The notes beneath the pieces were generated by a model. The model did not search any database. It saw only the letters and a program-made list of their open reading frames with translations, and had not been told where the DNA came from. The position numbers and the translations under genes are program-made. A stretch of DNA of 64,000 bases from the NCBI GenBank assembly GCA_035635555.1, contig DASQAT010000006.1, positions 1 to 64,000 on the forward strand, written 5' to 3'. Below are positions 1-64,000 of the stretch, piece after piece (position 1 is the first letter of the stretch; each line of letters opens with the position of its first letter). This DNA is from Candidatus Dormiibacterota bacterium. GTDB taxonomy: Bacteria > Acidobacteriota > Polarisedimenticolia > Gp22-AA2.

Positions 1-314
1 GGACGACTGCGAGCACCGATCGGCTGCTGTCGTGCTCCAGCTTGGAGACGTGAGACCCGCGGAGACCCTGGATCTCCAGCATTCTCGTCTCGATGATCGT
101 CGAGAGACGGTCAGTGACGGCTCTGTCGATGGCTCGACCCCATTCGTATGTTGATATAGTGAGCCTGCCCGATCTACGCTTGGAAAGCATCCGTGGATTT
201 CGCCGTGACACGTACGTGGAGATGCTCGGCTCCGCGGTCATTCATCATCAAGGATGCCTCGCCTACCATCGCTCGCCGCGCGCCCTTTCCCCCAAGTCGG
301 TGATAATCAGCAAT
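1..314. other. Left-edge region without a confident gene
   Basis: No convincing complete gene lies here. On the minus strand a short open frame starts at an ATG at 82 and stays open for 27 codons to the window edge (it begins MLEIQGLRGSH), so it could be the first codons of a truncated gene, but it has no clear ribosome binding site and I do not recognise it. The + strand frame that continues into the following TPR gene is open through here, but its composition does not look coding and the signal peptide of that gene begins only at 315. Confidence 0.4.
302..307 (+). promoter_or_regulatory. Possible -10 element, leaderless start
   Basis: GATAAT lies 7 nt before the ATG at 315, the spacing expected if transcription begins at the start codon. 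No good -35 is visible and no Shine-Dalgarno sequence precedes the ATG. It is listed because the same geometry recurs at stronger promoters in this window. Confidence 0.3.
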
Positions 315-1274
315 ATGAGTCGAGAACCGGCGTGCTTCTCCCGGCTCCTGATCCTTGCCGGCGCGCTCAGCCTCGCCACATGCGCGGTCGCCGCCGGCCC
401 CGTCGGAGAAGACAGCCATCTCCAGGATGCGCTCGAGGTCGTCGACGGCGACCACGCTGATTTGTGTCCTGGCACGGCGAGCAGGGAGGAGTTCGAGGCC
501 ACGATGACCAGGCTGGCGGACGAGGTCCGTGGCGATCTGGGCCCAGATGCATCCGGATCTGTCTCGGTCGAGGCTCTGAACCGGAGGATCTTCGGCCCAG
601 CTGGTGTTCACGCTTCGACAGATCTGAAGAACCCCTGCAACCTCCTTCCCTCGCGTGTCCTCGAACGGAAGCAAGGCTATTGCGTCGGAATCGCGGCGCT
701 GTATCTGCTGATCGCCGAGCGGCTCGACCTGCCCATCTACGCGGTAGCCACACCGTCTCACGTCTTCCTGCGCCACGACGATGGGGTCACGCGCATCAAC
801 ATCGAGACTCTGCAGGGCGGCGTAAACATCCCTGACGAGCAGTACATCCGCGAACAGAAGATCCCCGAGGAGTCAATCCGCCGCGGCGTCTTCATGTGCA
901 ATCTGACGACGGACGAATTCCTGGCGCAGGTCCACAACAACCTCGGTGTCATATACTCGGAGCGGAAGAATTACGATGCGGCCGCCAGGGAGTACGACTC
1001 GGCACTCGACCTCGACCCGCATCTGCCGGCGGCTCTATACAACTGGGGTAATGATCTCCTGCGTGAGGGACAGTATCGCAGAGCTGTTTGGCGGTTCTCA
1101 AAGGCCCTTCGGCTATTCCCCACCGATGTCTGGGCTCTCAATAACCGGGGGCTGGCGTACTTGAAAATGGAGAAGAGGGAGAAGGCTCTGTGGGATTTCG
1201 AGGCTGCAATCAAGGTCGACCCGGGGTTCGAGCAGGCGAGACGAAATCTCGACGGGATCCGGCCTCTGCAGTAG
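315..1274 (+). CDS. Secreted transglutaminase-like (SirB1-type) TPR protein
   Basis: A 319-residue protein. I chose the ATG at 315 because it opens directly onto a signal peptide (MSREPACFSRLLILAGALSL), ending near residue 27 with an AVAA-type cleavage site; LATC could also be read as a weak lipobox. Residues about 80-190 resemble the SirB1/transglutaminase-like fold: 'LERKQGYCVGIAALYLLIAE' is the family signature, with Cys123 and His149 as candidate catalytic residues. Residues about 205-315 form three TPR units (NNLGVIY, LYNWGNDLL, NNRGLAYLK). The substrate is unknown; the family fold suggests a peptidase-like or scaffolding role in the envelope. The last 93 codons are duplicated as a fragment at 6182-6475. 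Confidence 0.8.
   Translation: MSREPACFSRLLILAGALSLATCAVAAGPVGEDSHLQDALEVVDGDHADLCPGTASREEFEATMTRLADEVRGDLGPDASGSVSVEALNRRIFGPAGVHASTDLKNPCNLLPSRVLERKQGYCVGIAALYLLIAERLDLPIYAVATPSHVFLRHDDGVTRINIETLQGGVNIPDEQYIREQKIPEESIRRGVFMCNLTTDEFLAQVHNNLGVIYSERKNYDAAAREYDSALDLDPHLPAALYNWGNDLLREGQYRRAVWRFSKALRLFPTDVWALNNRGLAYLKMEKREKALWDFEAAIKVDPGFEQARRNLDGIRPLQ
995..1274 (+). repeat. Duplicated TPR segment, copy 1
   Basis: This segment matches 6197-6475 at DNA and protein level. By eye about 56 of the last 79 residues are identical and long DNA words are shared, such as tacaactggggtaatgat and accgggggctggcgtac. The two copies have the same orientation and flank the large FG-GAP gene, which lies between them on the opposite strand. 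Confidence 0.85.
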
Positions 1275-1289
1275 GTTCGAAGAGTGTTG

Positions 1290-1307
1290 CGCTTGGCTCC
1301 CCAAGCG
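1290..1307 (+). terminator. Hairpin downstream of the TPR gene
   Basis: A perfect 7-bp stem (CGCTTGG / CCAAGCG) with a CTCC loop starts 15 nt after the TPR stop codon. There is no U-tract, so it may be a weak or factor-assisted terminator, or only an mRNA 3' end structure. Confidence 0.35.
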
Positions 1308-1369
1308 ACAGTCTCCTCGAAATCGGGGACCGGCGGGTTAACAGACGGAGAGCCGGGAGTATGCCCCCC

Positions 1370-4300
1370 TCACTTGCGCCTGATGGTTAACGAGGCAACA
1401 GAGGAAGCAACAGGCTCCCCCGGGCATCCGATATCGCAGGAGGAGGGCTCCGCCGGCCACGGGCTCGACTCCGTCCCCCACCCGCTCGCGCTCTGGCCTT
1501 CCCGGTACTGCACGAGGTAGAAAAAGGCGGACCCCAGCGCCGGAATCACTCCGCTCGGGCCTTCGGAGTAACTTGCGCCGGTCTGTCCGGAAGCCAGAAC
1601 GTGCACGGGCCCCAGCGAGATCTCTGCGTTTGACACGCTGACCTGGCTCAGGTCACCCTGGATCACGTCGTACATCTCGGCACCGTTGACCGCGTTCCAG
1701 TAAAGATGCGCCATGCCCGGAGTACCGTCACCCTCCAAGCTCACGATCACAGGTTCCGGACCGGTCCCCAAGTCATGCGGCACGGTCACGATCCCAAGCG
1801 CCGATGAGGTGTTTCCTGATGCATCACGCGCGACGTAGGTCAGCGTGTAGACCCGTCCCAGTCCGTCTCCCGAACGCTCGGCTCGCAGCAGCACGCTCGT
1901 GTCCGGCGTGCAGATCGAGGCGTCCTGGATGTCTCCCGTAGTATTCCCGTCACCATTCCCAGGGGCGTCCTCGGGCTCGCTGCTAGTTGCCGACGCGAGT
2001 ATGACGCCAGCCGCAGTATCGCATGCATCGGCCACCTGCCACGCCGCTTGGACCGGCACCATCCGGTGGTTCGGGGGCCACAGTAGTGTCACACTCAAGT
2101 CCAACGTCAGCCGCGGCGGTGTTGTGTCCTGGACTGTCACATTCGTTGTACATGTTGCCACGTTGCCGGATGCGTCCGTCGCCCTAAAGGTCACTGGCGT
2201 CACGCCGAGGGGGAAGATTCCTGAGGCGTCGCCCCCCTTGACCGAGCGGTTGTTGGTAACCGTCACCACAGGGCTGCATGCATCGCTGGCTGTAGCAGCA
2301 ACACTTGCTTGTGCCTCACCAGCCCTGGAGCATTCCGCGGTCGTCGGAGCCGAACAGACCAGGGCGGGAGGTATGTTGTCCCTCACGGTCACCGTCGTCT
2401 GTGCGGCATCTGTTGCACCCTTCGAGTCAGTCACCAAGAGGCCAATGAGGTATGTCCCGAGCGGTAGCGTAGTGTTCAGCACTCGACCGCCCCCCAGGAT
2501 GACTTCGCCCGCCTGACCTGGATTCTTAAGCCACTCGAACGACACAATGTCGTCGTTGGTTCCGGGAGTCGAATCCACGTCCGTCGATCCCGAAGCGTCC
2601 AGCGTCAGGGCGCCTCCCGCCAAACCACTGCACTCCACAGTCGCGACGGAAGTGACCATCGCGTGCGGTGGACTGTTCGGTCGCACGAATATCATCTTCG
2701 ACTCACCCTGGTACTCGAAGTTCTCCTCCGCAGTCACCGGCACGGTCGTCCCGTCGGTCACTGTCACTCTCAAACGATATGTTTCCCCTGACGCCAGGCC
2801 AGTGAGGTCCATCTGAGCCGGGAATCCGTGGTCGAACGGCAAATGCAGGATCGCAGGAGGCTGGGAGCGAAAGAGGACCAGTGTCGACAGGTCGAAGCTC
2901 AAGATGGTCAAATCCAAACCACCCTCGCTCTCACCGGGTCTGCGCAGACAGAAGGCGGCGGGCAGGACCACTTCAGTCAGCGACAAGACTGGATTGAAAG
3001 GAATCTGAGGACGCTCGCATGTGCCCAGGGCGATCAAATAATCCGGTGTGAAGCCGTGGCAGAACAGGATGCTGTCCAAATCGAACAGGAATGGGGCCCC
3101 GGCCGCCCCATTCGTAAACCCGATGCCTTCCCCGATCACACCGCCCGGTAGATATCCTTGGCTGCAGTCGCCGTTCGCGAGGCTGTCGGGAAGAGTGATG
3201 CCCTGCACGGCTGTACTGAAGATTTCCACGAGACCGCTCAGGGGATCGTTCTGCGGGTCAGTGACGCTCAACACGACCTCGATCTTGTCTACCGATTGCC
3301 GCAAGCCGTAAAGGGTTAAATCTGGCTGGCAGGCATCGCCCGAACCATCGTGGTTCGAGTCAGCTTGGTCCGGATTCGAGACGGCCGGGCAATTATCGAG
3401 GTCTCCACAGATACCGTCCTTGTCTGTGTCGTCCAGAGGATCGTGTGGGCAGGGGTCGCAGGCATCGCCGAGCCCATCGCTATCGGAATTCTCCTGGCTT
3501 GGGTTTGGCAAGCTTGGGCAATTGTCCACGCGACAGACGTTCGCCTGGAAACCTGGGTCTCCGAAACCATCGCGGTCGGTGTCGGTACAGGGATCGCAAG
3601 CATCTCCCCGTCCGTCACCATCCGCATCAGCCTGGGACGAGTTGGACACGTTCGGGCAGTTGTCAGGAGGGCAGATGTTTGCCCTGAAGCCTGGATTTCC
3701 GAATCCATCGCCGTCGGTGTCCGTGCAGGGATCGGTGGCGTCGGGTATCCCATCTCCATCCGCGTCGGGGAAGGGCCCCTGGTTGAGCAGCACGGACACG
3801 CCACCGAAATGCGCCGCCGCCAGGTCCGGTCTGGTGTCGCCGTCGAAATCGTTCACTGCAAGGGCGCCGGGAGCGTCCCCGACCAGTAGCCGGACCTCTG
3901 GAAGAAGACCATTGCCAGGGCTTCCCAAGAGTACCGATGCGTCTTCGGATCCATCATTCACAACAGCTAGATCATCGATGCGATCTCCATTGAAGTCTCC
4001 AACGGTCAGGCGAAAAGGACACCCGCCCACGACGGAAGTCACGGGCGGGCCGAACGAGCCGTCCCCGTCGCCGGCGAGGAGAGTCACCAGGCCGAAGATG
4101 TCGCCCAAGACGCACTTAGATGCTCCAATGAGGGCAAGGTCGTTTCCGCCGTCGCTGTTGAAGTCACCCACGGCCATCGCGCTTGGCACTCCATTGGGAG
4201 GTTTCAGTCGAGTCATGAGCTCAAAGCTTCCGTCACCCTTGCCAAAGAGGATGAATACCGTGGCCGCTACAGTTGGATCGGTGCCTGCAACGGCCAAATC

Positions 4301-6031
4301 CAGCTTCTTGTCGGCATTGAGGTAGCCAGCCACCACAAGTCGAGGGTGCAGAATGACACCGAGATTCACGGGCTGGGCAAAAGTCCCATCGCCATTCCCT
4401 GGGAACAGCAAGAGGCCGCCGGGCACATCGACAGACGGCTCGCCACCCGCACTCGCAACAACGAGATCTTCATCTCCGTCGCCGTCGAAGTCTCCAACCA
4501 CCACGGAAGATGGCACTTTCCCAGCGGATAGCTTCTGCTGAATCACGACCCCCCCGTTGCCATCTCCCAGGAGAATCCAGATGTCGCCCGCGATCCCCGC
4601 GGAGGCCAACCCTCTGTTCACGACAACGAGGTCAGGGTGTCCGTCTGTGTTGAAATCTCCGGCACGTATCGAGACGGGCCAAATGGCCAGCGGGATCGAG
4701 GACTGCTCGCTAAACGTTCCATCGCCCGCTCCCAAGAGGATCGAGAGAGAGCCCGCCGAGTCAACCGGGTCGCCAAGGCGTATGCCGGCGAGATCCGCGT
4801 TCCCGTCGCCATCAAAATCCCCGCTTACAATGTCGAAGAAACGACCACCGGGTGTGAACGGAACATTTGGTCCAAACGACCCGTTGCGTTTCCCCTCGAG
4901 AACGAGGACACGATCGGGAAGCCCTACGCCCGATATGACCATCAGATCTTGACGACCATCTCTGTCGAAGTCGCCGACTGCGAGATCCCATGCATAGTCC
5001 GCGTCCACCGTTGAACCCACAACAAACTTGCCCTGGCCCCCCCCGAGCAGAATCGAAACGTTTTCAGAAGTGATATCGGCAACGGCCAGATCTTCATTAC
5101 CGTCCTGGTTGAAGTCTCCCAGAGCGATCGATCCGCACCCTCCACCTCCCGTCGCGGAAATGAGGGGAGGATCAAATGTGCCGTCGCCGTGACCAAGAAG
5201 GACATTCGCTTCGCCGAGTGAATAACCTACCGTGACAAGATCCTGGATGGAGTCGCCATTGAGATCTCCGACTCTCAGGGAGGCCAGATTCGAACCAGCA
5301 GGGAAACGAATCTCTGTGGCGAATGTTCCGTCCCCCTTTCCGAGGAGGATCGACACGTCGTCCGAGCCCTGATTGGCAACCGCCAGATCGGCCGTCCCAT
5401 CTGAGTTGAAATCGGCAGAGGCAACTGAGCGGGGGGCAAATCCCACCGCGTAGGCGACGAGCGGTCTGAACATTCCATTACCCAGACCCAAGAAGACAGA
5501 GACATCGTTGGAGCCCCAGTCCGACACGGCCAAATCGAGATTTCCGTCACGGTTGAAGTCGGCGGCGGAGATCGAGAAAGGATCTCTGTGAGCATCCAAG
5601 CGGCTCCAGAACACGAATGACCCATCACCGTTACCAAGCAGGGCATAAAGTTGATTTGTGTCGCTGTCGGCACTTACGATGTCCAGGATGCCGTCGCCGT
5701 TGAAATCACCCACCGCCAACGCAACCGGACTGTGTCCGAGATCAATCCCCCAAGTGACGGCAAAGCTGCCATCGGTCTTTCCGAGAAACACGCCCACCCA
5801 GCCATTCGGAGGAAAGATAGGGTCGACGTTATTTTGGATCGAGGCTGTCACGGCGAAATCCTGAATTCCATCGTTGTTGAAGTCCGCCACAAGGATCGTG
5901 CCGGCGGATGGGCCGATTGGATAGACTTGATTTGGGAACAGAGGGCTTGCAATCCCAAGAGACATCGGGAGCACAACGACGGCCAGCGAGATGAGGATAA
6001 CTCTGGCAACGAGAGATTGTCGCGGTCTCAT
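1370..6031 (-). CDS. Giant secreted FG-GAP/TSP3/HYR repeat protein
   Basis: About 1553 residues if started at the ATG at 6031, which leads straight into a signal peptide (MRPRQSLVARVILISLAVVV); an earlier in-frame start at 6103 would add 24 poorly supported residues. I count 14 FG-GAP/VCBS repeats with Ca-binding DxNxDG motifs over roughly residues 30-770. They are followed by thrombospondin type 3-like repeats rich in D-D-G and paired Cys (about 775-900), a region I do not recognise, a PKD-like segment with 'LDASGSTDVD', one or two HYR-like modules ('TFRATDASGNVATC') and a C-terminal FN3-like domain. It is probably an extracellular calcium-stabilised adhesin or matrix protein. No C-terminal sorting signal is evident. 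Base composition is lower in GC than in most of the window. Confidence 0.8.
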   Translation of the reverse strand: MRPRQSLVARVILISLAVVVLPMSLGIASPLFPNQVYPIGPSAGTILVADFNNDGIQDFAVTASIQNNVDPIFPPNGWVGVFLGKTDGSFAVTWGIDLGHSPVALAVGDFNGDGILDIVSADSDTNQLYALLGNGDGSFVFWSRLDAHRDPFSISAADFNRDGNLDLAVSDWGSNDVSVFLGLGNGMFRPLVAYAVGFAPRSVASADFNSDGTADLAVANQGSDDVSILLGKGDGTFATEIRFPAGSNLASLRVGDLNGDSIQDLVTVGYSLGEANVLLGHGDGTFDPPLISATGGGGCGSIALGDFNQDGNEDLAVADITSENVSILLGGGQGKFVVGSTVDADYAWDLAVGDFDRDGRQDLMVISGVGLPDRVLVLEGKRNGSFGPNVPFTPGGRFFDIVSGDFDGDGNADLAGIRLGDPVDSAGSLSILLGAGDGTFSEQSSIPLAIWPVSIRAGDFNTDGHPDLVVVNRGLASAGIAGDIWILLGDGNGGVVIQQKLSAGKVPSSVVVGDFDGDGDEDLVVASAGGEPSVDVPGGLLLFPGNGDGTFAQPVNLGVILHPRLVVAGYLNADKKLDLAVAGTDPTVAATVFILFGKGDGSFELMTRLKPPNGVPSAMAVGDFNSDGGNDLALIGASKCVLGDIFGLVTLLAGDGDGSFGPPVTSVVGGCPFRLTVGDFNGDRIDDLAVVNDGSEDASVLLGSPGNGLLPEVRLLVGDAPGALAVNDFDGDTRPDLAAAHFGGVSVLLNQGPFPDADGDGIPDATDPCTDTDGDGFGNPGFRANICPPDNCPNVSNSSQADADGDGRGDACDPCTDTDRDGFGDPGFQANVCRVDNCPSLPNPSQENSDSDGLGDACDPCPHDPLDDTDKDGICGDLDNCPAVSNPDQADSNHDGSGDACQPDLTLYGLRQSVDKIEVVLSVTDPQNDPLSGLVEIFSTAVQGITLPDSLANGDCSQGYLPGGVIGEGIGFTNGAAGAPFLFDLDSILFCHGFTPDYLIALGTCERPQIPFNPVLSLTEVVLPAAFCLRRPGESEGGLDLTILSFDLSTLVLFRSQPPAILHLPFDHGFPAQMDLTGLASGETYRLRVTVTDGTTVPVTAEENFEYQGESKMIFVRPNSPPHAMVTSVATVECSGLAGGALTLDASGSTDVDSTPGTNDDIVSFEWLKNPGQAGEVILGGGRVLNTTLPLGTYLIGLLVTDSKGATDAAQTTVTVRDNIPPALVCSAPTTAECSRAGEAQASVAATASDACSPVVTVTNNRSVKGGDASGIFPLGVTPVTFRATDASGNVATCTTNVTVQDTTPPRLTLDLSVTLLWPPNHRMVPVQAAWQVADACDTAAGVILASATSSEPEDAPGNGDGNTTGDIQDASICTPDTSVLLRAERSGDGLGRVYTLTYVARDASGNTSSALGIVTVPHDLGTGPEPVIVSLEGDGTPGMAHLYWNAVNGAEMYDVIQGDLSQVSVSNAEISLGPVHVLASGQTGASYSEGPSGVIPALGSAFFYLVQYREGQSASGWGTESSPWPAEPSSCDIGCPGEPVASSVASLTIRRK

Positions 6032-6052
6032 GAGATTCCTGGCGTCTGGTAA

Positions 6053-6058
6053 ATCATA
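6053..6058 (-). promoter_or_regulatory. Possible -10 for the FG-GAP gene
   Basis: On the minus strand TATGAT lies 21 nt upstream of the ATG at 6031, and AGGA sits 6 nt before that ATG as a ribosome binding site. The surroundings are clearly AT-rich compared with the rest of the window. No good -35 is seen at 17 nt. Confidence 0.3.
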
Positions 6059-6181
6059 AACTATCATGTTTTCCAATCTCTTGGGGAGCCCACATCCCGT
6101 CACGTCCGTGAATCGCCACGCCGCAAGCCGGGTGGACGCGCATCAGAGAGCCAATGCCAACTGCTTTTCCGCCTCTTCTAG

Positions 6182-6475
6182 CCGCTTCACAGCAACGACT
6201 CGGCGCTTGATCTGGACCCGCGGCTGCCAGCGGCTTTGTACAACTGGGGTAATGATCTTCTACGTCAGGGCGCGTATCGAAGGGCCATGCGTCGCTTCTC
6301 GGAGTCCCTGCGGCTATATCCGACCGACGTATGGGCGCTTAACAACCGGGGGCTGGCGTACATGAAGCTCGGCAAGAGCGAGAAGGCGCGGAGGGACTTC
6401 GAGGCGGCGCTCAGTATCGATCCAGCGTTCGAGCAAGCGAGGCGAAATCTCAAAGGGATTCCGTCAGCGCGATAG
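6182..6475 (+). pseudogene. Truncated second copy of the TPR protein C-terminus
   Basis: The frame opens right after an in-frame TAG at 6179-6181 and has no ATG; the homology begins near 6197 and runs to a stop at 6473-6475. It encodes the last two TPR units of the protein at 315-1274 ('LYNWGNDLLR', 'ALNNRGLAY', 'FEQARRNL'), with about 70 percent identity over the shared 79 residues. The N-terminal signal peptide and transglutaminase-like half are absent. It could in principle be translated from a TTG at 6236 as a small TPR peptide, but it reads best as a gene remnant. Confidence 0.75.
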
Positions 6476-6503
6476 GCTCCGAAAAAACGCGAAGGCCACC
6501 GCC

Positions 6504-8816
6504 TCAGTGGCGGAACCAGTTCAGGAGGCGCGTCGCCCACGAGTCGAATCCGCCCTGGTGCTGGTCGCACTCGGGGGGGACGGTGCCGTCGATGAAGATC
6601 TCGGTCTTGGTGTCGGGGCAGCGGCCGGCGGCGCGCAGACCGGTGGTCGGATCGATCTCCTCCTCGACGATCCCCGGCGGCATCTCCCAGCGCCGCCCCT
6701 TGTCGATACCGGCCCGCTTGGCGATCTGGGCCCAGATCGGCAGGGCCAGGGTCGAGCCGCCCAGGCGCAGGGGGCGGTTGTTGTCGAACCCCACCCAGGC
6801 CACCCCGAGATAATCGGGCGTGAATCCGACGAACCAGGCGTCGCGCCCGTCGTCTGTGGTCCCGGTCTTGCCCGCGAACTCGCCGTCGACGCCGTACGAC
6901 CAGATGGCGGCGCCGGTGCCGTAGCGCACGACGTCCTTCATCAGATCGAGCGTCAGGTAGGAGGCCTGCGCGGAGGCCGCCTCCCGCGAGGGGTGGGGCG
7001 TCGGCTCGACGACCTTGCCGTTGTCGTCGACCACGGCCACGATAGCGCGCGGCCAGGCGTGCGTCCCCAGGTTGGCGAGCGTCGTGTAGGCCGAGGCGAT
7101 CTCCAGGGGAACGACCTCGAACGTGCCGAGCGCTATCGAGGGGACGGGCTGCAGTGGACTGTCGATGCCGCAGCGACGCGCCATCCGCACCACGTCCTTG
7201 AGACCGATCGTCGCCGCGGCGCGGATGGTCGGCACGTTCAGGGACAGCGCCAGCGCCTGGCGCGCGCTCACCGGGCCCCTGTACTCCTGATCGAAGTTCT
7301 GCGGCGACCAGGGATGGCCGGCGACTTCCATCTCGAGGGGCGAGTCGTCCAGGACGGTCGCGGCCGTGAACAGGGGGCTGTGCTCGTCCTGCGCCTTCTG
7401 GAAGCCGGCCAGGTAGACGAACGGCTTGAAGGCCGAGCCGGGCTGGCGGTGCGCCTGGGTGACCCGGTTGAACTGGCTGCGCGCGTAAGACCGGCCGCCG
7501 ATCATCGCGAGGATCGATCCGTCTTCGGGACGAAGCGCCACGAACGCCCCCTGGATCTCGCCCCCCGGCAGCGGGCGCAGCTGGGTGTAGGCGCGCTCGT
7601 ACTGCTTGAGGCCGGCCTCGACCGCCTGGTCGGCGCGCGCCTGCAGGAGCGGGTCGAGGGTGGTGAAGACTCTGATCCCGAGACGCGACGCCGGATCGCG
7701 CAGCCCCTCCTCCTGCAATAGCTGGGCGACGTAATCGATGAAGTAGGGCGCCTGCCGGGCGTCGGCCGGCGGCTCAGGGCGCAGGTTCAGCGGAGCCTCG
7801 CGCGCCTCTTCGAGCTGCTTCTCGTTGATGAATCCTTCCTCGTGCATCAGACGCAGGACCAGGTCGCGCCGGTCGCGCGCCTCGTGCGCGTGCCGGTAGG
7901 GATGGTACCGGCCGGGCGACTGGATCAGCCCTGCGAGGAGCGCCGCTTCCGGCAGGTCGAGGTAGCGCGCGTCCTTGCCGAGGTAGTGGCGCGAGGCCGC
8001 GCCGATGCCGATGATCGAGGTCGGTCCGCGCTGCGCCAGGTAGATCTGGTTCAAATAGCGCTCCAGGATTTCATTCTTGCTGTGCAGGGCCTCGAGGCTC
8101 AGGGCCGCCATGCTCTCCCACAGCTTGCGCGCCAGGGTCCTCTCGCCGACCGGGTAGAGGTTCTTGGCCAGCTGCTGGGTGATGGTGCTCCCCCCCTGCA
8201 CGACTTCGCCGCTCTTGACGTTGGCGAAGAGCGCGCGCAGGATGCCCCGCGGGTCGATGCCGGAGTGACTGTAGAAGCGGCGGTCCTCCACGGCGACGAC
8301 GGCGTCGAGGAGCGGCTTCGGCAGGTCGTCGATCGACACCGCGAGCCTTTCCTCCAGAACGTTGCCCGAGAGCGTTCCGAGCGGCTCGGGCTCGAGCAGG
8401 GCGCGCTCCTGATCCTCCCCGGTCGACAGGTTCTCGATCCGTCCCACGCGGCCGAATCCCAGCTTCACTTTCAGGAGCGCCGCCTCGACCTTTCCGGAGG
8501 GGTAGTCGAAGGCGTTCAGGAAGATCTCCAGCGCCCGGAAGCGGACGGAGTACTCGCCCGGTGTGGACGGATGGCCATCTATTTTGCGGTACCCGAGACG
8601 GGAGAGCCTCTCCTGCAGGTCGTCACGCGCCACGGCCACGCCGTCGGCGAGGACGAACGGCGCGGAGAAGACGCGGGCGGGGGCCGCCGCCTCGAGATGC
8701 GCGAAGCGCCAGTTGGCGTCGATGCAGGCGAGAGTCAGGAGACCGGCGAGGACGAGGGCGACCGCGAGTCCCGCCCTCAACAGCAGGCGGACCGGGTCGA
8801 AACGCCACTTAACCAT
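6504..8816 (-). CDS. mrcB: Bifunctional penicillin-binding protein 1B-like
   Basis: A 770-residue class A PBP that polymerises and cross-links peptidoglycan at the inner membrane. The ATG at 8816 gives a short cytoplasmic tail and one membrane anchor (about residues 12-32). A UB2H-like segment follows (about 50-130), as in PBP1B. The GT51 transglycosylase domain has 'EDRRFYSHSGID' (catalytic Glu177) and 'GGSTITQQLAKN'. The transpeptidase domain has Ser461 in GSAFKP, SLN, and KTGTTDD. Length matches the family. No lipoprotein activator gene is adjacent. It stands alone, divergent from the peptidase pair that starts at 8931. Confidence 0.93.
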   Translation of the reverse strand: MVKWRFDPVRLLLRAGLAVALVLAGLLTLACIDANWRFAHLEAAAPARVFSAPFVLADGVAVARDDLQERLSRLGYRKIDGHPSTPGEYSVRFRALEIFLNAFDYPSGKVEAALLKVKLGFGRVGRIENLSTGEDQERALLEPEPLGTLSGNVLEERLAVSIDDLPKPLLDAVVAVEDRRFYSHSGIDPRGILRALFANVKSGEVVQGGSTITQQLAKNLYPVGERTLARKLWESMAALSLEALHSKNEILERYLNQIYLAQRGPTSIIGIGAASRHYLGKDARYLDLPEAALLAGLIQSPGRYHPYRHAHEARDRRDLVLRLMHEEGFINEKQLEEAREAPLNLRPEPPADARQAPYFIDYVAQLLQEEGLRDPASRLGIRVFTTLDPLLQARADQAVEAGLKQYERAYTQLRPLPGGEIQGAFVALRPEDGSILAMIGGRSYARSQFNRVTQAHRQPGSAFKPFVYLAGFQKAQDEHSPLFTAATVLDDSPLEMEVAGHPWSPQNFDQEYRGPVSARQALALSLNVPTIRAAATIGLKDVVRMARRCGIDSPLQPVPSIALGTFEVVPLEIASAYTTLANLGTHAWPRAIVAVVDDNGKVVEPTPHPSREAASAQASYLTLDLMKDVVRYGTGAAIWSYGVDGEFAGKTGTTDDGRDAWFVGFTPDYLGVAWVGFDNNRPLRLGGSTLALPIWAQIAKRAGIDKGRRWEMPPGIVEEEIDPTTGLRAAGRCPDTKTEIFIDGTVPPECDQHQGGFDSWATRLLNWFRH

Positions 8817-8860
8817 CAGATTCCCTCCGGGCCGTTCCACCTGGACGGGATGGGCAACTG

Positions 8861-8872
8861 GGAGCAGGCTCC
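8861..8872. promoter_or_regulatory. Inverted repeat in the mrcB/M42 divergent spacer
   Basis: GGAGC-AG-GCTCC is a 5-bp perfect inverted repeat in the 114-bp gap between the two divergent starts. It could be an operator or a small hairpin; nothing identifies a regulator. Confidence 0.25.
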
Positions 8873-8930
8873 TAGGGTACCATGTCGCGCCCGCGGAGAT
8901 ATGATCGTGCGGGTTTCGGAGGAGACGACA

Positions 8931-10025
8931 GTGCTCCGGGCAACGATCGTGGTGGTTGCGCTGGCCCTGACGGGCTGGTCGAGCGCGCTGGCCGACCGGA
9001 TCGAAGAGGCCCGCGATCTGGTGCGCGCCCTTGCCTCGGTCGGCGGCGTGGCGGGGCACGAGTGGCAGGTGCGCGCCGTCATCCGCAAGGCGGCGCCGAC
9101 CTGGGCCTCGTTCCAGGACGACAACCTCGGCAATCTGACCGTCGTGGTCGGCTCGGGCAAGCCCTCCCTCCTACTCGTCGCCCACATGGACGAGCCGGGG
9201 TACGTGGTCTCCGGTGTCACCGAGCAGGGATATTTGAAACTGCAAAGGCTGGCCAGGATTCCGCTCTCGCCCTTGTTCGACCAGTTCCACATGGGGCAGC
9301 CGCTCCTGGTGCAGGCGCGCCGCGGCACGGTCCCGGCGGTCGCCGTCGTCCACTCGACCCACCTGTGGCGAGGCAACGCCGCGCCGCTGGCGCACGCGGT
9401 CCTGGACGAGGACCTGTTCGTCGACATCGGCGCGCGAAGCCCGGGAGAGGTCGAGGCGGTCGGCGTGGCCCTGCTCGACCCGGTCGTCATCGCGCGGCGC
9501 ACCGTCGATCTGGCCGGCGGGAAGCTGGCGGGCCCGGCCATGGACGACCGGGCCGGCTGCGCCGCGCTGGTCTGGCTCCTGCAGACCCTCGAGCCCGCGA
9601 AGATCCACGGGACGCTGACCGTCGCCTTCTCGGCGCAGCAGGTCGTGGGGGGGCGCGGGGCGGCGCGTCTGGCGAACCGGATCGAGGCGGACGAGGTTCT
9701 GGTCGTCGACGCCCCGGCGGCGGGAACCGGCAAGACGGCGCCGGCGCCCGGCAAGGGGCCGGTGGTCGCGGTCGCGGGCGGCTCGGACGGCTTCTCGCAG
9801 GATCTCTACAACGTGGTGGCCGAGCGCGCCGCCCGCGCGCAGATCCTGCTGCAGAACGTGCCGTACGGGACGACCGGCGATCAGGGCGCGTTCGCCGGCA
9901 AGAAGCCGGTCCTGCCGATCGGCGTCCCGGTCCTCTACCCCGGCACGCCGGGAGAAGTCATCGACGCGCACGACGTCGTGGCCCTCGCCACGCTCCTCAA
10001 GTCGGTGGCGGAAGGGGACCGATGA
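8931..10025 (+). CDS. M42-family peptidase homologue, probably inactive
   Basis: A 364-residue exported M42 (glutamyl aminopeptidase/FrvX) homologue. I prefer the GTG at 8931: GGAGGAG lies 7-8 nt upstream and the protein then starts with a signal peptide (LRATIVVVALALTGWSSALA). An ATG at 8901 is possible. The first metal-ligand motifs remain (HMDEPGY, MDDRAGC, and VVDAP), but the catalytic/metal Glu-Glu pair is Gln-Gln (FSAQQVVGGRGA) and the last His ligand is replaced (GTPGEVI, against HSPVEVI in its neighbour). It is probably a non-catalytic subunit or pseudo-enzyme. Its stop overlaps the start of the next, intact paralogue by 4 nt, which implies coupled expression. Confidence 0.85.
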   Translation: MLRATIVVVALALTGWSSALADRIEEARDLVRALASVGGVAGHEWQVRAVIRKAAPTWASFQDDNLGNLTVVVGSGKPSLLLVAHMDEPGYVVSGVTEQGYLKLQRLARIPLSPLFDQFHMGQPLLVQARRGTVPAVAVVHSTHLWRGNAAPLAHAVLDEDLFVDIGARSPGEVEAVGVALLDPVVIARRTVDLAGGKLAGPAMDDRAGCAALVWLLQTLEPAKIHGTLTVAFSAQQVVGGRGAARLANRIEADEVLVVDAPAAGTGKTAPAPGKGPVVAVAGGSDGFSQDLYNVVAERAARAQILLQNVPYGTTGDQGAFAGKKPVLPIGVPVLYPGTPGEVIDAHDVVALATLLKSVAEGDR

Positions 10026-11128
10026 GACACCGGGCGCTCGTCGCTCTGTCGCTCGCCGCCCTGCCCGGCGTGCTCCTCGCCGCCCGATCGGCGCGCGAGG
10101 GGGGGAGTTTCGCCATCCTCCAGACCCTCGTCGAGACTCCCGGCGTGTCGACGCGCGAGCAGGGGGTGAGGGATCGGATCCGCTCGCTCCTGCCGTCCTG
10201 GGCAAAGTCCGAGACCGACGCGCGCGGAAATCTGCTGGTGGCGGCGGGGCCGGAGAAGGGGGCGAAGAGCCTCCTGTTCATCGCCCACATGGACGAGACC
10301 GGCTATCTCGTCACCGCGATCCGCGAGGACGGCAGCCTCGACGTCAAGCCGGTCGGCGGCTTCTTCGAGACCCTGTACGAGGGACAGGTCGTCCAGGTGC
10401 ACGCCGCGAAAGGGGACGTCGGCGGTGTGGTGCCGCCGCGCCCGAACTACCTCGACGCGGCGGTCGCGGATGCTCCCGGCGCCTTCGGCAAGGAGGCGGT
10501 GCGCGTGAACGTCGGCGCCCCGTCGCGGGCGGTAGCCGAGGGCCTGGGGATCGCCGCCGGGGACCCGGTCACAATCCCCAAGTCGTTCCAGAGACTGGCA
10601 GGCTCCTACGGATCGGGGCGGGCCGTGGACGACCGCGCCGGCTGCACCGCCCTTCTCCTGGCGCTGCGCGGTCTCGATCCGAAGACGCTGCGCCACAGGG
10701 TTACGTTCGCGTTCTCGGTGGAGGAGGAGACCGGCCTCGACGGGGCGCAGGTGCTGGCGCAGAGCCTGAGGCCGGATCTCGTCATCGCCGTCGACACGTT
10801 CGTGTCGTCGGACAGCCCCCTGGAGCGTCCGGCGTTCGCGCACGCCGTCCTCGGCAAGGGGCCGGTCGTGCGCGCCATCGACAGCAGCAACATCACCGAC
10901 AGGGCGATAGTCGAAAAGGTGCTGTCCCTGGCGAAGCAGGCGGGCGTGCCGATCCAGTACGGCCTGACGCGCGGCGGCAACGACGGCTCGGTGTTCACCG
11001 AATTCGGCACCCCCGACCTGGCGCTGTCGTGGCCGACGGTCCATTCCCACTCGCCGGTGGAGGTGATCCACGAGCGCGACCTGGATGGTCTGGGAACGCT
11101 GGTCAGGCTGGTGGCCGAGCGCTGGTGA
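10022..11128 (+). CDS. M42-family metallopeptidase, active-site intact
   Basis: A 368-residue exported di-metal aminopeptidase-type enzyme. The ATG overlaps the upstream stop (ATGA). A signal peptide (ALVALSLAALPGVLLA) suggests periplasmic action, whereas most characterised M42 enzymes are cytoplasmic and form TET dodecamers. All expected residues are visible: HMDETGY, VDDRAGC, SVEEETGLDGA (catalytic Glu and metal Glu), IAVDTF and HSHSPVEVI. It probably trims N-terminal residues from peptides. Pairing with a dead paralogue suggests a mixed oligomer. Confidence 0.88.
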   Translation: MRHRALVALSLAALPGVLLAARSAREGGSFAILQTLVETPGVSTREQGVRDRIRSLLPSWAKSETDARGNLLVAAGPEKGAKSLLFIAHMDETGYLVTAIREDGSLDVKPVGGFFETLYEGQVVQVHAAKGDVGGVVPPRPNYLDAAVADAPGAFGKEAVRVNVGAPSRAVAEGLGIAAGDPVTIPKSFQRLAGSYGSGRAVDDRAGCTALLLALRGLDPKTLRHRVTFAFSVEEETGLDGAQVLAQSLRPDLVIAVDTFVSSDSPLERPAFAHAVLGKGPVVRAIDSSNITDRAIVEKVLSLAKQAGVPIQYGLTRGGNDGSVFTEFGTPDLALSWPTVHSHSPVEVIHERDLDGLGTLVRLVAERW

Positions 11129-11137
11129 AGCGGGCGG

Positions 11138-12223
11138 TCAGTTCTCGCCGTCGTCGCGGCTGCGTCCCTGGTTGTCCTCGTAGGAGGCCTTGAAGATCGA
11201 GGACAGGTCCCCCTCGAGGACGTCCGGAGGCATCGAGGCGCGATCCACGATGACCCGGTTGCGCGACACCTGCTTGGCGCGGTAGAGCGCCTGGTCCGCG
11301 GCCTTCAGGAGATCGTTGTCGTCCCTCACCTGGGTGTTGGCGGGGAACGACGCCACGCCCGCGCTCACCGTGATCCGCACCAGGAACTCCCTGTGCTTGT
11401 AGACGTGCTCGTCCGCAGCCTTGCGGATGCGCTCGGCGACGATGGCGGCCCTGATCCCGTCGGTGTTCGGCAGGACGATCAGGAACTCCTCCCCCCCGAA
11501 TCGTCCGACGATGTCGGTCGTGCGCGCGTTCTCCGTCAGGAGCCGCCCGAAGTCGCGCAGCACCTGGTCGCCGCAATCGTGCCCGTACTTGTCGTTCACC
11601 TGCTTGAAGTGATCGAGGTCGAGCAGGGCCGTGGACAGGGGCGTGCCGTAACGCTGCGATCGCTTGAACTCCTCGGCGAGCCGCCGCTTGAGATAGCGAT
11701 CGTTCAACAGGTTGGTGCGCTCGTCGGTGACCGTCAGCTTCAGGAGCCGTTCGTTGGCGTCGCGCAGCTGCTGGTTGGCCCGCTCGAGCGAGGTGTAGAG
11801 GTAGCGCTTCTTGAGCGAGGAGCGCAGGATGGCGTCGAGCTCGTCGAAGTGGAACGGCTTGACGATGAAATCGTCGGCGCCGCCGCGCAGGCACTCGACC
11901 TTGCTCTTGACGTCCCTCTTGACCGTCATCACGACCACCGGGATGGTCGACAGCAGGCGATCGCGCTTGATGGTGCGCATCACTTGAAGCCCGTCCGGCG
12001 GCGGAATCAGCAGATCGAGCAGGACCAGATCGGGGCGGTCGGACTGGATCCGGCGCAGAGCCTCCTGGCCGTCCTTGGCGGTCGTGACCTCGTACCCGCC
12101 CATGGTCAGCCACTCGGCGAGCAGATCGACGCTGTCCCGGTCGTCGTCGACGATCAGGATGCGGAACTTCCGCGTCGCCACCGCGGGGGATCGCGGGGCT
12201 TGTGGCTGAACATCTCCCTGCAT
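11138..12223 (-). CDS. REC-GGDEF diguanylate cyclase response regulator
   Basis: A 361-residue PleD-like protein without the second receiver domain. The REC domain spans about residues 20-135, with acidic residues 26-28, phospho-acceptor Asp70 (LLDLL) and Lys in VKPF. The GGDEF domain spans about 180-340 and has an active GGEEF motif; RTTD lies five residues upstream and matches the RxxD product-inhibition I-site. It should make c-di-GMP when phosphorylated. No histidine kinase is adjacent. GGGAG lies 9 nt before the ATG. The C-terminal tail is acidic and disordered. Confidence 0.93.
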   Translation of the reverse strand: MQGDVQPQAPRSPAVATRKFRILIVDDDRDSVDLLAEWLTMGGYEVTTAKDGQEALRRIQSDRPDLVLLDLLIPPPDGLQVMRTIKRDRLLSTIPVVVMTVKRDVKSKVECLRGGADDFIVKPFHFDELDAILRSSLKKRYLYTSLERANQQLRDANERLLKLTVTDERTNLLNDRYLKRRLAEEFKRSQRYGTPLSTALLDLDHFKQVNDKYGHDCGDQVLRDFGRLLTENARTTDIVGRFGGEEFLIVLPNTDGIRAAIVAERIRKAADEHVYKHREFLVRITVSAGVASFPANTQVRDDNDLLKAADQALYRAKQVSRNRVIVDRASMPPDVLEGDLSSIFKASYEDNQGRSRDDGEN

Positions 12224-12247
12224 GAAACACTCCCAGACTGCGGTTAT

Positions 12248-12276
12248 TCTATACCACCCAAAAAAACGACCCGCAA
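12248..12276 (-). promoter_or_regulatory. Promoter for the REC-GGDEF gene
   Basis: On the minus strand TTGCGG - 17 nt - TATAGA, with TGG just before the -10. The predicted start is about 18 nt upstream of the ATG at 12223. The -35 lies inside the stem of the upstream terminator, so the two signals overlap. Confidence 0.4.
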
Positions 12277-12309
12277 CGTCAAAAATCCCGATTTGACGTG
12301 GGTTTGCGG
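12260..12309 (-). terminator. Rho-independent terminator after the binding-protein gene
   Basis: Read on the minus strand, a long stem (CCGCAA.../...TTGCGG outer part, ACGTCAAA / TTTGACGT inner part, perfect 8 bp) is followed 3 nt later by seven T residues. It begins about 27 nt after the stop of the gene at 12336-13448. Confidence 0.8.
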
Positions 12310-12335
12310 CGGTGCGTCAGCTCAACGTCGCGTCG

Positions 12336-13448
12336 TCAAGGCGGTGGCGAGGGGGAGAGCGCGGCGCGCGGCTGGCTCGTCGGCGCCGCGGCGGGGGCCT
12401 GCTCCGCCCCCCAGGAGGTGAAGTAGGCGGAGTTCTCGCGGTACGTCTTCCAGGCCGCCTCGGGGTCGACCTGGGCGATGTTGAAGGCGCCGGCGGCGGG
12501 GACCCAGTCGGGCCTGGGAATGTCGGGCAGAAGCGTGAGGAGCGCGCAGTCGTTCTGCCCCAGGACCCATCCCGACTCGGTCGCGAACAGGTAGCCGAAC
12601 AGACCCTTCGCCTGCGCGCCGCTCGGCGCCCCGCGCAACAGCATGACGAGCTGGGGCGGCACGATGGCGCCGATGCCGAGACGATCGGGAAACAGGATGT
12701 TGATCGGCTCCGCCTCGCGTTTGGCGCAGATCGCCTGGTCGAGACCGATCATGCCCCACTGCGCCGCGCCGGCCGCCACCAGCTGCCGCACGGCGCGGTC
12801 GTCCTCGACGATGCGCGTCCCGTTCGTGCGCAACGACTCGAAGAACGCCCGGGCGCGCTCGGGGCCCCACAGCATGAACAGCGCCGTGGCGTGGAACGCC
12901 GCCGGGCCGGCCGCGATGCGCGGCATGGCCCCTTTCCCGGCCCAGGGAGGCCTCACGAGGTCGGTCGTCTCGGTCGGCGCCTCCTCTTTCTTCAGCGCGG
13001 TGCTGTTATAGATGATGACCCGGGGATTGACCGCGAAGCCGATCCAGCGGAACTCGTGGTCGCGATATTGCCCCGGGACCGGACGCGCCCCGGCCGGCCG
13101 GAACGGCACGGCCAGGCCCGCCTCCACCATCTCGTAGGCCGAGAGAGGTGTCTCGCCCCAGAACAGGTCGACCGTCCCCTGTCCGGCCCGCGACATCAGC
13201 GTCGACAGGAAACGGTCCCCGAGGTTCTCGCGGTAATTCGCATCGACGTGGATGCCGGTCTGCTCCTCGAAGGTCTTGAGCACGGGGCCCGCGATGCGCC
13301 GCGGCGCCTCCACGTACACCACGACCGTCCCCTGGCCCGGCACCTTGACGACCTCCTCCGGCGGGAGACCGGCCCCTTCTCCGCAGGCGCAGAGGATGCC
13401 GGTCCAGGCGAGGAGGAGAAGCGTCGGGGGCCTGCGGGAGGTCGCCAT
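12336..13448 (-). CDS. ABC-type periplasmic binding lipoprotein (Fe3+/FbpA-like)
   Basis: A 370-residue lipoprotein; ILCAC is a plausible lipobox with the acylated Cys near residue 22. The body matches the family 1/8-type extracellular binding proteins of iron(III), thiamine or phosphonate importers: an early 'VVVYVEAPRRIAGPVLKTFE' strand-helix, 'DLFWGETPLSAYEM', 'VNPRVIIYNSTAL', and 'WGMIGLDQAICAKREAEPI'. The ligand cannot be assigned. No permease or ATPase gene is next to it, so it is an orphan here. The C-terminus ends in an Ala/Pro-rich tail. It has its own promoter and terminator, a monocistronic unit. Confidence 0.8.
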   Translation of the reverse strand: MATSRRPPTLLLLAWTGILCACGEGAGLPPEEVVKVPGQGTVVVYVEAPRRIAGPVLKTFEEQTGIHVDANYRENLGDRFLSTLMSRAGQGTVDLFWGETPLSAYEMVEAGLAVPFRPAGARPVPGQYRDHEFRWIGFAVNPRVIIYNSTALKKEEAPTETTDLVRPPWAGKGAMPRIAAGPAAFHATALFMLWGPERARAFFESLRTNGTRIVEDDRAVRQLVAAGAAQWGMIGLDQAICAKREAEPINILFPDRLGIGAIVPPQLVMLLRGAPSGAQAKGLFGYLFATESGWVLGQNDCALLTLLPDIPRPDWVPAAGAFNIAQVDPEAAWKTYRENSAYFTSWGAEQAPAAAPTSQPRAALSPSPPP

Positions 13449-13461
13449 GTCAGAGGCCGGG

Positions 13462-13491
13462 ACTTTAGCAGCCCGACGGCCGGCACTTCAA
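13462..13491 (-). promoter_or_regulatory. Promoter for the binding lipoprotein gene
   Basis: Minus-strand TTGAAG - 18 nt - TGC-TAAAGT. The extended -10 (TGC) matches other promoters here. The predicted start lies only about 7 nt before the ATG at 13448, giving a very short leader. Confidence 0.55.
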
Positions 13492-13528
13492 GCGGGGTAC
13501 CGGGCTGCCCCCGGCGCCGGGAATGCAT

Positions 13529-13534
13529 TAGAAT
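13529..13534 (+). promoter_or_regulatory. -10 element with leaderless geometry
   Basis: TAGAAT lies 6 nt before the ATG at 13541. No -35 and no ribosome binding site are visible, so translation may start at the 5' end of the mRNA. Confidence 0.35.
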
Positions 13535-13540
13535 GCCCGC

Positions 13541-13840
13541 ATGAGTCAGGTCAGAGGACAGTTGCGCAAAATCGAGCCGGCGGATCCGGAAGGTCCGGAC
13601 GAGGCCGGCCGTGCACGGCGCCGCGACGTCCTGAAGTGCACCTACCGCCCCGCGGACGCCAACTTCTTCTGCTGGAAGTACGGCGTCTGGTACAACCTCC
13701 TGGACTGCTGCTACCGCCATTTCCGCGAGACGTACTCCGGGTGCGCCGGCTGCGGGCAGGGGGCGAGCAACCTGAAAGCCAACAAGGACCGTTTCCACTC
13801 GATCGGGCACCTGGGCGAACGATCACGCATCGGCCGCTGA
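13541..13840 (+). CDS. Small cysteine-rich protein of unknown function
   Basis: A 99-residue basic protein that I do not recognise. The centre is rich in aromatic residues and cysteines: KCTYRP, FFCWKYG, DCCYRHF and GCAGCGQG, six Cys in 40 residues. The spacing could bind zinc or an Fe-S cluster. It has no signal peptide. It ends 4 nt before the start of the amidohydrolase gene, so the two may be cotranscribed. Codon use looks genuine and the reverse frames offer nothing better. Confidence 0.6.
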   Translation: MSQVRGQLRKIEPADPEGPDEAGRARRRDVLKCTYRPADANFFCWKYGVWYNLLDCCYRHFRETYSGCAGCGQGASNLKANKDRFHSIGHLGERSRIGR

Positions 13841-13844
13841 AGCG

Positions 13845-15503
13845 GTGCCCACCCTGGATCTGATTCTCGCCAACGGAGAGGTCATCGACGGCACGGGGCG
13901 TCCTTCCTTCCGGGCGGACGTCGGGATCGAAGGGGACAGGATCGCCGCCGTCGCCCCCTCGCTGACCGCCACGGCACCGCGCATCGACGCCCGCGACCGC
14001 GTCGTCGCTCCCGGCTTCATCGACCTGCACTCGCACTCCGATCTCTGCTTCGCTCTGCCGCTCGCGCGCCAGGCGCCTCTTCTCGAAGGACGGGTCCGGC
14101 AGGGGATCACGACGGAGCTTCTGGGCAACTGCGGCATCGGCTGCGCGCCCCTCTCGGGGGAGACCCGCGCCGAGGTCGAGGGGGTCTGCGGCTTCATCAC
14201 CCCCTCGGGTGTGTCGTGGGAGTGGGACTCGTTCGGCGCCTATCTCGAGCGGCTGGAGACACAGGGGGTCCTGGTCAACGTGGCGTCGCTCGTGGCGCAC
14301 GGGCCCCTCCGTCTTCTGGCGATGGGAGCGCGGGCCGGCCCGCCGGCCGAGGACGAGCGGCGGGAGCTCGGCCGCCTGACCCGCCTCGCGGTCGAGGAAG
14401 GGGCCTACGGAGTGTCGTTCGGACTCATCTATCCTCCCGGACAGTTCGCCGACACCGACGAGCTGGAGCACGTGGCGCGCGCGGCCGCCGCGGCGGGCGG
14501 CTTCGCCGCCTTCCACCAGCGCGGCAGCAGCCGCGACACGCTCGACCAGGCGGTGGACGAGATGATCGAGGTGGGGCGGCGCTCTGGTGCCGGCGTGCAT
14601 CACTCCCACGTCGAGACGGTCGGCCGGCGCGCCTGGTCCGGCGCCCCCGACGTCCTGGCGGCCCACGGGCGCGCGGCGCGCGCGGGGATCGGGATCAGCG
14701 CCGACGTCATCCCCTACACGGCCGTCTGCACCACCCTCCTGGCGCTCTATCCTCCGTGGTCGCTCGACGGAGGAGTCGCGGCGTTTCTTTCCCGCCTGCG
14801 CGACCCGGACGTGCGCGCCCGCATGAGGCGCGAGGTGGAGGAGACCTCTCCGGTGTGGCCGCCGTGGGCGGAGGAGGGGAGATTCACCATGAACATCGCG
14901 CGCGAGTGCGGCTGGGACCACATCCGGCTGGCGCACGTCGACGGCGAGCGCAACAAGCCGTTCGAGCACCTGACGATCGCGGAGATCGGGCGGCGGCGCG
15001 GGACGCTGCCGTTCGACGCTCTGTCCGATCTGATGCTCGAGGAATCGGGGATCGCGACGCAGCTGATCTTCGGGATCTCCGGCGACGAGACGACCGACGA
15101 GCCGCTTCTGCCGCTTCTGGCGAGCCCGGGGCTCGCCGTGGTCTCCGATGCCTGGGAGATCGGCAAGGGGTTCCCTCATCCCGGCGCTTACGGAGCCTTT
15201 CCCCGGGTCCTGGGGCACTATGTGCGCGAGCGGAGAGTGCTCGGTCTCGAGGAGGCGGTCCGCAAGATGACCTCGCTTCCGGCTGAGCGCCTGGGCCTGC
15301 GCGACCGGGGGCGTGTCCAGGAAGGGTGCAGGGCCGATCTCGTCGTCTTCGATCCGGAAACCGTCGCCGACCGATCGACCTTCACCGAACCGCGCCGTTT
15401 CGCCGAGGGGATCGACGAGGTCCTGGTGAACGGCCGCAGGATCGTCGCGGGGAGGGAGTTCCGACCGCAGGCGGCGGGGCGCGTCCTGCGCAGGGGGGCG
15501 TGA
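13845..15503 (+). CDS. N-acyl-D-amino-acid deacylase-type amidohydrolase
   Basis: A 552-residue metal-dependent amidohydrolase; the start is GTG at 13845. The family features are the N-terminal beta-sandwich strand (LDLILANGEVIDGTG), the metal-binding 'FIDLHSHSD', the 'GITTELLGNCGIGCAP' segment typical of D-aminoacylases, a later His in HHSHVE, and a C-terminal strand with 'GRVQEGCRADLVVFDP'. Enzymes of this group remove acyl groups from D-amino acids or act on dihydropyrimidine-like amides; the substrate here is not determined. It overlaps the next start by 1 nt (TGATG). Confidence 0.88.
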   Translation: MPTLDLILANGEVIDGTGRPSFRADVGIEGDRIAAVAPSLTATAPRIDARDRVVAPGFIDLHSHSDLCFALPLARQAPLLEGRVRQGITTELLGNCGIGCAPLSGETRAEVEGVCGFITPSGVSWEWDSFGAYLERLETQGVLVNVASLVAHGPLRLLAMGARAGPPAEDERRELGRLTRLAVEEGAYGVSFGLIYPPGQFADTDELEHVARAAAAAGGFAAFHQRGSSRDTLDQAVDEMIEVGRRSGAGVHHSHVETVGRRAWSGAPDVLAAHGRAARAGIGISADVIPYTAVCTTLLALYPPWSLDGGVAAFLSRLRDPDVRARMRREVEETSPVWPPWAEEGRFTMNIARECGWDHIRLAHVDGERNKPFEHLTIAEIGRRRGTLPFDALSDLMLEESGIATQLIFGISGDETTDEPLLPLLASPGLAVVSDAWEIGKGFPHPGAYGAFPRVLGHYVRERRVLGLEEAVRKMTSLPAERLGLRDRGRVQEGCRADLVVFDPETVADRSTFTEPRRFAEGIDEVLVNGRRIVAGREFRPQAAGRVLRRGA

Positions 15504-18500
15504 TGAGGCGCGCGATCAAGGCCGCGCGTGGCGCAGGAGAGGCGGTGTCGATCGGGCTCCTCGTCCCCTTTCTTGTCTGCGCGGCGGACGACGTCATCCA
15601 CGCCAACAACCGCGGCGCCGCCCTGATGGAGCAGTACAAGCACACGCAGGCGGTGGAGGAGTTCCGCCGGGTCACGGCCGGAGCCCCCGCCTGGGCCCCC
15701 GGGTTCGTCAATCTCGGCCTGGCCGCCCTGTACGCGCGCGACGTCGACGGGGCGAAGGAGGCGTTTCTCGAGGCGATCCAGATCGATCCCCGCCTGCCCC
15801 AGGGACACTACGGGCTCGGTCTCGTGCTGAAGAACCAGGGGAAGACGGAGGAGGCGATCGCGGCTCTGGAGAAGGCCCGGGCCCTCGACCCGGACGACCC
15901 GGACATCCTCTACAACCTGGGGCTCCTGCATGCCCGCAGGCGGGATTTCGATCCGGCGATCACGTGCCTGGCCCGCGCCCGCGAGCTCGACCCGAACAGC
16001 ATCTCCGTCCGCTACCAGCTGGCGCGCGCCCTTTTGCAGTCCGGCAAGCGCGCCGAGGGGGACCGCGAGATGTCCGCGTACCAGAAGCTGTCGGCGAATC
16101 CGAAGTTCGCCGTCCCGACCGGCAACCAGTACGGGGAGGCGGGTCGCTACGCGCTCGTCATCACCGATGTCGCGGCGCTCGGCGGCACGAAGCCGCAGAC
16201 CGCGCCCGTGGTCGTCCGTTTCAGCAACGCCACGGCGGCCTCGGGAATCACCTTCCGCCACGCCGGTCCGGGAGGAGAGCCGGGCGGCCCCGCGACGCCG
16301 AAGGACGGAGGCCCCGCGGGGCGGGCGGCCCGCTACGGCTCGGGTCTGGCGATAGGCGACCTCGACGGTGACGGCAAACCCGATCTGGTGCTCGCCAACG
16401 CGTCGGCGGCCGGCAAGGCGCGGCCGGTCCTGTACAGGAACGAGGGAGGCATGGCCTTCGCGGACGTCACGCGGTCCTCCGGCGTCGCGTTCGAGGGCGT
16501 GGGCATGGCGGCGATCCTCGGGGATTACGACAACGACGGCGACGAGGACCTCTATCTGACGCGGCTGGGCGGCGGAGCGCTCTACGCCAACGACGGCAAG
16601 GGACACTTCACGGACGTCACCCGGAAGAGCGGCGCCTCGGCACAAGGGTTCATCCTGGGGGCATCCTGGGCCGACGTGGATCACGACGGCGACCTGGATC
16701 TGTTCCTGAACCGGCTGCCCGTGCCCGGAACGCGCGCTCCGGCCCCGCCGGTGCTCCTGCTGAACCGCGGGGACGGCACGTTCAAGCCTTCCACTCCGGA
16801 GCTGAAGATCACCGGCCCGGCCGGCGGCACCGTCGGTTCGGTCTTTGCCGATTTCGACGCGGACCGGGACATAGACGCGGTCCTGTCGTCCCTGGGCGGC
16901 CAGGACACGCTGCTCGACAACCGGCGGGAGGACGGGTTTGCAGCGCGGGGGCGCGAGGCCGGGCTCAACGCGCACGGCTCGGGGCGTGGTCTGGCGGCCG
17001 GCGACGTGGACGGCGACGGTCTTCCCGACCTGGTCTTCGCGGGAGATAAGGACGCGGCCCTGCGGCTCTTCGTGAACGGCGCCCGCCGGATCTTCACGGA
17101 GCGGGCGATCCCGGCGCCGCCGGGGGCGTCGCTCTTCGGGGTCGTGCTGTTCGACGCGGACAACGACGGCGATCTCGACCTGTTCGCGGCCGGCTCCACC
17201 CTTCTGCTCTACCTCAACGACGGCACGGGCCAGTTCCGCGACGTCTCCTCCGAGGCCGGCCTGCCGCAGATCCAGGTCAAGGACGCGCGCGGTGTCGCGG
17301 CCGCCGACCTGGACGGCGACGGCGATCTGGACCTGGTGGTGACGCAGAACGGCGGCCCGCCGCTTTTGCTGCGCAACGACGGCGGCAGCACGAACCGCTG
17401 GATCGAGGTCGTGCCGCGCGGTCTCAACAGTAATAAGGACGGAATCGGCACGAAGGTGGAGGTGCAGGCGGGACCGGCGTGGCAGCGACGTGAAGTGCAG
17501 GCCGGCGGCGGCTACCTGTCGCAATCGCCGCCCGTGGCCCATTTCGGACTGGGCGGCCGTCCGCTGGCGGACATCGTCCGCCTGCTGTGGCCCGGGGGCG
17601 TCCTGCAGGCGGAGATGGACGTGCCGGCGGGGCAGAGGGTCGAGGAGACCGAGCTCGACCGGAAGGGATCGTCCTGCCCGCTGCTGTTCGCCTGGAGCGG
17701 TCTCAGGTACGGCTTCCTCACCGACATTCTCGGCGGCGGCGGGCTGGGGATGTGGACGGCACCGGGCGTGTACGGCGCTCCCTCCCCCGAGGAATATCTG
17801 AAAATCGAGCCGGAGCAGCTCGTGCCCAAGGACGGCGCCTACCTGATCCAGATGCTGGAGAATCTGGAAGAGATCACCTACCTCGACGAGACGAAGCTCA
17901 TCCTCCTCGATCATCCGAAGGACATCGACGTTTACCCGCTCGGGGCGTTCGGCGGGAAGGAGCGCCAGCCCTATCGCGCGCTGGCGGTGGAGCGATCCGC
18001 GCGCGTCTACCCGCTGCGCGCCATCGACCACAACGATCGCGACGTGACCGGATCCCTCCTCAAGATCGATCGGACCTATCCGGACAACTTCCGGCTCGAT
18101 CGACTGGCCGGGTTCGCCGAGATGCACAACCTGACGCTGGAGTTCCCCGAAAGCGTGACGCGCCTGCAGCGCCCCGTGCTGTTCCTGTACGGCTGGGTCG
18201 ACTTCGAGTACTCGTCCTCCAACTACGCCGCCTCCCAGGCCGGGGTCCGGCTGACGCCTCCCGTTCTCGAGCTGGAGGACAAGGACGATCGGATCTTCCG
18301 CCCGGTCCTCGACCCGATGGGCTTCCCGCCCGGGCTGCCGCGCATGATCAGCGTCGATCTCTCGGACCGGGCTCCGCTGCCGACCCGGCGCCTGCGCCTG
18401 CGCACCAACATGCGCGTCTACTGGGACCAGATCTTCATCGCTGAGCCGCTCGAGGAGAAGGAGGCGTCGGACAGGGTGAAGGTGAACGAGATCAAGCTGA

Positions 18501-18949
18501 GCGGCGCGCACCTGCACCGCCGCGGCTTCCCGCGGGAGCACAGTCCGGACGGCCGCGAGCCGAGGGTCTACGACTACGGCATCCTGGACAACACGCAGCC
18601 GTTCAAGGTGATGACCGGCGACTACACGCGCTTCGGTAGAGTGACCGATCTGCTCACCCGGACGGACGATCGCTTCGTCATCTTCGGCAAAGGCGAGGAA
18701 GTCACCCTGGAGTTCCCGGTCAAGGGGCTGCCGGAGGTGCCGAAGGGTTCGGCGCGCAGCTTCTTCCTGTACGCGAACGGCTATTGCAAGGACATGGATC
18801 CGCACACGGCGTTCCCGGACACGGTGGAGCCTCTGCCGTTCCACGGCATGTCGGCCTATCCGTACCCGCAGGGGGAGACCTACCCGGACGACGCGGAGCA
18901 CCGGGACTATCGCAAGACCTGGAACACCCGGCGCCGGGAAGGGCGATAG
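15503..18949 (+). CDS. Secreted TPR / FG-GAP / ASPIC-UnbV protein
   Basis: A 1148-residue exported protein. A signal-like hydrophobic stretch (about residues 15-28) is followed by four or five TPR units (about 32-190). Seven FG-GAP/VCBS repeats come next (IGDLDGDGKPD, LGDYDNDGDED, WADVDHDGDLD and so on, about 285-620), then an ASPIC/UnbV module (GIGTKVEVQAG ... HFGLGGR, about 650-715). The last 430 residues (from about 725) form a separate domain I cannot name, starting SSCPLLFAWSG, rich in Tyr, Phe and Asp. TPR plus FG-GAP plus UnbV is common in Acidobacteriota. The role is unknown; binding of a surface polymer or partner is likely. The gene lies just upstream of an ABC-2 exporter pair. Confidence 0.8.
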   Translation: MRRAIKAARGAGEAVSIGLLVPFLVCAADDVIHANNRGAALMEQYKHTQAVEEFRRVTAGAPAWAPGFVNLGLAALYARDVDGAKEAFLEAIQIDPRLPQGHYGLGLVLKNQGKTEEAIAALEKARALDPDDPDILYNLGLLHARRRDFDPAITCLARARELDPNSISVRYQLARALLQSGKRAEGDREMSAYQKLSANPKFAVPTGNQYGEAGRYALVITDVAALGGTKPQTAPVVVRFSNATAASGITFRHAGPGGEPGGPATPKDGGPAGRAARYGSGLAIGDLDGDGKPDLVLANASAAGKARPVLYRNEGGMAFADVTRSSGVAFEGVGMAAILGDYDNDGDEDLYLTRLGGGALYANDGKGHFTDVTRKSGASAQGFILGASWADVDHDGDLDLFLNRLPVPGTRAPAPPVLLLNRGDGTFKPSTPELKITGPAGGTVGSVFADFDADRDIDAVLSSLGGQDTLLDNRREDGFAARGREAGLNAHGSGRGLAAGDVDGDGLPDLVFAGDKDAALRLFVNGARRIFTERAIPAPPGASLFGVVLFDADNDGDLDLFAAGSTLLLYLNDGTGQFRDVSSEAGLPQIQVKDARGVAAADLDGDGDLDLVVTQNGGPPLLLRNDGGSTNRWIEVVPRGLNSNKDGIGTKVEVQAGPAWQRREVQAGGGYLSQSPPVAHFGLGGRPLADIVRLLWPGGVLQAEMDVPAGQRVEETELDRKGSSCPLLFAWSGLRYGFLTDILGGGGLGMWTAPGVYGAPSPEEYLKIEPEQLVPKDGAYLIQMLENLEEITYLDETKLILLDHPKDIDVYPLGAFGGKERQPYRALAVERSARVYPLRAIDHNDRDVTGSLLKIDRTYPDNFRLDRLAGFAEMHNLTLEFPESVTRLQRPVLFLYGWVDFEYSSSNYAASQAGVRLTPPVLELEDKDDRIFRPVLDPMGFPPGLPRMISVDLSDRAPLPTRRLRLRTNMRVYWDQIFIAEPLEEKEASDRVKVNEIKLSGAHLHRRGFPREHSPDGREPRVYDYGILDNTQPFKVMTGDYTRFGRVTDLLTRTDDRFVIFGKGEEVTLEFPVKGLPEVPKGSARSFFLYANGYCKDMDPHTAFPDTVEPLPFHGMSAYPYPQGETYPDDAEHRDYRKTWNTRRREGR

Positions 18950-18951
18950 CG

Positions 18952-19953
18952 ATGTCCGTGGCCGTGCTGGCCGAGAACCTCACGAAGGTGTACATCAAGC
19001 GCCGGTCGCTGCGCGAGATTGCGCTCCATCCCTTCCGCCGCGCGGAGCGCGTCACGGCGCTCCAGGACATCACCCTGGAGACCCGCGCGGGGGAGATCTA
19101 CGGACTCCTCGGTCCCAACGGCGCGGGCAAGACCACGTTCCTCAAGATCCTCGCCGGTCTGGTGCTGCCGTCGGCCGGACGGGCGGTGGTCGGGGGCGTC
19201 GATGTCGCGCGGGACGACCGGGCCGTGAAGAGATCGATCGGCTTCGTGACCTCGGACGAGCGCTCCTTCTACTGGCGTCTGACCGGGCGCGAGAACCTGG
19301 ATTTCTTCGCCCGCCTGTACGGGCTCAGGTCCGCCGAGGCCCACAGCACCTCGGCCGGTCTCCTCAAGGTCATGGACATGGAGTCGATCGCCGATCGGTC
19401 GTTCATGAGCTATTCCACCGGCATGAAGCAGCGCCTGGCGATCGCGCGCGCCCTGCTGCACGATCCGCCGATCCTCTGCCTGGACGAGCCGACAAGGAGC
19501 CTCGACCCGATCGCGGCGAAGCACCTGCGCCGCTTCGTCGTGGATCGGCTCAACCGCGAGCGCGGCAAGACCGTGCTGCTGGCGACGCACAACCTGCAGG
19601 AGGCGGAGGAGATGTGCGGCCGCATCGTCGTGCTCGATCGGGGCCGCGTGCTGCGACAGGGAAGCGTGACCGGCATCACCACCGGTCTTCCGGGGCGCGA
19701 CCACTACATCCTGACGGTGCGCGGGCTCGACGCGCCCCCCTCCGACCCGCGCTGGCGCTGCGCGCTCGAACGGCACGAGGACGGGATCCTGCGCCTGTCG
19801 GCCGAGGTGGAGCGCGACGGACGCGCCTTCTCGGATCTCCTGCGCGCCCTCCTCGAGACGCGGGCCGTCATCCTCTCGTGCGCGCGGCGCGAGCCCAGTC
19901 TTCAGGAGATCTTCGACCTCATGGACCAGGACGCTGAGAGGTCCCCGGGATGA
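18952..19953 (+). CDS. ABC-2 exporter ATP-binding protein
   Basis: A 333-residue ATPase that powers the permease encoded next. Walker A is GPNGAGKTT, the signature is STGMKQR (as in NodI/CcmA-type exporters, not LSGGQ), Walker B is ILCLDEP, and the switch His is in LLATHN. The C-terminal 90 residues are an accessory domain of the DrrA/NodI type. The ATG is 2 nt after the stop of the TPR/FG-GAP gene and the stop overlaps the permease start (ATGA). Confidence 0.92.
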   Translation: MSVAVLAENLTKVYIKRRSLREIALHPFRRAERVTALQDITLETRAGEIYGLLGPNGAGKTTFLKILAGLVLPSAGRAVVGGVDVARDDRAVKRSIGFVTSDERSFYWRLTGRENLDFFARLYGLRSAEAHSTSAGLLKVMDMESIADRSFMSYSTGMKQRLAIARALLHDPPILCLDEPTRSLDPIAAKHLRRFVVDRLNRERGKTVLLATHNLQEAEEMCGRIVVLDRGRVLRQGSVTGITTGLPGRDHYILTVRGLDAPPSDPRWRCALERHEDGILRLSAEVERDGRAFSDLLRALLETRAVILSCARREPSLQEIFDLMDQDAERSPG

Positions 19954-20759
19954 GGACGCTGCGGACACTCCTGGCCTTCATCCGGCGCGACTTCCTCATC
20001 GAGGTGTCGTACCGGACTTCGTTCATCATGCAGGCCTTCGGGATCTTTTTTTCGGTCCTGATCTGGTACTACGTGTCGCGCGTCGTCGCGGCCCCCTCGA
20101 CCACCCCCGGTCTCGAGGGGGTCGATTACTTCGCGTACGTTCTCCTGGGGCTGGCGCTCCTGCACTACCTGTCGTCGGCCCTCATGTCGTTCGGCGGCAA
20201 GGTGCGCGGCGAGCAGATGACCGGGACGCTCGAGGCGATGCTCCTGACGCCCACCTCCATCGGCACGATCGTCCTGGGGTCGTCGCTGTGGGATTTCCTG
20301 CTCACCTCGATCAAGGTGGTGACGTACCTGGTCATCGGGCGGCTGTTCTTCGGAGTCGTGATCCACCTGGGGAACCTGCTGCCGGCCCTGCTGATCATCG
20401 CGCTGACGGTCCTGGCGTTCTCGGGTCTCGGCATCCTGTCGGCGGCCTTCGTCCTGTACCTCAAGCGCGGCGACCCGATCACGTACCTCGTGGCCAGCGG
20501 CTCGGCGCTGGTCGGGGGGGTGTTCTACCCGCCTGAGGACATGCCGCGCTGGCTCGGCGGCTGGTCGCACCTGCTCCCGATCACCTATGCCCTGCGCGCC
20601 CTGCGGCGCGCGCTTTTGCGCGGCAGCCGCTTCTCCGAGCTCTGGCCGGACATCCAGGCGCTTCTGCTGTTCGTCGCGGTCCTCCTGCCCTTCGGCATCC
20701 TGGCGTTCCGATTCGCCGTGCGCAAGGCGCGGCAGGAAGGGTCGCTGGTGCAATATTGA
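19950..20759 (+). CDS. ABC-2 type exporter permease
   Basis: A 269-residue inner-membrane protein with six probable membrane segments and the ABC-2 C-terminal hallmark 'LVASGSALVGGVFYPPEDMP' before 'LPITYALRALRRALLRG'. It forms the channel for the adjacent ATPase. The substrate may be a lipid-linked glycan, a drug-like molecule or a polymer; the coupled TPR/FG-GAP gene hints at an envelope role, but that is inference. Confidence 0.9.
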   Translation: MRTLRTLLAFIRRDFLIEVSYRTSFIMQAFGIFFSVLIWYYVSRVVAAPSTTPGLEGVDYFAYVLLGLALLHYLSSALMSFGGKVRGEQMTGTLEAMLLTPTSIGTIVLGSSLWDFLLTSIKVVTYLVIGRLFFGVVIHLGNLLPALLIIALTVLAFSGLGILSAAFVLYLKRGDPITYLVASGSALVGGVFYPPEDMPRWLGGWSHLLPITYALRALRRALLRGSRFSELWPDIQALLLFVAVLLPFGILAFRFAVRKARQEGSLVQY

Positions 20760-20784
20760 ACGGGAGAAGGCGCTGTGCTAGATT
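20756..20784 (+). promoter_or_regulatory. Promoter for icd-mdh
   Basis: TTGAAC - 17 nt - TGC-TAGATT, overlapping the stop codon of the ABC permease. The predicted start near 20791 gives a leader of about 90 nt. Confidence 0.65.
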
Positions 20785-20836
20785 CATCGCTCACTCCGCA
20801 ATCAGAGCGTCCGCACCGTCTCTCGGGGGGTCCGGG

Positions 20837-20852
20837 GCCGCGGCCACGCGGC
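20837..20852 (+). promoter_or_regulatory. Hairpin in the icd leader
   Basis: A perfect 6-bp stem GCCGCG / CGCGGC with a GCCA loop lies 28 nt before the TTG start and ahead of the AGGAG site. It could affect ribosome loading. No riboswitch family is recognisable. Confidence 0.3.
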
Positions 20853-20880
20853 GGGGAGCGGGCGCGAGGAGACCGTCACC

Positions 20881-22128
20881 TTGAAATTCGAAAAGCTGAA
20901 TGTCCCGCTCGAAGGGAAGCGGATCGAGGTCGAGGACGGCAAGCTCAGGGTCCCGTCCCATCCGATCCTGCCGTTCATCGAAGGGGACGGCATCGGTCCC
21001 GACATCTGGGCGGCGGCGCGCCGGGTGCTGGACGCGGCGGTGAAGAAGGCCTACGGCGGCAAGCGCCTCATCCACTGGTTCGAGGTCTACGCCGGGGGCA
21101 AAGCGCGCGACAAGTACGGCGAGTGGCTGCCGCAGGACACGCTCGAAGCGATCCGCCACTACACCGTCGGCATCAAGGGGCCGCTGACGACCCCGATCGG
21201 CGGCGGCTATCGCAGCCTCAACGTCACTCTGCGGCAGGAGCTGAATCTCTACGCCTGCATCCGCCCGGTGCGCTACTTCCAGGGCGTGCCGTCGCCCGTC
21301 AAGAATCCCCAGGACGTCGACCTGACGATCTTCCGGGAGAACACCGAGGACGTGTACGCGGGGATCGAGTGGCGCGAGGGGACGGAGAAGTGCCGGAAGG
21401 TGGTGGAGTTCCTGAACCGCGAGATGGGCACCACGATCGCGGCGGACTCCGCCATCGGCGTCAAGACGATGAGCGCCAGGGCCAGCAAGCAGCTCGTGCG
21501 CAAGGCGATCAAGTACGCCGTCGAGCGCAAGAAGCCGAGCGTCACGCTGGTCCACAAGGGGAACATCATGAAGTACACCGAAGGCGCCTTCAAGGAATGG
21601 GGCTACGAGGTGGCCAGGGAGGAGTTCCCCCAGTTCACGATCACCGAGGAGGAAGCCTCGAAGGTCGCGAAGCCGCCCGCGAGCAAGGTGGTGATGAAGG
21701 ACCGGATCGCCGACTCGATGTTCCAGCAGATCCTGATCCGCCCCTCGGACTATTCGGTCGTCGCGACGCCGAACCTGAACGGCGACTACCTGTCCGACGC
21801 CGCGGTGGCGCAGGTGGGCGGCCTGGGGCTGGCGCCCGGGGCGAACATCGGCGACACGACCGCCGTGTTCGAGGCGACGCACGGCACCGCTCCGGCCTAC
21901 GCCGGCCAGGACAAGGTCAACCCCGGCTCGCTCATCCTGTCGGGCGCGATGATGTTCGAATACATGGGCTGGCTGGAGCCGTCGGTCCTGATCGTGGAGG
22001 GGATGCAGGCGGCCATCAGGACGAAACGGGTGACCTACGACCTGGCGCGCCACATGGAGGGAGCCGTGACGGTGAAGACCTCGGAGTTCGCCGACGTCGT
22101 CATCGCGAAAATCGAAGAGGGGAGCTGA
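20881..22128 (+). CDS. icd: Isocitrate dehydrogenase, NADP-type
   Basis: A 415-residue enzyme that oxidises isocitrate to 2-oxoglutarate in the TCA cycle. The start is TTG, with AGGAG 9 nt upstream. Family landmarks: '[12 protein letters not shown]', 'SLNVTLRQ' (the Ser that is phosphorylated in E. coli), '[20 protein letters not shown]', '[14 protein letters not shown]', and '[20 protein letters not shown]' for cofactor and active site. Length matches the E. coli type. It is followed by mdh with a 10-nt gap, an operon of two TCA dehydrogenases. Confidence 0.96.
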
Positions 22129-22138
22129 GGAGACGGAC

Positions 22139-23065
22139 ATGCGCAGAAAGGTCTCGATCATCGGCGCCGGCAACGTCGGCGCCTCGGCGGCGGAGCGCAT
22201 CGTGCAGCGCCGCCTGGCCGACGTGGTGATGGTGGACATCGTCGAGGGTCTGCCGCAGGGGAAGGCGCTCGACCTGAACGAAGCCGGACCGGTGGACGGC
22301 TACGATTTCCGGCTCGCGGGGAGCAACGGCTACGAGGAGACGCGCGATTCGGACGTGGTCGTGATCACCTCCGGCCTGCCGCGCAAACCGGGGATGAGCC
22401 GCGACGACCTCCTGCAGAAGAACTTCGAGATCGTCAAGGGCGTCACGCAGCAAGTCGTCCGGCACTCGCCGCGCGCCGTCCTGATCGTCGTGAGCAACCC
22501 GCTCGACGCCATGGCGCACACCGCGCTCAAGATCAGCGGCTTCCCGCGCGAGAGGGTCCTGGGGATGGCCGGGGTGCTCGATTCGGCGCGCATGCGCTTC
22601 TTCATCGCCGAGGCCCTGGGGGTGTCGGTCGCCAACACCCACGCCTTCGTCCTGGGCGGGCATGGCGACACCATGGTCCCGCTGCCGCGCTACTCGACCG
22701 TCTCCGGCATCCCGATCACCGAGCTCCTCTCCAAGGAGCAGATCGACTCCATCGTGCAGCGCACGCGCGACGGCGGCATCGAGGTGGTCAACCTGCTCAA
22801 GTCCGGCAGCGCCTATTACGCCCCGGCGTCCTCGATCGTCCAGATGGTGGAGTCGATCCTTCTCGACGAGCACAGGATCCTGCCCTGCGCCGTCTCCCTG
22901 AACGGCGAGTACGGCCACCGCGATCTGTTCCTCGGCGTGCCGGCGCGGCTGGGATCCGGGGGCCTCGAGAAGGTCATCGAGATCAAGCTCACCGCCGAGG
23001 AGAAGTCGGCGCTCGACCGCTCCGCCGCGGCGGTGCGGGAGCTGGTGACGAAGCTCCCGGTCTAG
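22139..23065 (+). CDS. mdh: Malate dehydrogenase
   Basis: A 308-residue NAD-dependent malate dehydrogenase of the LDH-like type. It has the Rossmann motif GAGNVGAS, the acidic end of strand 2 (MVDIVEG), the substrate-loop Arg in '[12 protein letters not shown]' (the malate-specific pattern), 'VSNPLDAM', and the catalytic His in 'GGHGDTMVP'. It converts malate to oxaloacetate. GGAG precedes the ATG. Its 3' end overlaps the 3' end of dacB on the other strand by 77 nt. Confidence 0.96.
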
Positions 23066-24572
23066 TCTCGACGGCTCCCCCGTCCTCGCGGCCCGCCCCC
23101 AGGTCGGCGTCGGTGCTCGCGACGACCTCGTCCACCAGGCGGTCGATGGCGCGGTGCACCGCGTCGATCGAGCCGCGCGGCCGGTTCGCGAGGACCACGA
23201 AGGCGAGCGTGCGGCCGTCCCGGTTCGCGGCGTAGCCGGCGAGGGTCAGGGCAGAGGCGACCCGGCCCGTCTTGGCGCGCACGCGCCGCCGCGACCCCTC
23301 GCCGCCGAAGCGCTCGTCGAGCGTGCCGTCCGCCCCCCCGATCGGCAGCGACGAGACCAGCTCGGGACCGATCTCGAAGTCGCTCCAGCCGCGCGCCAGG
23401 ACCCAGGCGAGGACGCGCGCCGGAACGCGGTCCTCGTCCGACAGACCCGAGCCGTCCACGAGGCGCACGCCCGAGGTGTCGATCCCGAGACCCCCGACGT
23501 AGTTCTTGATGACGTCCAGGCCGGCCGCGGTCGTGCCGGGCGTCCCGACGAACTGGGCAGCCAGCGTCTTCACCAGCATCTCGGCCACGAAATTGTTGCT
23601 GTTCTTGTTCATGTCCCGCACCAGCGCGCCGAGCGGGCGCGACTCGTGCGCGTGCAGCTCGCGCGCCTTGTCGGGCACGGCGCCGACCGTCAGGTTTCCT
23701 TTGATCTCGATCCGCTCGGATCGGGCGATCTCGCGGAAGGTGGTGAGGGCGTAGAGCGGCGGCTCCTCCACGGCCCGGTGGAACACGACCGGGCCGCCCC
23801 CCCTCCGGACAGCACCGTTCACGACCAGGCCGTTCTGCCCGTTCTCGAACGAGCGCGACACGCTCAAGGACGTGGGCCCGGTCGTCGTCGTCGCGCGATT
23901 CAGGACCTGGAAATAGGAAGCCGCCGGTTCGAGCGTCAGGTCCGGGCGCGCCCCCAGAAGCGGGGACGGGTCCACGGTCACGGTCACGACGTTGAAGTTG
24001 CAGGACAAGGCGCCCACCGGGGCGTTGTACCAGGAGTCGGCGGCCGGCTGGGGCCATCCGGGGGGCCGGCGCACGGAGTCGAAGTACGACTCGTCCGCGA
24101 CGAGATCACCGTCGACACGGCGCAGCCCCAGAGCAAACAGACGCCGGGCCATCATCCACCAGGACTCGCCGACGAGGTCGGGCGCGCCCGATCCCTGGAT
24201 GTAGAGGTTTCCCGTGAGCGTCCCCGCGGCGTCGATCGGCCCGTCGGCCAGCAGGCGCGTCTGGTAGACGAATTCCGGCTTCAGCAGGGCGAGCGCCGCG
24301 GTGCTCGTCAGGATCTTGAGCGTGGACGCGGGCAGGAGCGGGCGATCGGCGTTGCGCATGTAGATCGGGCGTCCCTCCGGAAGCAGGAGGACGGCGATGC
24401 CGGTCTCCTCCGGACTCAGGGCGGGGGCGCGCACGAGGGATGCCAGGCGATCCGCGAGAGGAATCGGCGCGGGCGGAGCGTCGGACGCGGAGGCGGGCGT
24501 CCCGGCCGGGGCCGCCAGCGCGACGAAGACCGCGGCAAGGGCGGGGATCGCGACTCTATCGAGGAGTGACAT
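22989..24572 (-). CDS. dacB: D-Ala-D-Ala carboxypeptidase/endopeptidase (PBP4, S13)
   Basis: A 527-residue periplasmic enzyme that trims and un-cross-links peptidoglycan. The ATG at 24572 fits the mapped promoter and opens onto a signal peptide ([22 protein letters not shown]). The three S13 motifs are present: STLK, SNN in NKNSNNF, and KTG in RAKTGRV. The C-terminus carries an extra Pro/Arg-rich tail, about 26 residues of which lie opposite the end of mdh. It sits divergently from sucC, and the promoters lie back to back. Confidence 0.92.
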
Positions 24573-24606
24573 CCTTCGGGACGACTCCCATGCTGACCGC
24601 GCGCGC

Positions 24607-24635
24607 ATCGTAACAGAGCAGGAAAGGGCTGTCAA
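24607..24635 (-). promoter_or_regulatory. Promoter for dacB
   Basis: Minus-strand TTGACA - 17 nt - TACGAT, with TGT just before the -10. The -35 is perfect and spacing ideal. The predicted start is about 28 nt before the ATG at 24572, which rules out the earlier in-frame ATG at 24608. Confidence 0.65.
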
Positions 24636-24644
24636 AACAATGGT

Positions 24645-24673
24645 TTGACACGATCCGGGACGGATGCTATATA
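24645..24673 (+). promoter_or_regulatory. Strong promoter for sucC-sucD-ndk, leaderless
   Basis: TTGACA - 17 nt - TGC-TATATA, a near-consensus sigma-70-type promoter. The ATG of sucC is 8 nt after the -10, so transcription should begin within about 2 nt of the start codon. No ribosome binding site is present. Confidence 0.8.
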
Positions 24674-24681
24674 GAGTGCCC

Positions 24682-25845
24682 ATGAAAATTCACGAGTACC
24701 AGGCGAAGCAGATCCTGAAGCGCTTCGGGATTGAAGTGCCGAAGGGGGACGTCGCCTTCAGCCCCAAGGAGGCGGGGGCCGTTGCCGCGCGCCTGGGCGG
24801 AAAGTGCGTCGTCAAGGCGCAGATCCACGCCGGCGGTCGCGGCAAGGGGGGCGGCGTCAAGATCGCCGCCGACGCGGACGAGGCGGAGCGGCTGGCGCGC
24901 CAGATGATCGGCATGACGCTGGTCACGCCGCAGACCGGACCGCAGGGGAAGAAGGTGCGGCGCCTTTTGATCGAAGAGCCGGTCGACATCGCCCGCGAGA
25001 TCTACCTGGGGGCGACGCTCGATCGCGGGCGCTCGCTCCCGGTCGTGATGGGCTCCGCCCAGGGGGGAATGGAGATCGAAGAGGTGGCGCGTAAGGATGC
25101 GGCGGCGATCCGGATCGAGCCGGTCGATCCGCTCATCGGCTTCCGGCCGTTCCAGGGACGCCGTCTCGCCCTGGCCCTCGGTCTCACCGGCGAGGAGATG
25201 ACGCGCGGCACGCGGCTCATGCAGGCCCTCGTGACCGCGTACGACGCGACGGACGCGTCGCTTCTCGAGATCAACCCGCTGGTCGTGACGAAACAGGGGA
25301 CGCTCCTGGCCCTGGACGCGAAGATGAGCTTCGACGACAACGCCCTGTTCCGCCACCCGGAGATCAGAGACCTGAGGGACACCGACGAGGAGGACCCGCT
25401 CGAGGTCGAGGCCTCCCTGCACGCCCTCAACTACATCAAGCTGCACGGGACCGTGGGGTGCATGGTGAACGGCGCCGGCCTGGCGATGGCCACCATGGAC
25501 ATCATCAAGTTCGTCGGCGGGGAGCCCGCCAACTTCCTGGACGTCGGCGGCGGCGCAACCTCCGACCAGGTGGCGTCGGCGTTCAAGATCCTGCTTTCGG
25601 ATCCCAGCGTGAAGGCGGTCCTGATCAACATCTTCGGAGGCATTCTGCGCGTCGACGTCCTGGCGCGCGGGCTCGTCGAGGCGATCCAGAAGGTGGCCGT
25701 GCGCGTGCCGGTGGTGGCCCGCCTCGAGGGGACCAACGTCGAGGAGGGGCGGCGCATCCTCAAGGAGTCGGGTCTCGACTTCACCCTGGCGGACGGGATG
25801 CTGGACGCGGCCCGGAAGGTCGTGGCGCTGGCGGGCGCGCGATGA
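24682..25845 (+). CDS. sucC: Succinyl-CoA synthetase beta subunit
   Basis: A 387-residue ATP-grasp subunit that with SucD interconverts succinyl-CoA and succinate, with nucleotide triphosphate formation. The start at 24682 ([16 protein letters not shown]) is the conserved family N-terminus and lies directly behind a strong promoter. Other landmarks are '[16 protein letters not shown]', 'EINPLVVT', '[16 protein letters not shown]' and '[20 protein letters not shown]'. Length is normal. The stop overlaps the sucD start (ATGA). Confidence 0.96.
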
Positions 25846-26747
25846 GCATCCTCGTCGACAAGGAGACGCGCGTCGTCGTCCAGGGAATCACGGGACGGGA
25901 GGGGACCTTCCACGCGCGCGGCTGCCTCGAGTACGGCACCCGGATCGTCGCCGGTGTCACGCCCGGCCGCGGCGGCGTCCTGCACGAGGGGATCCCGGTC
26001 TTCGACACGGTGCGGGAGGCGGTCTCGAAGACGGCGGCGGAAGCGTCGATGATCTTCGTCCCGCCCGCGGCGGCCGCCGACGCCATCCTGGAGGCCGCGG
26101 ACGCCGGGCTGAAGCTGGTCGTCTGCATCACCGAGGGGATCCCCGCGTCGGACATGGTGCGCGTGAAGGCGGCCCTGTCCGGCCATCCGACGCGCCTCAT
26201 CGGGCCGAACTGCCCCGGGATCATCGCGCCGGGGAAGTGCAAGATCGGCATCATGCCGGGGTACATCCACAAGCCCGGGCCGGTCGGCGTGATCTCGAGG
26301 AGCGGCACTCTGACCTACGAGGCGGTGGCCCAGCTGTCGCGGCGCGGCATCGGACAGAGCACGTGCATCGGCATCGGCGGCGACCCGATCATCGGCACGA
26401 CATTTCTGGACGCCCTGCGGCTGTTCCGCGACGACGCGGAAACGCGCGCCCTCGTGCTGATCGGCGAGATCGGCGGCGGCGCCGAGGAAGAGGCGGCGCG
26501 CTACGCCGCGCGGGACCTGAACAAGCCGATGGTCGCTTTCGTGGCCGGCCAGACGGCCCCGCCCGGGAAGCGGATGGGCCACGCCGGCGCGATCATCGCC
26601 GGCGGACACGGAACCGCCGCCGAGAAGATGGCGGTCCTGCGGGAGTGCGGCGTGCGCGTCCTGCAGAACCCCGCCGAGATCGGCGAGGCGGTGGAGGCGC
26701 TGCTGCGGGAGTCGGCCCCCTCCGCGGGCGCGCGAGGGAGAGGATGA
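25842..26747 (+). CDS. sucD: Succinyl-CoA synthetase alpha subunit
   Basis: A 301-residue subunit that binds CoA and carries the phospho-histidine. It has the CoA-binding '[17 protein letters not shown]', '[13 protein letters not shown]', '[13 protein letters not shown]' and the catalytic His in '[15 protein letters not shown]'. It starts on ATGA overlapping sucC and its stop overlaps the ndk start, so the three genes are translationally coupled. Confidence 0.96.
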
Positions 26748-27166
26748 TCGAGAGGACGTTGTCGATCGTGAAGCCGGACGGTGTCGCGCGGAACGTCGTC
26801 GGCGAAGTCGTGAGGCGCTTCGAGTCCGCGGGCCTCAAGGTCGTGGCGCTGAAGATGACGAGCCTCGGGCGCGCCGAGGCCGAGGGGTTCTACCACGTGC
26901 ACCGCCAGAGGCCCTTCTTCTCTTCGCTCGTCGAATTCATGTCGTCCGGCCCGATCGTGCCGATGGTCCTGGAAGGGGAGGGGGCGATCGCCCGGGTCAG
27001 GACGATCATGGGGGCGACCGATCCGGCCAAGGCGGAACCGGGCACGATCAGGAAGGACCTCGCCTCGTCGATCGAGAAGAACATCGTGCACGGTTCGGAC
27101 GCGCCGGCGACCGCAGCCTTCGAGATCGGCTACTTCTTCAGCGCCCTCGAGATCCCGCCGCGCTGA
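26744..27166 (+). CDS. ndk: Nucleoside diphosphate kinase
   Basis: A 140-residue enzyme that transfers phosphate from NTP to NDP through a phospho-histidine. It has '[10 protein letters not shown]' at the N-terminus, 'MVLEGEGAI' and the active-site His in 'NIVHGSD'. Length is typical. The sucCD-ndk order fits recycling of the nucleotide made by succinyl-CoA synthetase. Confidence 0.97.
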
Positions 27167-27206
27167 GGCGCGGTCCGGGGATCGTGCCCGTCTCTTTCGA
27201 GGCTTG

Positions 27207-29072
27207 ATGAAAGACCTGCTCCGCCTCCTGCGTTACGTGCGGCCCTACGTCGCGCGCCTGGCCGCGGCCGCGCTGTCCTCGGCCCTCATCTCGGTCGTGC
27301 TGCTCGGTCTGCTCAGCCTGATCCGGCCGATCGTCGACCAGTTCTTCTCCCGCGTGCCGATCGAGCCGGCCGCGACGCAAGGCAAGGGGGAGATCGTCGA
27401 TCGGGTCCTGAAATTCCTTGGTCCGGGCGGCACCGTCGCCCCGAAGCTTCCGCTCATCGGACGCCTCGGAGAGTCGACGGGCCAGATCGTGATCATCGCC
27501 GCGCTGATCGTCATCCTGTTCGTGCTGAAGGGAGTCTTCACCTACCTCGGCTCGTACCTGACACGGTGGGTCGGGCTCCAGGTGGTCAGGGACCTGAGGT
27601 CCGACCTGTACGCCCGCATCCAGAGACAATCGCTGGCGTTCTTCTCCGATCACCCGAGCGGCATGCTGATCTCGCGGGTCGTCAACGACGTCGGGCGTAT
27701 CCAGCGGACGGTCTCGGGAGATCTCGCGGACATCTTCCGGCTGGTGGCGATCGTGATCGGGCAGGCGGCGTGGCTGTTCTACTTGAACTGGCGGCTCGCC
27801 TCCTTCTGCCTGATCCTGCTCCCCCTGATCGTCTACCCGGTGGCGCGCCTCGGCATCCGTCTCAAGAGCACGAGCCGGCGCAGCCAGGAGAAGATGGGGG
27901 AGGCCGTCGACGTGATGAAGGAGGGGATCACCGGGACCCGCGTCGTGCAGGGTTTCGGGATGGAGGATTTCGAGATCGGGCGCTTCGGCAGGGCGCTCGA
28001 CCGGATCCAGAGCGCGGAGAAGCGCGGCGCCCGCCTGACCTCGATCACCGGGCCGGTGCTGGATGTGGTCGGGGCGATCGGGGGGGCCATCCTCCTGGCC
28101 TACGCCCTGATGCGCATCGCCTCGGGCAAGCTCACCGGCGGCGAGTTCCTCACGTTCATCGGTGCGCTCACCATGATCTTCCTGTCGATCAAGAACCTGG
28201 TGAAGATCAACAACGAGCTGCAGCAGGCGATGGCCGCGGCCCAGCGCGTCTTCCACCTCATGGACCTGCCGAACCGCGTGCGCGAGAAGCCGGGTGCCGT
28301 CGATCTGCCGGCGTTCCGCGAGCGCATCGAGTTCCGGGGGGTGCATTTCGCGTACGGCCAGACCCCCGTCCTGCGGGGGGTCGATCTGATCGTGCCAGCC
28401 GGCACGGTCGTGGCCCTGGTCGGCTCGAGCGGCGCCGGCAAGTCGAGCCTGGTGAACCTGCTGCCTCGTTTCTACGACGTGACCGAGGGGGCGCTGCTCA
28501 TCGACGGGCGCGACGTGCGCGACGTGGCCCTGCCGTCGCTGCGCAGCCAGATCGGCCTCGTCACCCAGGAGGTCATCCTGTTCGACGACACGGTACGCAA
28601 CAACATCGCCTACGGCCGGGCCGATGTCCCGATGGAGGCGGTGCTCGCCGCGGCGCGCGCCGCGCATGCCGAGGCGTTCATCCGGACGCTGCCGCACGGC
28701 TTCGATACGACCCTGGGGGAGGCCGGCCACCGGCTGTCGCTGGGACAGAGGCAGAGGATCTCGATCGCGCGGGCGATCCTGAAGGACTCGCCGATCCTGA
28801 TCCTGGACGAGGCGACGTCGTCCCTCGACATGGAATCGGAGGCCGAGGTCCAGGGGGCGCTGCAGAACTTGATGAGGGGTCGCACGGTGTTCGTCATCGC
28901 GCACCGCCTCTCCACCGTCCGCCGGGCCGACGTCATCCTGGTCCTCGACGAGGGACGTCTGGTCGAGCGTGGCACGCACCCGGAACTCCTGGCGCGCAAG
29001 GGGCTGTACGCGCGCCTTCACGCGCTGCAGTTCCGCGACGACCGGCCCGCGCCCGAGGCCTCCGTCCAGTAG
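27207..29072 (+). CDS. msbA: ABC exporter of the MsbA (lipid A flippase) family
   Basis: A 621-residue half-transporter with six membrane helices fused to an ATPase domain. I start at the ATG at 27207, with GAGG 4 nt upstream; a TTG just before it is also in frame. The coupling region 'VVNDVGRIQRTVSGDLADIF' resembles MsbA. In the ATPase domain (from about 375), Walker A is GSSGAGKSS, the signature is LSLGQRQR (Leu for the second-position Gly), Walker B is ILILDEATS, and the switch is IAHRLST. It probably flips lipid A or another glycolipid across the inner membrane. It heads a run of envelope genes. Confidence 0.88.
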   Translation: MKDLLRLLRYVRPYVARLAAAALSSALISVVLLGLLSLIRPIVDQFFSRVPIEPAATQGKGEIVDRVLKFLGPGGTVAPKLPLIGRLGESTGQIVIIAALIVILFVLKGVFTYLGSYLTRWVGLQVVRDLRSDLYARIQRQSLAFFSDHPSGMLISRVVNDVGRIQRTVSGDLADIFRLVAIVIGQAAWLFYLNWRLASFCLILLPLIVYPVARLGIRLKSTSRRSQEKMGEAVDVMKEGITGTRVVQGFGMEDFEIGRFGRALDRIQSAEKRGARLTSITGPVLDVVGAIGGAILLAYALMRIASGKLTGGEFLTFIGALTMIFLSIKNLVKINNELQQAMAAAQRVFHLMDLPNRVREKPGAVDLPAFRERIEFRGVHFAYGQTPVLRGVDLIVPAGTVVALVGSSGAGKSSLVNLLPRFYDVTEGALLIDGRDVRDVALPSLRSQIGLVTQEVILFDDTVRNNIAYGRADVPMEAVLAAARAAHAEAFIRTLPHGFDTTLGEAGHRLSLGQRQRISIARAILKDSPILILDEATSSLDMESEAEVQGALQNLMRGRTVFVIAHRLSTVRRADVILVLDEGRLVERGTHPELLARKGLYARLHALQFRDDRPAPEASVQ

Positions 29073-29126
29073 ACCGTCCGATCCTCTGGGCCACGGGAGC
29101 GTCCCGCGGCCGGGAGCCACGAGCGC

Positions 29127-30776
29127 ATGACCCTGGCGGTCCTGATCTTCCGAAGCGACAGGAGCTGTCTCCTGCTGCTTCTCGTTCTGGGGCTCCTGCT
29201 GTTCGCCACGGGACTCGGAGCGCACGACCTGTGGGCCCCCGACGAGCCGGACATCGGCGAGGTCGTTCGCGAGATCCACCTGAGCGGGTCGTGGGCGGTG
29301 CTGCGCGACAACCAGCAGCTCTACTTCGAGAAGCCGCCGCTCTATCCCTGGCTCGCGGCGCTGTTCTCTGTTCCGGCGGGCCGGCCCACGGAGCTCGCCC
29401 TGCGCCTGCCGTCGAGCCTCGCCGCGCTCGGGGGGCTCTTCGTCGTCTTTTTCCTGGGAAGGGGCCTGTTCGGCCGGCGGACCGGGACGCTCGCGGCCGT
29501 GATCCTGGCGACGACCTATGGATACTTCATGGAGGGGCGCTGGGCGCACCCCGACATGCTCTGGACATTCTGGCTGATGCTCGCCTGCCTGGCCTTCCAT
29601 CAGGCCTACCGGGCCGGCGGCGGGCAGGTCTGGATGGCGGTCTTCTATTTCGCCATCGGTCTGGCCAATCTCACCAAGGGGCCGCACGGGCTGCTCATCC
29701 CGCTCCTGGCGGTCCTGGTCTTCCTGGCGTCATCGCACGATCTCCGGTTCGTGCGGCGGATGGGCCTGCCCTGGGGCCTGCCGCTCTCCCTGGTCCCGCT
29801 CGCGTTCTGGGTGGCGGCCTACCGCAGGACCGGCGAACCGTTCCCCCTGGAGGCTCTCCTGCAGCGCCTGGCGCACCGCTTCACGAGCGGCGAGCACCAC
29901 GCCCAGCCCTTCTACCACGTCCTGATCAGCCTGCCCCTGGAATTCTTCCCGTGGGTGATCCTGCTGCCGGCCGCGCTGCGGCACACCTTCCCGCGCCGCG
30001 GGGCGCGGCCGGACCGTGACAACGCCTACGTCTACTCCTGGATCGTCGTCATCTTCACGGTGTTCACCGTCTCGGTCGAGAAGCGCGGCGTGTATCTGCT
30101 GCCGCTGCTTCCGCTGCTCGCCCTCCTGGTGGCGCGGGTGTGGGACCTTGCGCTGATGGACTGGGACCCGTCGCCGGTCGATCGCGCGATCGCCTGGCTG
30201 CCCGGGATCTGCCTGGCGCTCGCGATCGGGGGGGCCGTCGTGGCCGTGCCGAAGATCCGATCCGAGGCGCCCGATCTGCTCCGACCGGCGGTCCTCGTCG
30301 CCGCGCTGGCCGGCCTCACAGCGCTCGCGGCGCTGATCGTGCACCGGCGGTACCGGGGCGGGGCCGCGCTGGCGGCGTTCAGCGGCGGGCTCGTGGTCGT
30401 GTACCTGGCGGTCGTGGTGGCCGTTCTGCCGGCGCTCGATCCGCACAAGTCGGCCCGGGCCTTCAGTCAGCGCGTGCTGGCCGAGGTCGGTCAGGCCGAG
30501 CTGGCGATGTATCCGGACTACCACCCGACCTATGTCTACTACACCGGCCGCTTCATTCCGGTGCTGAAGAGCCCCCGCCAGCTGAGCGAGTATTTCAGCT
30601 CGCCGACGCGCCGCTACTGTCTCATCGAAGACGACGTCTTCGAGGGGGAGCGGCGGACGCTCGCCGGTCCGCTGGACGTCCTGGACCGGCAGCAGATCGG
30701 GCATCGCGAAATGCTCCTGGTGGCGGGGGGCGGGACGCCACCCATATCCGAAGTGCCGGAGGGGAAGACGCCATGA
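29127..30776 (+). CDS. ArnT-like lipid-linked glycosyltransferase (first copy)
   Basis: A 549-residue polytopic membrane protein of the GT39/GT83 (PMT/ArnT) group. These enzymes use an undecaprenyl-phosphate sugar donor and glycosylate lipid A or proteins on the periplasmic side. Motifs: the catalytic-loop 'DLWAPDEPD', 'YFEKPPLYPWLAALF', 'GRWAHPDM' and 'ANLTKGPHGLLIP'. The last 150 residues form a soluble periplasmic domain. The stop overlaps the PAP2 gene start (ATGA). The sugar transferred is unknown. Confidence 0.85.
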   Translation: MTLAVLIFRSDRSCLLLLLVLGLLLFATGLGAHDLWAPDEPDIGEVVREIHLSGSWAVLRDNQQLYFEKPPLYPWLAALFSVPAGRPTELALRLPSSLAALGGLFVVFFLGRGLFGRRTGTLAAVILATTYGYFMEGRWAHPDMLWTFWLMLACLAFHQAYRAGGGQVWMAVFYFAIGLANLTKGPHGLLIPLLAVLVFLASSHDLRFVRRMGLPWGLPLSLVPLAFWVAAYRRTGEPFPLEALLQRLAHRFTSGEHHAQPFYHVLISLPLEFFPWVILLPAALRHTFPRRGARPDRDNAYVYSWIVVIFTVFTVSVEKRGVYLLPLLPLLALLVARVWDLALMDWDPSPVDRAIAWLPGICLALAIGGAVVAVPKIRSEAPDLLRPAVLVAALAGLTALAALIVHRRYRGGAALAAFSGGLVVVYLAVVVAVLPALDPHKSARAFSQRVLAEVGQAELAMYPDYHPTYVYYTGRFIPVLKSPRQLSEYFSSPTRRYCLIEDDVFEGERRTLAGPLDVLDRQQIGHREMLLVAGGGTPPISEVPEGKTP

Positions 30777-31651
30777 GGGGAACAGGAACGAGAGCGCGTG
30801 CGGGACTTGTCGTCCTGCTGGTGTGCCTGATGCCCGGGACGATGCAGACGGCCCGGGCGGACGAGTCCGGGGCCGCGGAGGGGGCGGGGGAGCGCACGGG
30901 ATCGGACGCGCCCCTGAAATGGCGCCAGGTCGGCCTCGACGCGCGCTACGTGTTCGGGCGCCCCGCCCACCTGGATCGGGCCGGATGGTTCAAGCTCGCC
31001 GCCGTGATCGGAACGGGAGCGGCTCTCTACACCGTGCGGAAGGATATCCGGGACGCGGTGCAGCGCAACCGGACGGACTCGATCGATCATTTCCTCGACG
31101 AGGCCCGCAACATGGGAAAGCTGGGGACCCCTCTGGCCACCGCCCTGGGCTTCTATCTCGTCGGCAAGATGCGCGATTCGGAGTACGACCGCGAGACGTC
31201 CATGCTGCTCCTCGAGACCCTGGCCTTCGCGGGGGCCGTGACGGGGACGGCCCAGAAGGTCGTCGCCACCGACCGGCCGGAAGTCGGCGATCGCGTCCGG
31301 TTGTTCAGCTCGAACGGCCACAGCGTCTCGGGCGACGTCACGATCGCGGCCTCGATGCTGGCGCCGATCATCGACCGGCACCTGCGTGTCGGGTCCGACG
31401 ACGGCCGCGGCGTCCGCTTCTGGAAGCACTTCGGCACCTGGGGTCTCTACAGCACCGCCGGGCTCACCGCCCTGCAGCGCATGGACCGGGATCGCCACTG
31501 GGCCCCCGACGTCTTCCTGGGTTACGCCAGCGGGCTCGGGATCGGACGCCTCCTCGTCGACTCGCACCGGGGCGGGCGCGGGTGGCGCGACGCGCCCGGC
31601 CGGGTGGCCTTCGATCTCGGCCCGGGCGGAGTGCGCATCACCTGGAGGTAG
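30773..31651 (+). CDS. PAP2-family membrane phosphatase
   Basis: A 292-residue PAP2 protein with an N-terminal signal or anchor (GLVVLLVCLMPGTMQTARA). Motif 1 is KVVATDRP (one residue shorter than the usual KX6RP). Motif 2 is SSNGHS in place of PSGH. Motif 3 is an R-X5-H-X3-D match in 'QRMDRDRHWAPD'. The family removes phosphate from lipids such as undecaprenyl diphosphate or lipid A (LpxE/LpxF). Its coupling to an ArnT-like transferase suggests carrier recycling or lipid A dephosphorylation. Confidence 0.8.
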   Translation: MRGTGTRARAGLVVLLVCLMPGTMQTARADESGAAEGAGERTGSDAPLKWRQVGLDARYVFGRPAHLDRAGWFKLAAVIGTGAALYTVRKDIRDAVQRNRTDSIDHFLDEARNMGKLGTPLATALGFYLVGKMRDSEYDRETSMLLLETLAFAGAVTGTAQKVVATDRPEVGDRVRLFSSNGHSVSGDVTIAASMLAPIIDRHLRVGSDDGRGVRFWKHFGTWGLYSTAGLTALQRMDRDRHWAPDVFLGYASGLGIGRLLVDSHRGGRGWRDAPGRVAFDLGPGGVRITWR

Positions 31652-31652
31652 G

Positions 31653-32720
31653 GTGCGCCTTCTCTGCGTCCTGAACGGCGGCGCCAGCCACCCGAGCAGC
31701 CGCCTGCGGGTCCTGCAGCATCTCGAGGTCCTGAGAGAGCGCGGGATCGACGCCGAGGTCTTCGTGGCCAAGAGGCGCCGGCTGTCCGATCTCGCCGATC
31801 TGGCGCGCAAGGCGCGGCGCTCCGACGCGGTCCTGGTGCAGAAGAAGCTGTTCGCACGCTGGAAGCTGCCGCTCCTGCTCGGCACCGCCCCCCTCGTGTT
31901 CGACTTCGACGACGCGATCTTCGCGGTCAGTCCCGACGAGCGCGAGCGCTTCGGGGAGGAGCGCGCCTCCAGGCGGGCCGTCTCGCGCCGCACGCGCCTT
32001 GCCGCGGTCCTCCGTCGCGGCACCCGGGTAATCGCCGGCAACCGGTACCTGGCCGAGCACGCGGCGCGCTACGCGCGGGACGTGGCGGTCCTCCCCACCG
32101 CGGTGGATCTGCGCCCGTTCCCCGCCCCCGCGCTGGCCCGGGCGCGCGCGGCGCGCGGCGCGCGAGGGGGCGCGCCACGGATCGGCTGGATCGGCAGCCG
32201 GCCGAGCCTGCGCTATCTGCAGGCCCTGGCCGAGCCGCTGCGCCGCGTTCTGAGGGAGAGCCCGGGAGGGAGATTCGTCCAGATCTGCAACGAATTCGTG
32301 GAATTTCCCGGCGTCCCGACGGAGACGATCGCGTGGAGCGCCGCGGGGGAGGCGCCGGCCCTCCTGGATCTCGACATCGGGGTGATGCCGCTCGACGACA
32401 CGCCGTTCTCGCAGGGGAAGTGCGGGCTGAAGATCCTCATGTACCAGGCGGCGGGGCTGCCCGTCGTCTGTTCGCCCGTCGGGGCCAATCGCGATCTGGT
32501 CCAGGAGAACGAGACGGGGCTCTTCGCGCGGACGGCGGACGAGTGGGTCTCCTGTCTTCGACGCCTGGTCGTCGAACGGGACCTCGCGCGGCGGATGGGT
32601 GAGCGCGGCCGCCTCAGGGTCGAGACGAACTACAGCGCCGCGGTCGTCGGCGCGAGGCTCGCCGACCTGCTTCTGGGGGCTCTGAAGCAGCCCCCTCCGC
32701 AAGGGCCGGTCGGGGGATGA
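31653..32720 (+). CDS. Glycosyltransferase family 4 (GT-B fold)
   Basis: A 355-residue protein that starts at a GTG 1 nt after the PAP2 stop, behind GGAGG. The GT-B features are an N-terminal Rossmann-like domain ('HPSSRLRVLQHLEVLRERG'), 'VFDFDDAIF', and the C-terminal donor site 'GLKILMYQAAGLPVVCSPVG ... ENETGLFA'. It probably adds a sugar to the cytoplasmic side of an LPS or lipid-linked glycan. Donor and acceptor are unknown. Confidence 0.85.
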   Translation: MRLLCVLNGGASHPSSRLRVLQHLEVLRERGIDAEVFVAKRRRLSDLADLARKARRSDAVLVQKKLFARWKLPLLLGTAPLVFDFDDAIFAVSPDERERFGEERASRRAVSRRTRLAAVLRRGTRVIAGNRYLAEHAARYARDVAVLPTAVDLRPFPAPALARARAARGARGGAPRIGWIGSRPSLRYLQALAEPLRRVLRESPGGRFVQICNEFVEFPGVPTETIAWSAAGEAPALLDLDIGVMPLDDTPFSQGKCGLKILMYQAAGLPVVCSPVGANRDLVQENETGLFARTADEWVSCLRRLVVERDLARRMGERGRLRVETNYSAAVVGARLADLLLGALKQPPPQGPVGG

Positions 32721-32740
32721 GGATGCGTCTCGGTCCGCGC

Positions 32741-33301
32741 TCAGGGATGTCCCGTCTTCCAGGCGAGGACGGCGAGCGCCAGGGTGACGCCCGCCAGGAC
32801 CAGGGGCTCCTGGTTATGCACCATGAGCGGAAAGGACCAGGGCTGCCGGCCGCCGGGGTAGCGGCGGAGCCGGGGCAGGAGGATCGGCACGCTCCGGTGG
32901 TACTCTTCGAAGGCCGCGCCGTGCAGCCTCGCCAGACGCCCCCCTTCGACCCGCAGCTTGCGGGGAATGTAATAAAGGAAGAAGACGGCGTAGCCGATCG
33001 CCAGCGCGACGAGGTTCACGTACGCTGCGGTGCGGGCCGCGATCGCCAGCCCGGTGAGGATCAGGAGGCGTCCGAGGTAGAGCGGGTTCTGCGTGTAGGC
33101 GTACGGTCCCGACGTGACCAGACGGACCGACTTGGTCAGGTGGCCCGTGGCCCACATCCGGACCGCCTCGCCGAGAAGCGCCAGGACGGCGCCGGTCCAG
33201 AGGAGCGCCGGCGTGGGGTGGGACACGTACAGCAGGGCCGCGATGAACGCGTAGACGAGGAGGAGACGGATCCAGCCGAGAACCTTGCTGCGCTCCTGCA
33301 T
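32741..33301 (-). CDS. Isoprenylcysteine methyltransferase (ICMT/PEMT)-like membrane protein
   Basis: A 186-residue protein with four or five hydrophobic segments and the ICMT/PEMT signature 'LVTSGPYAYTQNPLYLGRLL', followed by 'VEGGRLARLHGAAFEEYHRSV'. Related proteins use S-adenosylmethionine to methylate membrane substrates; in bacteria most are uncharacterised. It is transcribed against its neighbours, between two ArnT-like gene units, so its substrate may be a polyprenyl or lipid species, which is inference. The C-terminal 40 residues add one more hydrophobic helix. Confidence 0.72.
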   Translation of the reverse strand: MQERSKVLGWIRLLLVYAFIAALLYVSHPTPALLWTGAVLALLGEAVRMWATGHLTKSVRLVTSGPYAYTQNPLYLGRLLILTGLAIAARTAAYVNLVALAIGYAVFFLYYIPRKLRVEGGRLARLHGAAFEEYHRSVPILLPRLRRYPGGRQPWSFPLMVHNQEPLVLAGVTLALAVLAWKTGHP

Positions 33302-33352
33302 CCGTCGTCTCCGCACAGAGGGCCCGCCGTCGGCGGCGAGGACGCATCCTAG

Positions 33353-35017
33353 ATGGACGCACACGGGACTGTCAACGCGCGCGAACGGCGCCGCCTCGCG
33401 CTCCTCCTGTTCGCCGGGCTCGGTCTCTTCTTCTGGAGACTCGGGTCGCACGACCTGTGGCCTCCCGACGAGCCCCGCTTCGCGCTGGTGGCGAAGGAGA
33501 TGTGGATGCGCGGCGATTACTCGGTCCTGTCCCTCGACAATCATCTTTATACCGACAAGCCGCCGCTGTTCTTCTGGGCGATCAACGGCTTCGCGAGCCT
33601 CCTGGGGGGGATCGACGAGTGGGCGGCGCGGCTGCCGTCCGCCGTGTCAACCCTCCTGGCGCTGCTCCTGATCGAGCGACTCGGGGCCTGGCTCTACGAC
33701 CGGCGTACGGGTCTGCTGGCGGCGCTCGTGTTCGCCACGTCGCTGCAGATCCTCGAGCGAGGCCGCTGGGCCTCGATCGACATGACGCTGAACCTGTTCG
33801 TCCTGTCGGCCATCGTCCTTTTCTGGCTCGGCCGCGCGCGGCGGGACAGGGAGGGCGTCCTGATCGCGGCCGCCTGGATCATGATGGGAGTCGCGACCCT
33901 GGCGAAAGGGCCGGTCGGTCTGGTGCTGCCGATCCTGGCGATCGTGCCCTGGGCGCTCCTCGAGCGGGATTTCCGTTTCGCCCGGCGCGTCGTCTCCCCC
34001 CCGGGCATCCTCCTCTACCTTCTGGTCACCCTGTCCTGGTTCGGAGTGTTCGCCTGGCGGCTGGGATTCAGGTACGCGATCTGGGTCCTGATGCACCAGA
34101 ACGTGGAGCGCTATGTGGGGGCGTGGAACTCGACGCATCCCGTCTGGTACTACCTCTGGCGGTTTCCGGTCGGCTTCTTCCCCTGGATCGTCTTCCTCCC
34201 CTGGGCCGTCGCGCACGCGGTCTCGCCGCAGGAGCGCGAACGCAGGAGCGCGGCGGTCTTTCTCCTGTCCTGGGCCGCCGCCATCTTCCTGTTCTTCTCG
34301 TTCTCGACGGGAAAGCGCGGCGTCTACATCATTCCGCTCTACCCCGCCGCGGCCATCCTGGTGGCGCGTCTGCTGGCGCGCGCCTGGCGGAGCGCCCCCG
34401 CAGAGGGGGAGACACGCGGGTCCGACGATGAGGCCGCGCTTCCGGAGGCGGCGCGCCGTCTGCGCATTCCTCTCTTCGCGTGGGCCGGAATCACGCTTCT
34501 GGTGACGGCCGCGCTGGTGCTGATGGCGCGCCGCCGCTACCCGGAGCTTCTCGCCACGGCCGCGGCCCTCGGTCTCGTCTTCGCCGCCGGCGCCGTGGCG
34601 GCCTCGATCCTGCACGTGAGAGGCCGCACCGCGGGGGCGCTCACCTGTCTGTTCGCCTCGCTCGTCCTGGTGGTCCTCATCTCGACGGAGACTCTCCTGC
34701 CCTGGGCGAACCGGCGCGCGAACATCCGCGGCTTCGCCTCTTTGGTGAAGGAGCGCCTCGTGGACGGCGCGGCATTCGCGACGACCGAGGAGAAGCGGGA
34801 TGCCTGGGTGTTCTACACCGATCGTTTCGCCGAGGAGGCCGACACGCCGGAGGCGATAGCACTCTACCTCGGACGCCCGGGGCCGCGGCAGCTCCTGATC
34901 GAGGACGAACTGCTGAAGACGGTCGATCCCGCCGCGTTGTCCGGCGTGATCGAAGTCCTGCGCGGAACGGTATCGGGCCAGGGATACCACCTGCTCCAGA
35001 AGGACGCGTCCCGGTGA
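33353..35017 (+). CDS. ArnT-like lipid-linked glycosyltransferase (second copy)
   Basis: A 554-residue polytopic GT39/GT83 protein with the same layout as the copy at 29127: 'SHDLWPPDEPRFALVAKEMW', 'YTDKPPLFFWAINGFASLL', 'RGRWASIDMTLN' and 'TLAKGPVGLVLP'. The N-terminal loop keeps the acidic DEP motif. The two proteins are clearly paralogous but diverged. GAGGA lies about 10 nt before the ATG. The stop overlaps the next GTG start. Confidence 0.85.
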   Translation: MDAHGTVNARERRRLALLLFAGLGLFFWRLGSHDLWPPDEPRFALVAKEMWMRGDYSVLSLDNHLYTDKPPLFFWAINGFASLLGGIDEWAARLPSAVSTLLALLLIERLGAWLYDRRTGLLAALVFATSLQILERGRWASIDMTLNLFVLSAIVLFWLGRARRDREGVLIAAAWIMMGVATLAKGPVGLVLPILAIVPWALLERDFRFARRVVSPPGILLYLLVTLSWFGVFAWRLGFRYAIWVLMHQNVERYVGAWNSTHPVWYYLWRFPVGFFPWIVFLPWAVAHAVSPQERERRSAAVFLLSWAAAIFLFFSFSTGKRGVYIIPLYPAAAILVARLLARAWRSAPAEGETRGSDDEAALPEAARRLRIPLFAWAGITLLVTAALVLMARRRYPELLATAAALGLVFAAGAVAASILHVRGRTAGALTCLFASLVLVVLISTETLLPWANRRANIRGFASLVKERLVDGAAFATTEEKRDAWVFYTDRFAEEADTPEAIALYLGRPGPRQLLIEDELLKTVDPAALSGVIEVLRGTVSGQGYHLLQKDASR

Positions 35018-35733
35018 AGTGGGTCGGCGTCGCGACAGGGGCCTGTCTGGCCGTCGTGGCGGTCGTGATCCTCTGGGCGACCTCGCTGCTCGACCCGCCG
35101 GAGAGCCTGAGCCGGTCCCTGGCGGTCTTCTCCGCCGTCTACCCCGGTCCGAACCGCGGCGCCGAGGTCGAGAGGATCCCCTGCGGGTCGTTGAGGCACC
35201 TGAGGCTCTACGTCGTCTGCACGAACGGCTGCCAGGACACCTGGGTCATCGTCGGAGTGCGCGGTCTCTGGCCGGAGAACCTGGCGAACCCGGGTCGGAT
35301 CCCTCCCCAGCCGGTCGAGGAATCGCGGGCGCGGATCTCGGAAGCCGTCGCCCGCGACCACCTGTCCCTGGATCGCGGCGGCGCCCGCGAGATGATCGCG
35401 TGTTATCTCCGGATCGAGGGGCGTCTTCCCGGCCTCGTCCTGACGCCGCTCGACCTCGTCGCCCTCGAGGGGGCCCGGGACAGCGAGGAGAACATGCAGC
35501 GGCTGGCCGAGAGCCTGGACGCCGAGGACGCGGTGTCGCGCATCGATCCCGTGGAGACCGAGGACGGCTACCGGGCGCGGCTGCTGTACTGGGACACGTC
35601 GCTTCCCGACCGTCCGGTCCTGGAGATCGATCTGGACATGGAGCGCAACGGGGTGCTGCGCTCGATCGATGTGACGGAATCCGTCAGAGGCGGTAGTGCG
35701 CCCGGTAGTACGACAGGTAATCCCCCGTTTTGA
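35014..35733 (+). CDS. Unknown membrane-anchored protein following ArnT-like gene
   Basis: A 239-residue protein that I do not recognise. It begins at a GTG overlapping the upstream stop (GTGA) and has one N-terminal membrane segment (VATGACLAVVAVVILWATSLL), so the rest should be periplasmic. The body is acidic, with Cys at 'IPCGSL', 'VVCTNGCQDTW' and 'MIACYL' that could form disulfides. The coupled start suggests it works with the ArnT-like protein. Its last 50 nt overlap the end of rmlB on the other strand. Confidence 0.65.
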   Translation: MKWVGVATGACLAVVAVVILWATSLLDPPESLSRSLAVFSAVYPGPNRGAEVERIPCGSLRHLRLYVVCTNGCQDTWVIVGVRGLWPENLANPGRIPPQPVEESRARISEAVARDHLSLDRGGAREMIACYLRIEGRLPGLVLTPLDLVALEGARDSEENMQRLAESLDAEDAVSRIDPVETEDGYRARLLYWDTSLPDRPVLEIDLDMERNGVLRSIDVTESVRGGSAPGSTTGNPPF

Positions 35734-36685
35734 TCGGCTGCCACCAGGCCCGGTTCTCGGCGTACCAGGAGACCGTCCGTTCCAGGCCCTCCTCGAACCG
35801 CACCCGCGGCGACCAGCCGAGCGCCTGGATCCTCGAGCAGTCGAGGGCGTACCTCCGGTCGTGCCCGGGACGGTCCTGGACGTGCCGCAGGAGCGTCCTG
35901 GGTTTGCCCAGCCGGTCGAGGATCATCTCGGTGATCTCGATGTTGCGGCGCTCGCTGCCGCCGCCGATGTTGTAGACCTCGCCGGGCGTGCCGCGCTCGA
36001 GCATCACGTCGAGCGCCGCGCAATGATCGGTCACGTACAGCCAGTCACGCACGTTCTGACCATCGCCGTAGAGCGGCAGAGGCTCGTCCGAGAGGGCGTT
36101 GGTGACGAACAGCGGGATGACCTTCTCGGGGTACTGGCGCGGTCCGAAATTGTTCGAGGCGCGGCTGATGAAGACGGGCAGGCGGTAGGTCGCGAAGTAC
36201 GAATACGCCAGACGATCGGCGGCCGCTTTGCTCGCGGAGTACGGGTTGCTCGGCATCAGGGCGTCGGTCTCGCGACTCTGGCCGCTGGCCACGCTGCCGT
36301 ACACCTCGTCGGTGGAGATCTGCACGAACGCCTTCACCTTGCGCTCCCGCGCCGCCTCCAGGAGCGTGTAGGCGCCGTAGATGTCGGTGCGGATGAACCC
36401 CTCCGGATCGCCGATCGAACGATCGACGTGCGTCTCGGCGGCGAAATTCATGAGAATGTCGACGCCCCCTTCCATCGCCCTCTCGACGTCGGTCTTCGAG
36501 GCGATGTCGCCTTTGAGGAACACGTACCTGGGATTCCCCTTCAGGTCCTCGAGGTTGGCGGGATTGCCGGCGTAGGTGAGCTTGTCGAGGACGGTGACCC
36601 GCCAGTCGGGGTGGGCGGCGAGCGCATGGTGCGCGTAGTGGGAGCCGATGAATCCGGCCCCCCCGGTGACGAGGACGCGCGTCAT
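35684..36685 (-). CDS. rmlB: dTDP-glucose 4,6-dehydratase
   Basis: A 333-residue NAD-dependent SDR enzyme that turns dTDP-glucose into dTDP-4-keto-6-deoxyglucose. It has 'TGGAGFIGSHY', 'FAAETHVDRSI', 'STDEVYGS', 'YSASKAAAD' (Tyr-x3-Lys), and 'RASNNFGPRQYPEKVIPLF'. The ATG overlaps the rmlA stop by 4 nt. It is last in the rmlC-rmlA-rmlB run; no rmlD lies in this window. Confidence 0.95.
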   Translation of the reverse strand: MTRVLVTGGAGFIGSHYAHHALAAHPDWRVTVLDKLTYAGNPANLEDLKGNPRYVFLKGDIASKTDVERAMEGGVDILMNFAAETHVDRSIGDPEGFIRTDIYGAYTLLEAARERKVKAFVQISTDEVYGSVASGQSRETDALMPSNPYSASKAAADRLAYSYFATYRLPVFISRASNNFGPRQYPEKVIPLFVTNALSDEPLPLYGDGQNVRDWLYVTDHCAALDVMLERGTPGEVYNIGGGSERRNIEITEMILDRLGKPRTLLRHVQDRPGHDRRYALDCSRIQALGWSPRVRFEEGLERTVSWYAENRAWWQPIKTGDYLSYYRAHYRL

Positions 36686-37425
36686 CGGATCTTCGCCGTG
36701 AGCTTCTCGATCATCTTCTCGCGGACGAGCTGGCTGGCGCGGTACAGCGACTCGAAGGTGCCGGCGTCGGTCCACCAGCCCTCGAGGATGTCGTGCTCCA
36801 GCTCGCCCCGGCCCAGGTAGGCGTTGTTGACGTCGGTGATCTCGAGCTCGCCGCGGTCGGACGGCTTGAGCGTCGAGACGATATCGAACACGGACGCGTC
36901 GTACATGTAAATCCCGATGACGGCGTAGTCCGACTTCGCGACCTTCGGCTTCTCCTCGATCGACACGATCCGTCCGCCGCGCAGCTCCGGCACGCCGAAG
37001 CGCCCGGGGTCGGGGACCTTCTTGATGAGAAGACGCGCCCCCTTCGGTTGCGCGCGGAAGGCGTCCACGGTCCGGCGGATGTCCCCCTCGATGATGTTGT
37101 CGCCCAGGATCACCACGACCTTGTCGCCGTCGGCGAAGTGCCGGGCCAGCGAGAGCGCGTCGGCGATCCCCCCCTCGCCCTCCTGGTAGGTGTAGGCGAT
37201 ATCCTCCAGCCCGAACTCGCGGCCGTTCCCCAGAAGGCGCAGGAACTCCCCCGCATGGTTGCCGCCGGTGACGATCAGGATGTCGCGGATGCCGGCGTCG
37301 ACCAGGGTCAGGAGCGGGTAGTGGATCATCGGCCGGTCGTAGATCGGCAGGAGGTGCTTGTTCGTGATCTTCGTCAGTGGATTCAGGCGCGTGCCCAGGC
37401 CGCCGGCGAGGATGACCCCCTTCAT
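36682..37425 (-). CDS. rmlA: Glucose-1-phosphate thymidylyltransferase
   Basis: A 247-residue nucleotidyltransferase that makes dTDP-glucose from glucose-1-phosphate and dTTP. It has the N-terminal 'ILAGGLGTRLNPLTKITNKH' nucleotide loop, 'YPLLTLVDAGIRDILIVTGG', 'VVILGDNIIEGD', 'SIEEKP' and 'GWWTDAGTFESL'. It is the short form, lacking the allosteric C-terminal extension of the approximately 290-residue enterobacterial enzymes. It lies 2 nt downstream of the rmlC-like gene. Confidence 0.93.
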   Translation of the reverse strand: MKGVILAGGLGTRLNPLTKITNKHLLPIYDRPMIHYPLLTLVDAGIRDILIVTGGNHAGEFLRLLGNGREFGLEDIAYTYQEGEGGIADALSLARHFADGDKVVVILGDNIIEGDIRRTVDAFRAQPKGARLLIKKVPDPGRFGVPELRGGRIVSIEEKPKVAKSDYAVIGIYMYDASVFDIVSTLKPSDRGELEITDVNNAYLGRGELEHDILEGWWTDAGTFESLYRASQLVREKMIEKLTAKIR

Positions 37426-37427
37426 GC

Positions 37428-37883
37428 CTACTTCTCCTTCAGCGCCCAGTCGTAGGGGACGTCGGGACTGTGGGGATCGACGCGGTATTCGTCGGGGGCG
37501 TCGTGCCGGTAGGGCTCGGTGGGAAGATTGAGCATGATCGCCTCTTCCGTGCCGATCGCCTTGAAGCCGTGCAGGACGCGGATCGGGATCTGCAGCAGCA
37601 TCGGCTGGTGCACGCCGAGGAAGAATTCGTTCACCTCGCCGCGCGTCGGCGAGCCCTCGCGGTCGTCGTACAGCACGACCTTGAACATTCCTCGGACCCC
37701 GATGAAGTTGTCCACCTGGATCTTGTGGTAATGCCACCCCTTCACGACGCCGGGGTAGGCGGTCGTGATGTAGGCCTGCCCGAACTTGCTGAACAGCTCG
37801 TCGTCCGATCGCAGCGTCTCCATGAGGCGTCCCCGTTCGTCGGGGATCACCTTGAGCGCCTTGGTGCGGACGTCCTTGATCAT
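37428..37883 (-). CDS. rmlC: dTDP-4-dehydrorhamnose 3,5-epimerase-like cupin
   Basis: A 151-residue cupin of the RmlC family, shorter than the classical enzyme of about 180 residues. The catalytic-base region is 'VVKGWHYHKIQVDNF' (classical enzymes read RGLHYQ), then 'GSPTRGEVNEFFLG' and 'LQIPIRVLHGFKAIG'. It may epimerise or isomerise a dTDP-4-keto-6-deoxy sugar. The altered motif and the absence of rmlD here leave the final sugar open. The ATG at 37883 is chosen as the family N-terminus (KDVRTKALKVIPDERG). Confidence 0.8.
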   Translation of the reverse strand: MIKDVRTKALKVIPDERGRLMETLRSDDELFSKFGQAYITTAYPGVVKGWHYHKIQVDNFIGVRGMFKVVLYDDREGSPTRGEVNEFFLGVHQPMLLQIPIRVLHGFKAIGTEEAIMLNLPTEPYRHDAPDEYRVDPHSPDVPYDWALKEK

Positions 37884-37926
37884 GAACGCGGATGTCTCCG
37901 GAGACCCGGGTCGATGGCTCGGCCGG

Positions 37927-37935
37927 ATTATATCA
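37927..37935 (-). promoter_or_regulatory. Extended -10 promoter for rmlC-rmlA-rmlB
   Basis: Minus-strand TGA-TATAAT, a perfect -10 with the TGn extension, 43 nt upstream of the rmlC-like ATG. No recognisable -35 is present at 17 nt, which is common for extended -10 promoters. Confidence 0.5.
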
Positions 37936-37990
37936 GGAGTCTCGGGGAAGATCTCGCGCACGGGAGAACGTCCCCGCTCGCGGGACGACG

Positions 37991-38641
37991 CTAGCCCCGT
38001 CGCCGAATCAGGTCGAGGAGGGCCTTCATCCGCCGGCCGATCCGGTACAGGCCGGGGCGCCCGGGCAGCTCGGCGCCGGGGGCGGGGAGCAGCCGGCGCC
38101 GGAGCTTGGCCGCCGAGCGGAGGTCGGCCCTGCACAGCTGCCGGAAGAGGAACCACGACACCCGACCGGCCGAAGGGGACACCACGACGCACGTGGAGAA
38201 GTCCACCAGGTACGGCTCGTCGCCGGGACCGGCCAGGACATCGTGACGGTGCAGGTCGCCGTGCGCGACGCCCCGGGCATGAAGTGTGCTGACCAGGAGG
38301 TCGAGGCGATCGAAGAACCGGGAATCCAGCTCGCCCGGCCGGAAGGACGCCAGGCTCCGCCCGGCCACGTACTCGAGTGCTATCGCCTGGCGGTCCACCC
38401 GCGCGAGGAACGCCGGCGTGCCGCGCGCGCCGGCCAGGGCGCGATAGGCGCGCACCTCGCGATCGAGCTGCCACGGGCCCAGGACCAGGCGCACCGGCCA
38501 GGGACGCGAGGACACGTCCTTCAGGACGATGCGGCGCCCGCCGAACTCGACCAGATCCACCACCGCCTTGGCGACGTTCCGACCGTCGTGGAGACGGCGG
38601 CGCGGCAGGGACTCGAGATCCCGGCGCGTGAAGGCGGTCAT
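37991..38641 (-). CDS. Small LPS-kinase/RIO-like protein kinase fold (copy 1)
   Basis: A 216-residue minimal kinase-fold protein of the Kdo/WaaP/RIO type. The Lys of the ATP site is in 'RRIVLKDVSSRPWPVRLVLG', the catalytic loop is HGDLHRHDVL, and the metal-binding Asp is in LVDFST. 'ALEYVAGRSLASF' marks the hinge. Such enzymes phosphorylate heptose or Kdo of the LPS core, though small RIO-like proteins with protein targets also exist. It is divergent from a paralogue at 38730, with the same KDxSxxxWPVRLxxG motif. Confidence 0.75.
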   Translation of the reverse strand: MTAFTRRDLESLPRRRLHDGRNVAKAVVDLVEFGGRRIVLKDVSSRPWPVRLVLGPWQLDREVRAYRALAGARGTPAFLARVDRQAIALEYVAGRSLASFRPGELDSRFFDRLDLLVSTLHARGVAHGDLHRHDVLAGPGDEPYLVDFSTCVVVSPSAGRVSWFLFRQLCRADLRSAAKLRRRLLPAPGAELPGRPGLYRIGRRMKALLDLIRRRG

Positions 38642-38677
38642 CGCTCCGGAGCCATGTCCGGTGCCCTCGGGAGGCTA

Positions 38678-38686
38678 TGGTAAGAT
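38678..38686 (+). promoter_or_regulatory. Possible extended -10 for the second kinase
   Basis: TGG-TAAGAT lies 43 nt before the ATG at 38730. AGGAG lies 6 nt before that ATG. No -35 is evident. Confidence 0.35.
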
Positions 38687-38729
38687 GAACGTTCTTTGCG
38701 CGAGCGCGCAGAATAGCACAGGAGCGCCG

Positions 38730-39362
38730 ATGGCCGAGACGCTCGAGGCCGCCGCCACCCCGCTGACGATCGAGATCATCCGGCAGGGGAGCTGGGCCAA
38801 GCCCGACATCAAGAGCGTCGCGTACGGTTCGGATCGCGCGGTCCTCAAGGACTTCAGCGACAAGCTCTGGCCCGTGCGCCTGCTGGGTCGCCGGCAGGTG
38901 GCCCGCGAGATGCGGGCGCTTCGCAGGCTGCAGGGGATCGCCGGCATTCCCCGGTGTTATGGCGAAGCCGGACGGATCGGGATTCTCATGGAGCCGATCG
39001 AGGGGGAGCGGATCACGCGCTGGTGCCGGAGAAAGCGGGACCAGGCCGGACCGATGTTCGACAAGCTGGTGCGGCTGGTGGGGCAGATCCACGCGCGGGG
39101 TGTCGCGCACATCGACCTGCGCAAGCGCGACAACATCCTCGTCACCGAAGACGGCCGGCCGTGCATCATCGACTTCAACGCCTCCTTCTGCTTCGACCCT
39201 GCGGGTCCGGGTGCGCGCTTCCTGTTCCCGTTCCTGCGGCGTATCGACGATTCGGCGGTCCTGAAGTGGAAGTTCCGCCTGGCCCCCGAGCTTCTCACCG
39301 AGGAGGAGTCCGCGCGGCACCGCTTCATGAGCCGTCTCCGCCGTCTCTGGATCTTTAATTAG
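38730..39362 (+). CDS. Small LPS-kinase/RIO-like protein kinase fold (copy 2)
   Basis: A 210-residue paralogue of the divergent kinase at 37991-38641. ATP-site Lys is in 'RAVLKDFSDKLWPVRLLG', the hinge is 'LMEPIEGERI', the catalytic loop is HIDLRKRDNILV and the metal-binding motif is IIDFNAS. Both catalytic Asp residues are present, so it is probably active. It is followed with a 1-nt gap by the GT2 gene, which links it to glycan assembly and supports an LPS-core kinase role. Confidence 0.78.
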   Translation: MAETLEAAATPLTIEIIRQGSWAKPDIKSVAYGSDRAVLKDFSDKLWPVRLLGRRQVAREMRALRRLQGIAGIPRCYGEAGRIGILMEPIEGERITRWCRRKRDQAGPMFDKLVRLVGQIHARGVAHIDLRKRDNILVTEDGRPCIIDFNASFCFDPAGPGARFLFPFLRRIDDSAVLKWKFRLAPELLTEEESARHRFMSRLRRLWIFN

Positions 39363-39363
39363 C

Positions 39364-40095
39364 GTGAGCGGCGGTCCCCCGGCCTCCCCCGGAGTCTCGC
39401 TCGTCATCCCCGTCTACAACGAGCGGGACAACCTGGCGCTTCTCCACCGGGAGATCACGGAGGTCATGAAATCGACCGGTCACACCTACGAGATCCTGTT
39501 CGTGGACGACGGCTCGACCGACGGCAGCGACGGCGTCCTCCGCGGGCTGCGCTCCGCCGACCCGCGCGTGAGGGTGCTGACCTTCGCGCGCAACGCGGGT
39601 CAATCCGCGGCCATGGACGCGGGATTCAAGAGCGCCGGCGCGGATGTGGTCGTCACGCTCGACGCCGACCTCCAGAACGATCCGGCCGACATCCCGCGGC
39701 TGCTCGCGGCGCTCGCGGGCTGGGACGCCGTCGTCGGCGTGCGCGCCAGCCGGCAGGACAGCCTGGTGCGGCGGGTCTCGTCGAGGGTCGCGAACTACGT
39801 GCGCAACCGCGTGAGCGACGAGACGATCACGGACACCGGCTGCTCGCTCAAGGCGTTCCGTCGACCGGCGCTCCGTCGCCTGGTGCTGTACGACGGGATG
39901 CACCGCTTCCTCCCGACGCTGCTGAAGATGGAAGGGTTCCGCGTGCAGGAGCTTTCCGTGGGGCACCGGCCGCGCCGCCACGGTGAATCGAAGTACGGCA
40001 TCGGCAACCGCCTGCTGCCGTCGTTCATGGACCTGCTCGCGGTCCGCTGGATGAAGCGGCGCAAGCTGCGCTACGAGGTGAAGGACGATGTTTGA
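39364..40095 (+). CDS. DPM1/ArnC-like glycosyltransferase family 2
   Basis: A 243-residue GT2 enzyme that charges polyprenyl phosphate with a sugar on the cytoplasmic face. The start is GTG. Motifs: 'VSLVIPVYNERDNL', 'ILFVDDGSTDGS', 'LTFARNAGQSAAMDAGF', 'VVTLDADLQNDP' (DxD-type) and 'GHRPRRHGESKYGIGNRL'. It lacks C-terminal membrane helices, as in DPM1. It should supply the donor for the ArnT-like transferases. It overlaps the LAB-N gene by 8 nt. Confidence 0.9.
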   Translation: MSGGPPASPGVSLVIPVYNERDNLALLHREITEVMKSTGHTYEILFVDDGSTDGSDGVLRGLRSADPRVRVLTFARNAGQSAAMDAGFKSAGADVVVTLDADLQNDPADIPRLLAALAGWDAVVGVRASRQDSLVRRVSSRVANYVRNRVSDETITDTGCSLKAFRRPALRRLVLYDGMHRFLPTLLKMEGFRVQELSVGHRPRRHGESKYGIGNRLLPSFMDLLAVRWMKRRKLRYEVKDDV

Positions 40096-40399
40096 GCGTC
40101 TGCTGCACGTGAACGGCTGGGTGCTGTTCGGCATGCTGGGACAGGTCCTGTTCGGTCTGCGCTTCATCGTGCAGTGGCTGGCCTCGGAGCGACGCAAGGA
40201 GACCATCGTGCCGGTGGCGTTCTGGTACCTGAGCCTGGCGGGCAGCCTGATCCTGTTCGTCTACGCCTTCTGGTACAGGCAGGACATCGTCATCAGCATC
40301 GGTCAGTCGGCCGGCGTCCTGATCTACGTCCGCAATCTCATGCTCATCCGCCGTCCCCGCCCCCTCGCGTCTCAGTGTCCCGGCGGGCCCGGCGCGTAG
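40088..40399 (+). CDS. LAB-N (lipid A biosynthesis N-terminal) membrane protein
   Basis: A 103-residue protein with three membrane helices matching the LAB-N domain, otherwise found at the N-terminus of some LpxB proteins. Motifs: 'GQVLFGLRFIVQWLASERR', 'VPVAFWYLSLAGSLILFVYA', 'YVRNLMLI'. Freestanding copies sit next to DPM1-like GT2 and ArnT-like genes in many genomes, probably as part of a lipid-sugar flipping or transfer complex. Its 3' end overlaps the VWA gene end by 28 nt. Confidence 0.85.
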   Translation: MFERLLHVNGWVLFGMLGQVLFGLRFIVQWLASERRKETIVPVAFWYLSLAGSLILFVYAFWYRQDIVISIGQSAGVLIYVRNLMLIRRPRPLASQCPGGPGA

Positions 40400-41634
40400 T
40401 AGCCCGCTCTCGCCTCAACTTGAAGGCCGGGATTCCTGGTCCGGATCGTGATGGCCCGCCACGTCCCGTCGCGGGCTTGATTCGTCGAAACGTACGCCAG
40501 CGCGTATTGAGCCTTCAGATCGACGGCGATGTGCCGGTAGATGTCCGAGAGCTGCCCGGCCCGTTCGGGGTAGTAGGAGCGGCCCCCGGACGTGCGCGCC
40601 AGCCGATCCAGGATGTCCTTCAGGCTGCGCTCGTGGCGCAGATCGAGCTCGGTGTCGAGGTGGCGTCCGAGACCGATGGTGTAGACGGCGACCTCGGAGC
40701 GGTGCGCCTTCTCCAGAGCCTCCTCGAACAGGTGCAGGCTGCCGGGCTCGTTGTCGGTGAAGGCCTGGTCGCGGCCGTCGGACAGGAGCACCGCGACGCG
40801 CCGGCCCTCCGCCCCCGCGAGCTGATCGGCCGCCCGGTAGATCGCGTCGTAGAGCGCCGTCCCGCCGCGGGCCTGGATCGCCTCGATCGCGGTCTTGATC
40901 GCCTTCCGGTCGGCGCTCGCGGCGGTGAGACCCTGCAGGTCGTCGTTGAACGACAGGACCATCAGGCGGTCCTCCGCGTCGACGCTCTCCGCGAACTCCA
41001 CCGCCGCCTTCCGCGCCAGCTCGATCTTGCCGCCGAGATTCATGCTGTTGCTGGCGTCGATGAGGAGGACGATGGTGAGCGGCACTTTGGCGGATGTGAA
41101 ATGGGTCAGGACCTGGGGCACGCCGTCCTCCAGGATCGTGAAATCGTCCCGGGTCAGGTTGAGGACCGACGTTCCCTTGCGGTCGCGGACCGTGGCGTAG
41201 AGGTTGACCAGCCGGACCTCTTCGTACTGCCCGACATAGATGGGTCGCGTCACCAGGGTCGCCTCGCCGCGGCGGCCGAGGGAGTCGACCGCCACCGCGC
41301 GCAGCGTTTTCTTGACGAAGCCGCTCCCGGCGTTCCAGGTCAGGGTGTAGGGCGGGCGCTCGAAGACGCTCAGGAGCGTCCCGTCCGCCTCGATCTCGAC
41401 GCGCACGATGCGGGCGTCGGGGGTGGTCGTGGCCTCGACCGTGATGCGCGTCTCGCCGAGGACGAGGCCGGGGGGCGCCGGCTCGAGGAACCGCACGGTC
41501 GGAGTTGTTTCCGGCTCCGCCGCGGGAGTCGCCCGGGGCGCGTCCGCGTCCGGAGCGACAGGGAGGAGGGCCGCGATCAGTACGATCGCGCGAAGTAGAC
41601 CCAGCGTCTGGACGCGCCGTTGCAGCGCAGACAC
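40372..41634 (-). CDS. Secreted VWA-domain protein of the acidobacterial type
   Basis: About 420 residues from a GTG at 41634, which opens onto a signal peptide (LGLLRAIVLIAALLPVAP); an ATG at 41727 is possible but adds an unlikely basic segment. An Ig-like beta domain (about 45-120) is followed by the pre-VWA motif 'NLTRDDFTILEDGVPQ' and the VWA domain with a full MIDAS: IDASNS, a Thr in GGTALYD, and LSDGRD. The domain pair matches the acidobacterial VWFA-related family. The start region overlaps the end of proS by 58 nt. The function is unknown; extracellular binding is likely. Confidence 0.85.
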   Translation of the reverse strand: MSALQRRVQTLGLLRAIVLIAALLPVAPDADAPRATPAAEPETTPTVRFLEPAPPGLVLGETRITVEATTTPDARIVRVEIEADGTLLSVFERPPYTLTWNAGSGFVKKTLRAVAVDSLGRRGEATLVTRPIYVGQYEEVRLVNLYATVRDRKGTSVLNLTRDDFTILEDGVPQVLTHFTSAKVPLTIVLLIDASNSMNLGGKIELARKAAVEFAESVDAEDRLMVLSFNDDLQGLTAASADRKAIKTAIEAIQARGGTALYDAIYRAADQLAGAEGRRVAVLLSDGRDQAFTDNEPGSLHLFEEALEKAHRSEVAVYTIGLGRHLDTELDLRHERSLKDILDRLARTSGGRSYYPERAGQLSDIYRHIAVDLKAQYALAYVSTNQARDGTWRAITIRTRNPGLQVEARAGYYAPGPPGH

Positions 41635-43007
41635 GTGCCGTCCTCCCGGTTGCCTTCGAGCGGAATACAGCGGATGGTCGCCTTGGTCTCGTCCTTGATC
41701 CGCTTTTCGCAGTCGGCCGACCCGCACCAGTGGGCGCGGAAGAACCCGCCCGTTTCGTCGAGGCCGCGCTTGAGCTCGTCGTAGCTCTTCGCGTCACGCG
41801 TGTTCTCCCGCAGGAACGCGCGCCCCTTCTCGAGCATGTCGGACTGGATCTCCTCGAGCAGCGGAGCGACGCGCGCCAGGAGACCGTCGCGCGGCACCGG
41901 GGTCTTGCGTCGATCGAGGCGGCGCACGGCCGTGAACTGGTTCTTCTCGAGGTCCCGGGGGCCGATCTCGAGACGCAGCGGCACGCCCTTCAGCTCCCAC
42001 TCGTTGAACTTCCAGCCGGGCGAGACCTCGTCGCGCAGGTCGGTCTTGACCCGGAACGCCCCCTTCAGCTCCTCGGCCGCCAGTCTCACCGCCTCGGAGA
42101 TGCGCGTTCTCTCCTCGTCGCTCTTCCAGATCGGCACGATCACGATTTGCACCGGGGCGAGACGCGGCGGGAAGCACACGCCGCTGTCGTCGCCGTGGGC
42201 CATCACCAGAGCGCCGATGAGCCGCGTGCTCACACCCCAGGACGTCGACCAGACGTGCTCCCACGTCCCCTCTTTCGTCTGGTACTTCACCTCGAACGCT
42301 TTCGCGAAGTTCTGGCCGAGGTTGTGGGATGTCCCCGCCTGCAGCGCCTTGCGGTCCTGCATGAGCGCCTCGAGGCTGTAGGTGCGGAGAGCGCCCGCGA
42401 ACTTCTCGCTGTCGCTCTTGACGCCCGTGTAGACCGGGATCGCCATATGCTCCTCCGCGAAACGCCTGTAGATCTCCAGGATCTTCAGCGCCTCCTCCTC
42501 GGCCTCCGCCTCCGTGGCGTGCGCCGTGTGACCCTCCTGCCAGAGGAACTCCGTGGTGCGCAGGAAAAGCCGCGTGCGCATCTCCCAGCGGACGACGTTC
42601 GCCCACTGGTTCATCAGCACGGGCAGGTCGCGGTAGGAACGGATCCACTTGGCGAACATGGCGTAGATGATCGTTTCCGAAGTCGGCCGGACGATCAGCG
42701 CCTCCTCGAGCTCCTTGCCGCCGCCGTGCGTCACGACGGCGAGCTCGGGCGCGAATCCCGCCACGTGCTCGGCCTCCTTGTGGAGGAAGGACTCCGGGAT
42801 GAACAGAGGGAAGTAGGCGTTCTCGTGCCCGGTCTCCTTGAAGCGCGCGTCGAGCTCGCGCTGCATCGCCTCCCACACCGCGTAGCCCAGCGGGCGGATC
42901 ACCATGCACCCCTTGACCGGCGAGTAATCGGCCATCTGCGACTGGGTGATCACGTCGGTGTACCAGCGGTTGTAATCGTCCTTCCGGGATGTGAGGTCCT
43001 TCGCCAT
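41577..43007 (-). CDS. proS: Prolyl-tRNA synthetase, archaeal/eukaryal type
   Basis: A 476-residue class II synthetase charging tRNA-Pro. It is the short type without the bacterial editing insertion, ending in the zinc-binding Cys-containing domain (CGSADCE ... GTCLRCNGAS) and a C-terminal Tyr. Class II motifs: 'GCMVIRPLGYAVWE', 'MNQWANVVRWEMRTRLFLRT' (motif 2) and 'LIGALVMAHGDDSGVCFPP' (motif 3). It lies 16 nt downstream of pcm in the same direction. Confidence 0.95.
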   Translation of the reverse strand: MAKDLTSRKDDYNRWYTDVITQSQMADYSPVKGCMVIRPLGYAVWEAMQRELDARFKETGHENAYFPLFIPESFLHKEAEHVAGFAPELAVVTHGGGKELEEALIVRPTSETIIYAMFAKWIRSYRDLPVLMNQWANVVRWEMRTRLFLRTTEFLWQEGHTAHATEAEAEEEALKILEIYRRFAEEHMAIPVYTGVKSDSEKFAGALRTYSLEALMQDRKALQAGTSHNLGQNFAKAFEVKYQTKEGTWEHVWSTSWGVSTRLIGALVMAHGDDSGVCFPPRLAPVQIVIVPIWKSDEERTRISEAVRLAAEELKGAFRVKTDLRDEVSPGWKFNEWELKGVPLRLEIGPRDLEKNQFTAVRRLDRRKTPVPRDGLLARVAPLLEEIQSDMLEKGRAFLRENTRDAKSYDELKRGLDETGGFFRAHWCGSADCEKRIKDETKATIRCIPLEGNREDGTCLRCNGASRRWVYFARSY

Positions 43008-43023
43008 GCGCTCTCCTAGTGGA

Positions 43024-43686
43024 TCAGTCCCGGGACCGCCGGTCCCGGGTCAACGGCACGAAACGGACGGGCAGAAGCGTCTCGCGATCGAACCCGCGCT
43101 CCCGGCGCGTCAGCCGCACGAGCTCCTGATCGAGCGCGCCGAGCGGGATGACCAGCCTCCCGCCGACCGCGAGCTGGTCGAGAAGCGCCTGCGGAGTCTC
43201 GCGCGGCGCGGCGGTGACGAGGATGGCGTCGAACGGCGCCTCCTCCGGCCAGCCGTCGTGCCCGTCTCCCACGCGCGCCGTCACGTTCGCGCATCCAATC
43301 TCACGCAGCCGCGCCCCCGCCGCCTCCATCTGCTGCGGCCGCATTTCGATCGTGAACACGTGCCGCACCAGGAGCGACAGGACGGCGGTCTGGTACCCGG
43401 AACCGGTGCCGATTTCGAGCACCCGGTCGGTCGGCCGGGGTCGGATCGCCTCGCTCATGAACGCCACGATGTACGGCTGGGAAATCGTCTGCCCCTCCCC
43501 GATCGGCAGCGGCGCGTCCTCGTAAGCGCTTGTCTGGAAGGACTCCGGCACGAACAGGTGGCGCGGCACCGACTCCATGGCCCGCAGGACCCTCGGATCC
43601 ACCACACCGCGCCGCTCGATCTGCTCGAGGACCATCCGGGCTCGCTCTACGGCATGCGGGTCGTCCGGGTCCGGCGGGTTCTGCAA
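43024..43686 (-). CDS. pcm: Protein-L-isoaspartate O-methyltransferase
   Basis: A 220-residue SAM-dependent enzyme repairing isoaspartyl residues in aged proteins. Motifs: 'MESVPRHLFVP', 'EDAPLPIGEGQTISQPYIVA', the SAM loop 'VLEIGTGSGYQTAVL' and 'DAILVTAAPRETP'. The start is TTG at 43686 (Gln-Asn-Pro-Pro next), with GAGG 11 nt upstream. It is first in a pcm-proS-VWA run. Confidence 0.93.
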   Translation of the reverse strand: MQNPPDPDDPHAVERARMVLEQIERRGVVDPRVLRAMESVPRHLFVPESFQTSAYEDAPLPIGEGQTISQPYIVAFMSEAIRPRPTDRVLEIGTGSGYQTAVLSLLVRHVFTIEMRPQQMEAAGARLREIGCANVTARVGDGHDGWPEEAPFDAILVTAAPRETPQALLDQLAVGGRLVIPLGALDQELVRLTRRERGFDRETLLPVRFVPLTRDRRSRD

Positions 43687-43705
43687 GGGGCAGCGCCTCG
43701 CGGAA

Positions 43706-43714
43706 ATCTTATCA
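43706..43714 (-). promoter_or_regulatory. Possible extended -10 for pcm-proS
   Basis: Minus-strand TGA-TAAGAT lies about 20 nt upstream of the pcm TTG. No good -35 is present. Confidence 0.35.
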
Positions 43715-43800
43715 CAGCGTCCGCGTCGTCCCCGTGACGGCCCGCCGGCGCCGGAAATCCGCTACAATCCCCGCGGAAGTCGTCAGGAGGACTGACGGAC

Positions 43801-44268
43801 ATGCACGACACCGCCGAATCGCCTGAGCCGGACATGGTCCGGGGGGAGCCGCGTCGAGCGGGCCCCATCGCGCTTCTGGTTGCGCTGACGGCCGCGCTCA
43901 TTGCTTCGGCCTGCGGCAAGACCGGCGAGCAGGCGGCGCACCAGGTCCTGCACGCCATCGATCAGGGCAAGTTGATTGGCACACGCGGGACGATGGAGAA
44001 CATCGGCAAGGCGCTGACGACCTACTCGATGGACCGCGGCGGGTACCCCCCGGGGACGTCGATCCAGGAGGCGACCGCTGCGCTCGTGCCGGCGTTCCTG
44101 CCGTCGCCCGTCACCGTCGACGCCTGGGGCAATACGCTCGCGTATCAATCGGACACGAAGAGCTTCACGCTCACCAGCCCCGGGGCCGACGGGCGGATCG
44201 GCAGCGCCGACGACATGGTGATGAGCGACGGGCGGTTCACTCAACTGCCCGCACCCGGGACCCAGTAG
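43801..44268 (+). CDS. GspG-like C-terminal domain lipoprotein
   Basis: A 155-residue protein with a lipobox (LIASAC, Cys38) in place of the prepilin peptide. The mature part matches the C-terminal region of type II secretion major pseudopilins: 'MENIGKALTTYSMDRGGYPP', 'TVDAWGNTLAYQS', and 'LTSPGADGRIGSADDMV', including the aspartates that bind calcium in GspG. AGGAGG lies 10 nt before the ATG at 43801; an ATG at 43834 would give a more usual signal length. Its soluble head appears to have moved to a lipid anchor. Role unknown. Confidence 0.75.
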   Translation: MHDTAESPEPDMVRGEPRRAGPIALLVALTAALIASACGKTGEQAAHQVLHAIDQGKLIGTRGTMENIGKALTTYSMDRGGYPPGTSIQEATAALVPAFLPSPVTVDAWGNTLAYQSDTKSFTLTSPGADGRIGSADDMVMSDGRFTQLPAPGTQ

Positions 44269-44970
44269 TTGCCAAGGCGCGTGGAACGGGCACTCGACCG
44301 GCTCGAGAGGGCGTTCGGGCGTCCGCGCCACACCCGGCGGCTCGAACCGCTCGACGAGCTGATCCTGACGATCCTGTCCCAGCACACCAACGACCTGAAC
44401 CGCGACCGGGCGTACGCTTCGCTGCGCCGCCGATTTCCATCGTGGGAGCGGGTGCTGCGCGCCCGACCGGCCGACGTGGAGGACGCGATCCGCGTCGGGG
44501 GGCTGGCGAAGACCAAGAGCCGGGTGATCCAGGGCGTCCTGCGGGCGGTCCGGCGCGACCGCGGGAGGCTCGACCTTTCGATGCTGAGGCGCCTCCCCAT
44601 CGAGGACGCGAAGGCCTACCTGCTCGGACTGAAAGGGGTGGGAGAAAAGACCGCCTGCTGCGTCCTGCTGTTCGCCTGCGGCCGGCCGGCGTTTCCGGTC
44701 GACACGCACGTCCACCGGGTCGCCCGCCGCCTGGGCTGGGTACCCGCCCGATCGACGCCCGCGAGGACCCACGCGATCCTGGCCAGGCTCGTCCCGCAAA
44801 AGCGGTACTTCACGGCGCACGTCAACCTGATCACCCTGGGACGGCGTGTCTGCCGGGCCCGCGCCCCCGACTGTCCGCGCTGCCCGCTGCGGTCGGACTG
44901 TCGGTACGCCCGTGGGCGGGTCCGCTCTGCGCGGCTCGATGGCCTCCGGACGCTCCCTACCTTATATTGA
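44269..44970 (+). CDS. nth: Endonuclease III-like DNA glycosylase
   Basis: A 233-residue base-excision repair enzyme acting on oxidised pyrimidines. The start is TTG directly after the upstream stop, or GTG at 44281. The helix-hairpin-helix has the catalytic Lys (GLKGVGEKTA), the catalytic Asp is in 'FPVDTHVHRVARRLGW', and the C-terminal 4Fe-4S ligands follow C-X6-C-X2-C-X5-C (CRARAPDCPRCPLRSDC). All key residues are present. Confidence 0.92.
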   Translation: MPRRVERALDRLERAFGRPRHTRRLEPLDELILTILSQHTNDLNRDRAYASLRRRFPSWERVLRARPADVEDAIRVGGLAKTKSRVIQGVLRAVRRDRGRLDLSMLRRLPIEDAKAYLLGLKGVGEKTACCVLLFACGRPAFPVDTHVHRVARRLGWVPARSTPARTHAILARLVPQKRYFTAHVNLITLGRRVCRARAPDCPRCPLRSDCRYARGRVRSARLDGLRTLPTLY

Positions 44971-45030
44971 GCCGGAGCCTGCCGGTGCGGGCTCCCTGGC
45001 GCGGGATCGTGCGCGCAGACCGGTGGGTGG

Positions 45031-45987
45031 ATGTTCGAAGGGTTCAAAGTCGGGCTGGCGCTGGGGGGCGGCGCGGCGCGCGGGCTGGCGCACATCGGGG
45101 TCCTGAAGACCCTCGAAGAGAGCCAGATTCCGATCGACCTCATCGTCGGGACGAGCGTCGGGGCGCTCGTCGGAGGCGTGTACGCCACGACGCGCAGCGC
45201 CGCGGCGACCGAGGAGCGCTTCCGGGAGTTCATTTTCAGCAAGCAGTTCAAGAGATCCAGATTCGACTTCCTGAAGGAGAGCCGCCAGGCGCGCCCGGGG
45301 CTCCTGTACAATTTCGTCTCCCTCGTCAAGAAGGGGATCTTCTACTCGTTCTCGATGGCGAAGACGTCGTGGATCTCGGCCGAGCACTTCGAGCACAATA
45401 TCAATTCCATCCTCGACGACGTGCGGATCGAGAGCACGTCGATCCCGTTCGCGGCGGTCGCGACCGACATCAACCGCGGCGAGGAGGTCATCCTGCGCGA
45501 GGGTTCCCTGCGAACGGCGGTCAGCGCCAGCAGCGCGGTCCCGGGTCTCCTGCCGCCTGTCCCGATCGACGGGCGGCTGCTCATCGACGGCGGATGGATG
45601 TGCAAGGTCCCGGTGCTGCCGGCCCTGCGGCTGGGCGCGAGCCTGGTCATCGGCGTCGACGTCTCGAAGGAGATCGAGGACACCTCCGGCCTCAGGAGCG
45701 GTCTCAACATCATGGTGCGCGCGAACGCGCTGAAGGCGGAGGCGCTCAAGACCATGCAGTGCCGCTTCGCGGACGTTCTGATCGAGCCCGACGTGGACCA
45801 CGTTCACTGGGCGGACTTTTCGGCGATACTCGAGTGCATCGAGCTGGGCCGGGAGGCGGCGCGGCGGAAACTCGGAGAGATCAAACGGCAGATCAAGATG
45901 GCCCGCTTCTCGTCGCTCCTGGGATACTCGCGCTCCCGGCGCCTTGCGCGGGCCTACATGGAAGAAGACAAGGACAAGACCCGCTGA
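45031..45987 (+). CDS. Patatin-like phospholipase (RssA-type)
   Basis: A 318-residue lipid acyl hydrolase. The oxyanion loop is 'LALGGGAARGLAHIGVL', the nucleophile Ser is in GTSVG, and the catalytic Asp is in 'LIDGGWMCKVPV'. There is no signal peptide, so it is cytoplasmic or membrane-peripheral. Length and pattern match the bacterial RssA/YchK group. It sits 43 nt... behind the nth gene region and 19 nt upstream of an AsmA gene, suggesting a shared role in envelope lipid balance, which is inference. Confidence 0.88.
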   Translation: MFEGFKVGLALGGGAARGLAHIGVLKTLEESQIPIDLIVGTSVGALVGGVYATTRSAAATEERFREFIFSKQFKRSRFDFLKESRQARPGLLYNFVSLVKKGIFYSFSMAKTSWISAEHFEHNINSILDDVRIESTSIPFAAVATDINRGEEVILREGSLRTAVSASSAVPGLLPPVPIDGRLLIDGGWMCKVPVLPALRLGASLVIGVDVSKEIEDTSGLRSGLNIMVRANALKAEALKTMQCRFADVLIEPDVDHVHWADFSAILECIELGREAARRKLGEIKRQIKMARFSSLLGYSRSRRLARAYMEEDKDKTR

Positions 45988-46006
45988 CTGCGAGGAGGAG
46001 GCGTCC

Positions 46007-48025
46007 CTGAGCCGCGCCGCTCGACGTATTCTGATCGCTGTGGCCGCGCTGGCCGGTTCGGTGGTCCTGGCGGCGGCCGCGCTGCCGTTCCTGGTGGACG
46101 TCAACCGGTACCGGCCGATGATCGTGTCCTCCGTCCGGGAAGCGACCGGACGGACCTTCGGCCTCGGCACGATCTCCTTCGCGCTCCTGCCGGCGCCGGG
46201 ACTGTCGGTCGGGGGACCGATCACCCTCTCCGATTCCGCCGCCTACCCCGGCCGAAACGCCCTGACGGCCGACTCGCTGTCGGTGCGGCTGGGACTCTTC
46301 AGCCTGCTGCGGGGCCGCGCCACGGTGACGTCGTTCACGCTGCACCGTCCGACCCTGACTCTCATCCGGGACGCCCGCGGTCGATGGAACTTCGACGATC
46401 TGGTGGAGCGCGCCTCCGCCGCGCCGCAGCCGAAGCCCTCGGGGTCTTCGGCAGGCTCGGGCGCCGGCGTGGTCGTGGAGAAGGCACGCATCACTTCGGG
46501 CCGCATCTTCGTTTACGACGACACCGTCGTCCCGGGCCGGCGGGCCCAGGTGGTGATAGCACCCGTCGACGCGACCATCCGCGGCTGGGGCAGCGCGGAG
46601 CCGACCGAGCTGGACCTCTCGGCGGGTCTGGGCAAGAGCCTCCTGAAGGCCGAGGCCCGGCTGAGCGCGCCCGGAGGGAAACCGCAGATCGGCGTGCGCG
46701 CCAGGGGCCGGGCGCTGCGCGCCGAGGATTTCGTGACCCTTCTGCCATGGCTCGGCGCGGCCCGTCCGGCCGGACTCCAGGTCAGCGGTTCGATCGACCT
46801 CGACGGAACGGCCGATATCCCGATCGAGCGCCCTGAATCGCTCCGCTTCAAGGGGAGTCTGGTCCTGAGCGGCCTCAGCTACCGCGATGCCGGAATGGCG
46901 CTCCCCCTCAAGGACCTGTCGGGGTCTCTCAACGTGGACGGCGACCGGGCGGTCTGGAACGACTTCAAGGTCAGCGCCGGCTCCTCCTCCCTGCGCGGGA
47001 GTCTTCAGGTCGAGAACTTCATGCGGCCACGGATCGGCTTCACGCTGACCTCCCCTCGTCTCGACCTGAACGAGATCATCGCGACCCTGGTGCCGGCGGT
47101 GCCGGCGGCCGGCGCCCCATCCGCCGAACCGGCCGCCGCCTCCTCCGGAGGCCTTCTTGACCAGGTCAGCGGCGGCGGCCGCCTCGAGGTCAAGGAGATT
47201 CGCTTCCAGACGTTCGACCTCGCCAATCTGCGCGCCTCCATGTCCCTGTCGAAGAGCGTGCTCACCCTCAAGGACCTGGCAGCCTCCTTCTACGGGGGGA
47301 CGGTGCAGGGTTCCGGCAGCGTGGACATCTCCCGCGCCGTGCCGCGTTACGCGGTCGCGACCAGGCTGGACAAGATCGATGTCGAGCCGCTGCTGGCTGC
47401 CTACGACCCGTCCCTGAAGGGGCTGCTCAGCGGCCGGTTCGCGGGCACCCTCGATCTTGAAGCCGGCGGAGCCGGAATGGACGCAATCCTCAAGACCGCG
47501 CGCGGCACCGGTCGCGTTCTCCTGACCGATGGATCGCTCACCTCGATCAGCGTTCTGAAGCAGGTCGCCTCACTTCTCGAGCTGGCGGGGGGAAAGGGAA
47601 TAGGCAAGGAGAGCACGCCATTCGAGAGCCTCAAGGCGGGCCTGTCGATCGCCGACGGGAGGGCCAGAACCGACGATCTGCAGCTGCACTCCACCGATCT
47701 CGACCTGGACGGAAAGGGGGATGTCGGGCTCGACGCGACCCTGGATCTGGACGTCGCCGCGCGATTCTCGGAGGACTCGACGCGCGGGATGGTCGAGAAG
47801 AACGCGCGCCTGGGAGGTCTCACCGACAACGGCCGCCTGGTCGTCTATTTCGGGCTCAAAGGGAACCTCGCCAGCCCGGCCTTCCGCCTCAATGCGCGGG
47901 CCCAGACTGCAACCGCCAAGGAGCGGGCGAAGGAGAAGCTGCGCGAGCGCGTCAAGGATCGCCTCCTGAAGCAGCTCGGCCAGCCTCAGCCCGAGGAGCC
48001 CCGGCCCGAAGAACAGCAGCCTTGA
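46007..48025 (+). CDS. AsmA-family outer-membrane biogenesis protein
   Basis: About 672 residues. GAGGAGGAG at 45992-46000 sits 6 nt before an in-frame CTG (Leu-Ser-Arg-Ala), the most likely though non-standard start; GTG at 46040 is the next option. One N-terminal membrane helix (LIAVAALAGSVVLAAAALPF) is followed by the AsmA signature 'VDVNRYRPMIVSSVREATGR' and a long beta-rich periplasmic body with 'VNLDxxxL'-like repeats, then the AsmA C-terminal 'GTGRVLLTDGSLTS' region. AsmA-like proteins are bridge-like lipid-transfer proteins of the envelope. The tail is charged and ends in Pro/Glu-rich residues. Confidence 0.82.
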   Translation: MSRAARRILIAVAALAGSVVLAAAALPFLVDVNRYRPMIVSSVREATGRTFGLGTISFALLPAPGLSVGGPITLSDSAAYPGRNALTADSLSVRLGLFSLLRGRATVTSFTLHRPTLTLIRDARGRWNFDDLVERASAAPQPKPSGSSAGSGAGVVVEKARITSGRIFVYDDTVVPGRRAQVVIAPVDATIRGWGSAEPTELDLSAGLGKSLLKAEARLSAPGGKPQIGVRARGRALRAEDFVTLLPWLGAARPAGLQVSGSIDLDGTADIPIERPESLRFKGSLVLSGLSYRDAGMALPLKDLSGSLNVDGDRAVWNDFKVSAGSSSLRGSLQVENFMRPRIGFTLTSPRLDLNEIIATLVPAVPAAGAPSAEPAAASSGGLLDQVSGGGRLEVKEIRFQTFDLANLRASMSLSKSVLTLKDLAASFYGGTVQGSGSVDISRAVPRYAVATRLDKIDVEPLLAAYDPSLKGLLSGRFAGTLDLEAGGAGMDAILKTARGTGRVLLTDGSLTSISVLKQVASLLELAGGKGIGKESTPFESLKAGLSIADGRARTDDLQLHSTDLDLDGKGDVGLDATLDLDVAARFSEDSTRGMVEKNARLGGLTDNGRLVVYFGLKGNLASPAFRLNARAQTATAKERAKEKLRERVKDRLLKQLGQPQPEEPRPEEQQP

Positions 48026-48050
48026 GCCGTGGACCCGGACCGCGGCCGAC

Positions 48051-48518
48051 CTACTGAACCCGCAGGACTTCGACCCGTGTGTACGTCGAGACGACCCGTG
48101 TCCCGTCCTTCGCCTGGATCTCCAGGCGGATCAGGTAGGAACCGGGACGATACAGATCGAAGGTCTTGTTGAAGGTGTCGGCCACGGAGATGTCTTCGTC
48201 CGGGTGCACGCAGGCGGGGTCCTCGCGCACCCTGAAGCTGTCACGCTCGGTCTGGCCCGGGTCGATCCGGACCCAGGTGACCGCCGCGTGGCAGAAGTTC
48301 CGGTCGTGCAGGTCGACGCCCGTAAGGTGACCTGTGAGCGTGACGGTCACCGGCGTGAAGCCGAAGGCCGGATCGGCGATCAGGGACAGCCGCGGTTTGT
48401 CCTTTCCGGGGTCCGGCTTGACCTTCCGCGCAGCCGCCTCGGTCGGGAGGAGGAGCACCAGGGCCGCCAGGAACAGGAGGAGAGCAAGGGGAGTAAGATG
48501 ACCGAGGCGGCGAGTCAT
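48051..48518 (-). CDS. Small secreted protein with a PKD-like beta domain
   Basis: A 155-residue protein with a signal peptide (LTPLALLLFLAALVLLLPTEAAA) and one Ig/PKD-like beta-sandwich: 'PAFGFTPVTVTLTGHL', 'AAVTWVRIDPG', 'TFDLYRPGSYLIRLEIQAKD'. Two Cys (NFCHAA, PACVHP) may form a disulfide. The specific function is unknown. The -10 lies 5 nt before the ATG, and no ribosome binding site is evident. Confidence 0.7.
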   Translation of the reverse strand: MTRRLGHLTPLALLLFLAALVLLLPTEAAARKVKPDPGKDKPRLSLIADPAFGFTPVTVTLTGHLTGVDLHDRNFCHAAVTWVRIDPGQTERDSFRVREDPACVHPDEDISVADTFNKTFDLYRPGSYLIRLEIQAKDGTRVVSTYTRVEVLRVQ

Positions 48519-48523
48519 GAGCC

Positions 48524-48553
48524 AGTATAGCCTCGGCCACGCGCACCTCACAA
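48524..48553 (-). promoter_or_regulatory. Promoter with leaderless geometry
   Basis: Minus-strand TTGTGA - 18 nt - TATACT; the -10 ends 5 nt before the ATG at 48518, so the transcript should begin at or next to the start codon. Confidence 0.45.
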
Positions 48554-48652
48554 GCGGACCCTGCGGTGTCCGGAGGCGAGGACGGTGCCCTTTGACCGGG
48601 GGACATTCCAAGGCTGCCGGTGGGAGGTTCGACTCCCCGCGCGGAGAATCCC

Positions 48653-48701
48653 AGCCAATTGCGAGGGAAGGATCCTCGAACCTCGTGGCACGGAATTGGC
48701 T
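48653..48701. repeat. Inverted repeat overlapping the sigma-54 promoter
   Basis: AGCCAATT (48653-48660) and AATTGGCT (48694-48701) are perfect 8-bp arms; the inner CGAGG / CCTCG pair (48662-48666 and 48681-48685) can extend the fold. The right arm covers the -12 element of the predicted promoter. Confidence 0.5.
48686..48701 (+). promoter_or_regulatory. Probable sigma-54 (RpoN) promoter
   Basis: TGGCACG-GAAT-TGGCT matches the consensus TGGCACG-N4-TTGCW at every defined position but one, with correct GG-to-GC spacing. The predicted start is near 48712, about 42 nt before the ATG at 48754. No enhancer-binding protein gene is adjacent. Confidence 0.6.
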
Positions 48702-48753
48702 TAGCCGGGGAGTGGGACCGGAGGATCGGTTCCCGGGAAAGGTGGTCAGGAAC

Positions 48754-50784
48754 ATGCGTCCCAATCCGAGATGGTCGCGATTCGTCCTCCCCGTTCTCAT
48801 CCTTGGTGCCCTCCTGTCGTTCGGCGGCCGGATGACGGCGGCCCGGGCCGACGACCGCGACCCGGATCCTGATTCCGGCTCCACCTTCGGACGCGTGCGC
48901 TACCTGGAGGGGGGACTGACCCTGCAGAGGACCGGTCAGGGAGAGGTCGCGGACGCCACGGTGAATGACCCGATCGCTCCGGGCGACAGCCTGACGACCG
49001 GGGACGGCCGTTCCGAGATCGGCCTGTCGGACGGCTCGACCGTGTGGCTTGATCGCGGAACGCATGTCGACGTGCGGAATCTCGCAGACATCGACACGCG
49101 TTACGAGGCCACCAACCTGTTCGCGCTGGAGCAGGGTGCCATCCGCATCGAGGCCCCCGAGCCGGAAAGCAAGAACAAGACGTACCGGGTCGACACGGAA
49201 GCGGGGTCGATCTACCTGCTTTCAGGAGGGAGCTTCCGGATCGAGACCGAGGATGGGGTCACCACGCTGTATTCGTTCCGCGGGGTGGCCGAGCTCTCGG
49301 GCGACGACGGGTCGGTCCTGGTGCGCTCCGGGGAGCGCAGCAGCGTGCAGCCCAGCCGGGCCCCCTCGGAGTCGCGACGGTTCAACACGGCGCGTCTCGA
49401 CGACTTCGACCGCTTCTGCGAGGGTCGCCAGGAGGCCTACCTCAGACACGACAAGGACGAGCCGGTCGACCAGGTCGTGGACGAGGTTCCGTACGAGGTC
49501 CACCCCTACATGAGCGAGCTGTCTTACTACGGCTCCTGGCGCCAGGTCCCCGATTATGGCTGGGTGTGGAGGCCGGTCTACTCCGGCTCCTGGGGCCCCT
49601 ACGTGAACGGCTACTGGTCCTGGTGCTCGACCGGCTGGGTATGGGTCTCCTCCGACCCGTGGGGCTGGGCGCCGTATCATTACGGCCGCTGGGACTTCGC
49701 CGTCGATGTCGGCTGGTTCTGGATCCCGGGGCGCATCTGGAGCGGGGCCTGGGTCAGCTTCGCAGTCGGTCCGTCCCACATCGGCTGGTGCCCGCTGAAC
49801 TATTACAACCGGCCCGTGTTCCAGGACGTGACCATCGTCAACGTCGTCAACGTCAACGTGACGCGCCTGCAGCCGCGCGGCTGGCGGTTCGTGCCGGTCG
49901 ACCAGTTCACCAACCCGCGTGCGCCGCGCGCAGGGGTGCGTGTCGATCGACTGCCGCGCGGCACCGACGTCGTGATCACCTCGCGCCTCCCACGCTTCAA
50001 CCCGCGCGAGGTGGGCGGCAAACCCGAGCGCGCCACCCGCTTCGTGGAGACGGTCCGCCAGACGCGGGCCCCCCTGCCGGTCGTGGTCGATCGCGACAAC
50101 AAGGCGATGCCGTTCCGCTCCGTAGAGAGAGTCGCGCCCGGCCCCCGCGGGCGGCGGGGCGCTCCGGCGGCGGAGCCCCGAGACAAAGCGCGCGTCCAGC
50201 GGGGTCGTCCCGATGTCCGCCCCGAGGCCCCCGGCGTCCGCCCTCGACAGACGCCGCCGCGGTCCGATGCCAACGGGCGCCCGCGAGTTCGTGCCGGCGG
50301 CCCGGCGAGAGAAGGGGCCCCCCCGCAGACACCTCCACGCGGCATCGCGGGCGGACCTCAGCGCCCGAACGGGCGTGAGTCGGCACCGCCGCGCGAGCGG
50401 GTCGCGCCCCCGCAGCGTTCCCAGGGACCGGGGCGGGCAGAAGGCGCCCCGCAGGCGCGACCCCAGGAGCCGTCGAGGGACAACCGTCCGCGCCCCCAGG
50501 CGGGGAACCAGGGACGCGGCCAGGACGCGCCTGACCGCGAGCCCCCGCGCACCGAATCGCGCCGCCCGGGCGGCCAATCCGATGAAGCGGCCGGAAGGCT
50601 CTTCAATGGAGTCCGCGGGGAGCGCGCCCGGCCCCGCACCGAGGCTCAGCGCGTGCCGCCACCGCCTGCGCGACCCGATGTGAAGCCCCCCCAGCGTCCG
50701 GAACGACCTCCGCAGGCCCGGCCCGCCCCTCCGAGGCCCCAGCCGAAGCCCGAGGAAGGCCAGGACAAAGACAAAGGGCGCTGA
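48754..50784 (+). CDS. FecR-domain, Trp/Tyr-rich (DUF6600-like) protein with basic disordered tail
   Basis: A 676-residue exported protein. The ATG at 48754 starts a signal peptide (FVLPVLILGALLSFGGRMTAARA). A FecR-type domain (about 50-220) has 'GDSLTTGDGRSEIGLSDGST' and 'GSIYLLSGGSFRIET'. Residues about 255-350 are very rich in Trp, Tyr and Gly in a repeating pattern (YGSWRQVPDYGWVW, YSGSWGPYVNGYWSW, DPWGWAPYHYGRW), as in the DUF6600 family. From about 450 to the end the chain is Pro/Arg/Gly/Gln-rich, basic and surely disordered. FecR here is not paired with an ECF sigma factor. Function unknown; surface or peptidoglycan binding is plausible. Confidence 0.8.
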   Translation: MRPNPRWSRFVLPVLILGALLSFGGRMTAARADDRDPDPDSGSTFGRVRYLEGGLTLQRTGQGEVADATVNDPIAPGDSLTTGDGRSEIGLSDGSTVWLDRGTHVDVRNLADIDTRYEATNLFALEQGAIRIEAPEPESKNKTYRVDTEAGSIYLLSGGSFRIETEDGVTTLYSFRGVAELSGDDGSVLVRSGERSSVQPSRAPSESRRFNTARLDDFDRFCEGRQEAYLRHDKDEPVDQVVDEVPYEVHPYMSELSYYGSWRQVPDYGWVWRPVYSGSWGPYVNGYWSWCSTGWVWVSSDPWGWAPYHYGRWDFAVDVGWFWIPGRIWSGAWVSFAVGPSHIGWCPLNYYNRPVFQDVTIVNVVNVNVTRLQPRGWRFVPVDQFTNPRAPRAGVRVDRLPRGTDVVITSRLPRFNPREVGGKPERATRFVETVRQTRAPLPVVVDRDNKAMPFRSVERVAPGPRGRRGAPAAEPRDKARVQRGRPDVRPEAPGVRPRQTPPRSDANGRPRVRAGGPAREGAPPQTPPRGIAGGPQRPNGRESAPPRERVAPPQRSQGPGRAEGAPQARPQEPSRDNRPRPQAGNQGRGQDAPDREPPRTESRRPGGQSDEAAGRLFNGVRGERARPRTEAQRVPPPPARPDVKPPQRPERPPQARPAPPRPQPKPEEGQDKDKGR

Positions 50785-50798
50785 CGGCGCGGCATTTC

Positions 50799-50827
50799 TT
50801 GACGCCTCGACGGGCGTGTGGTAAATC
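50799..50827 (+). promoter_or_regulatory. Promoter for the def-fmt-rsmB operon
   Basis: TTGACG - 17 nt - TGG-TAAATC. The -35 is 5 of 6; the -10 is weaker but has the TGn extension. The ATG is 10 nt downstream of the -10, giving a leader of only a few nt. Confidence 0.5.
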
Positions 50828-50837
50828 AATCGCCCTC

Positions 50838-51365
50838 ATGGCGATCCTGCCGATCCTGCGCTATCCCCACGAAGTGCTCGCGATCGATTCCGAGAGCGTG
50901 CGCGCGATCACGCCCGACATCGAGCGTCTCGTCAGGGACATGATCGAGACCATGCACGCCGCCCCGGGCGTTGGCCTGGCCGCCAACCAGGTCGGTGTGG
51001 CGCTGTCGGTCGCCGTGGTCGACATCACGGCCGGGGAGAAGCCGGGGGAGGTGCAGGTCCTGATCAATCCCCGGATCGTCGAATCCTCCGGCTCGTACAC
51101 CGAAGAAGAGGGCTGTCTCAGTCTCCCCGGTTTCAGCGAAAACGTGACGCGGCCGGAGCGCTGTGTGATCGAGGCCATGGATCTGGACGGCAGGATCCGC
51201 ACACTGGAGGGCCGGGACCTCCTGGCGCGCGCCTTCAACCACGAGATCGATCACCTGCACGGCCGGCTGTTCATCGAGCACCTCAGCCCCCTCAAGCGCC
51301 GGTTCATCAAGAGGAAGGTCCAGAAGAAGATGCGTGCCGGGGACTGGGACCTGGTCCCGGTTTGA
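50838..51365 (+). CDS. def: Peptide deformylase
   Basis: A 175-residue Fe/Zn hydrolase removing the N-formyl group from nascent proteins. All three motifs are intact: 'GVGLAANQVG', 'EEGCLSLPG' and 'NHEIDHLHG' (metal ligands Cys, His, His and catalytic Glu). Length is normal. It is followed by fmt, the gene for the opposite reaction on initiator tRNA, a widespread pairing. Confidence 0.96.
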   Translation: MAILPILRYPHEVLAIDSESVRAITPDIERLVRDMIETMHAAPGVGLAANQVGVALSVAVVDITAGEKPGEVQVLINPRIVESSGSYTEEEGCLSLPGFSENVTRPERCVIEAMDLDGRIRTLEGRDLLARAFNHEIDHLHGRLFIEHLSPLKRRFIKRKVQKKMRAGDWDLVPV

Positions 51366-51396
51366 GAATTTGACCGGGTCCCCGGCGGATCGGAGC

Positions 51397-52359
51397 ATGC
51401 GAATCGTCTTCTTCGGGACGCCCGATTTCGCCGTGCCTTCCCTGCGCGCGCTCCTGGGGGCCGGGCACGAAGTCCTGGCGGTCGTCACGCAGCCCGATCG
51501 ACCGCGCCGACGGCAGTCTTCGCCACCCGAGCCCTCTCCCGTGAAGGCGGAGGCCCGGCGGGCCGGTCTTCCGGTGATCACTCCCGAATCGGTCGCCGTC
51601 CCGGATTTCATCGAACGTCTGTCCGGGATCGGACCGGAGGCGATCGTCGTGGTGGCCTACGGCCGCATCCTGCCGCCCGAGGTCCTGACGATTCCCAGGC
51701 GCTGGTGCATCAACCTGCACGCATCGCTCCTGCCGAAGTACCGCGGCGCCGCCCCGATCGCGCGGGCCATCATGGCGGGAGAGAAGATCACCGGGGCGAC
51801 CACGATGAAAATGGACCAGGGACTCGACACCGGCGACATCCTGCTGCAGCAGGAGTGCGCCATCGGGCTGGACGAGACGGCCGGCGAGCTGACCCGCCGA
51901 CTCGCCGATCTCGGCGCCGAGCTCCTGTCGCGGACGCTCGACCTGCACGCGCGCAACGCGCTGCAGCCGGAGAAGCAGGATCCGGGCGAGGCGAGCCTGG
52001 CCCCGTCCTTGAGCCGCGCCGACGGCCGGATCGACTGGTCGCGCGGCGCCCAGGACATCGCCAACCAGGTGCGCGGCTGCCACCCCTGGCCCGTGGCGGT
52101 GACCTACCTGCACGGGCGGCCTGTCCTCATCCACCGCGCGGAAGTGGGGCTCGAAGCGTCGCCCGCGCGCCGCCCCCGGCCCGCCCCCGGGCAGGTGATC
52201 GCCGCGCAGGACGCCATCGTCGTCCAATGCCAGGGGGATACCCAGCTGCGGATCCTCCAGGTGCAGTTTCCGGGACGCAAGGTGATGACGGCGCGCGAGG
52301 CGGCGAATGGAAGGATGATCCGTGTCGGCGAGACCTTCGCACAGGCGCCACCGGCCTGA
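51397..52359 (+). CDS. fmt: Methionyl-tRNA formyltransferase
   Basis: A 320-residue enzyme that formylates Met-tRNAi using 10-formyl-THF. It has 'IVFFGTPDFAVPSLRALL', 'VVVAYGRILPPEVL', 'NLHASLLPKYRGAAPI' (catalytic Asn-His) and 'MDQGLDTGDIL' (catalytic Asp), then a C-terminal OB-like domain. ATG at 51397 with CGGAG just upstream. The 3' end overlaps rsmB by 38 nt. Confidence 0.95.
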   Translation: MRIVFFGTPDFAVPSLRALLGAGHEVLAVVTQPDRPRRRQSSPPEPSPVKAEARRAGLPVITPESVAVPDFIERLSGIGPEAIVVVAYGRILPPEVLTIPRRWCINLHASLLPKYRGAAPIARAIMAGEKITGATTMKMDQGLDTGDILLQQECAIGLDETAGELTRRLADLGAELLSRTLDLHARNALQPEKQDPGEASLAPSLSRADGRIDWSRGAQDIANQVRGCHPWPVAVTYLHGRPVLIHRAEVGLEASPARRPRPAPGQVIAAQDAIVVQCQGDTQLRILQVQFPGRKVMTAREAANGRMIRVGETFAQAPPA

Positions 52360-53701
52360 AACGGCCCGCGGCGCGGCGCTCGGCGTCCTGGAGGGTGTCG
52401 AGGGCCGCGGCGGGAGCAGCAATCTGCTGCTGGCGGAAATCCATGTCCCGGACGAGCGCGAACGGCACCTGGCCACGACACTCGTCTATGGCGTGCTGCG
52501 CCGCAGACGGACGCTCGATCGGCTCATCGAGACGACTTCCGCGCGCCCTCTTTCCGAGATCGACCTGCCCACGCTCCTCGCTCTTCGGATGGCGCTGTTC
52601 CAGATCCTGTTCCTGACGCGCGTGCCGCGCGCCGCCGCCGTGAACGAAGCCGTGTCGCTGCTCCGCGCGCGACGGGGCCGCGGAGCGGCCGCGTTCGCGA
52701 ACGGCGTCCTGCGGGCCGCCTGCCGGCTCCTGGAGGGGGGGCTCGATCCGCACCTCCTTCCTTCCGAAGAGTCCTCCGACATGGCGCTCGTCCTGGCCGA
52801 GAGGCACTCCTTCCCCCGTTTCCTGGTCGAGCGTTACCTCGAGCGCTTCGGTCGCGAGGAGTGCGAGTCTCTTCTCGAGACGCTCAACAGACCCGCACCA
52901 ACCGTGTTGCGCCTCAGGCAGCCGTCCGAGGGGTCCGAATCGGTGCAGAGGCGGCTCCGGGAGGAAGGAGTCGCGACCGGTCCGTCGCCGCTGCTTCCAG
53001 GCGCCCTGCGGGTGGTCAGCGGTGCGCCGCAGCACACGAAGGTGTTTCGCGACGGTCTCATCTACATTCAGGACGAGGCGGCCCAGATCGTCGCGCTCCT
53101 CCTCCAGCCGATCGACCCCGCGCGCGGCCTTCTCGATCTCTGCGCAGCACCCGGCGGCAAGCTCCTGGCGGCGGCGGAGACGCTGCCCCCCGGCGCCCGC
53201 ATCGTCGCCGCCGAGGCTTCCGTCGAGCGTCTGCGGCTTCTCGACGACAATGCCCGGCGTCTGGGGATCGCGGGCCTCCTCCGGGTGGTCATGGACGCGG
53301 AGCGACCCGCGTTGCGCGGCCTCTTCGACCGGATGCTTCTCGATGCCCCCTGCACCGGGACGGGCGTGATCAGGCGGCACCCGGAGATCCGCTGGAGGCG
53401 GAGCCCGGAGGACATCCAGGCGGCGGCGAGGGCGCAGGGACGGGCGCTGCGCGCGGCCGCCGGACTGGTGTCGCCCAACGGTCGCCTGGTCTACTCCGTC
53501 TGCAGCCTCGAGCCGGAGGAGGGGCCGGAGCGGATCGAGGAGCTGCTGCTCGAGCGCGGGGATCTCACCCTCGTTGACGCGCGCTCGATTCTTCCGCCGG
53601 AGCTGCACCGTCTGGTGGACGGGCGCGGTTTCCTGCAGACCCTGCCGCACCGGGACGACACGGACGGGTTTTTCGCGGCGGTCCTGTCCAGGAGCGGATA
53701 G
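52322..53701 (+). CDS. rsmB: 16S rRNA m5C967 methyltransferase
   Basis: A 459-residue SAM-dependent RNA methyltransferase. An N-terminal NusB-like RNA-binding domain (about 10-140) is followed by the Rossmann domain: 'LLDLCAAPGGKLLAAAE', 'MLLDAPCTGTG' (catalytic-cycle Cys) and 'LVYSVCSLEPEE' (nucleophile Cys). The start is GTG inside fmt, so the two are probably translationally coupled. Confidence 0.92.
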   Translation: MSARPSHRRHRPETARGAALGVLEGVEGRGGSSNLLLAEIHVPDERERHLATTLVYGVLRRRRTLDRLIETTSARPLSEIDLPTLLALRMALFQILFLTRVPRAAAVNEAVSLLRARRGRGAAAFANGVLRAACRLLEGGLDPHLLPSEESSDMALVLAERHSFPRFLVERYLERFGREECESLLETLNRPAPTVLRLRQPSEGSESVQRRLREEGVATGPSPLLPGALRVVSGAPQHTKVFRDGLIYIQDEAAQIVALLLQPIDPARGLLDLCAAPGGKLLAAAETLPPGARIVAAEASVERLRLLDDNARRLGIAGLLRVVMDAERPALRGLFDRMLLDAPCTGTGVIRRHPEIRWRRSPEDIQAAARAQGRALRAAAGLVSPNGRLVYSVCSLEPEEGPERIEELLLERGDLTLVDARSILPPELHRLVDGRGFLQTLPHRDDTDGFFAAVLSRSG

Positions 53702-53723
53702 GCGGTTCTGTCGGGCGCTCGTC

Positions 53724-53753
53724 TTGGGTCCCGCGGGAACGCTGTGCTACCAT
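53724..53753 (+). promoter_or_regulatory. Internal promoter before the PASTA gene
   Basis: TTGGGT - 18 nt - TGC-TACCAT, in the 100-nt gap after rsmB. The predicted leader is about 42 nt. It would let the PASTA-rpe-bamD part be transcribed separately from def-fmt-rsmB. Confidence 0.45.
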
Positions 53754-53801
53754 GCCGTCGTTGCGGAGGCCCGTATCTTCAACGAATTGCAGCGAGATCA
53801 G

Positions 53802-54542
53802 ATGCGCCGGGGAGTCATCGTCCTCGCGTGGATCGGCGCGTTCGCCGGGCTTCTGGTGGCGGTCGGAGTGCTCAGCGCCTATCTCACGGTGAGGCGTTCG
53901 GTCTCCGGGCAGGACGTCGCGGTTCCCGACCTTTCGGGACTGACCTCCGAGGACGCCGCCGCCCTCCTGAAGAAACAGGGACTGATCCTGGAGGAGGCGG
54001 CGCAGCGCAACGACGAAGCGCTCGATGCCGGGCGCATCCTGGCGCAGGACCCTGCGCCCGGGACATCGATCAAGCCGCAGCGCAAGGTGAAGGTCGTCGT
54101 CAGCCTCGGGAACAAGGTGAACTCGATCCCGGAGCTGCGCGGCGGGGCGGCGCGCAAGGCGCAGATCACGCTGCAGCAGCAGGGAATGAAACTGGGAGAC
54201 CAGGTCTACGTGTACAGCCGCAGGGTCGAGGAGAACATGGTGATCGCCCAGGACCCGCTGCCGGAGAGCGCCGGGCTGCGCGACGCCAAGGTCGCCATGC
54301 TCGTGAGCCGCGGCGCCCGGCCGCGGGTCTACGTGATGCCGTACCTGGTCGGCCGCGGCGAGAACGAGGTGCTGGCGTTCCTGGCGCGCGCGGGCGTGCG
54401 CGTGGCGCCGCTGCGCCACGACGCGGGGAGCGGCGCGTCTCAGGGGACGGTGACGTCGCAGGATCCCGAACCCGGGTACCCCGTGCGCAGCGGCGACCTC
54501 GTGACGCTCACCGTCGCCGGCCGGAGCCGGGACGGTGGCTAG
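53802..54542 (+). CDS. Membrane-anchored triple-PASTA protein without kinase
   Basis: A 246-residue protein with one N-terminal membrane helix (VIVLAWIGAFAGLLVAVGVLSA) and three PASTA repeats, about 35-105, 106-175 and 176-242 (VAVPDLSGLTSEDAAALLKK, NSIPELRGGAARKAQ, YVMPYLVGRGENEVLAFLA). PASTA domains bind peptidoglycan fragments and usually sit on Ser/Thr kinases or class B PBPs. Here there is only a short cytoplasmic stub and no kinase domain. It overlaps rpe by 8 nt. It may be a muropeptide sensor or wall-binding factor. Confidence 0.85.
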   Translation: MRRGVIVLAWIGAFAGLLVAVGVLSAYLTVRRSVSGQDVAVPDLSGLTSEDAAALLKKQGLILEEAAQRNDEALDAGRILAQDPAPGTSIKPQRKVKVVVSLGNKVNSIPELRGGAARKAQITLQQQGMKLGDQVYVYSRRVEENMVIAQDPLPESAGLRDAKVAMLVSRGARPRVYVMPYLVGRGENEVLAFLARAGVRVAPLRHDAGSGASQGTVTSQDPEPGYPVRSGDLVTLTVAGRSRDGG

Positions 54543-55263
54543 GCTGCCCAAAGAGAAGGCGGACCCGGCGCGCTCCGCAGCGCGCCTGCCGGCCACCCCC
54601 GCGCTCGCGCCCTCGATCCTGACCGCCGATTTCGGTCACCTGGCCGACGAGATCGCCGCGGCCGAGGCGGGCGGTGCGGGGCTGTTCCACCTGGACGTCA
54701 TGGACGGACATTTCGTCCCCAACCTGACGATCGGTCCCCTGATCGTGGAGGCCATCGACAGTCTGACCGGCCTGCTCCTGGACGTTCACCTGATGATCGA
54801 GCGGCCGGACCTCTACATCGAGCGTTTCGCACGAGCCGGCGCCAACATGATCTCGGTCCACCAGGAGGCCACGCCGCACCTGCACCGCACGGTGCAGCTC
54901 ATCAGGGACTGCGGGGCCGCCGTGGGCGTGGCGCTCAATCCCTCGACCCCGCTCGCCACGCTCCACGACATACTGCCCGACCTCGACTACGTGCTCCTGA
55001 TGTCGGTCGATCCCGGTTTCGGGGGCCAGCGCTTCATTCCCACGGTGATGACGAAGATCGCCTCGCTGAAGCGCCACATCGATGACTCGGGCGCGAGGGC
55101 GAGAATCGAGGTGGACGGCGGCATCGGGACCGACAACATCGTCGCGATCCGCGAGCACGGCGCCGATATCCTTGTCGCGGGCTCCGCGGTCTTCGACGGC
55201 CACGATCCGAAGGGACGCGCGCGTGCCCTGGCGGATCTCCTGAAGCCCGCGCGGCGGGGATGA
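54535..55263 (+). CDS. rpe: Ribulose-phosphate 3-epimerase
   Basis: A 242-residue TIM-barrel enzyme of the pentose phosphate pathway. Motifs: 'APSILTADFGHLADE', 'FHLDVMDGHFVPNLTIGP' (metal and catalytic Asp, His), 'DVHLMIERP', 'LLMSVDPGFGGQRFI' and 'EVDGGIGTDNI'. The start is GTG, within the end of the PASTA gene; the first 22 residues are an extra basic extension, so a later start cannot be excluded. Confidence 0.95.
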   Translation: MARLPKEKADPARSAARLPATPALAPSILTADFGHLADEIAAAEAGGAGLFHLDVMDGHFVPNLTIGPLIVEAIDSLTGLLLDVHLMIERPDLYIERFARAGANMISVHQEATPHLHRTVQLIRDCGAAVGVALNPSTPLATLHDILPDLDYVLLMSVDPGFGGQRFIPTVMTKIASLKRHIDDSGARARIEVDGGIGTDNIVAIREHGADILVAGSAVFDGHDPKGRARALADLLKPARRG

Positions 55264-55267
55264 GGAG

Positions 55268-55666
55268 GTGTCCGGCGGCGATGTCGTGCAGGTGAGGGTC
55301 CGCTACCCCGAGGTGGACCGCATGGGAGTGGCCCACCACGCGAGCCATTTCGTCTGGTTCGAGGTCGGCCGCACGGAGCTGATGCGGGCGAAGGGCGTCA
55401 CCTACCGCCTCCTCGAGGACGACGGGATCTTCCTGCCCGTGATCGAGGCCGCCTGCGCGTATCACGCACCGGCGCGCTACGACGACCTGCTGCGGGTGGT
55501 CACGCGCGTCGAGGGCGCGGGCGCCGTGCGCATCGCCTTCTCCTACCGAGTCGAATCCGAGGCGGACGGCCGCCTGCTGGCGACCGGGACCACGAGCCAC
55601 GCTGCCGTCGATCGCCGCGGACGGCCGCGCCGCCTGCCCGCGGCGCTCCGCGAGCTCCTGGCGTGA
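55268..55666 (+). CDS. YbgC/4-hydroxybenzoyl-CoA-type thioesterase
   Basis: A 132-residue hotdog-fold acyl-CoA thioesterase. The active-site region is 'VRYPEVDRMGVAHHASHFVWFEVGRTELM', whose Asp is the catalytic residue of the family (shown here only as YPEVDRMGV). The start is GTG at 55268, close behind AGGAG. In many Gram-negatives ybgC lies beside envelope genes; here it is followed by bamD with a GTGA overlap. Confidence 0.85.
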   Translation: MSGGDVVQVRVRYPEVDRMGVAHHASHFVWFEVGRTELMRAKGVTYRLLEDDGIFLPVIEAACAYHAPARYDDLLRVVTRVEGAGAVRIAFSYRVESEADGRLLATGTTSHAAVDRRGRPRRLPAALRELLA

Positions 55667-56502
55667 CGGCCTCGTCGATCGATCTCCGCCTGCGCGTCCG
55701 GCGCCCGCTCGCGGCCGCGGCGCTCGCGCTCGCCCTGCTCGGCTCCACGGCCTGCGCCACGAATCACAAGAAGCAGCGGCCTCTCCTGCCGCCGCAGCAG
55801 GCCTACGATCTCGCCATGCAGAGGATCGCGAAGAAGCACTACTACACGGGCCGCACGATGCTGCAGGAGCTGATGCCGCGCGTTCCGCCGGACGATCGGG
55901 ACATCCTGCCGAAGATCCAGCTGGGCATCGCGGACGCCTATTTCAAGGACGGCGGGCAGCTCAACTACGGTGAGGCGCTCAACTCGTTCCGCACCTTCCT
56001 GACCTATTATCCGAACCACGAAGAATCGGCCCGCGTCCAGTACATGGTCGGCATGTCGCTGTTCCAGCAGGCGCTCTCGCCGGACCGCGACCAGACGCTC
56101 ACGCTGCAGGCGATCCAGGAGTTCGAGAAGGTGGAGACCGTCTACCCGACGAGCCCGTTCGTCGCGCAGGCCAAGAAGAAGATCATCGCGTGCCACGACC
56201 GCCTGGCGGAGCACGAGCGCGTCGTCGCCCGCTTCTACCAGAAGCGCAAGAAATACAATGCCGCCATCGATCGGTACCGCACGATCCTCGACCGCTACCC
56301 TCAGTACAACCGGACGGCCCAGGTGCTGTTCGACATCGGCACCTGTCTTCTGGCGGTGGGCAATCGTCCGGAGGCCGAGGAATTCATCGGCCGGCTGCTG
56401 CAGGAACAGCCGGACGGAAAGCTCGCCGCCCGGGCGAAGGAGATGCTCTCCGATTACGATCGCACGCAGCAGAAGGAAGCCCGCAAGGAGCACAAGGGAT
56501 GA
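55663..56502 (+). CDS. bamD: BamD-like outer-membrane assembly lipoprotein
   Basis: A 279-residue TPR lipoprotein of the beta-barrel assembly machine. The lipobox is GSTAC at about residue 31. TPR units include 'AYDLAMQRIAKKHYYTGR', 'YGEALNSFRTFLTYYPNHEE', 'QYMVGMSLFQQA', 'EFEKVETVYPTSPFVAQAKK' and 'YNAAIDRYRTILDRYP'. The order and the 'A..KK.E.AI..F..' spacing match BamD. Length is slightly above average, with a charged C-terminal tail. The GTG start overlaps the thioesterase stop and the stop overlaps the next ATG. Confidence 0.88.
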   Translation: MTASSIDLRLRVRRPLAAAALALALLGSTACATNHKKQRPLLPPQQAYDLAMQRIAKKHYYTGRTMLQELMPRVPPDDRDILPKIQLGIADAYFKDGGQLNYGEALNSFRTFLTYYPNHEESARVQYMVGMSLFQQALSPDRDQTLTLQAIQEFEKVETVYPTSPFVAQAKKKIIACHDRLAEHERVVARFYQKRKKYNAAIDRYRTILDRYPQYNRTAQVLFDIGTCLLAVGNRPEAEEFIGRLLQEQPDGKLAARAKEMLSDYDRTQQKEARKEHKG

Positions 56503-57407
56503 GCGCCGGGCGACCGCCGCTCACGGTCATCGTTCCGACCTTCAACGAGGAATCCACCCTGCGCGACTGCCTCGACTCGGTGCGCTTCGCGGACGAGATC
56601 CTGGTCGTCGACTCCTATTCGAGCGACGCGACCGTGGCCATCGCCCGCGAGCTCGGAGCGCGCGTCCTGCAGCATGAATACGTGTACTCGGCGAAGCAGA
56701 AGAACTGGTCGATCCCCCAGGCGACGCACGAGTGGGTCCTCCTGGTCGATTCGGACGAGCGCGTCACACCCGAGCTGAGGGATGAGATCCTGGCCCTCCT
56801 GGTCTCGGGTCCGCGGCACGACGGCTACTGGATCCTGCGGGCGAACCATTTCCTGGGCCGCCGCATCAGGCGGTGCGGCTGGGGGACCGACAAAGTCATC
56901 CGTCTGTTCCGTCGCGACGTCGCTCGCTACCAGGACCGCGAGGTGCACGCGGAAATCGATCTCCCCGGTCCGCTGCCGGTTCTCCGCCACCCGCTCGAGC
57001 ACCGCTCCTTCCGGTCGTTCGGGCAGTACTGGAGGAAACTGCAGATCTACAGCGAGTGGGGGGCGGCGCAGCTCTACAAGGATGGAAGGAGGGCGGGGGC
57101 GCTGCAGATCTTCGGCCGCCCCGTGACGCGTTTCTTCAAGATGTACGTCGTCCGTCTCGGGTTCCTCGAGGGCCTGCACGGGCTGGTGCTGTCGATGCTC
57201 GGGGCCTTCACGGTCTACCTCAAGTACGCCCGTCTGTGGGAGATGCACGTCCTGAAGGGCGCCACCGGAATCACGCCCCAAGTGGAGGCGGACGGTCTCC
57301 AGGCTCAGGAGCAGATCGGCCGGATGGTCGACGAGGAGCGGCGCCCGCGCCATGACCGCGCGCCGGGGCACACCGCACGTCCCGGGCAGCAGGCGCGGCC
57401 TCGTTGA
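56499..57407 (+). CDS. Glycosyltransferase family 2 (WaaE/KdtX-like)
   Basis: A 302-residue GT-A enzyme: 'LTVIVPTFNEESTLRDCLDS', 'ILVVDSYSSDATVAIARE', 'WVLLVDSDERV' (DxD-like), 'REVHAEIDLPG' and a C-terminal pair of hydrophobic segments. This pattern fits the LPS-core beta-1,4-glucosyltransferase group (WaaE). The last 40 residues are basic and divergent. It is coupled by ATGA to bamD and by TTGA to the next gene. Confidence 0.85.
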   Translation: MSAGRPPLTVIVPTFNEESTLRDCLDSVRFADEILVVDSYSSDATVAIARELGARVLQHEYVYSAKQKNWSIPQATHEWVLLVDSDERVTPELRDEILALLVSGPRHDGYWILRANHFLGRRIRRCGWGTDKVIRLFRRDVARYQDREVHAEIDLPGPLPVLRHPLEHRSFRSFGQYWRKLQIYSEWGAAQLYKDGRRAGALQIFGRPVTRFFKMYVVRLGFLEGLHGLVLSMLGAFTVYLKYARLWEMHVLKGATGITPQVEADGLQAQEQIGRMVDEERRPRHDRAPGHTARPGQQARPR

Positions 57408-58537
57408 CGAGCCGGGATCCCGCCGTGCAGACGATCCTGCACCTCAACACCGAGACCGACTGGCGCGGCGGGGAGGCGCAGACACTGCGTCTCGCCGAGG
57501 GTCTGCGGGCGCGCGGCTACCGCTGCCTCGTCGCCGGGCCGCCGCAGGGCGAGCTCCTGAGGCGCGCCGCGGCCGCGGGACTGGCGACGGTCCCTGTCCG
57601 GAGCCGCGGCGAGCTCGACCTGGGATCGGCCCGGCTCCTGTCCCGGACCCTGCGGGAGGAGCGCGTGGATCTGCTGCACGCGCACACGGCGCACGCCGTG
57701 ACGCTGGCGACGCTGGCCACTCTCCTGTGGCGGGACAGACCGCGGATCGTGGCGGCGCGACGCCTGTCGTTCCCGCTGCGGGGGCGGGTCCTGGGACGCG
57801 TCAAGTACGGCTTCCGCGTCGACCGCGTCATCGCCGTGTCGGAGGCGATCCGCCGCCTGCTGATCCGCCAGGGGCTCGATCGGGCACGCGTCGCGGTGGT
57901 GCACTCCGGGATCGATCCGCAACGCTTCCGCGAGGGGGAGAGATCGCGGCTGCGGGAGTCCCTGCGTCCGCTCCTGGGGGACGACGCCGACACGGCCTTC
58001 CTCGTCGGCACCGCGGGGCATCTGGCCGCGCACAAGGGGCTGGACGTTTTCCTCTCCGCCGCCGCCGACGCGGCGACGGAGATGCCTGAGGCGCGCTTCG
58101 TCGTGTTTGGCCGGGGCGAGGCGGACGTCTCCCTGCGGCGCGCCGCCGAACGTCTCGGGATCACGTCCCGCGTGGTATTCGCCGGCTTTCGCGACGACAT
58201 GCCGGATGTGTTTGCCGGCCTCGACCTGTTCGTTCTATCCTCGGTGTCGGGCGAGGGTTCGCCTGCGGTGCTGAAGGAGGCGATGGCCGCGGGCACGCCC
58301 CTGGTGGCCACTGCGCTTGACGGTATCGAGGAGATCGTCGAAGATGCGCGCCACGGTCTTCTCGTCCCTCCGGGGAACGCGCCCGCGCTGGCGCGGGCGA
58401 TGGTCATCCTGGCGCAGGATCGGCGTCTGAGGGCTCAGTACTCGGCGGCGGCGCAGAAGCGGGTCCTGGAGTTCACGGCCGACAGGATGGTGGAGAAGAC
58501 CGAGGACGTCTACCGGTCGATCGGAGCCGGGGTCTGA
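57404..58537 (+). CDS. Glycosyltransferase family 4 (GT-B)
   Basis: A 377-residue enzyme; TTG at 57404 overlaps the upstream stop, and GTG at 57425 is an alternative start. 'TEDTDWRGGEAQ'-like N-terminus (here NTETDWRGGEAQTLRLAEGL), 'DLLHAHTAHAVTLATL', 'VIAVSEAIRRLLI', 'VVHSGIDPQRF' and the donor-site 'VSGEGSPAVLKEAMAAGTPL' mark the family. It probably extends an LPS core or related glycan on the cytoplasmic side. Confidence 0.88.
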   Translation: MTSRDPAVQTILHLNTETDWRGGEAQTLRLAEGLRARGYRCLVAGPPQGELLRRAAAAGLATVPVRSRGELDLGSARLLSRTLREERVDLLHAHTAHAVTLATLATLLWRDRPRIVAARRLSFPLRGRVLGRVKYGFRVDRVIAVSEAIRRLLIRQGLDRARVAVVHSGIDPQRFREGERSRLRESLRPLLGDDADTAFLVGTAGHLAAHKGLDVFLSAAADAATEMPEARFVVFGRGEADVSLRRAAERLGITSRVVFAGFRDDMPDVFAGLDLFVLSSVSGEGSPAVLKEAMAAGTPLVATALDGIEEIVEDARHGLLVPPGNAPALARAMVILAQDRRLRAQYSAAAQKRVLEFTADRMVEKTEDVYRSIGAGV

Positions 58538-59562
58538 TGGGCGCTCTGAAGATCAACAGCTACTACATGGACCAGCCGGGGGATTCCCCGTGGGCCCGCG
58601 TCAAGAACAGGCTCACGCGCCGCCCGGTCCCCTCGTTCCCCCGCACGATCCAGATCCAGACCTTCACCGGTTGCAACGCCGACTGCATCTTCTGCCCGTA
58701 CGGCGAGACCTACGAGACGCAGGCGAAAGGGAAGATGACGCCGGACCTGTTCAGGCGGGTCGTCGACGAGGCGGCCGAGCACGGTGTGCGGCGCATCAGC
58801 CCGTACTTGATGAACGAGCCGCTGATGGATCGCGATCTGTTCGACAAGATCCGCTACATCAACGAGAAGATCCCCGACTGCAAGGTCGTCGTCACGTCCA
58901 ACGGGCATTTCCTGACGCCTCCCGTGGTCGACAAGCTCCTCGAGATGGGGGACGGAATCCACGAGCTGTACATCTCCTTCCAGGGGATCGACAAGGAGTC
59001 GTACGAGAGGACGATGCGCGGGAACATGAATTTCGAGCGCACCCTCGCGAACGTGGGTCACTTCATCGATACGCAGCGCGAGCGCCACCTGGAGCGGCCG
59101 AAACTCTGGATCACCATGGTGGACACCGCCGTCATCGACGCCCGCAAGGCGGTCGCCTACTGGCGATCGCGCGGCGTCGCCTCCAAGTACACGACGCTCG
59201 AGAACCGCGGCGGGAACATCAAGGACGCCGAGAGCTTCAGCCGGACGCGGTCGATGTCCTACTACACGACCTGCACCAGGCTCTTCAAGCAGGCCTACAT
59301 CATGTTCAACGGCGACCTGGTCCTCTGCTGCGTCGACTACAGCCGACAGCAGGTGCTCGGCAACATCACCCAGAGCAGCATCTGGGACGTCTGGAACGGA
59401 CCGGTCGCCAGGGAGATCCGCCGCCGCTACCTCGGGCACGAGTTCGACAAGCTCCCCCTGTGCGGCAGCTGCAAGATCGACGAAGTCCGCGAAGTCGCCG
59501 TGGACGTGGACGGGACGGAGACGGTCAGCGAGACCGAGGTCGCCGAAGAGGCGAACGGCTAG
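58537..59562 (+). CDS. Radical SAM/SPASM protein
   Basis: A 341-residue enzyme with the radical SAM cluster motif 'GCNADCIFCPYGE' (CX3CX2C) near residue 45 and 'LMNEPLMDRDLF' for SAM. A C-terminal SPASM-like segment has 'FNGDLVLCCVDY' and 'LCGSCK', which can hold an auxiliary Fe-S cluster. The gene is coupled to the GT4 gene (TGATG), suggesting modification of a sugar, lipid or peptide of the same envelope product. The substrate is unknown. Confidence 0.85.
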   Translation: MGALKINSYYMDQPGDSPWARVKNRLTRRPVPSFPRTIQIQTFTGCNADCIFCPYGETYETQAKGKMTPDLFRRVVDEAAEHGVRRISPYLMNEPLMDRDLFDKIRYINEKIPDCKVVVTSNGHFLTPPVVDKLLEMGDGIHELYISFQGIDKESYERTMRGNMNFERTLANVGHFIDTQRERHLERPKLWITMVDTAVIDARKAVAYWRSRGVASKYTTLENRGGNIKDAESFSRTRSMSYYTTCTRLFKQAYIMFNGDLVLCCVDYSRQQVLGNITQSSIWDVWNGPVAREIRRRYLGHEFDKLPLCGSCKIDEVREVAVDVDGTETVSETEVAEEANG

Positions 59563-59568
59563 GCGCGA

Positions 59569-60492
59569 TCAGAACAGACGGCCCTGCTTCGAAACGCGCG
59601 CGGTTGGCTTCAAGGGATCGGCCGCTTCCGCGAGCTCGGGATACGCGGCGATGAGTCCGGCCGGCGCCTGGACGCGGTGTCCCGAGAGCGTCTTCTTCAG
59701 CATCAGGGCGTTGGCGGGCGCCTTGCCGCGGTAGTGGTTGTTGGCGATCACGAAGACCTCCTCGGCGCTCCCGCCGAGCCTGCGGACGCGCTCCACCCAC
59801 GGGAGCAGCTCCTCCATCGAATAGAGGTAGTCGTACCGCGCGCTCCCGGTGCCGCGGACCTCCGGGGTCTCCCGCCGCTTACCCTCCCTGGCGAACCAGT
59901 TCGCGGCGTTGCGGCCATGCAGACGGACGTAGGCGATCCGGGACGTGACGTGCGTGGTCGGAGGGAGGGTCGACCCCAGGGCCGGCTGGTCGATATTGCA
60001 GAACCCGACCCCCATCTCCTTCAGGAAGGCGAGCGCCCCCTCGTTGTCCCAGGAGCGATGCCGGAATTCCGCCACCAGCGGCAGGCCAGGCAGGCGCTGG
60101 ACGACACGGGACAGGTGCGCGCGGCTGTCCGGCCGGTCATGAAAGGCGTGCGGAAACTGCATCAGGACCGCGCCCAGACGTCCGGATCGAAGCAGCGGAT
60201 CGACCGCGGCCAGAAAGGTGCGAGCCTCGGGATCCAGATCGATGGACCCCGCGTGCGTGAAGGCCTGATACAGCTTCGCCGTGAACAGGAACGAACTGCC
60301 TGAGGGAACGCGATTTACCCACGAGAGGGACGTCTTCGGATCGATCGGGCGGTAGAAGGTCACGTTGATCTCCACCGTATCCATAAAACCGGCGAGATAC
60401 GAGAGACGATCGAAGCCGCGCCAATTCGGTGACGGATAGACGATTCCGGCCCAATCAGCGTAATCCCAGCCAGCGACGCCGAAGCGTATCAT
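59569..60492 (-). CDS. DUF72 (YecE-like) TIM-barrel protein
   Basis: A 307-residue member of the DUF72 family: 'FGVAGWDYADWAGIVYP', 'TVEINVTFYRP', 'FTAKLYQAFTH', 'LMQFPHAFHD', 'VAEFRHRSW', 'AYVRLHGRNAANWF' and 'VFVIANNHYRGKAPANAL'. The fold suggests an endonuclease IV-like metal enzyme but no activity is established. It is divergent from carD and stands alone. Confidence 0.88.
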   Translation of the reverse strand: MIRFGVAGWDYADWAGIVYPSPNWRGFDRLSYLAGFMDTVEINVTFYRPIDPKTSLSWVNRVPSGSSFLFTAKLYQAFTHAGSIDLDPEARTFLAAVDPLLRSGRLGAVLMQFPHAFHDRPDSRAHLSRVVQRLPGLPLVAEFRHRSWDNEGALAFLKEMGVGFCNIDQPALGSTLPPTTHVTSRIAYVRLHGRNAANWFAREGKRRETPEVRGTGSARYDYLYSMEELLPWVERVRRLGGSAEEVFVIANNHYRGKAPANALMLKKTLSGHRVQAPAGLIAAYPELAEAADPLKPTARVSKQGRLF

Positions 60493-60511
60493 CGAAGTCT
60501 CACCCGGCTCA

Positions 60512-60540
60512 TTGACCTAAGGCCCAAATTTTGCTAAGAT
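60512..60540 (+). promoter_or_regulatory. Promoter for carD
   Basis: TTGACC - 17 nt - TGC-TAAGAT, strong with an extended -10. The predicted start near 60547 gives a 54-nt leader ending in a GGAGG site 6 nt before the TTG. Confidence 0.65.
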
Positions 60541-60600
60541 TTCTACCACATTATCGAGCGCAGAGCCCCTCAGAGCGCCGGGGTCCTTTGGAGGCAGACT

Positions 60601-61116
60601 TTGGAAATCAAGGAATTCAAGATCGGCGACAAGGTCGTCTATCCGAACCACGGGCTGGGAATCATCGAGCAGATCGAGAAGCGGACGATGGGGGACAGGA
60701 TGGAGGAATTCCTGACCCTGCGCATCGTCGCCAACGACAGCACGGTGATGGTACCCCGCAGCAACACCACGAACGTCGGTCTGCGCCGCGTGGTCACGAA
60801 GAAGGAGGTCGAGGAGGTCTTCGACGTCCTCAAGGACACGAAGATCACCCTCTACGACGACTGGAAGGGACGCTTCCAGGAGAATTCCGACAAGATGCGG
60901 ACCGGCTCGATCACGGAAGTCGCCCGCGTTTTCAAGAGCCTCAGCCACCTGGCGCTTCAGAAGAACCTGTCCTACCGGGAGAGGCGCATGCTCGACAAGG
61001 CGAAATACCTCATCGTCAGCGAGATCGCCGAGGTCGAGAGGCTGCCGACCGATCAGGTGGAAGCGAAGATCGATCGCGCCGTGTCGCGCGGGATCAAGCA
61101 GGTGCGCGACCGCTAG
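60601..61116 (+). CDS. carD: CarD-family transcriptional regulator
   Basis: A 171-residue RNA-polymerase-binding regulator. The N-terminal Tudor-like RNAP interaction domain starts 'FKIGDKVVYPNHGLGIIEQI' and includes 'VMVPRSNTTNVGLR'; the C-terminal helical DNA-binding part has 'MLDKAKYLIVSEIAEVE'. It stabilises open complexes at housekeeping promoters in bacteria that have it. The start is TTG behind a strong GGAGG. It is monocistronic, with its own promoter and terminator. Confidence 0.92.
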   Translation: MEIKEFKIGDKVVYPNHGLGIIEQIEKRTMGDRMEEFLTLRIVANDSTVMVPRSNTTNVGLRRVVTKKEVEEVFDVLKDTKITLYDDWKGRFQENSDKMRTGSITEVARVFKSLSHLALQKNLSYRERRMLDKAKYLIVSEIAEVERLPTDQVEAKIDRAVSRGIKQVRDR

Positions 61117-61167
61117 AAGGGCGGCGTCCCTCCCGGAGGGGGGGGGCCGGCCAGGACGACACTCGAC

Positions 61168-61202
61168 GGGCGACCGGGATGACCGGTCGCCCCTTTTTCT
61201 TT
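61168..61202 (+). terminator. Rho-independent terminator after carD
   Basis: A perfect 10-bp stem (GGGCGACCGG / CCGGTCGCCC) with a GATGA loop is followed by CTTTTTCTTT. The terminator ends 36 nt before the NFACT gene. Confidence 0.95.
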
Positions 61203-61237
61203 GGGGCACCGATCGCACCCCCGCAGGGGCCCCTTCG

Positions 61238-63013
61238 ATGACCATGGACCAGTTCCTTCTGCACGCGGTGGTCTCGGAGGCCGCGTCCCGTCTGGTGGAG
61301 CACGAGGTCCTGCGCGTCGTCTCCCTCGGACGGAGCCGCTACGTCCTGCGCTTCACGACGCCGTCCAGGGACAACCTGCTCATTTGCGTCCGACCCGATC
61401 TGCCCCGCCTGCACCTTCTCGGTGCGCGGCGCCTGGACGAGGAGCCGCCCGACCGGTTCGCCGCCTGGCTCGACCAGGAGCTCGCGGGGGCGGTCCTCGC
61501 CTCCCTGACGAAGCGTCCGTGGGATCGCGTGGTCGAGATGCGCTTCCGGCTGAGGGACCGCGAGGGGGGCGCCGTCGAGCGGTGTCTCATCTTCGAGCTT
61601 CTCGGCCGCTCGGCCAATCTGTTCCTGCTCGACGCCCGGGGGGTCATCCTGGGCTACTGCCGCGATCTCAGGAGCGAGTTCCGCGCCCCCGCGGTGGGGG
61701 TGCATTACCAGCCGCCGCCCGGTCGCGAGACACTTGACGCGATCCCGGTCGGTCCGGAGGCGATCGAGATCGCCCGGGACAGGTTCGGCGGCGCACGCGG
61801 CTTCCTGGAGAAGGTCAGCCCGTTGCTCGCCCGCGATCTCGACGCCGCCGGGGCCGACGCGGCCGCCGCCGAGCGCCGGCTCGCGGTACTGCTCGAGGCG
61901 GCCCGTTCGGATGCGTGGTCGCCGGTGGTCTACTCAATCCGTCCGCTCCAGGAGATGAGCGAAGGGGAGGTCCCGGGCCGGAACGACCTCCTGGTCTCGC
62001 CCCTGCCCCTCCTGGCCCCCCCTCGCCCGGGGAACGAAAGCGTCGGCGATGGAGGACCCCGGCTCGCATCGACGGCGTTCGACAGCCCGTCCGCAGCCAC
62101 CGAGGCCGGCTTCGGGCTCCTCGAGCGTCTGCGGGACTTCAAGGATCTCCGGGACCACCACGAGGCGCTGGTTCGCAGGGAGATCGAGAGGCTGGCGACG
62201 CTGACCGGGAAGCTGGAGGACGAGCTCGGCAGGGCGCGCGCGAGCGACAGGTACCGTCGTCTGGGCGAGGCCCTCCTGGCCGGCCTGTCCAGGGTGCGGG
62301 TCGAGGGAGACACGGCAGTCGTCCCCGATCCGTACGATGCGGCGGGCGCTCCGATGACCGTCCCGATCGATCCGGCCCTGCCGCTGCCGGAGAACGCCCG
62401 CCTTCTGTTCGAGCGCTACAAGAAAGGCAAACGGGGCGTGATCGCGATCGAAAAAAGACTCCAGGCCGTCCGGCGGCGTCTCCAGGAATGGCGGGCGCTC
62501 GCCGGGCCGGCCGCCGACACGCGGACTCCCGAGGATCTCGATCGACTGCGCGACGAGATGGCCCGCCTCGGCCTGGTGCACGCCCCGCGTGCTCCGAAGT
62601 CCACCCGGGCCGTTCGGCCGAAGGAGGAGCCGACGCGGGTCCGGCGCCACACCAGCCCTGACGGCCTGTCGATCCTCGTCGGCAGGAGCGGCCAGGAGAA
62701 CGACAGCCTGACCTTCCGCGTCGCCTCGCCCTGGGACTTCTGGCTGCACGCCGCCGATCGGCCCGGAGCGCACGTGATCGTGCGCAATCCGCAGCGTCTC
62801 AAGGCGCTCCCCGAGCGCACCCTCAAGCTCGCGGCCGAGATCGCCGCGTATCACAGCGGTGCGCGCCAGGAGTCCAGGGTCGACGTGCACTACACACAGC
62901 GCAAGCACGTCCACAAGAAAAAGGGAATGCCGAGCGGCCAGGTGCTCCTGCGGCGTTTCCGGACCATCCAGGCGACACCGCGCCTTCCGACGTCGTCCGT
63001 CGAGGACGTCTGA
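61238..63013 (+). CDS. rqcH: NFACT-family protein (RqcH/Rqc2 homologue)
   Basis: A 591-residue protein. NFACT-N (about 1-200, 'MDQFLLHAVVSEAASRL', 'ERCLIFELLGRSANLFLLD'), HhH and coiled-coil middle (about 280-420) and NFACT-R at the C-terminus ('ASPWDFWLHAADRPGAHVIV', 'VDVHYTQRKHVHKKKGMPSG') are in the canonical order. In Bacillus RqcH adds Ala tails to stalled nascent chains on 50S subunits. The middle contains an insertion of about 50 residues rich in Pro and Gly. ATG at 61238 or 61244. Confidence 0.88.
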   Translation: MTMDQFLLHAVVSEAASRLVEHEVLRVVSLGRSRYVLRFTTPSRDNLLICVRPDLPRLHLLGARRLDEEPPDRFAAWLDQELAGAVLASLTKRPWDRVVEMRFRLRDREGGAVERCLIFELLGRSANLFLLDARGVILGYCRDLRSEFRAPAVGVHYQPPPGRETLDAIPVGPEAIEIARDRFGGARGFLEKVSPLLARDLDAAGADAAAAERRLAVLLEAARSDAWSPVVYSIRPLQEMSEGEVPGRNDLLVSPLPLLAPPRPGNESVGDGGPRLASTAFDSPSAATEAGFGLLERLRDFKDLRDHHEALVRREIERLATLTGKLEDELGRARASDRYRRLGEALLAGLSRVRVEGDTAVVPDPYDAAGAPMTVPIDPALPLPENARLLFERYKKGKRGVIAIEKRLQAVRRRLQEWRALAGPAADTRTPEDLDRLRDEMARLGLVHAPRAPKSTRAVRPKEEPTRVRRHTSPDGLSILVGRSGQENDSLTFRVASPWDFWLHAADRPGAHVIVRNPQRLKALPERTLKLAAEIAAYHSGARQESRVDVHYTQRKHVHKKKGMPSGQVLLRRFRTIQATPRLPTSSVEDV

Positions 63014-63032
63014 GACCGGGAGCGCATCCCTG

Positions 63033-63791
63033 TCACGGGACGAAACCCTCCCGCGCGAGGTCTTCGGGGGTGATCGATCCGTCGTGCAGGGCGGTGGCGA
63101 GGAGCGCGCCGGCAAAACCGGCGGCGCGAAGTCCCAGGAGATCGTCGATCGAAGCGATGCCGCCGCCCGCCAGCAGCTCCATGTCCGGAGCGGCCGCGCG
63201 CAGACGCCGCAGACGATCGAACGGCAGGCCGAGGGACGTGCCGACGCGATCGAGGAGCAGGACGACGGCCGTTCGGAAACCGCAGCGTCCCGCCTGCACC
63301 AGCAGACGCTCCTCGCCGATCGGCGCCACCAGCGCAGACCGGCTCACGACCCCCTCGGCGCTCAGGTCGAGGCTCAGGACCGGGCGGCTGCCGGAGCGGG
63401 AACGGCAGAGCGGCCGCAGCTCCTCGATCGAGCGCAGCGTTTCCGTCCCGATCACGGGGACGACGCGGCCGCCGTGCTGCGCGCTCGCCAGCGCCGCGGC
63501 GCCGGAGAGACCGCCGTCCCACAGGACGCGGACCTGGGGGGCGCCTGCGACCAGGCCCAGCAGGGTCGCGTCGTTGTCGCCGCGACCCAGGATGCGATCG
63601 AGGTCGGCCACATAGACCATGTCCGGGCGCAGGAGGGCGCGGTACGCCGACAAGAGGAGGGCCGGGTCCGACAGATCGACCGCGGCTCCCCCGGGCAGGC
63701 GGCTTTCGACGGGACGATAGCGCTCGCGGTCGCCCGAACGGCCGCGGACCGCTTTTCCATCGCGAAGATCGATCACGGGTATAATCCGCAC
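63033..63791 (-). CDS. HisA/HisF-related TIM-barrel protein
   Basis: A 252-residue (beta/alpha)8 protein starting at GTG 63791 ('VRIIPVIDLRDGKAV'). 'VYVADLDRILGRGDND', 'VLWDGGLS', 'VLSLDLSAEGV' and 'ELLAGGGIASIDDL' show the HisA half-barrel pattern, but the phosphate-site and catalytic details differ from true HisA. It resembles the hisAF-related proteins encoded with tetrahydromethanopterin/methanofuran C1 genes in archaea and methylotrophs. No his genes are nearby. The precise reaction is unassigned. Confidence 0.75.
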   Translation of the reverse strand: MRIIPVIDLRDGKAVRGRSGDRERYRPVESRLPGGAAVDLSDPALLLSAYRALLRPDMVYVADLDRILGRGDNDATLLGLVAGAPQVRVLWDGGLSGAAALASAQHGGRVVPVIGTETLRSIEELRPLCRSRSGSRPVLSLDLSAEGVVSRSALVAPIGEERLLVQAGRCGFRTAVVLLLDRVGTSLGLPFDRLRRLRAAAPDMELLAGGGIASIDDLLGLRAAGFAGALLATALHDGSITPEDLAREGFVP

Positions 63792-63840
63792 TCCCGGAAG
63801 GCCCCTCCGATCGGGCGATGACACCTCGACACCGGACCGC

Positions 63841-63855
63841 GGGAGAGATTCTCCC
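63841..63855 (+). promoter_or_regulatory. Shine-Dalgarno sequence inside a small hairpin
   Basis: GGGAGA - GAT - TCTCCC is a perfect 6-bp inverted repeat directly before the ATG at 63856. The purine-rich left arm is the only candidate ribosome binding site, so its pairing could limit translation. Confidence 0.4.
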
Positions 63856-64000
63856 ATGAAGATCGCCGTCCTCGAGCACTTTACGGCCCTGCCGCGCGTC
63901 GCTCCGGCCGCCGATAGAGCCGGGGAAGGACGGGCCATGCGCGACGCCGTCGTCGCCGACCTGGCGCGTCTGCCGGGGGCACGCGTCCTGGTGGTGGAGC
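63856..64000 (+). CDS. 5' part of a possible ATP-grasp gene (cut by window end)
   Basis: Forty-eight codons are visible, beginning MKIAVLEHFTALP and continuing open to the edge ('GEGRAMRDAVVADLARLPGA', 'VLVVE'). This N-terminus resembles ATP-grasp ligases of the methanofuran/H4MPT-associated type, which begin with a similar strand and an 'EGxxMRxAVxxDL' helix. It is divergent from the HisA/HisF-like gene, 64 nt apart. The assignment rests on a short stretch and on the neighbour. Confidence 0.45.
   Translation, partial: MKIAVLEHFTALPRVAPAADRAGEGRAMRDAVVADLARLPGARVLVVE

Follow-up and report, generated by a model that had tools for sequence, protein, structure and literature searches.

The locus considered here, in a genome of the Acidobacteriota deposited as Candidatus Dormiibacterota bacterium (contig DASQAT010000006.1), raises the question of what a catalytically dead homologue of the M42 metallopeptidases does beside a live one. 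The two open reading frames were placed correctly in an earlier note on this DNA, as was their 4-nt overlap, an ATGA at positions 10022-10025 which suggests that the genes are translationally coupled (Table 1; the window is the whole stretch of 64,000 nucleotides that was analysed). Both match the Pfam model Peptidase_M42, gene 1 with 145.4 bits and gene 2 with 229.4 bits (curated cut-off, 23.2 bits), and a genome-wide search found no M42 domains other than these two. Among named relatives, a gp22 AA4 metagenome genome is the closest, with 77% identity in gene 1. Pfam searches of ten neighbouring open reading frames returned unrelated genes or no family, and the gene neighbours vary between lineages, so that they give no clue to the pathway or the substrate; short periplasmic peptides would be a reasonable guess for the latter, judging by the family. 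Divergent from the pair, on the minus strand of the window at 6504-9059, lies a bifunctional penicillin-binding protein with a UB2H domain, whose listed start overlaps gene 1 and whose true start is probably near 8816. Long proteins with many D-x-D-x-D-G repeats, FG-GAP/VCBS-like, are encoded at 1370-6103 (minus) and 15326-18949 (plus), the N-terminal part of the latter being made up of repeats that look TPR-type.

Characterised TET/M42 enzymes are regarded as cytoplasmic. The products of gene 1 and gene 2 are both likely to be exported, as the earlier note had also read them, their N-termini beginning with basic residues, followed by a hydrophobic core and a cut site of small residues (judged by composition only). 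By the same judgement of composition only, such N-termini are present in the dead subunits with complete starts and in the stand-alone live subunits of other genomes, and where the two domains are fused the signal-like N-terminus is found on the first (dead) domain only. Two live genes, L151 (genome G125) and L156 (G214), have a signal peptide ending in a lipobox-like Cys context and may encode lipoproteins.

Table 1. Features of the M42 gene pair, in window coordinates
Feature	Position	Strand	Remarks
Ribosome-binding-like site GGAGGAG	8918..8924	+	6 nt 5' of the gene 1 GTG; read from sequence
Gene 1, M42 homologue, catalytically dead, putatively exported	8931..10025	+	364 aa; GTG start; stop 10023-10025
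Gene 1, predicted signal peptide	8931..8993	+	21 aa, end ...SSALA; hydrophobic core, AxA-type end; composition only
His85, M2-metal His, present in this copy	9183..9185	+	retained in 4/35 dead subunits
Asp87 of HxD motif	9189..9191	+	invariant: dead 35/35, live 36/36
His144, loop His, equivalent of PhTET2 His123	9360..9362	+	invariant, dead 35/35
Asp165, dimer contact, equivalent of PfTET3 Asp137/PhTET2 Asp142	9423..9425	+	invariant, dead 35/35
Asp205, bridging-metal Asp, present in this copy	9543..9545	+	retained in 6/36 dead subunits
Gln237-Val238 in place of catalytic Glu and metal Glu	9639..9644	+	alignment
Gly338 in place of M1-metal His	9942..9944	+	alignment
ATGA overlap, gene 2 start and gene 1 stop	10022..10025	+	read from sequence
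Gene 2, M42 metallopeptidase, full catalytic set, putatively exported	10022..11128	+	368 aa
Gene 2, predicted signal peptide	10022..10084	+	MRHR basic start, hydrophobic core; composition only
Tyr143 replacing loop His in gene 2	10448..10450	+	lost in 34/36 live partners
Asn163 replacing dimer-contact Asp in gene 2	10508..10510	+	lost in 24/36 live partners
Glu235-Glu236, catalytic and metal Glu intact	10724..10729	+	alignment
His343, M1-metal His intact	11048..11050	+	alignment

The AlphaFold model of gene 1 has a confident M42 fold (pLDDT 90.4, pTM 0.90), its closest solved structures being M42 TET enzymes with MJ0555 and PhTET1 first, and its confidence is lowest around residues 141-160, which include the active-site loop. 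The earlier note had credited this protein with the fold and the first metal motifs, and both are present, His85 and Asp87 included. It had also read a Gln-Gln in place of the catalytic and metal Glu-Glu. The loss is real, but the register was one residue out: alignment with PhTET1 and gene 2 sets Gln236-Gln237-Val238 of gene 1 against the Gln-Glu-Glu of active M42 enzymes, and the first Gln is thus the ordinary M42 residue. The final metal His is absent as claimed, with glycine at its position. What gene 1 still has is His85, Asp87, Asp205 and Asp260. The M2 ligand set (equivalents of PfTET3 His63, Asp177 and Asp230) is therefore intact, whereas the M1 set and the base are gone, and with His85, Asp205 and Asp260 kept the protein could still bind one metal at M2; in more distant dead copies the M2 ligands have gone too. 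Lacking the general base and the M1 ligands, gene 1 is to be regarded as a non-peptidase homologue rather than as an M42 peptidase. Gene 2 is complete, as had been stated, with all di-metal ligands and the base in place (His89, Asp91, Asp203, Glu235, Glu236, Asp258 and His343), and its product is expected to be an active peptidase.

Of the 396 Acidobacteriota genomes sampled, 36, from 19 families, were found by profile searches to have the dead gene, and in all 36 a live M42 domain accompanies it, immediately next to it whenever the assembly allows this to be seen. The two are arranged in tandem as dead-live in 17 genomes and as live-dead in two, and are fused in the other 17, the fused open frames spanning about 695-801 aa where complete (for example, 737 aa in G255 and 768 aa in G006). 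Contig ends leave the live half partial in G050 and G384 and truncated in G088, and the dead half of G123 lies on separate contigs. Presence is patchy, and a genome of the same genus (G001) is without the pair. The dead subunits (34 rows) form one clade with a support of 100/100, which indicates a single origin, and the live partners form another (100/99). The fused or tandem state changed at least three times on the tree, and the fusion of G006 is nested among tandem pairs with a support of 100/100.

Outside the Acidobacteriota, two phyla were sampled, one through a Chloroflexota locus (301 genomes) and one through a Desulfovibrio-named locus (299 genomes), and neither gave a match above 223 bits. 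The ten best-scoring non-acidobacterial matches were all intact M42s in which the loop His and the dimer Asp discussed below were also kept. Similarly, a motif scan of the loci from a GTDB-wide search, with patterns taken from gene 1 only, gave no second case.

Purifying selection acts on the dead gene: its dN/dS was 0.09-0.52 in 11 genome comparisons, usually somewhat above that of the live partner, and gene 1 had 0.15 against its nearest orthologue. These ratios, together with an intact gene in 36 genomes, exclude a pseudogene. A sporadic mutation is excluded as well: orthologues that restore the Glu pair would, according to the earlier note, have pointed to a recent mutation, and the metal Glu is missing in 36 of 36. 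At the metal-Glu position the dead subunits have any residue except Glu. A Gln-Gln motif is not conserved among the orthologues, as these positions are variable; at that of the general base S, E, Q, T, G, A, D and R all occur.

What the dead subunits do conserve is found elsewhere in the fold. The mobile loop of PhTET2 carries a conserved Pro-Pro-His, and its His123 is thought to come near the active site of the adjacent subunit; mutation of this His weakens substrate binding (PMC8993905). In PfTET3, Asp137, just past the loop, makes a salt bridge to Arg311/Tyr312 of the dimer partner, beside the metal-binding His314 (PMC4745047). Residues were mapped through the PhTET2 chain (VPPHI at 120-124; Asp142 in FIDIG), the equivalence of Asp142 and PfTET3 Asp137 resting on a constant numbering offset of five residues. 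The loop His is kept in 35/35 dead subunits versus 2/36 live partners and the dimer Asp in 35/35 versus 12/36. The catalytic set goes the other way: the metal Glu is kept in none of 36 dead subunits versus 35/35 live partners, the catalytic Glu in 9/36 versus 35/35 and the final metal His in 4/36 versus 33/33, and all metal ligands and the base are present in every live row with data. Nine columns are invariant among 25 diverse dead subunits, with His144 and Asp165 among them. Asp87 also persists in every dead subunit with data though the adjacent metal His is mostly gone, which points to a metal-independent use. In the unpaired M42s of the Acidobacteriota both residue sets are kept (9/9); these include the single M42 of G018, which has a signal-like N-terminus and lies near the base of the split.

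The only live partners with a loop His are the live halves of two fusions, in G041 (L161) and G069 (L159), where it stands in GHL, and both of these have lost the dimer Asp (to Phe and Tyr, respectively). The loop region of the live half is shortened in five fused lineages. The acceptor Arg311 is kept in 14/33 live partners. In another live gene (L148 of G338, at 6053-7426 of its locus) an Ala/Pro/Gln-rich insert of about 60 residues is situated exactly in the active-site loop region. Loss of the loop His is not unique to the pairs: among 137 unpaired controls with a residue aligned at this position, 38 also lack it, and many of these are the third, short-loop members of M42 clusters in clostridia. 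What sets the pairs apart in the aligned sequences is that this loss in the live subunit goes together with constant retention of the residue in the dead partner. Moreover, the sequences are related and the counts therefore not independent; the reciprocal loss probably represents few events, so that Fisher values overstate the significance, and the long-term retention is a stronger argument than Fisher values on residue counts. The clostridial clusters deserve a remark of their own. Loci L030, L031, L037, L040, L043, L044, L047-L049 and similar ones have three adjacent M42 genes, all with Glu-Glu intact; in the third, HMDE is often replaced by HMDQ and the loop is short, with no loop His. Such triplets may form hetero-oligomers in which one member uses the loop of a sibling.

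We consider it fairly probable that gene 1 and gene 2 encode an exported, obligately heterodimeric M42 peptidase with a composite active site. Physical association of the two proteins is suggested by the fusions and the constant pairing, and a contact in trans by the residue retention together with the published work on homomeric relatives. The gene 2 subunit would bind both metals and provide the general base, with the gene 1 subunit as its non-catalytic partner, and the two would dimerise through PDZ-like domains as in the TET enzymes. The mobile loop of the dead subunit could then set His144 over the live active site, where it would take part in substrate binding, and Asp165 could clamp the edge of the live subunit beside the metal His; the direction of the loop towards the dimer partner is taken from the cited papers, which describe a mobile loop with His-to-metal distances from 4 to >20 angstroms. 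There would thus be a single complete, composite site per heterodimer in place of two identical ones. On the simplest view, the ancestor was an exported homodimeric M42 enzyme that underwent a single old duplication in the Acidobacteriota, after which complementary halves of its two identical composite sites would have been lost from the two copies; both halves would later have been joined into one chain in several lineages.

The dead subunit could instead be a regulator, an inhibitor or a scaffold (a chaperone, a stabiliser or a zymogen-like brake) that gives no residues to the active site. Constant pairing and fusion would fit any tight partnership, and pseudoenzymes often regulate or scaffold their active relatives, as reviewed in PMC11266112. 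However, such a role does not predict that exactly the loop His and the dimer Asp should be invariant in the dead subunits and lost in the live ones, and a permanent inhibitor fused into one chain would be odd. This explanation is regarded as unlikely, though it is the best of the alternatives to the composite-site heterodimer.

The oligomeric state bears on a second alternative, a mixed TET-type dodecamer in which dead and live subunits, as homo- or heterodimers, would build a hollow particle like that of PhTET2-PhTET3. The M42 fold is retained, and of the two residues that make the dimer-dimer contact in the PfTET3 particle, Gln206 and Arg212 (PMC4745047), the dead subunits keep the Gln in 30/36 and Arg/Lys in 26/36. 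The live subunits, on the other hand, have mostly lost them: gene 2 has Glu234 and Asp240 at these positions, and its clade has Gln in 14/35 and Arg or Lys in 6/34. The M1 metal, a stabiliser of the oligomer interface, is gone from the dead subunit. In addition, homodimers were the building blocks in the model of the PhTET2-TET3 particles (PMC4220976), and a homodimer of dead subunits would have no use for the loop His. A mixed particle is thus very improbable. Since the live subunits are largely without the Gln and Arg of the TET contact, a heterodimer is the safer reading, and a plain heterodimer is favoured here over a larger assembly. The earlier note had suspected that dead and live subunits form a hetero-oligomer in the periplasm. 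The comparative evidence, with 36/36 paired and 17 fusions, strongly supports the association, but gives no specific support to a mixed TET particle. That gene 1 merely encodes a periplasmic peptide-binding or sensing protein co-expressed with a peptidase is just as improbable. In its favour are the likely export of both proteins, the three ligands of the M2 metal and the M42 pocket, which could bind a peptide, that are retained in this copy, and the fact that overlapping genes can be simply co-expressed; against it, 17 pairs are fused, the dead gene was never found without the live one in the 36 genomes, and a free binding protein would have no reason to keep the interface Asp in 35/35.

The composite-site heterodimer can be compared with several known systems. 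The TET aminopeptidases (PhTET1/2/3, PfTET3 and MJ0555) share the fold with both proteins and the catalytic set with gene 2, and their mobile-loop His has been proposed to act at the active site of a neighbour (PMC8993905). However, every TET subunit is active and has its own loop His, there is no dead-live pair among them, and in the mixed PhTET2-TET3 particles both enzymes are active. YtoP and YsdC of Bacillus subtilis are paralogues of the M42 fold for which a heteromer was described from in-cell crosslinking and modelling (PMC10090944; PDB 9a5r); in the part of that source that was available, neither a dead subunit nor export nor a reciprocal loss of residues is mentioned. PhTET2-TET3 (PMC4220976) and YtoP-YsdC (PMC10090944) show that M42 paralogues can assemble together. 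In DapE (M20), which has a related di-metal fold, the dimerisation domain is needed for catalysis and a His of this domain is proposed to aid substrate binding (PMC4012986), but DapE is known as a homodimer of identical subunits and has no known pseudoenzyme partner.

The proposed arrangement is like that of the M16 peptidases. In M16 pairs, a metal-binding half is joined by a homologous metal-free half that supplies an R/Y pair and so completes the active site, and the halves occur either as separate subunits or fused (PMC12731061). The likeness of the M16 heterodimers (MPP alpha/beta, SPH2681/2682 and TTHA1264/1265) and of one-chain insulysin, FusC and PqqL to the M42 pair is one of arrangement only, as the M16 fold is unrelated and has an HXXEH motif; neither gene 1 nor gene 2 matches the M16 Pfam models, the matches being to M42, plus weak ones to M28/M20 for gene 2. 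At the sequence level, the residue pattern of the M42 pair fits a completion in trans of the M16 kind. We lean slightly towards the wider reading that exported M42 heterodimers of this kind are found across the phylum and that the active site of an ancestral homodimer has been split between two paralogues, as an M42 counterpart of M16; one paralogue would then have kept the metals and the base, and the other nothing but the loop His that acts in trans and the Asp of the interface.

A literature search on M42, pseudopeptidases and Acidobacteria found nothing relevant, and no dead-live M42 pair was reported in the literature covered, coverage being partial so that absence is not proven. A recent review of metallopeptidase pseudoenzymes (PMC11266112) does not include M42, and if the present reading is true, M42 would join the list of families with such pseudoenzymes. 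The role of the M42 loop His has stayed open because action in cis and in trans cannot be separated by simple mutation in homomeric enzymes. In the pairs, evolution seems to have put the two functions on different chains, which makes the question testable with one mutant per subunit, and the natural fusions would be ready-made constructs for structural work. If true, the pairs would also mean that the solution seen in M16, a dead half and a live half that occur either separate or fused, has arisen a second time independently.
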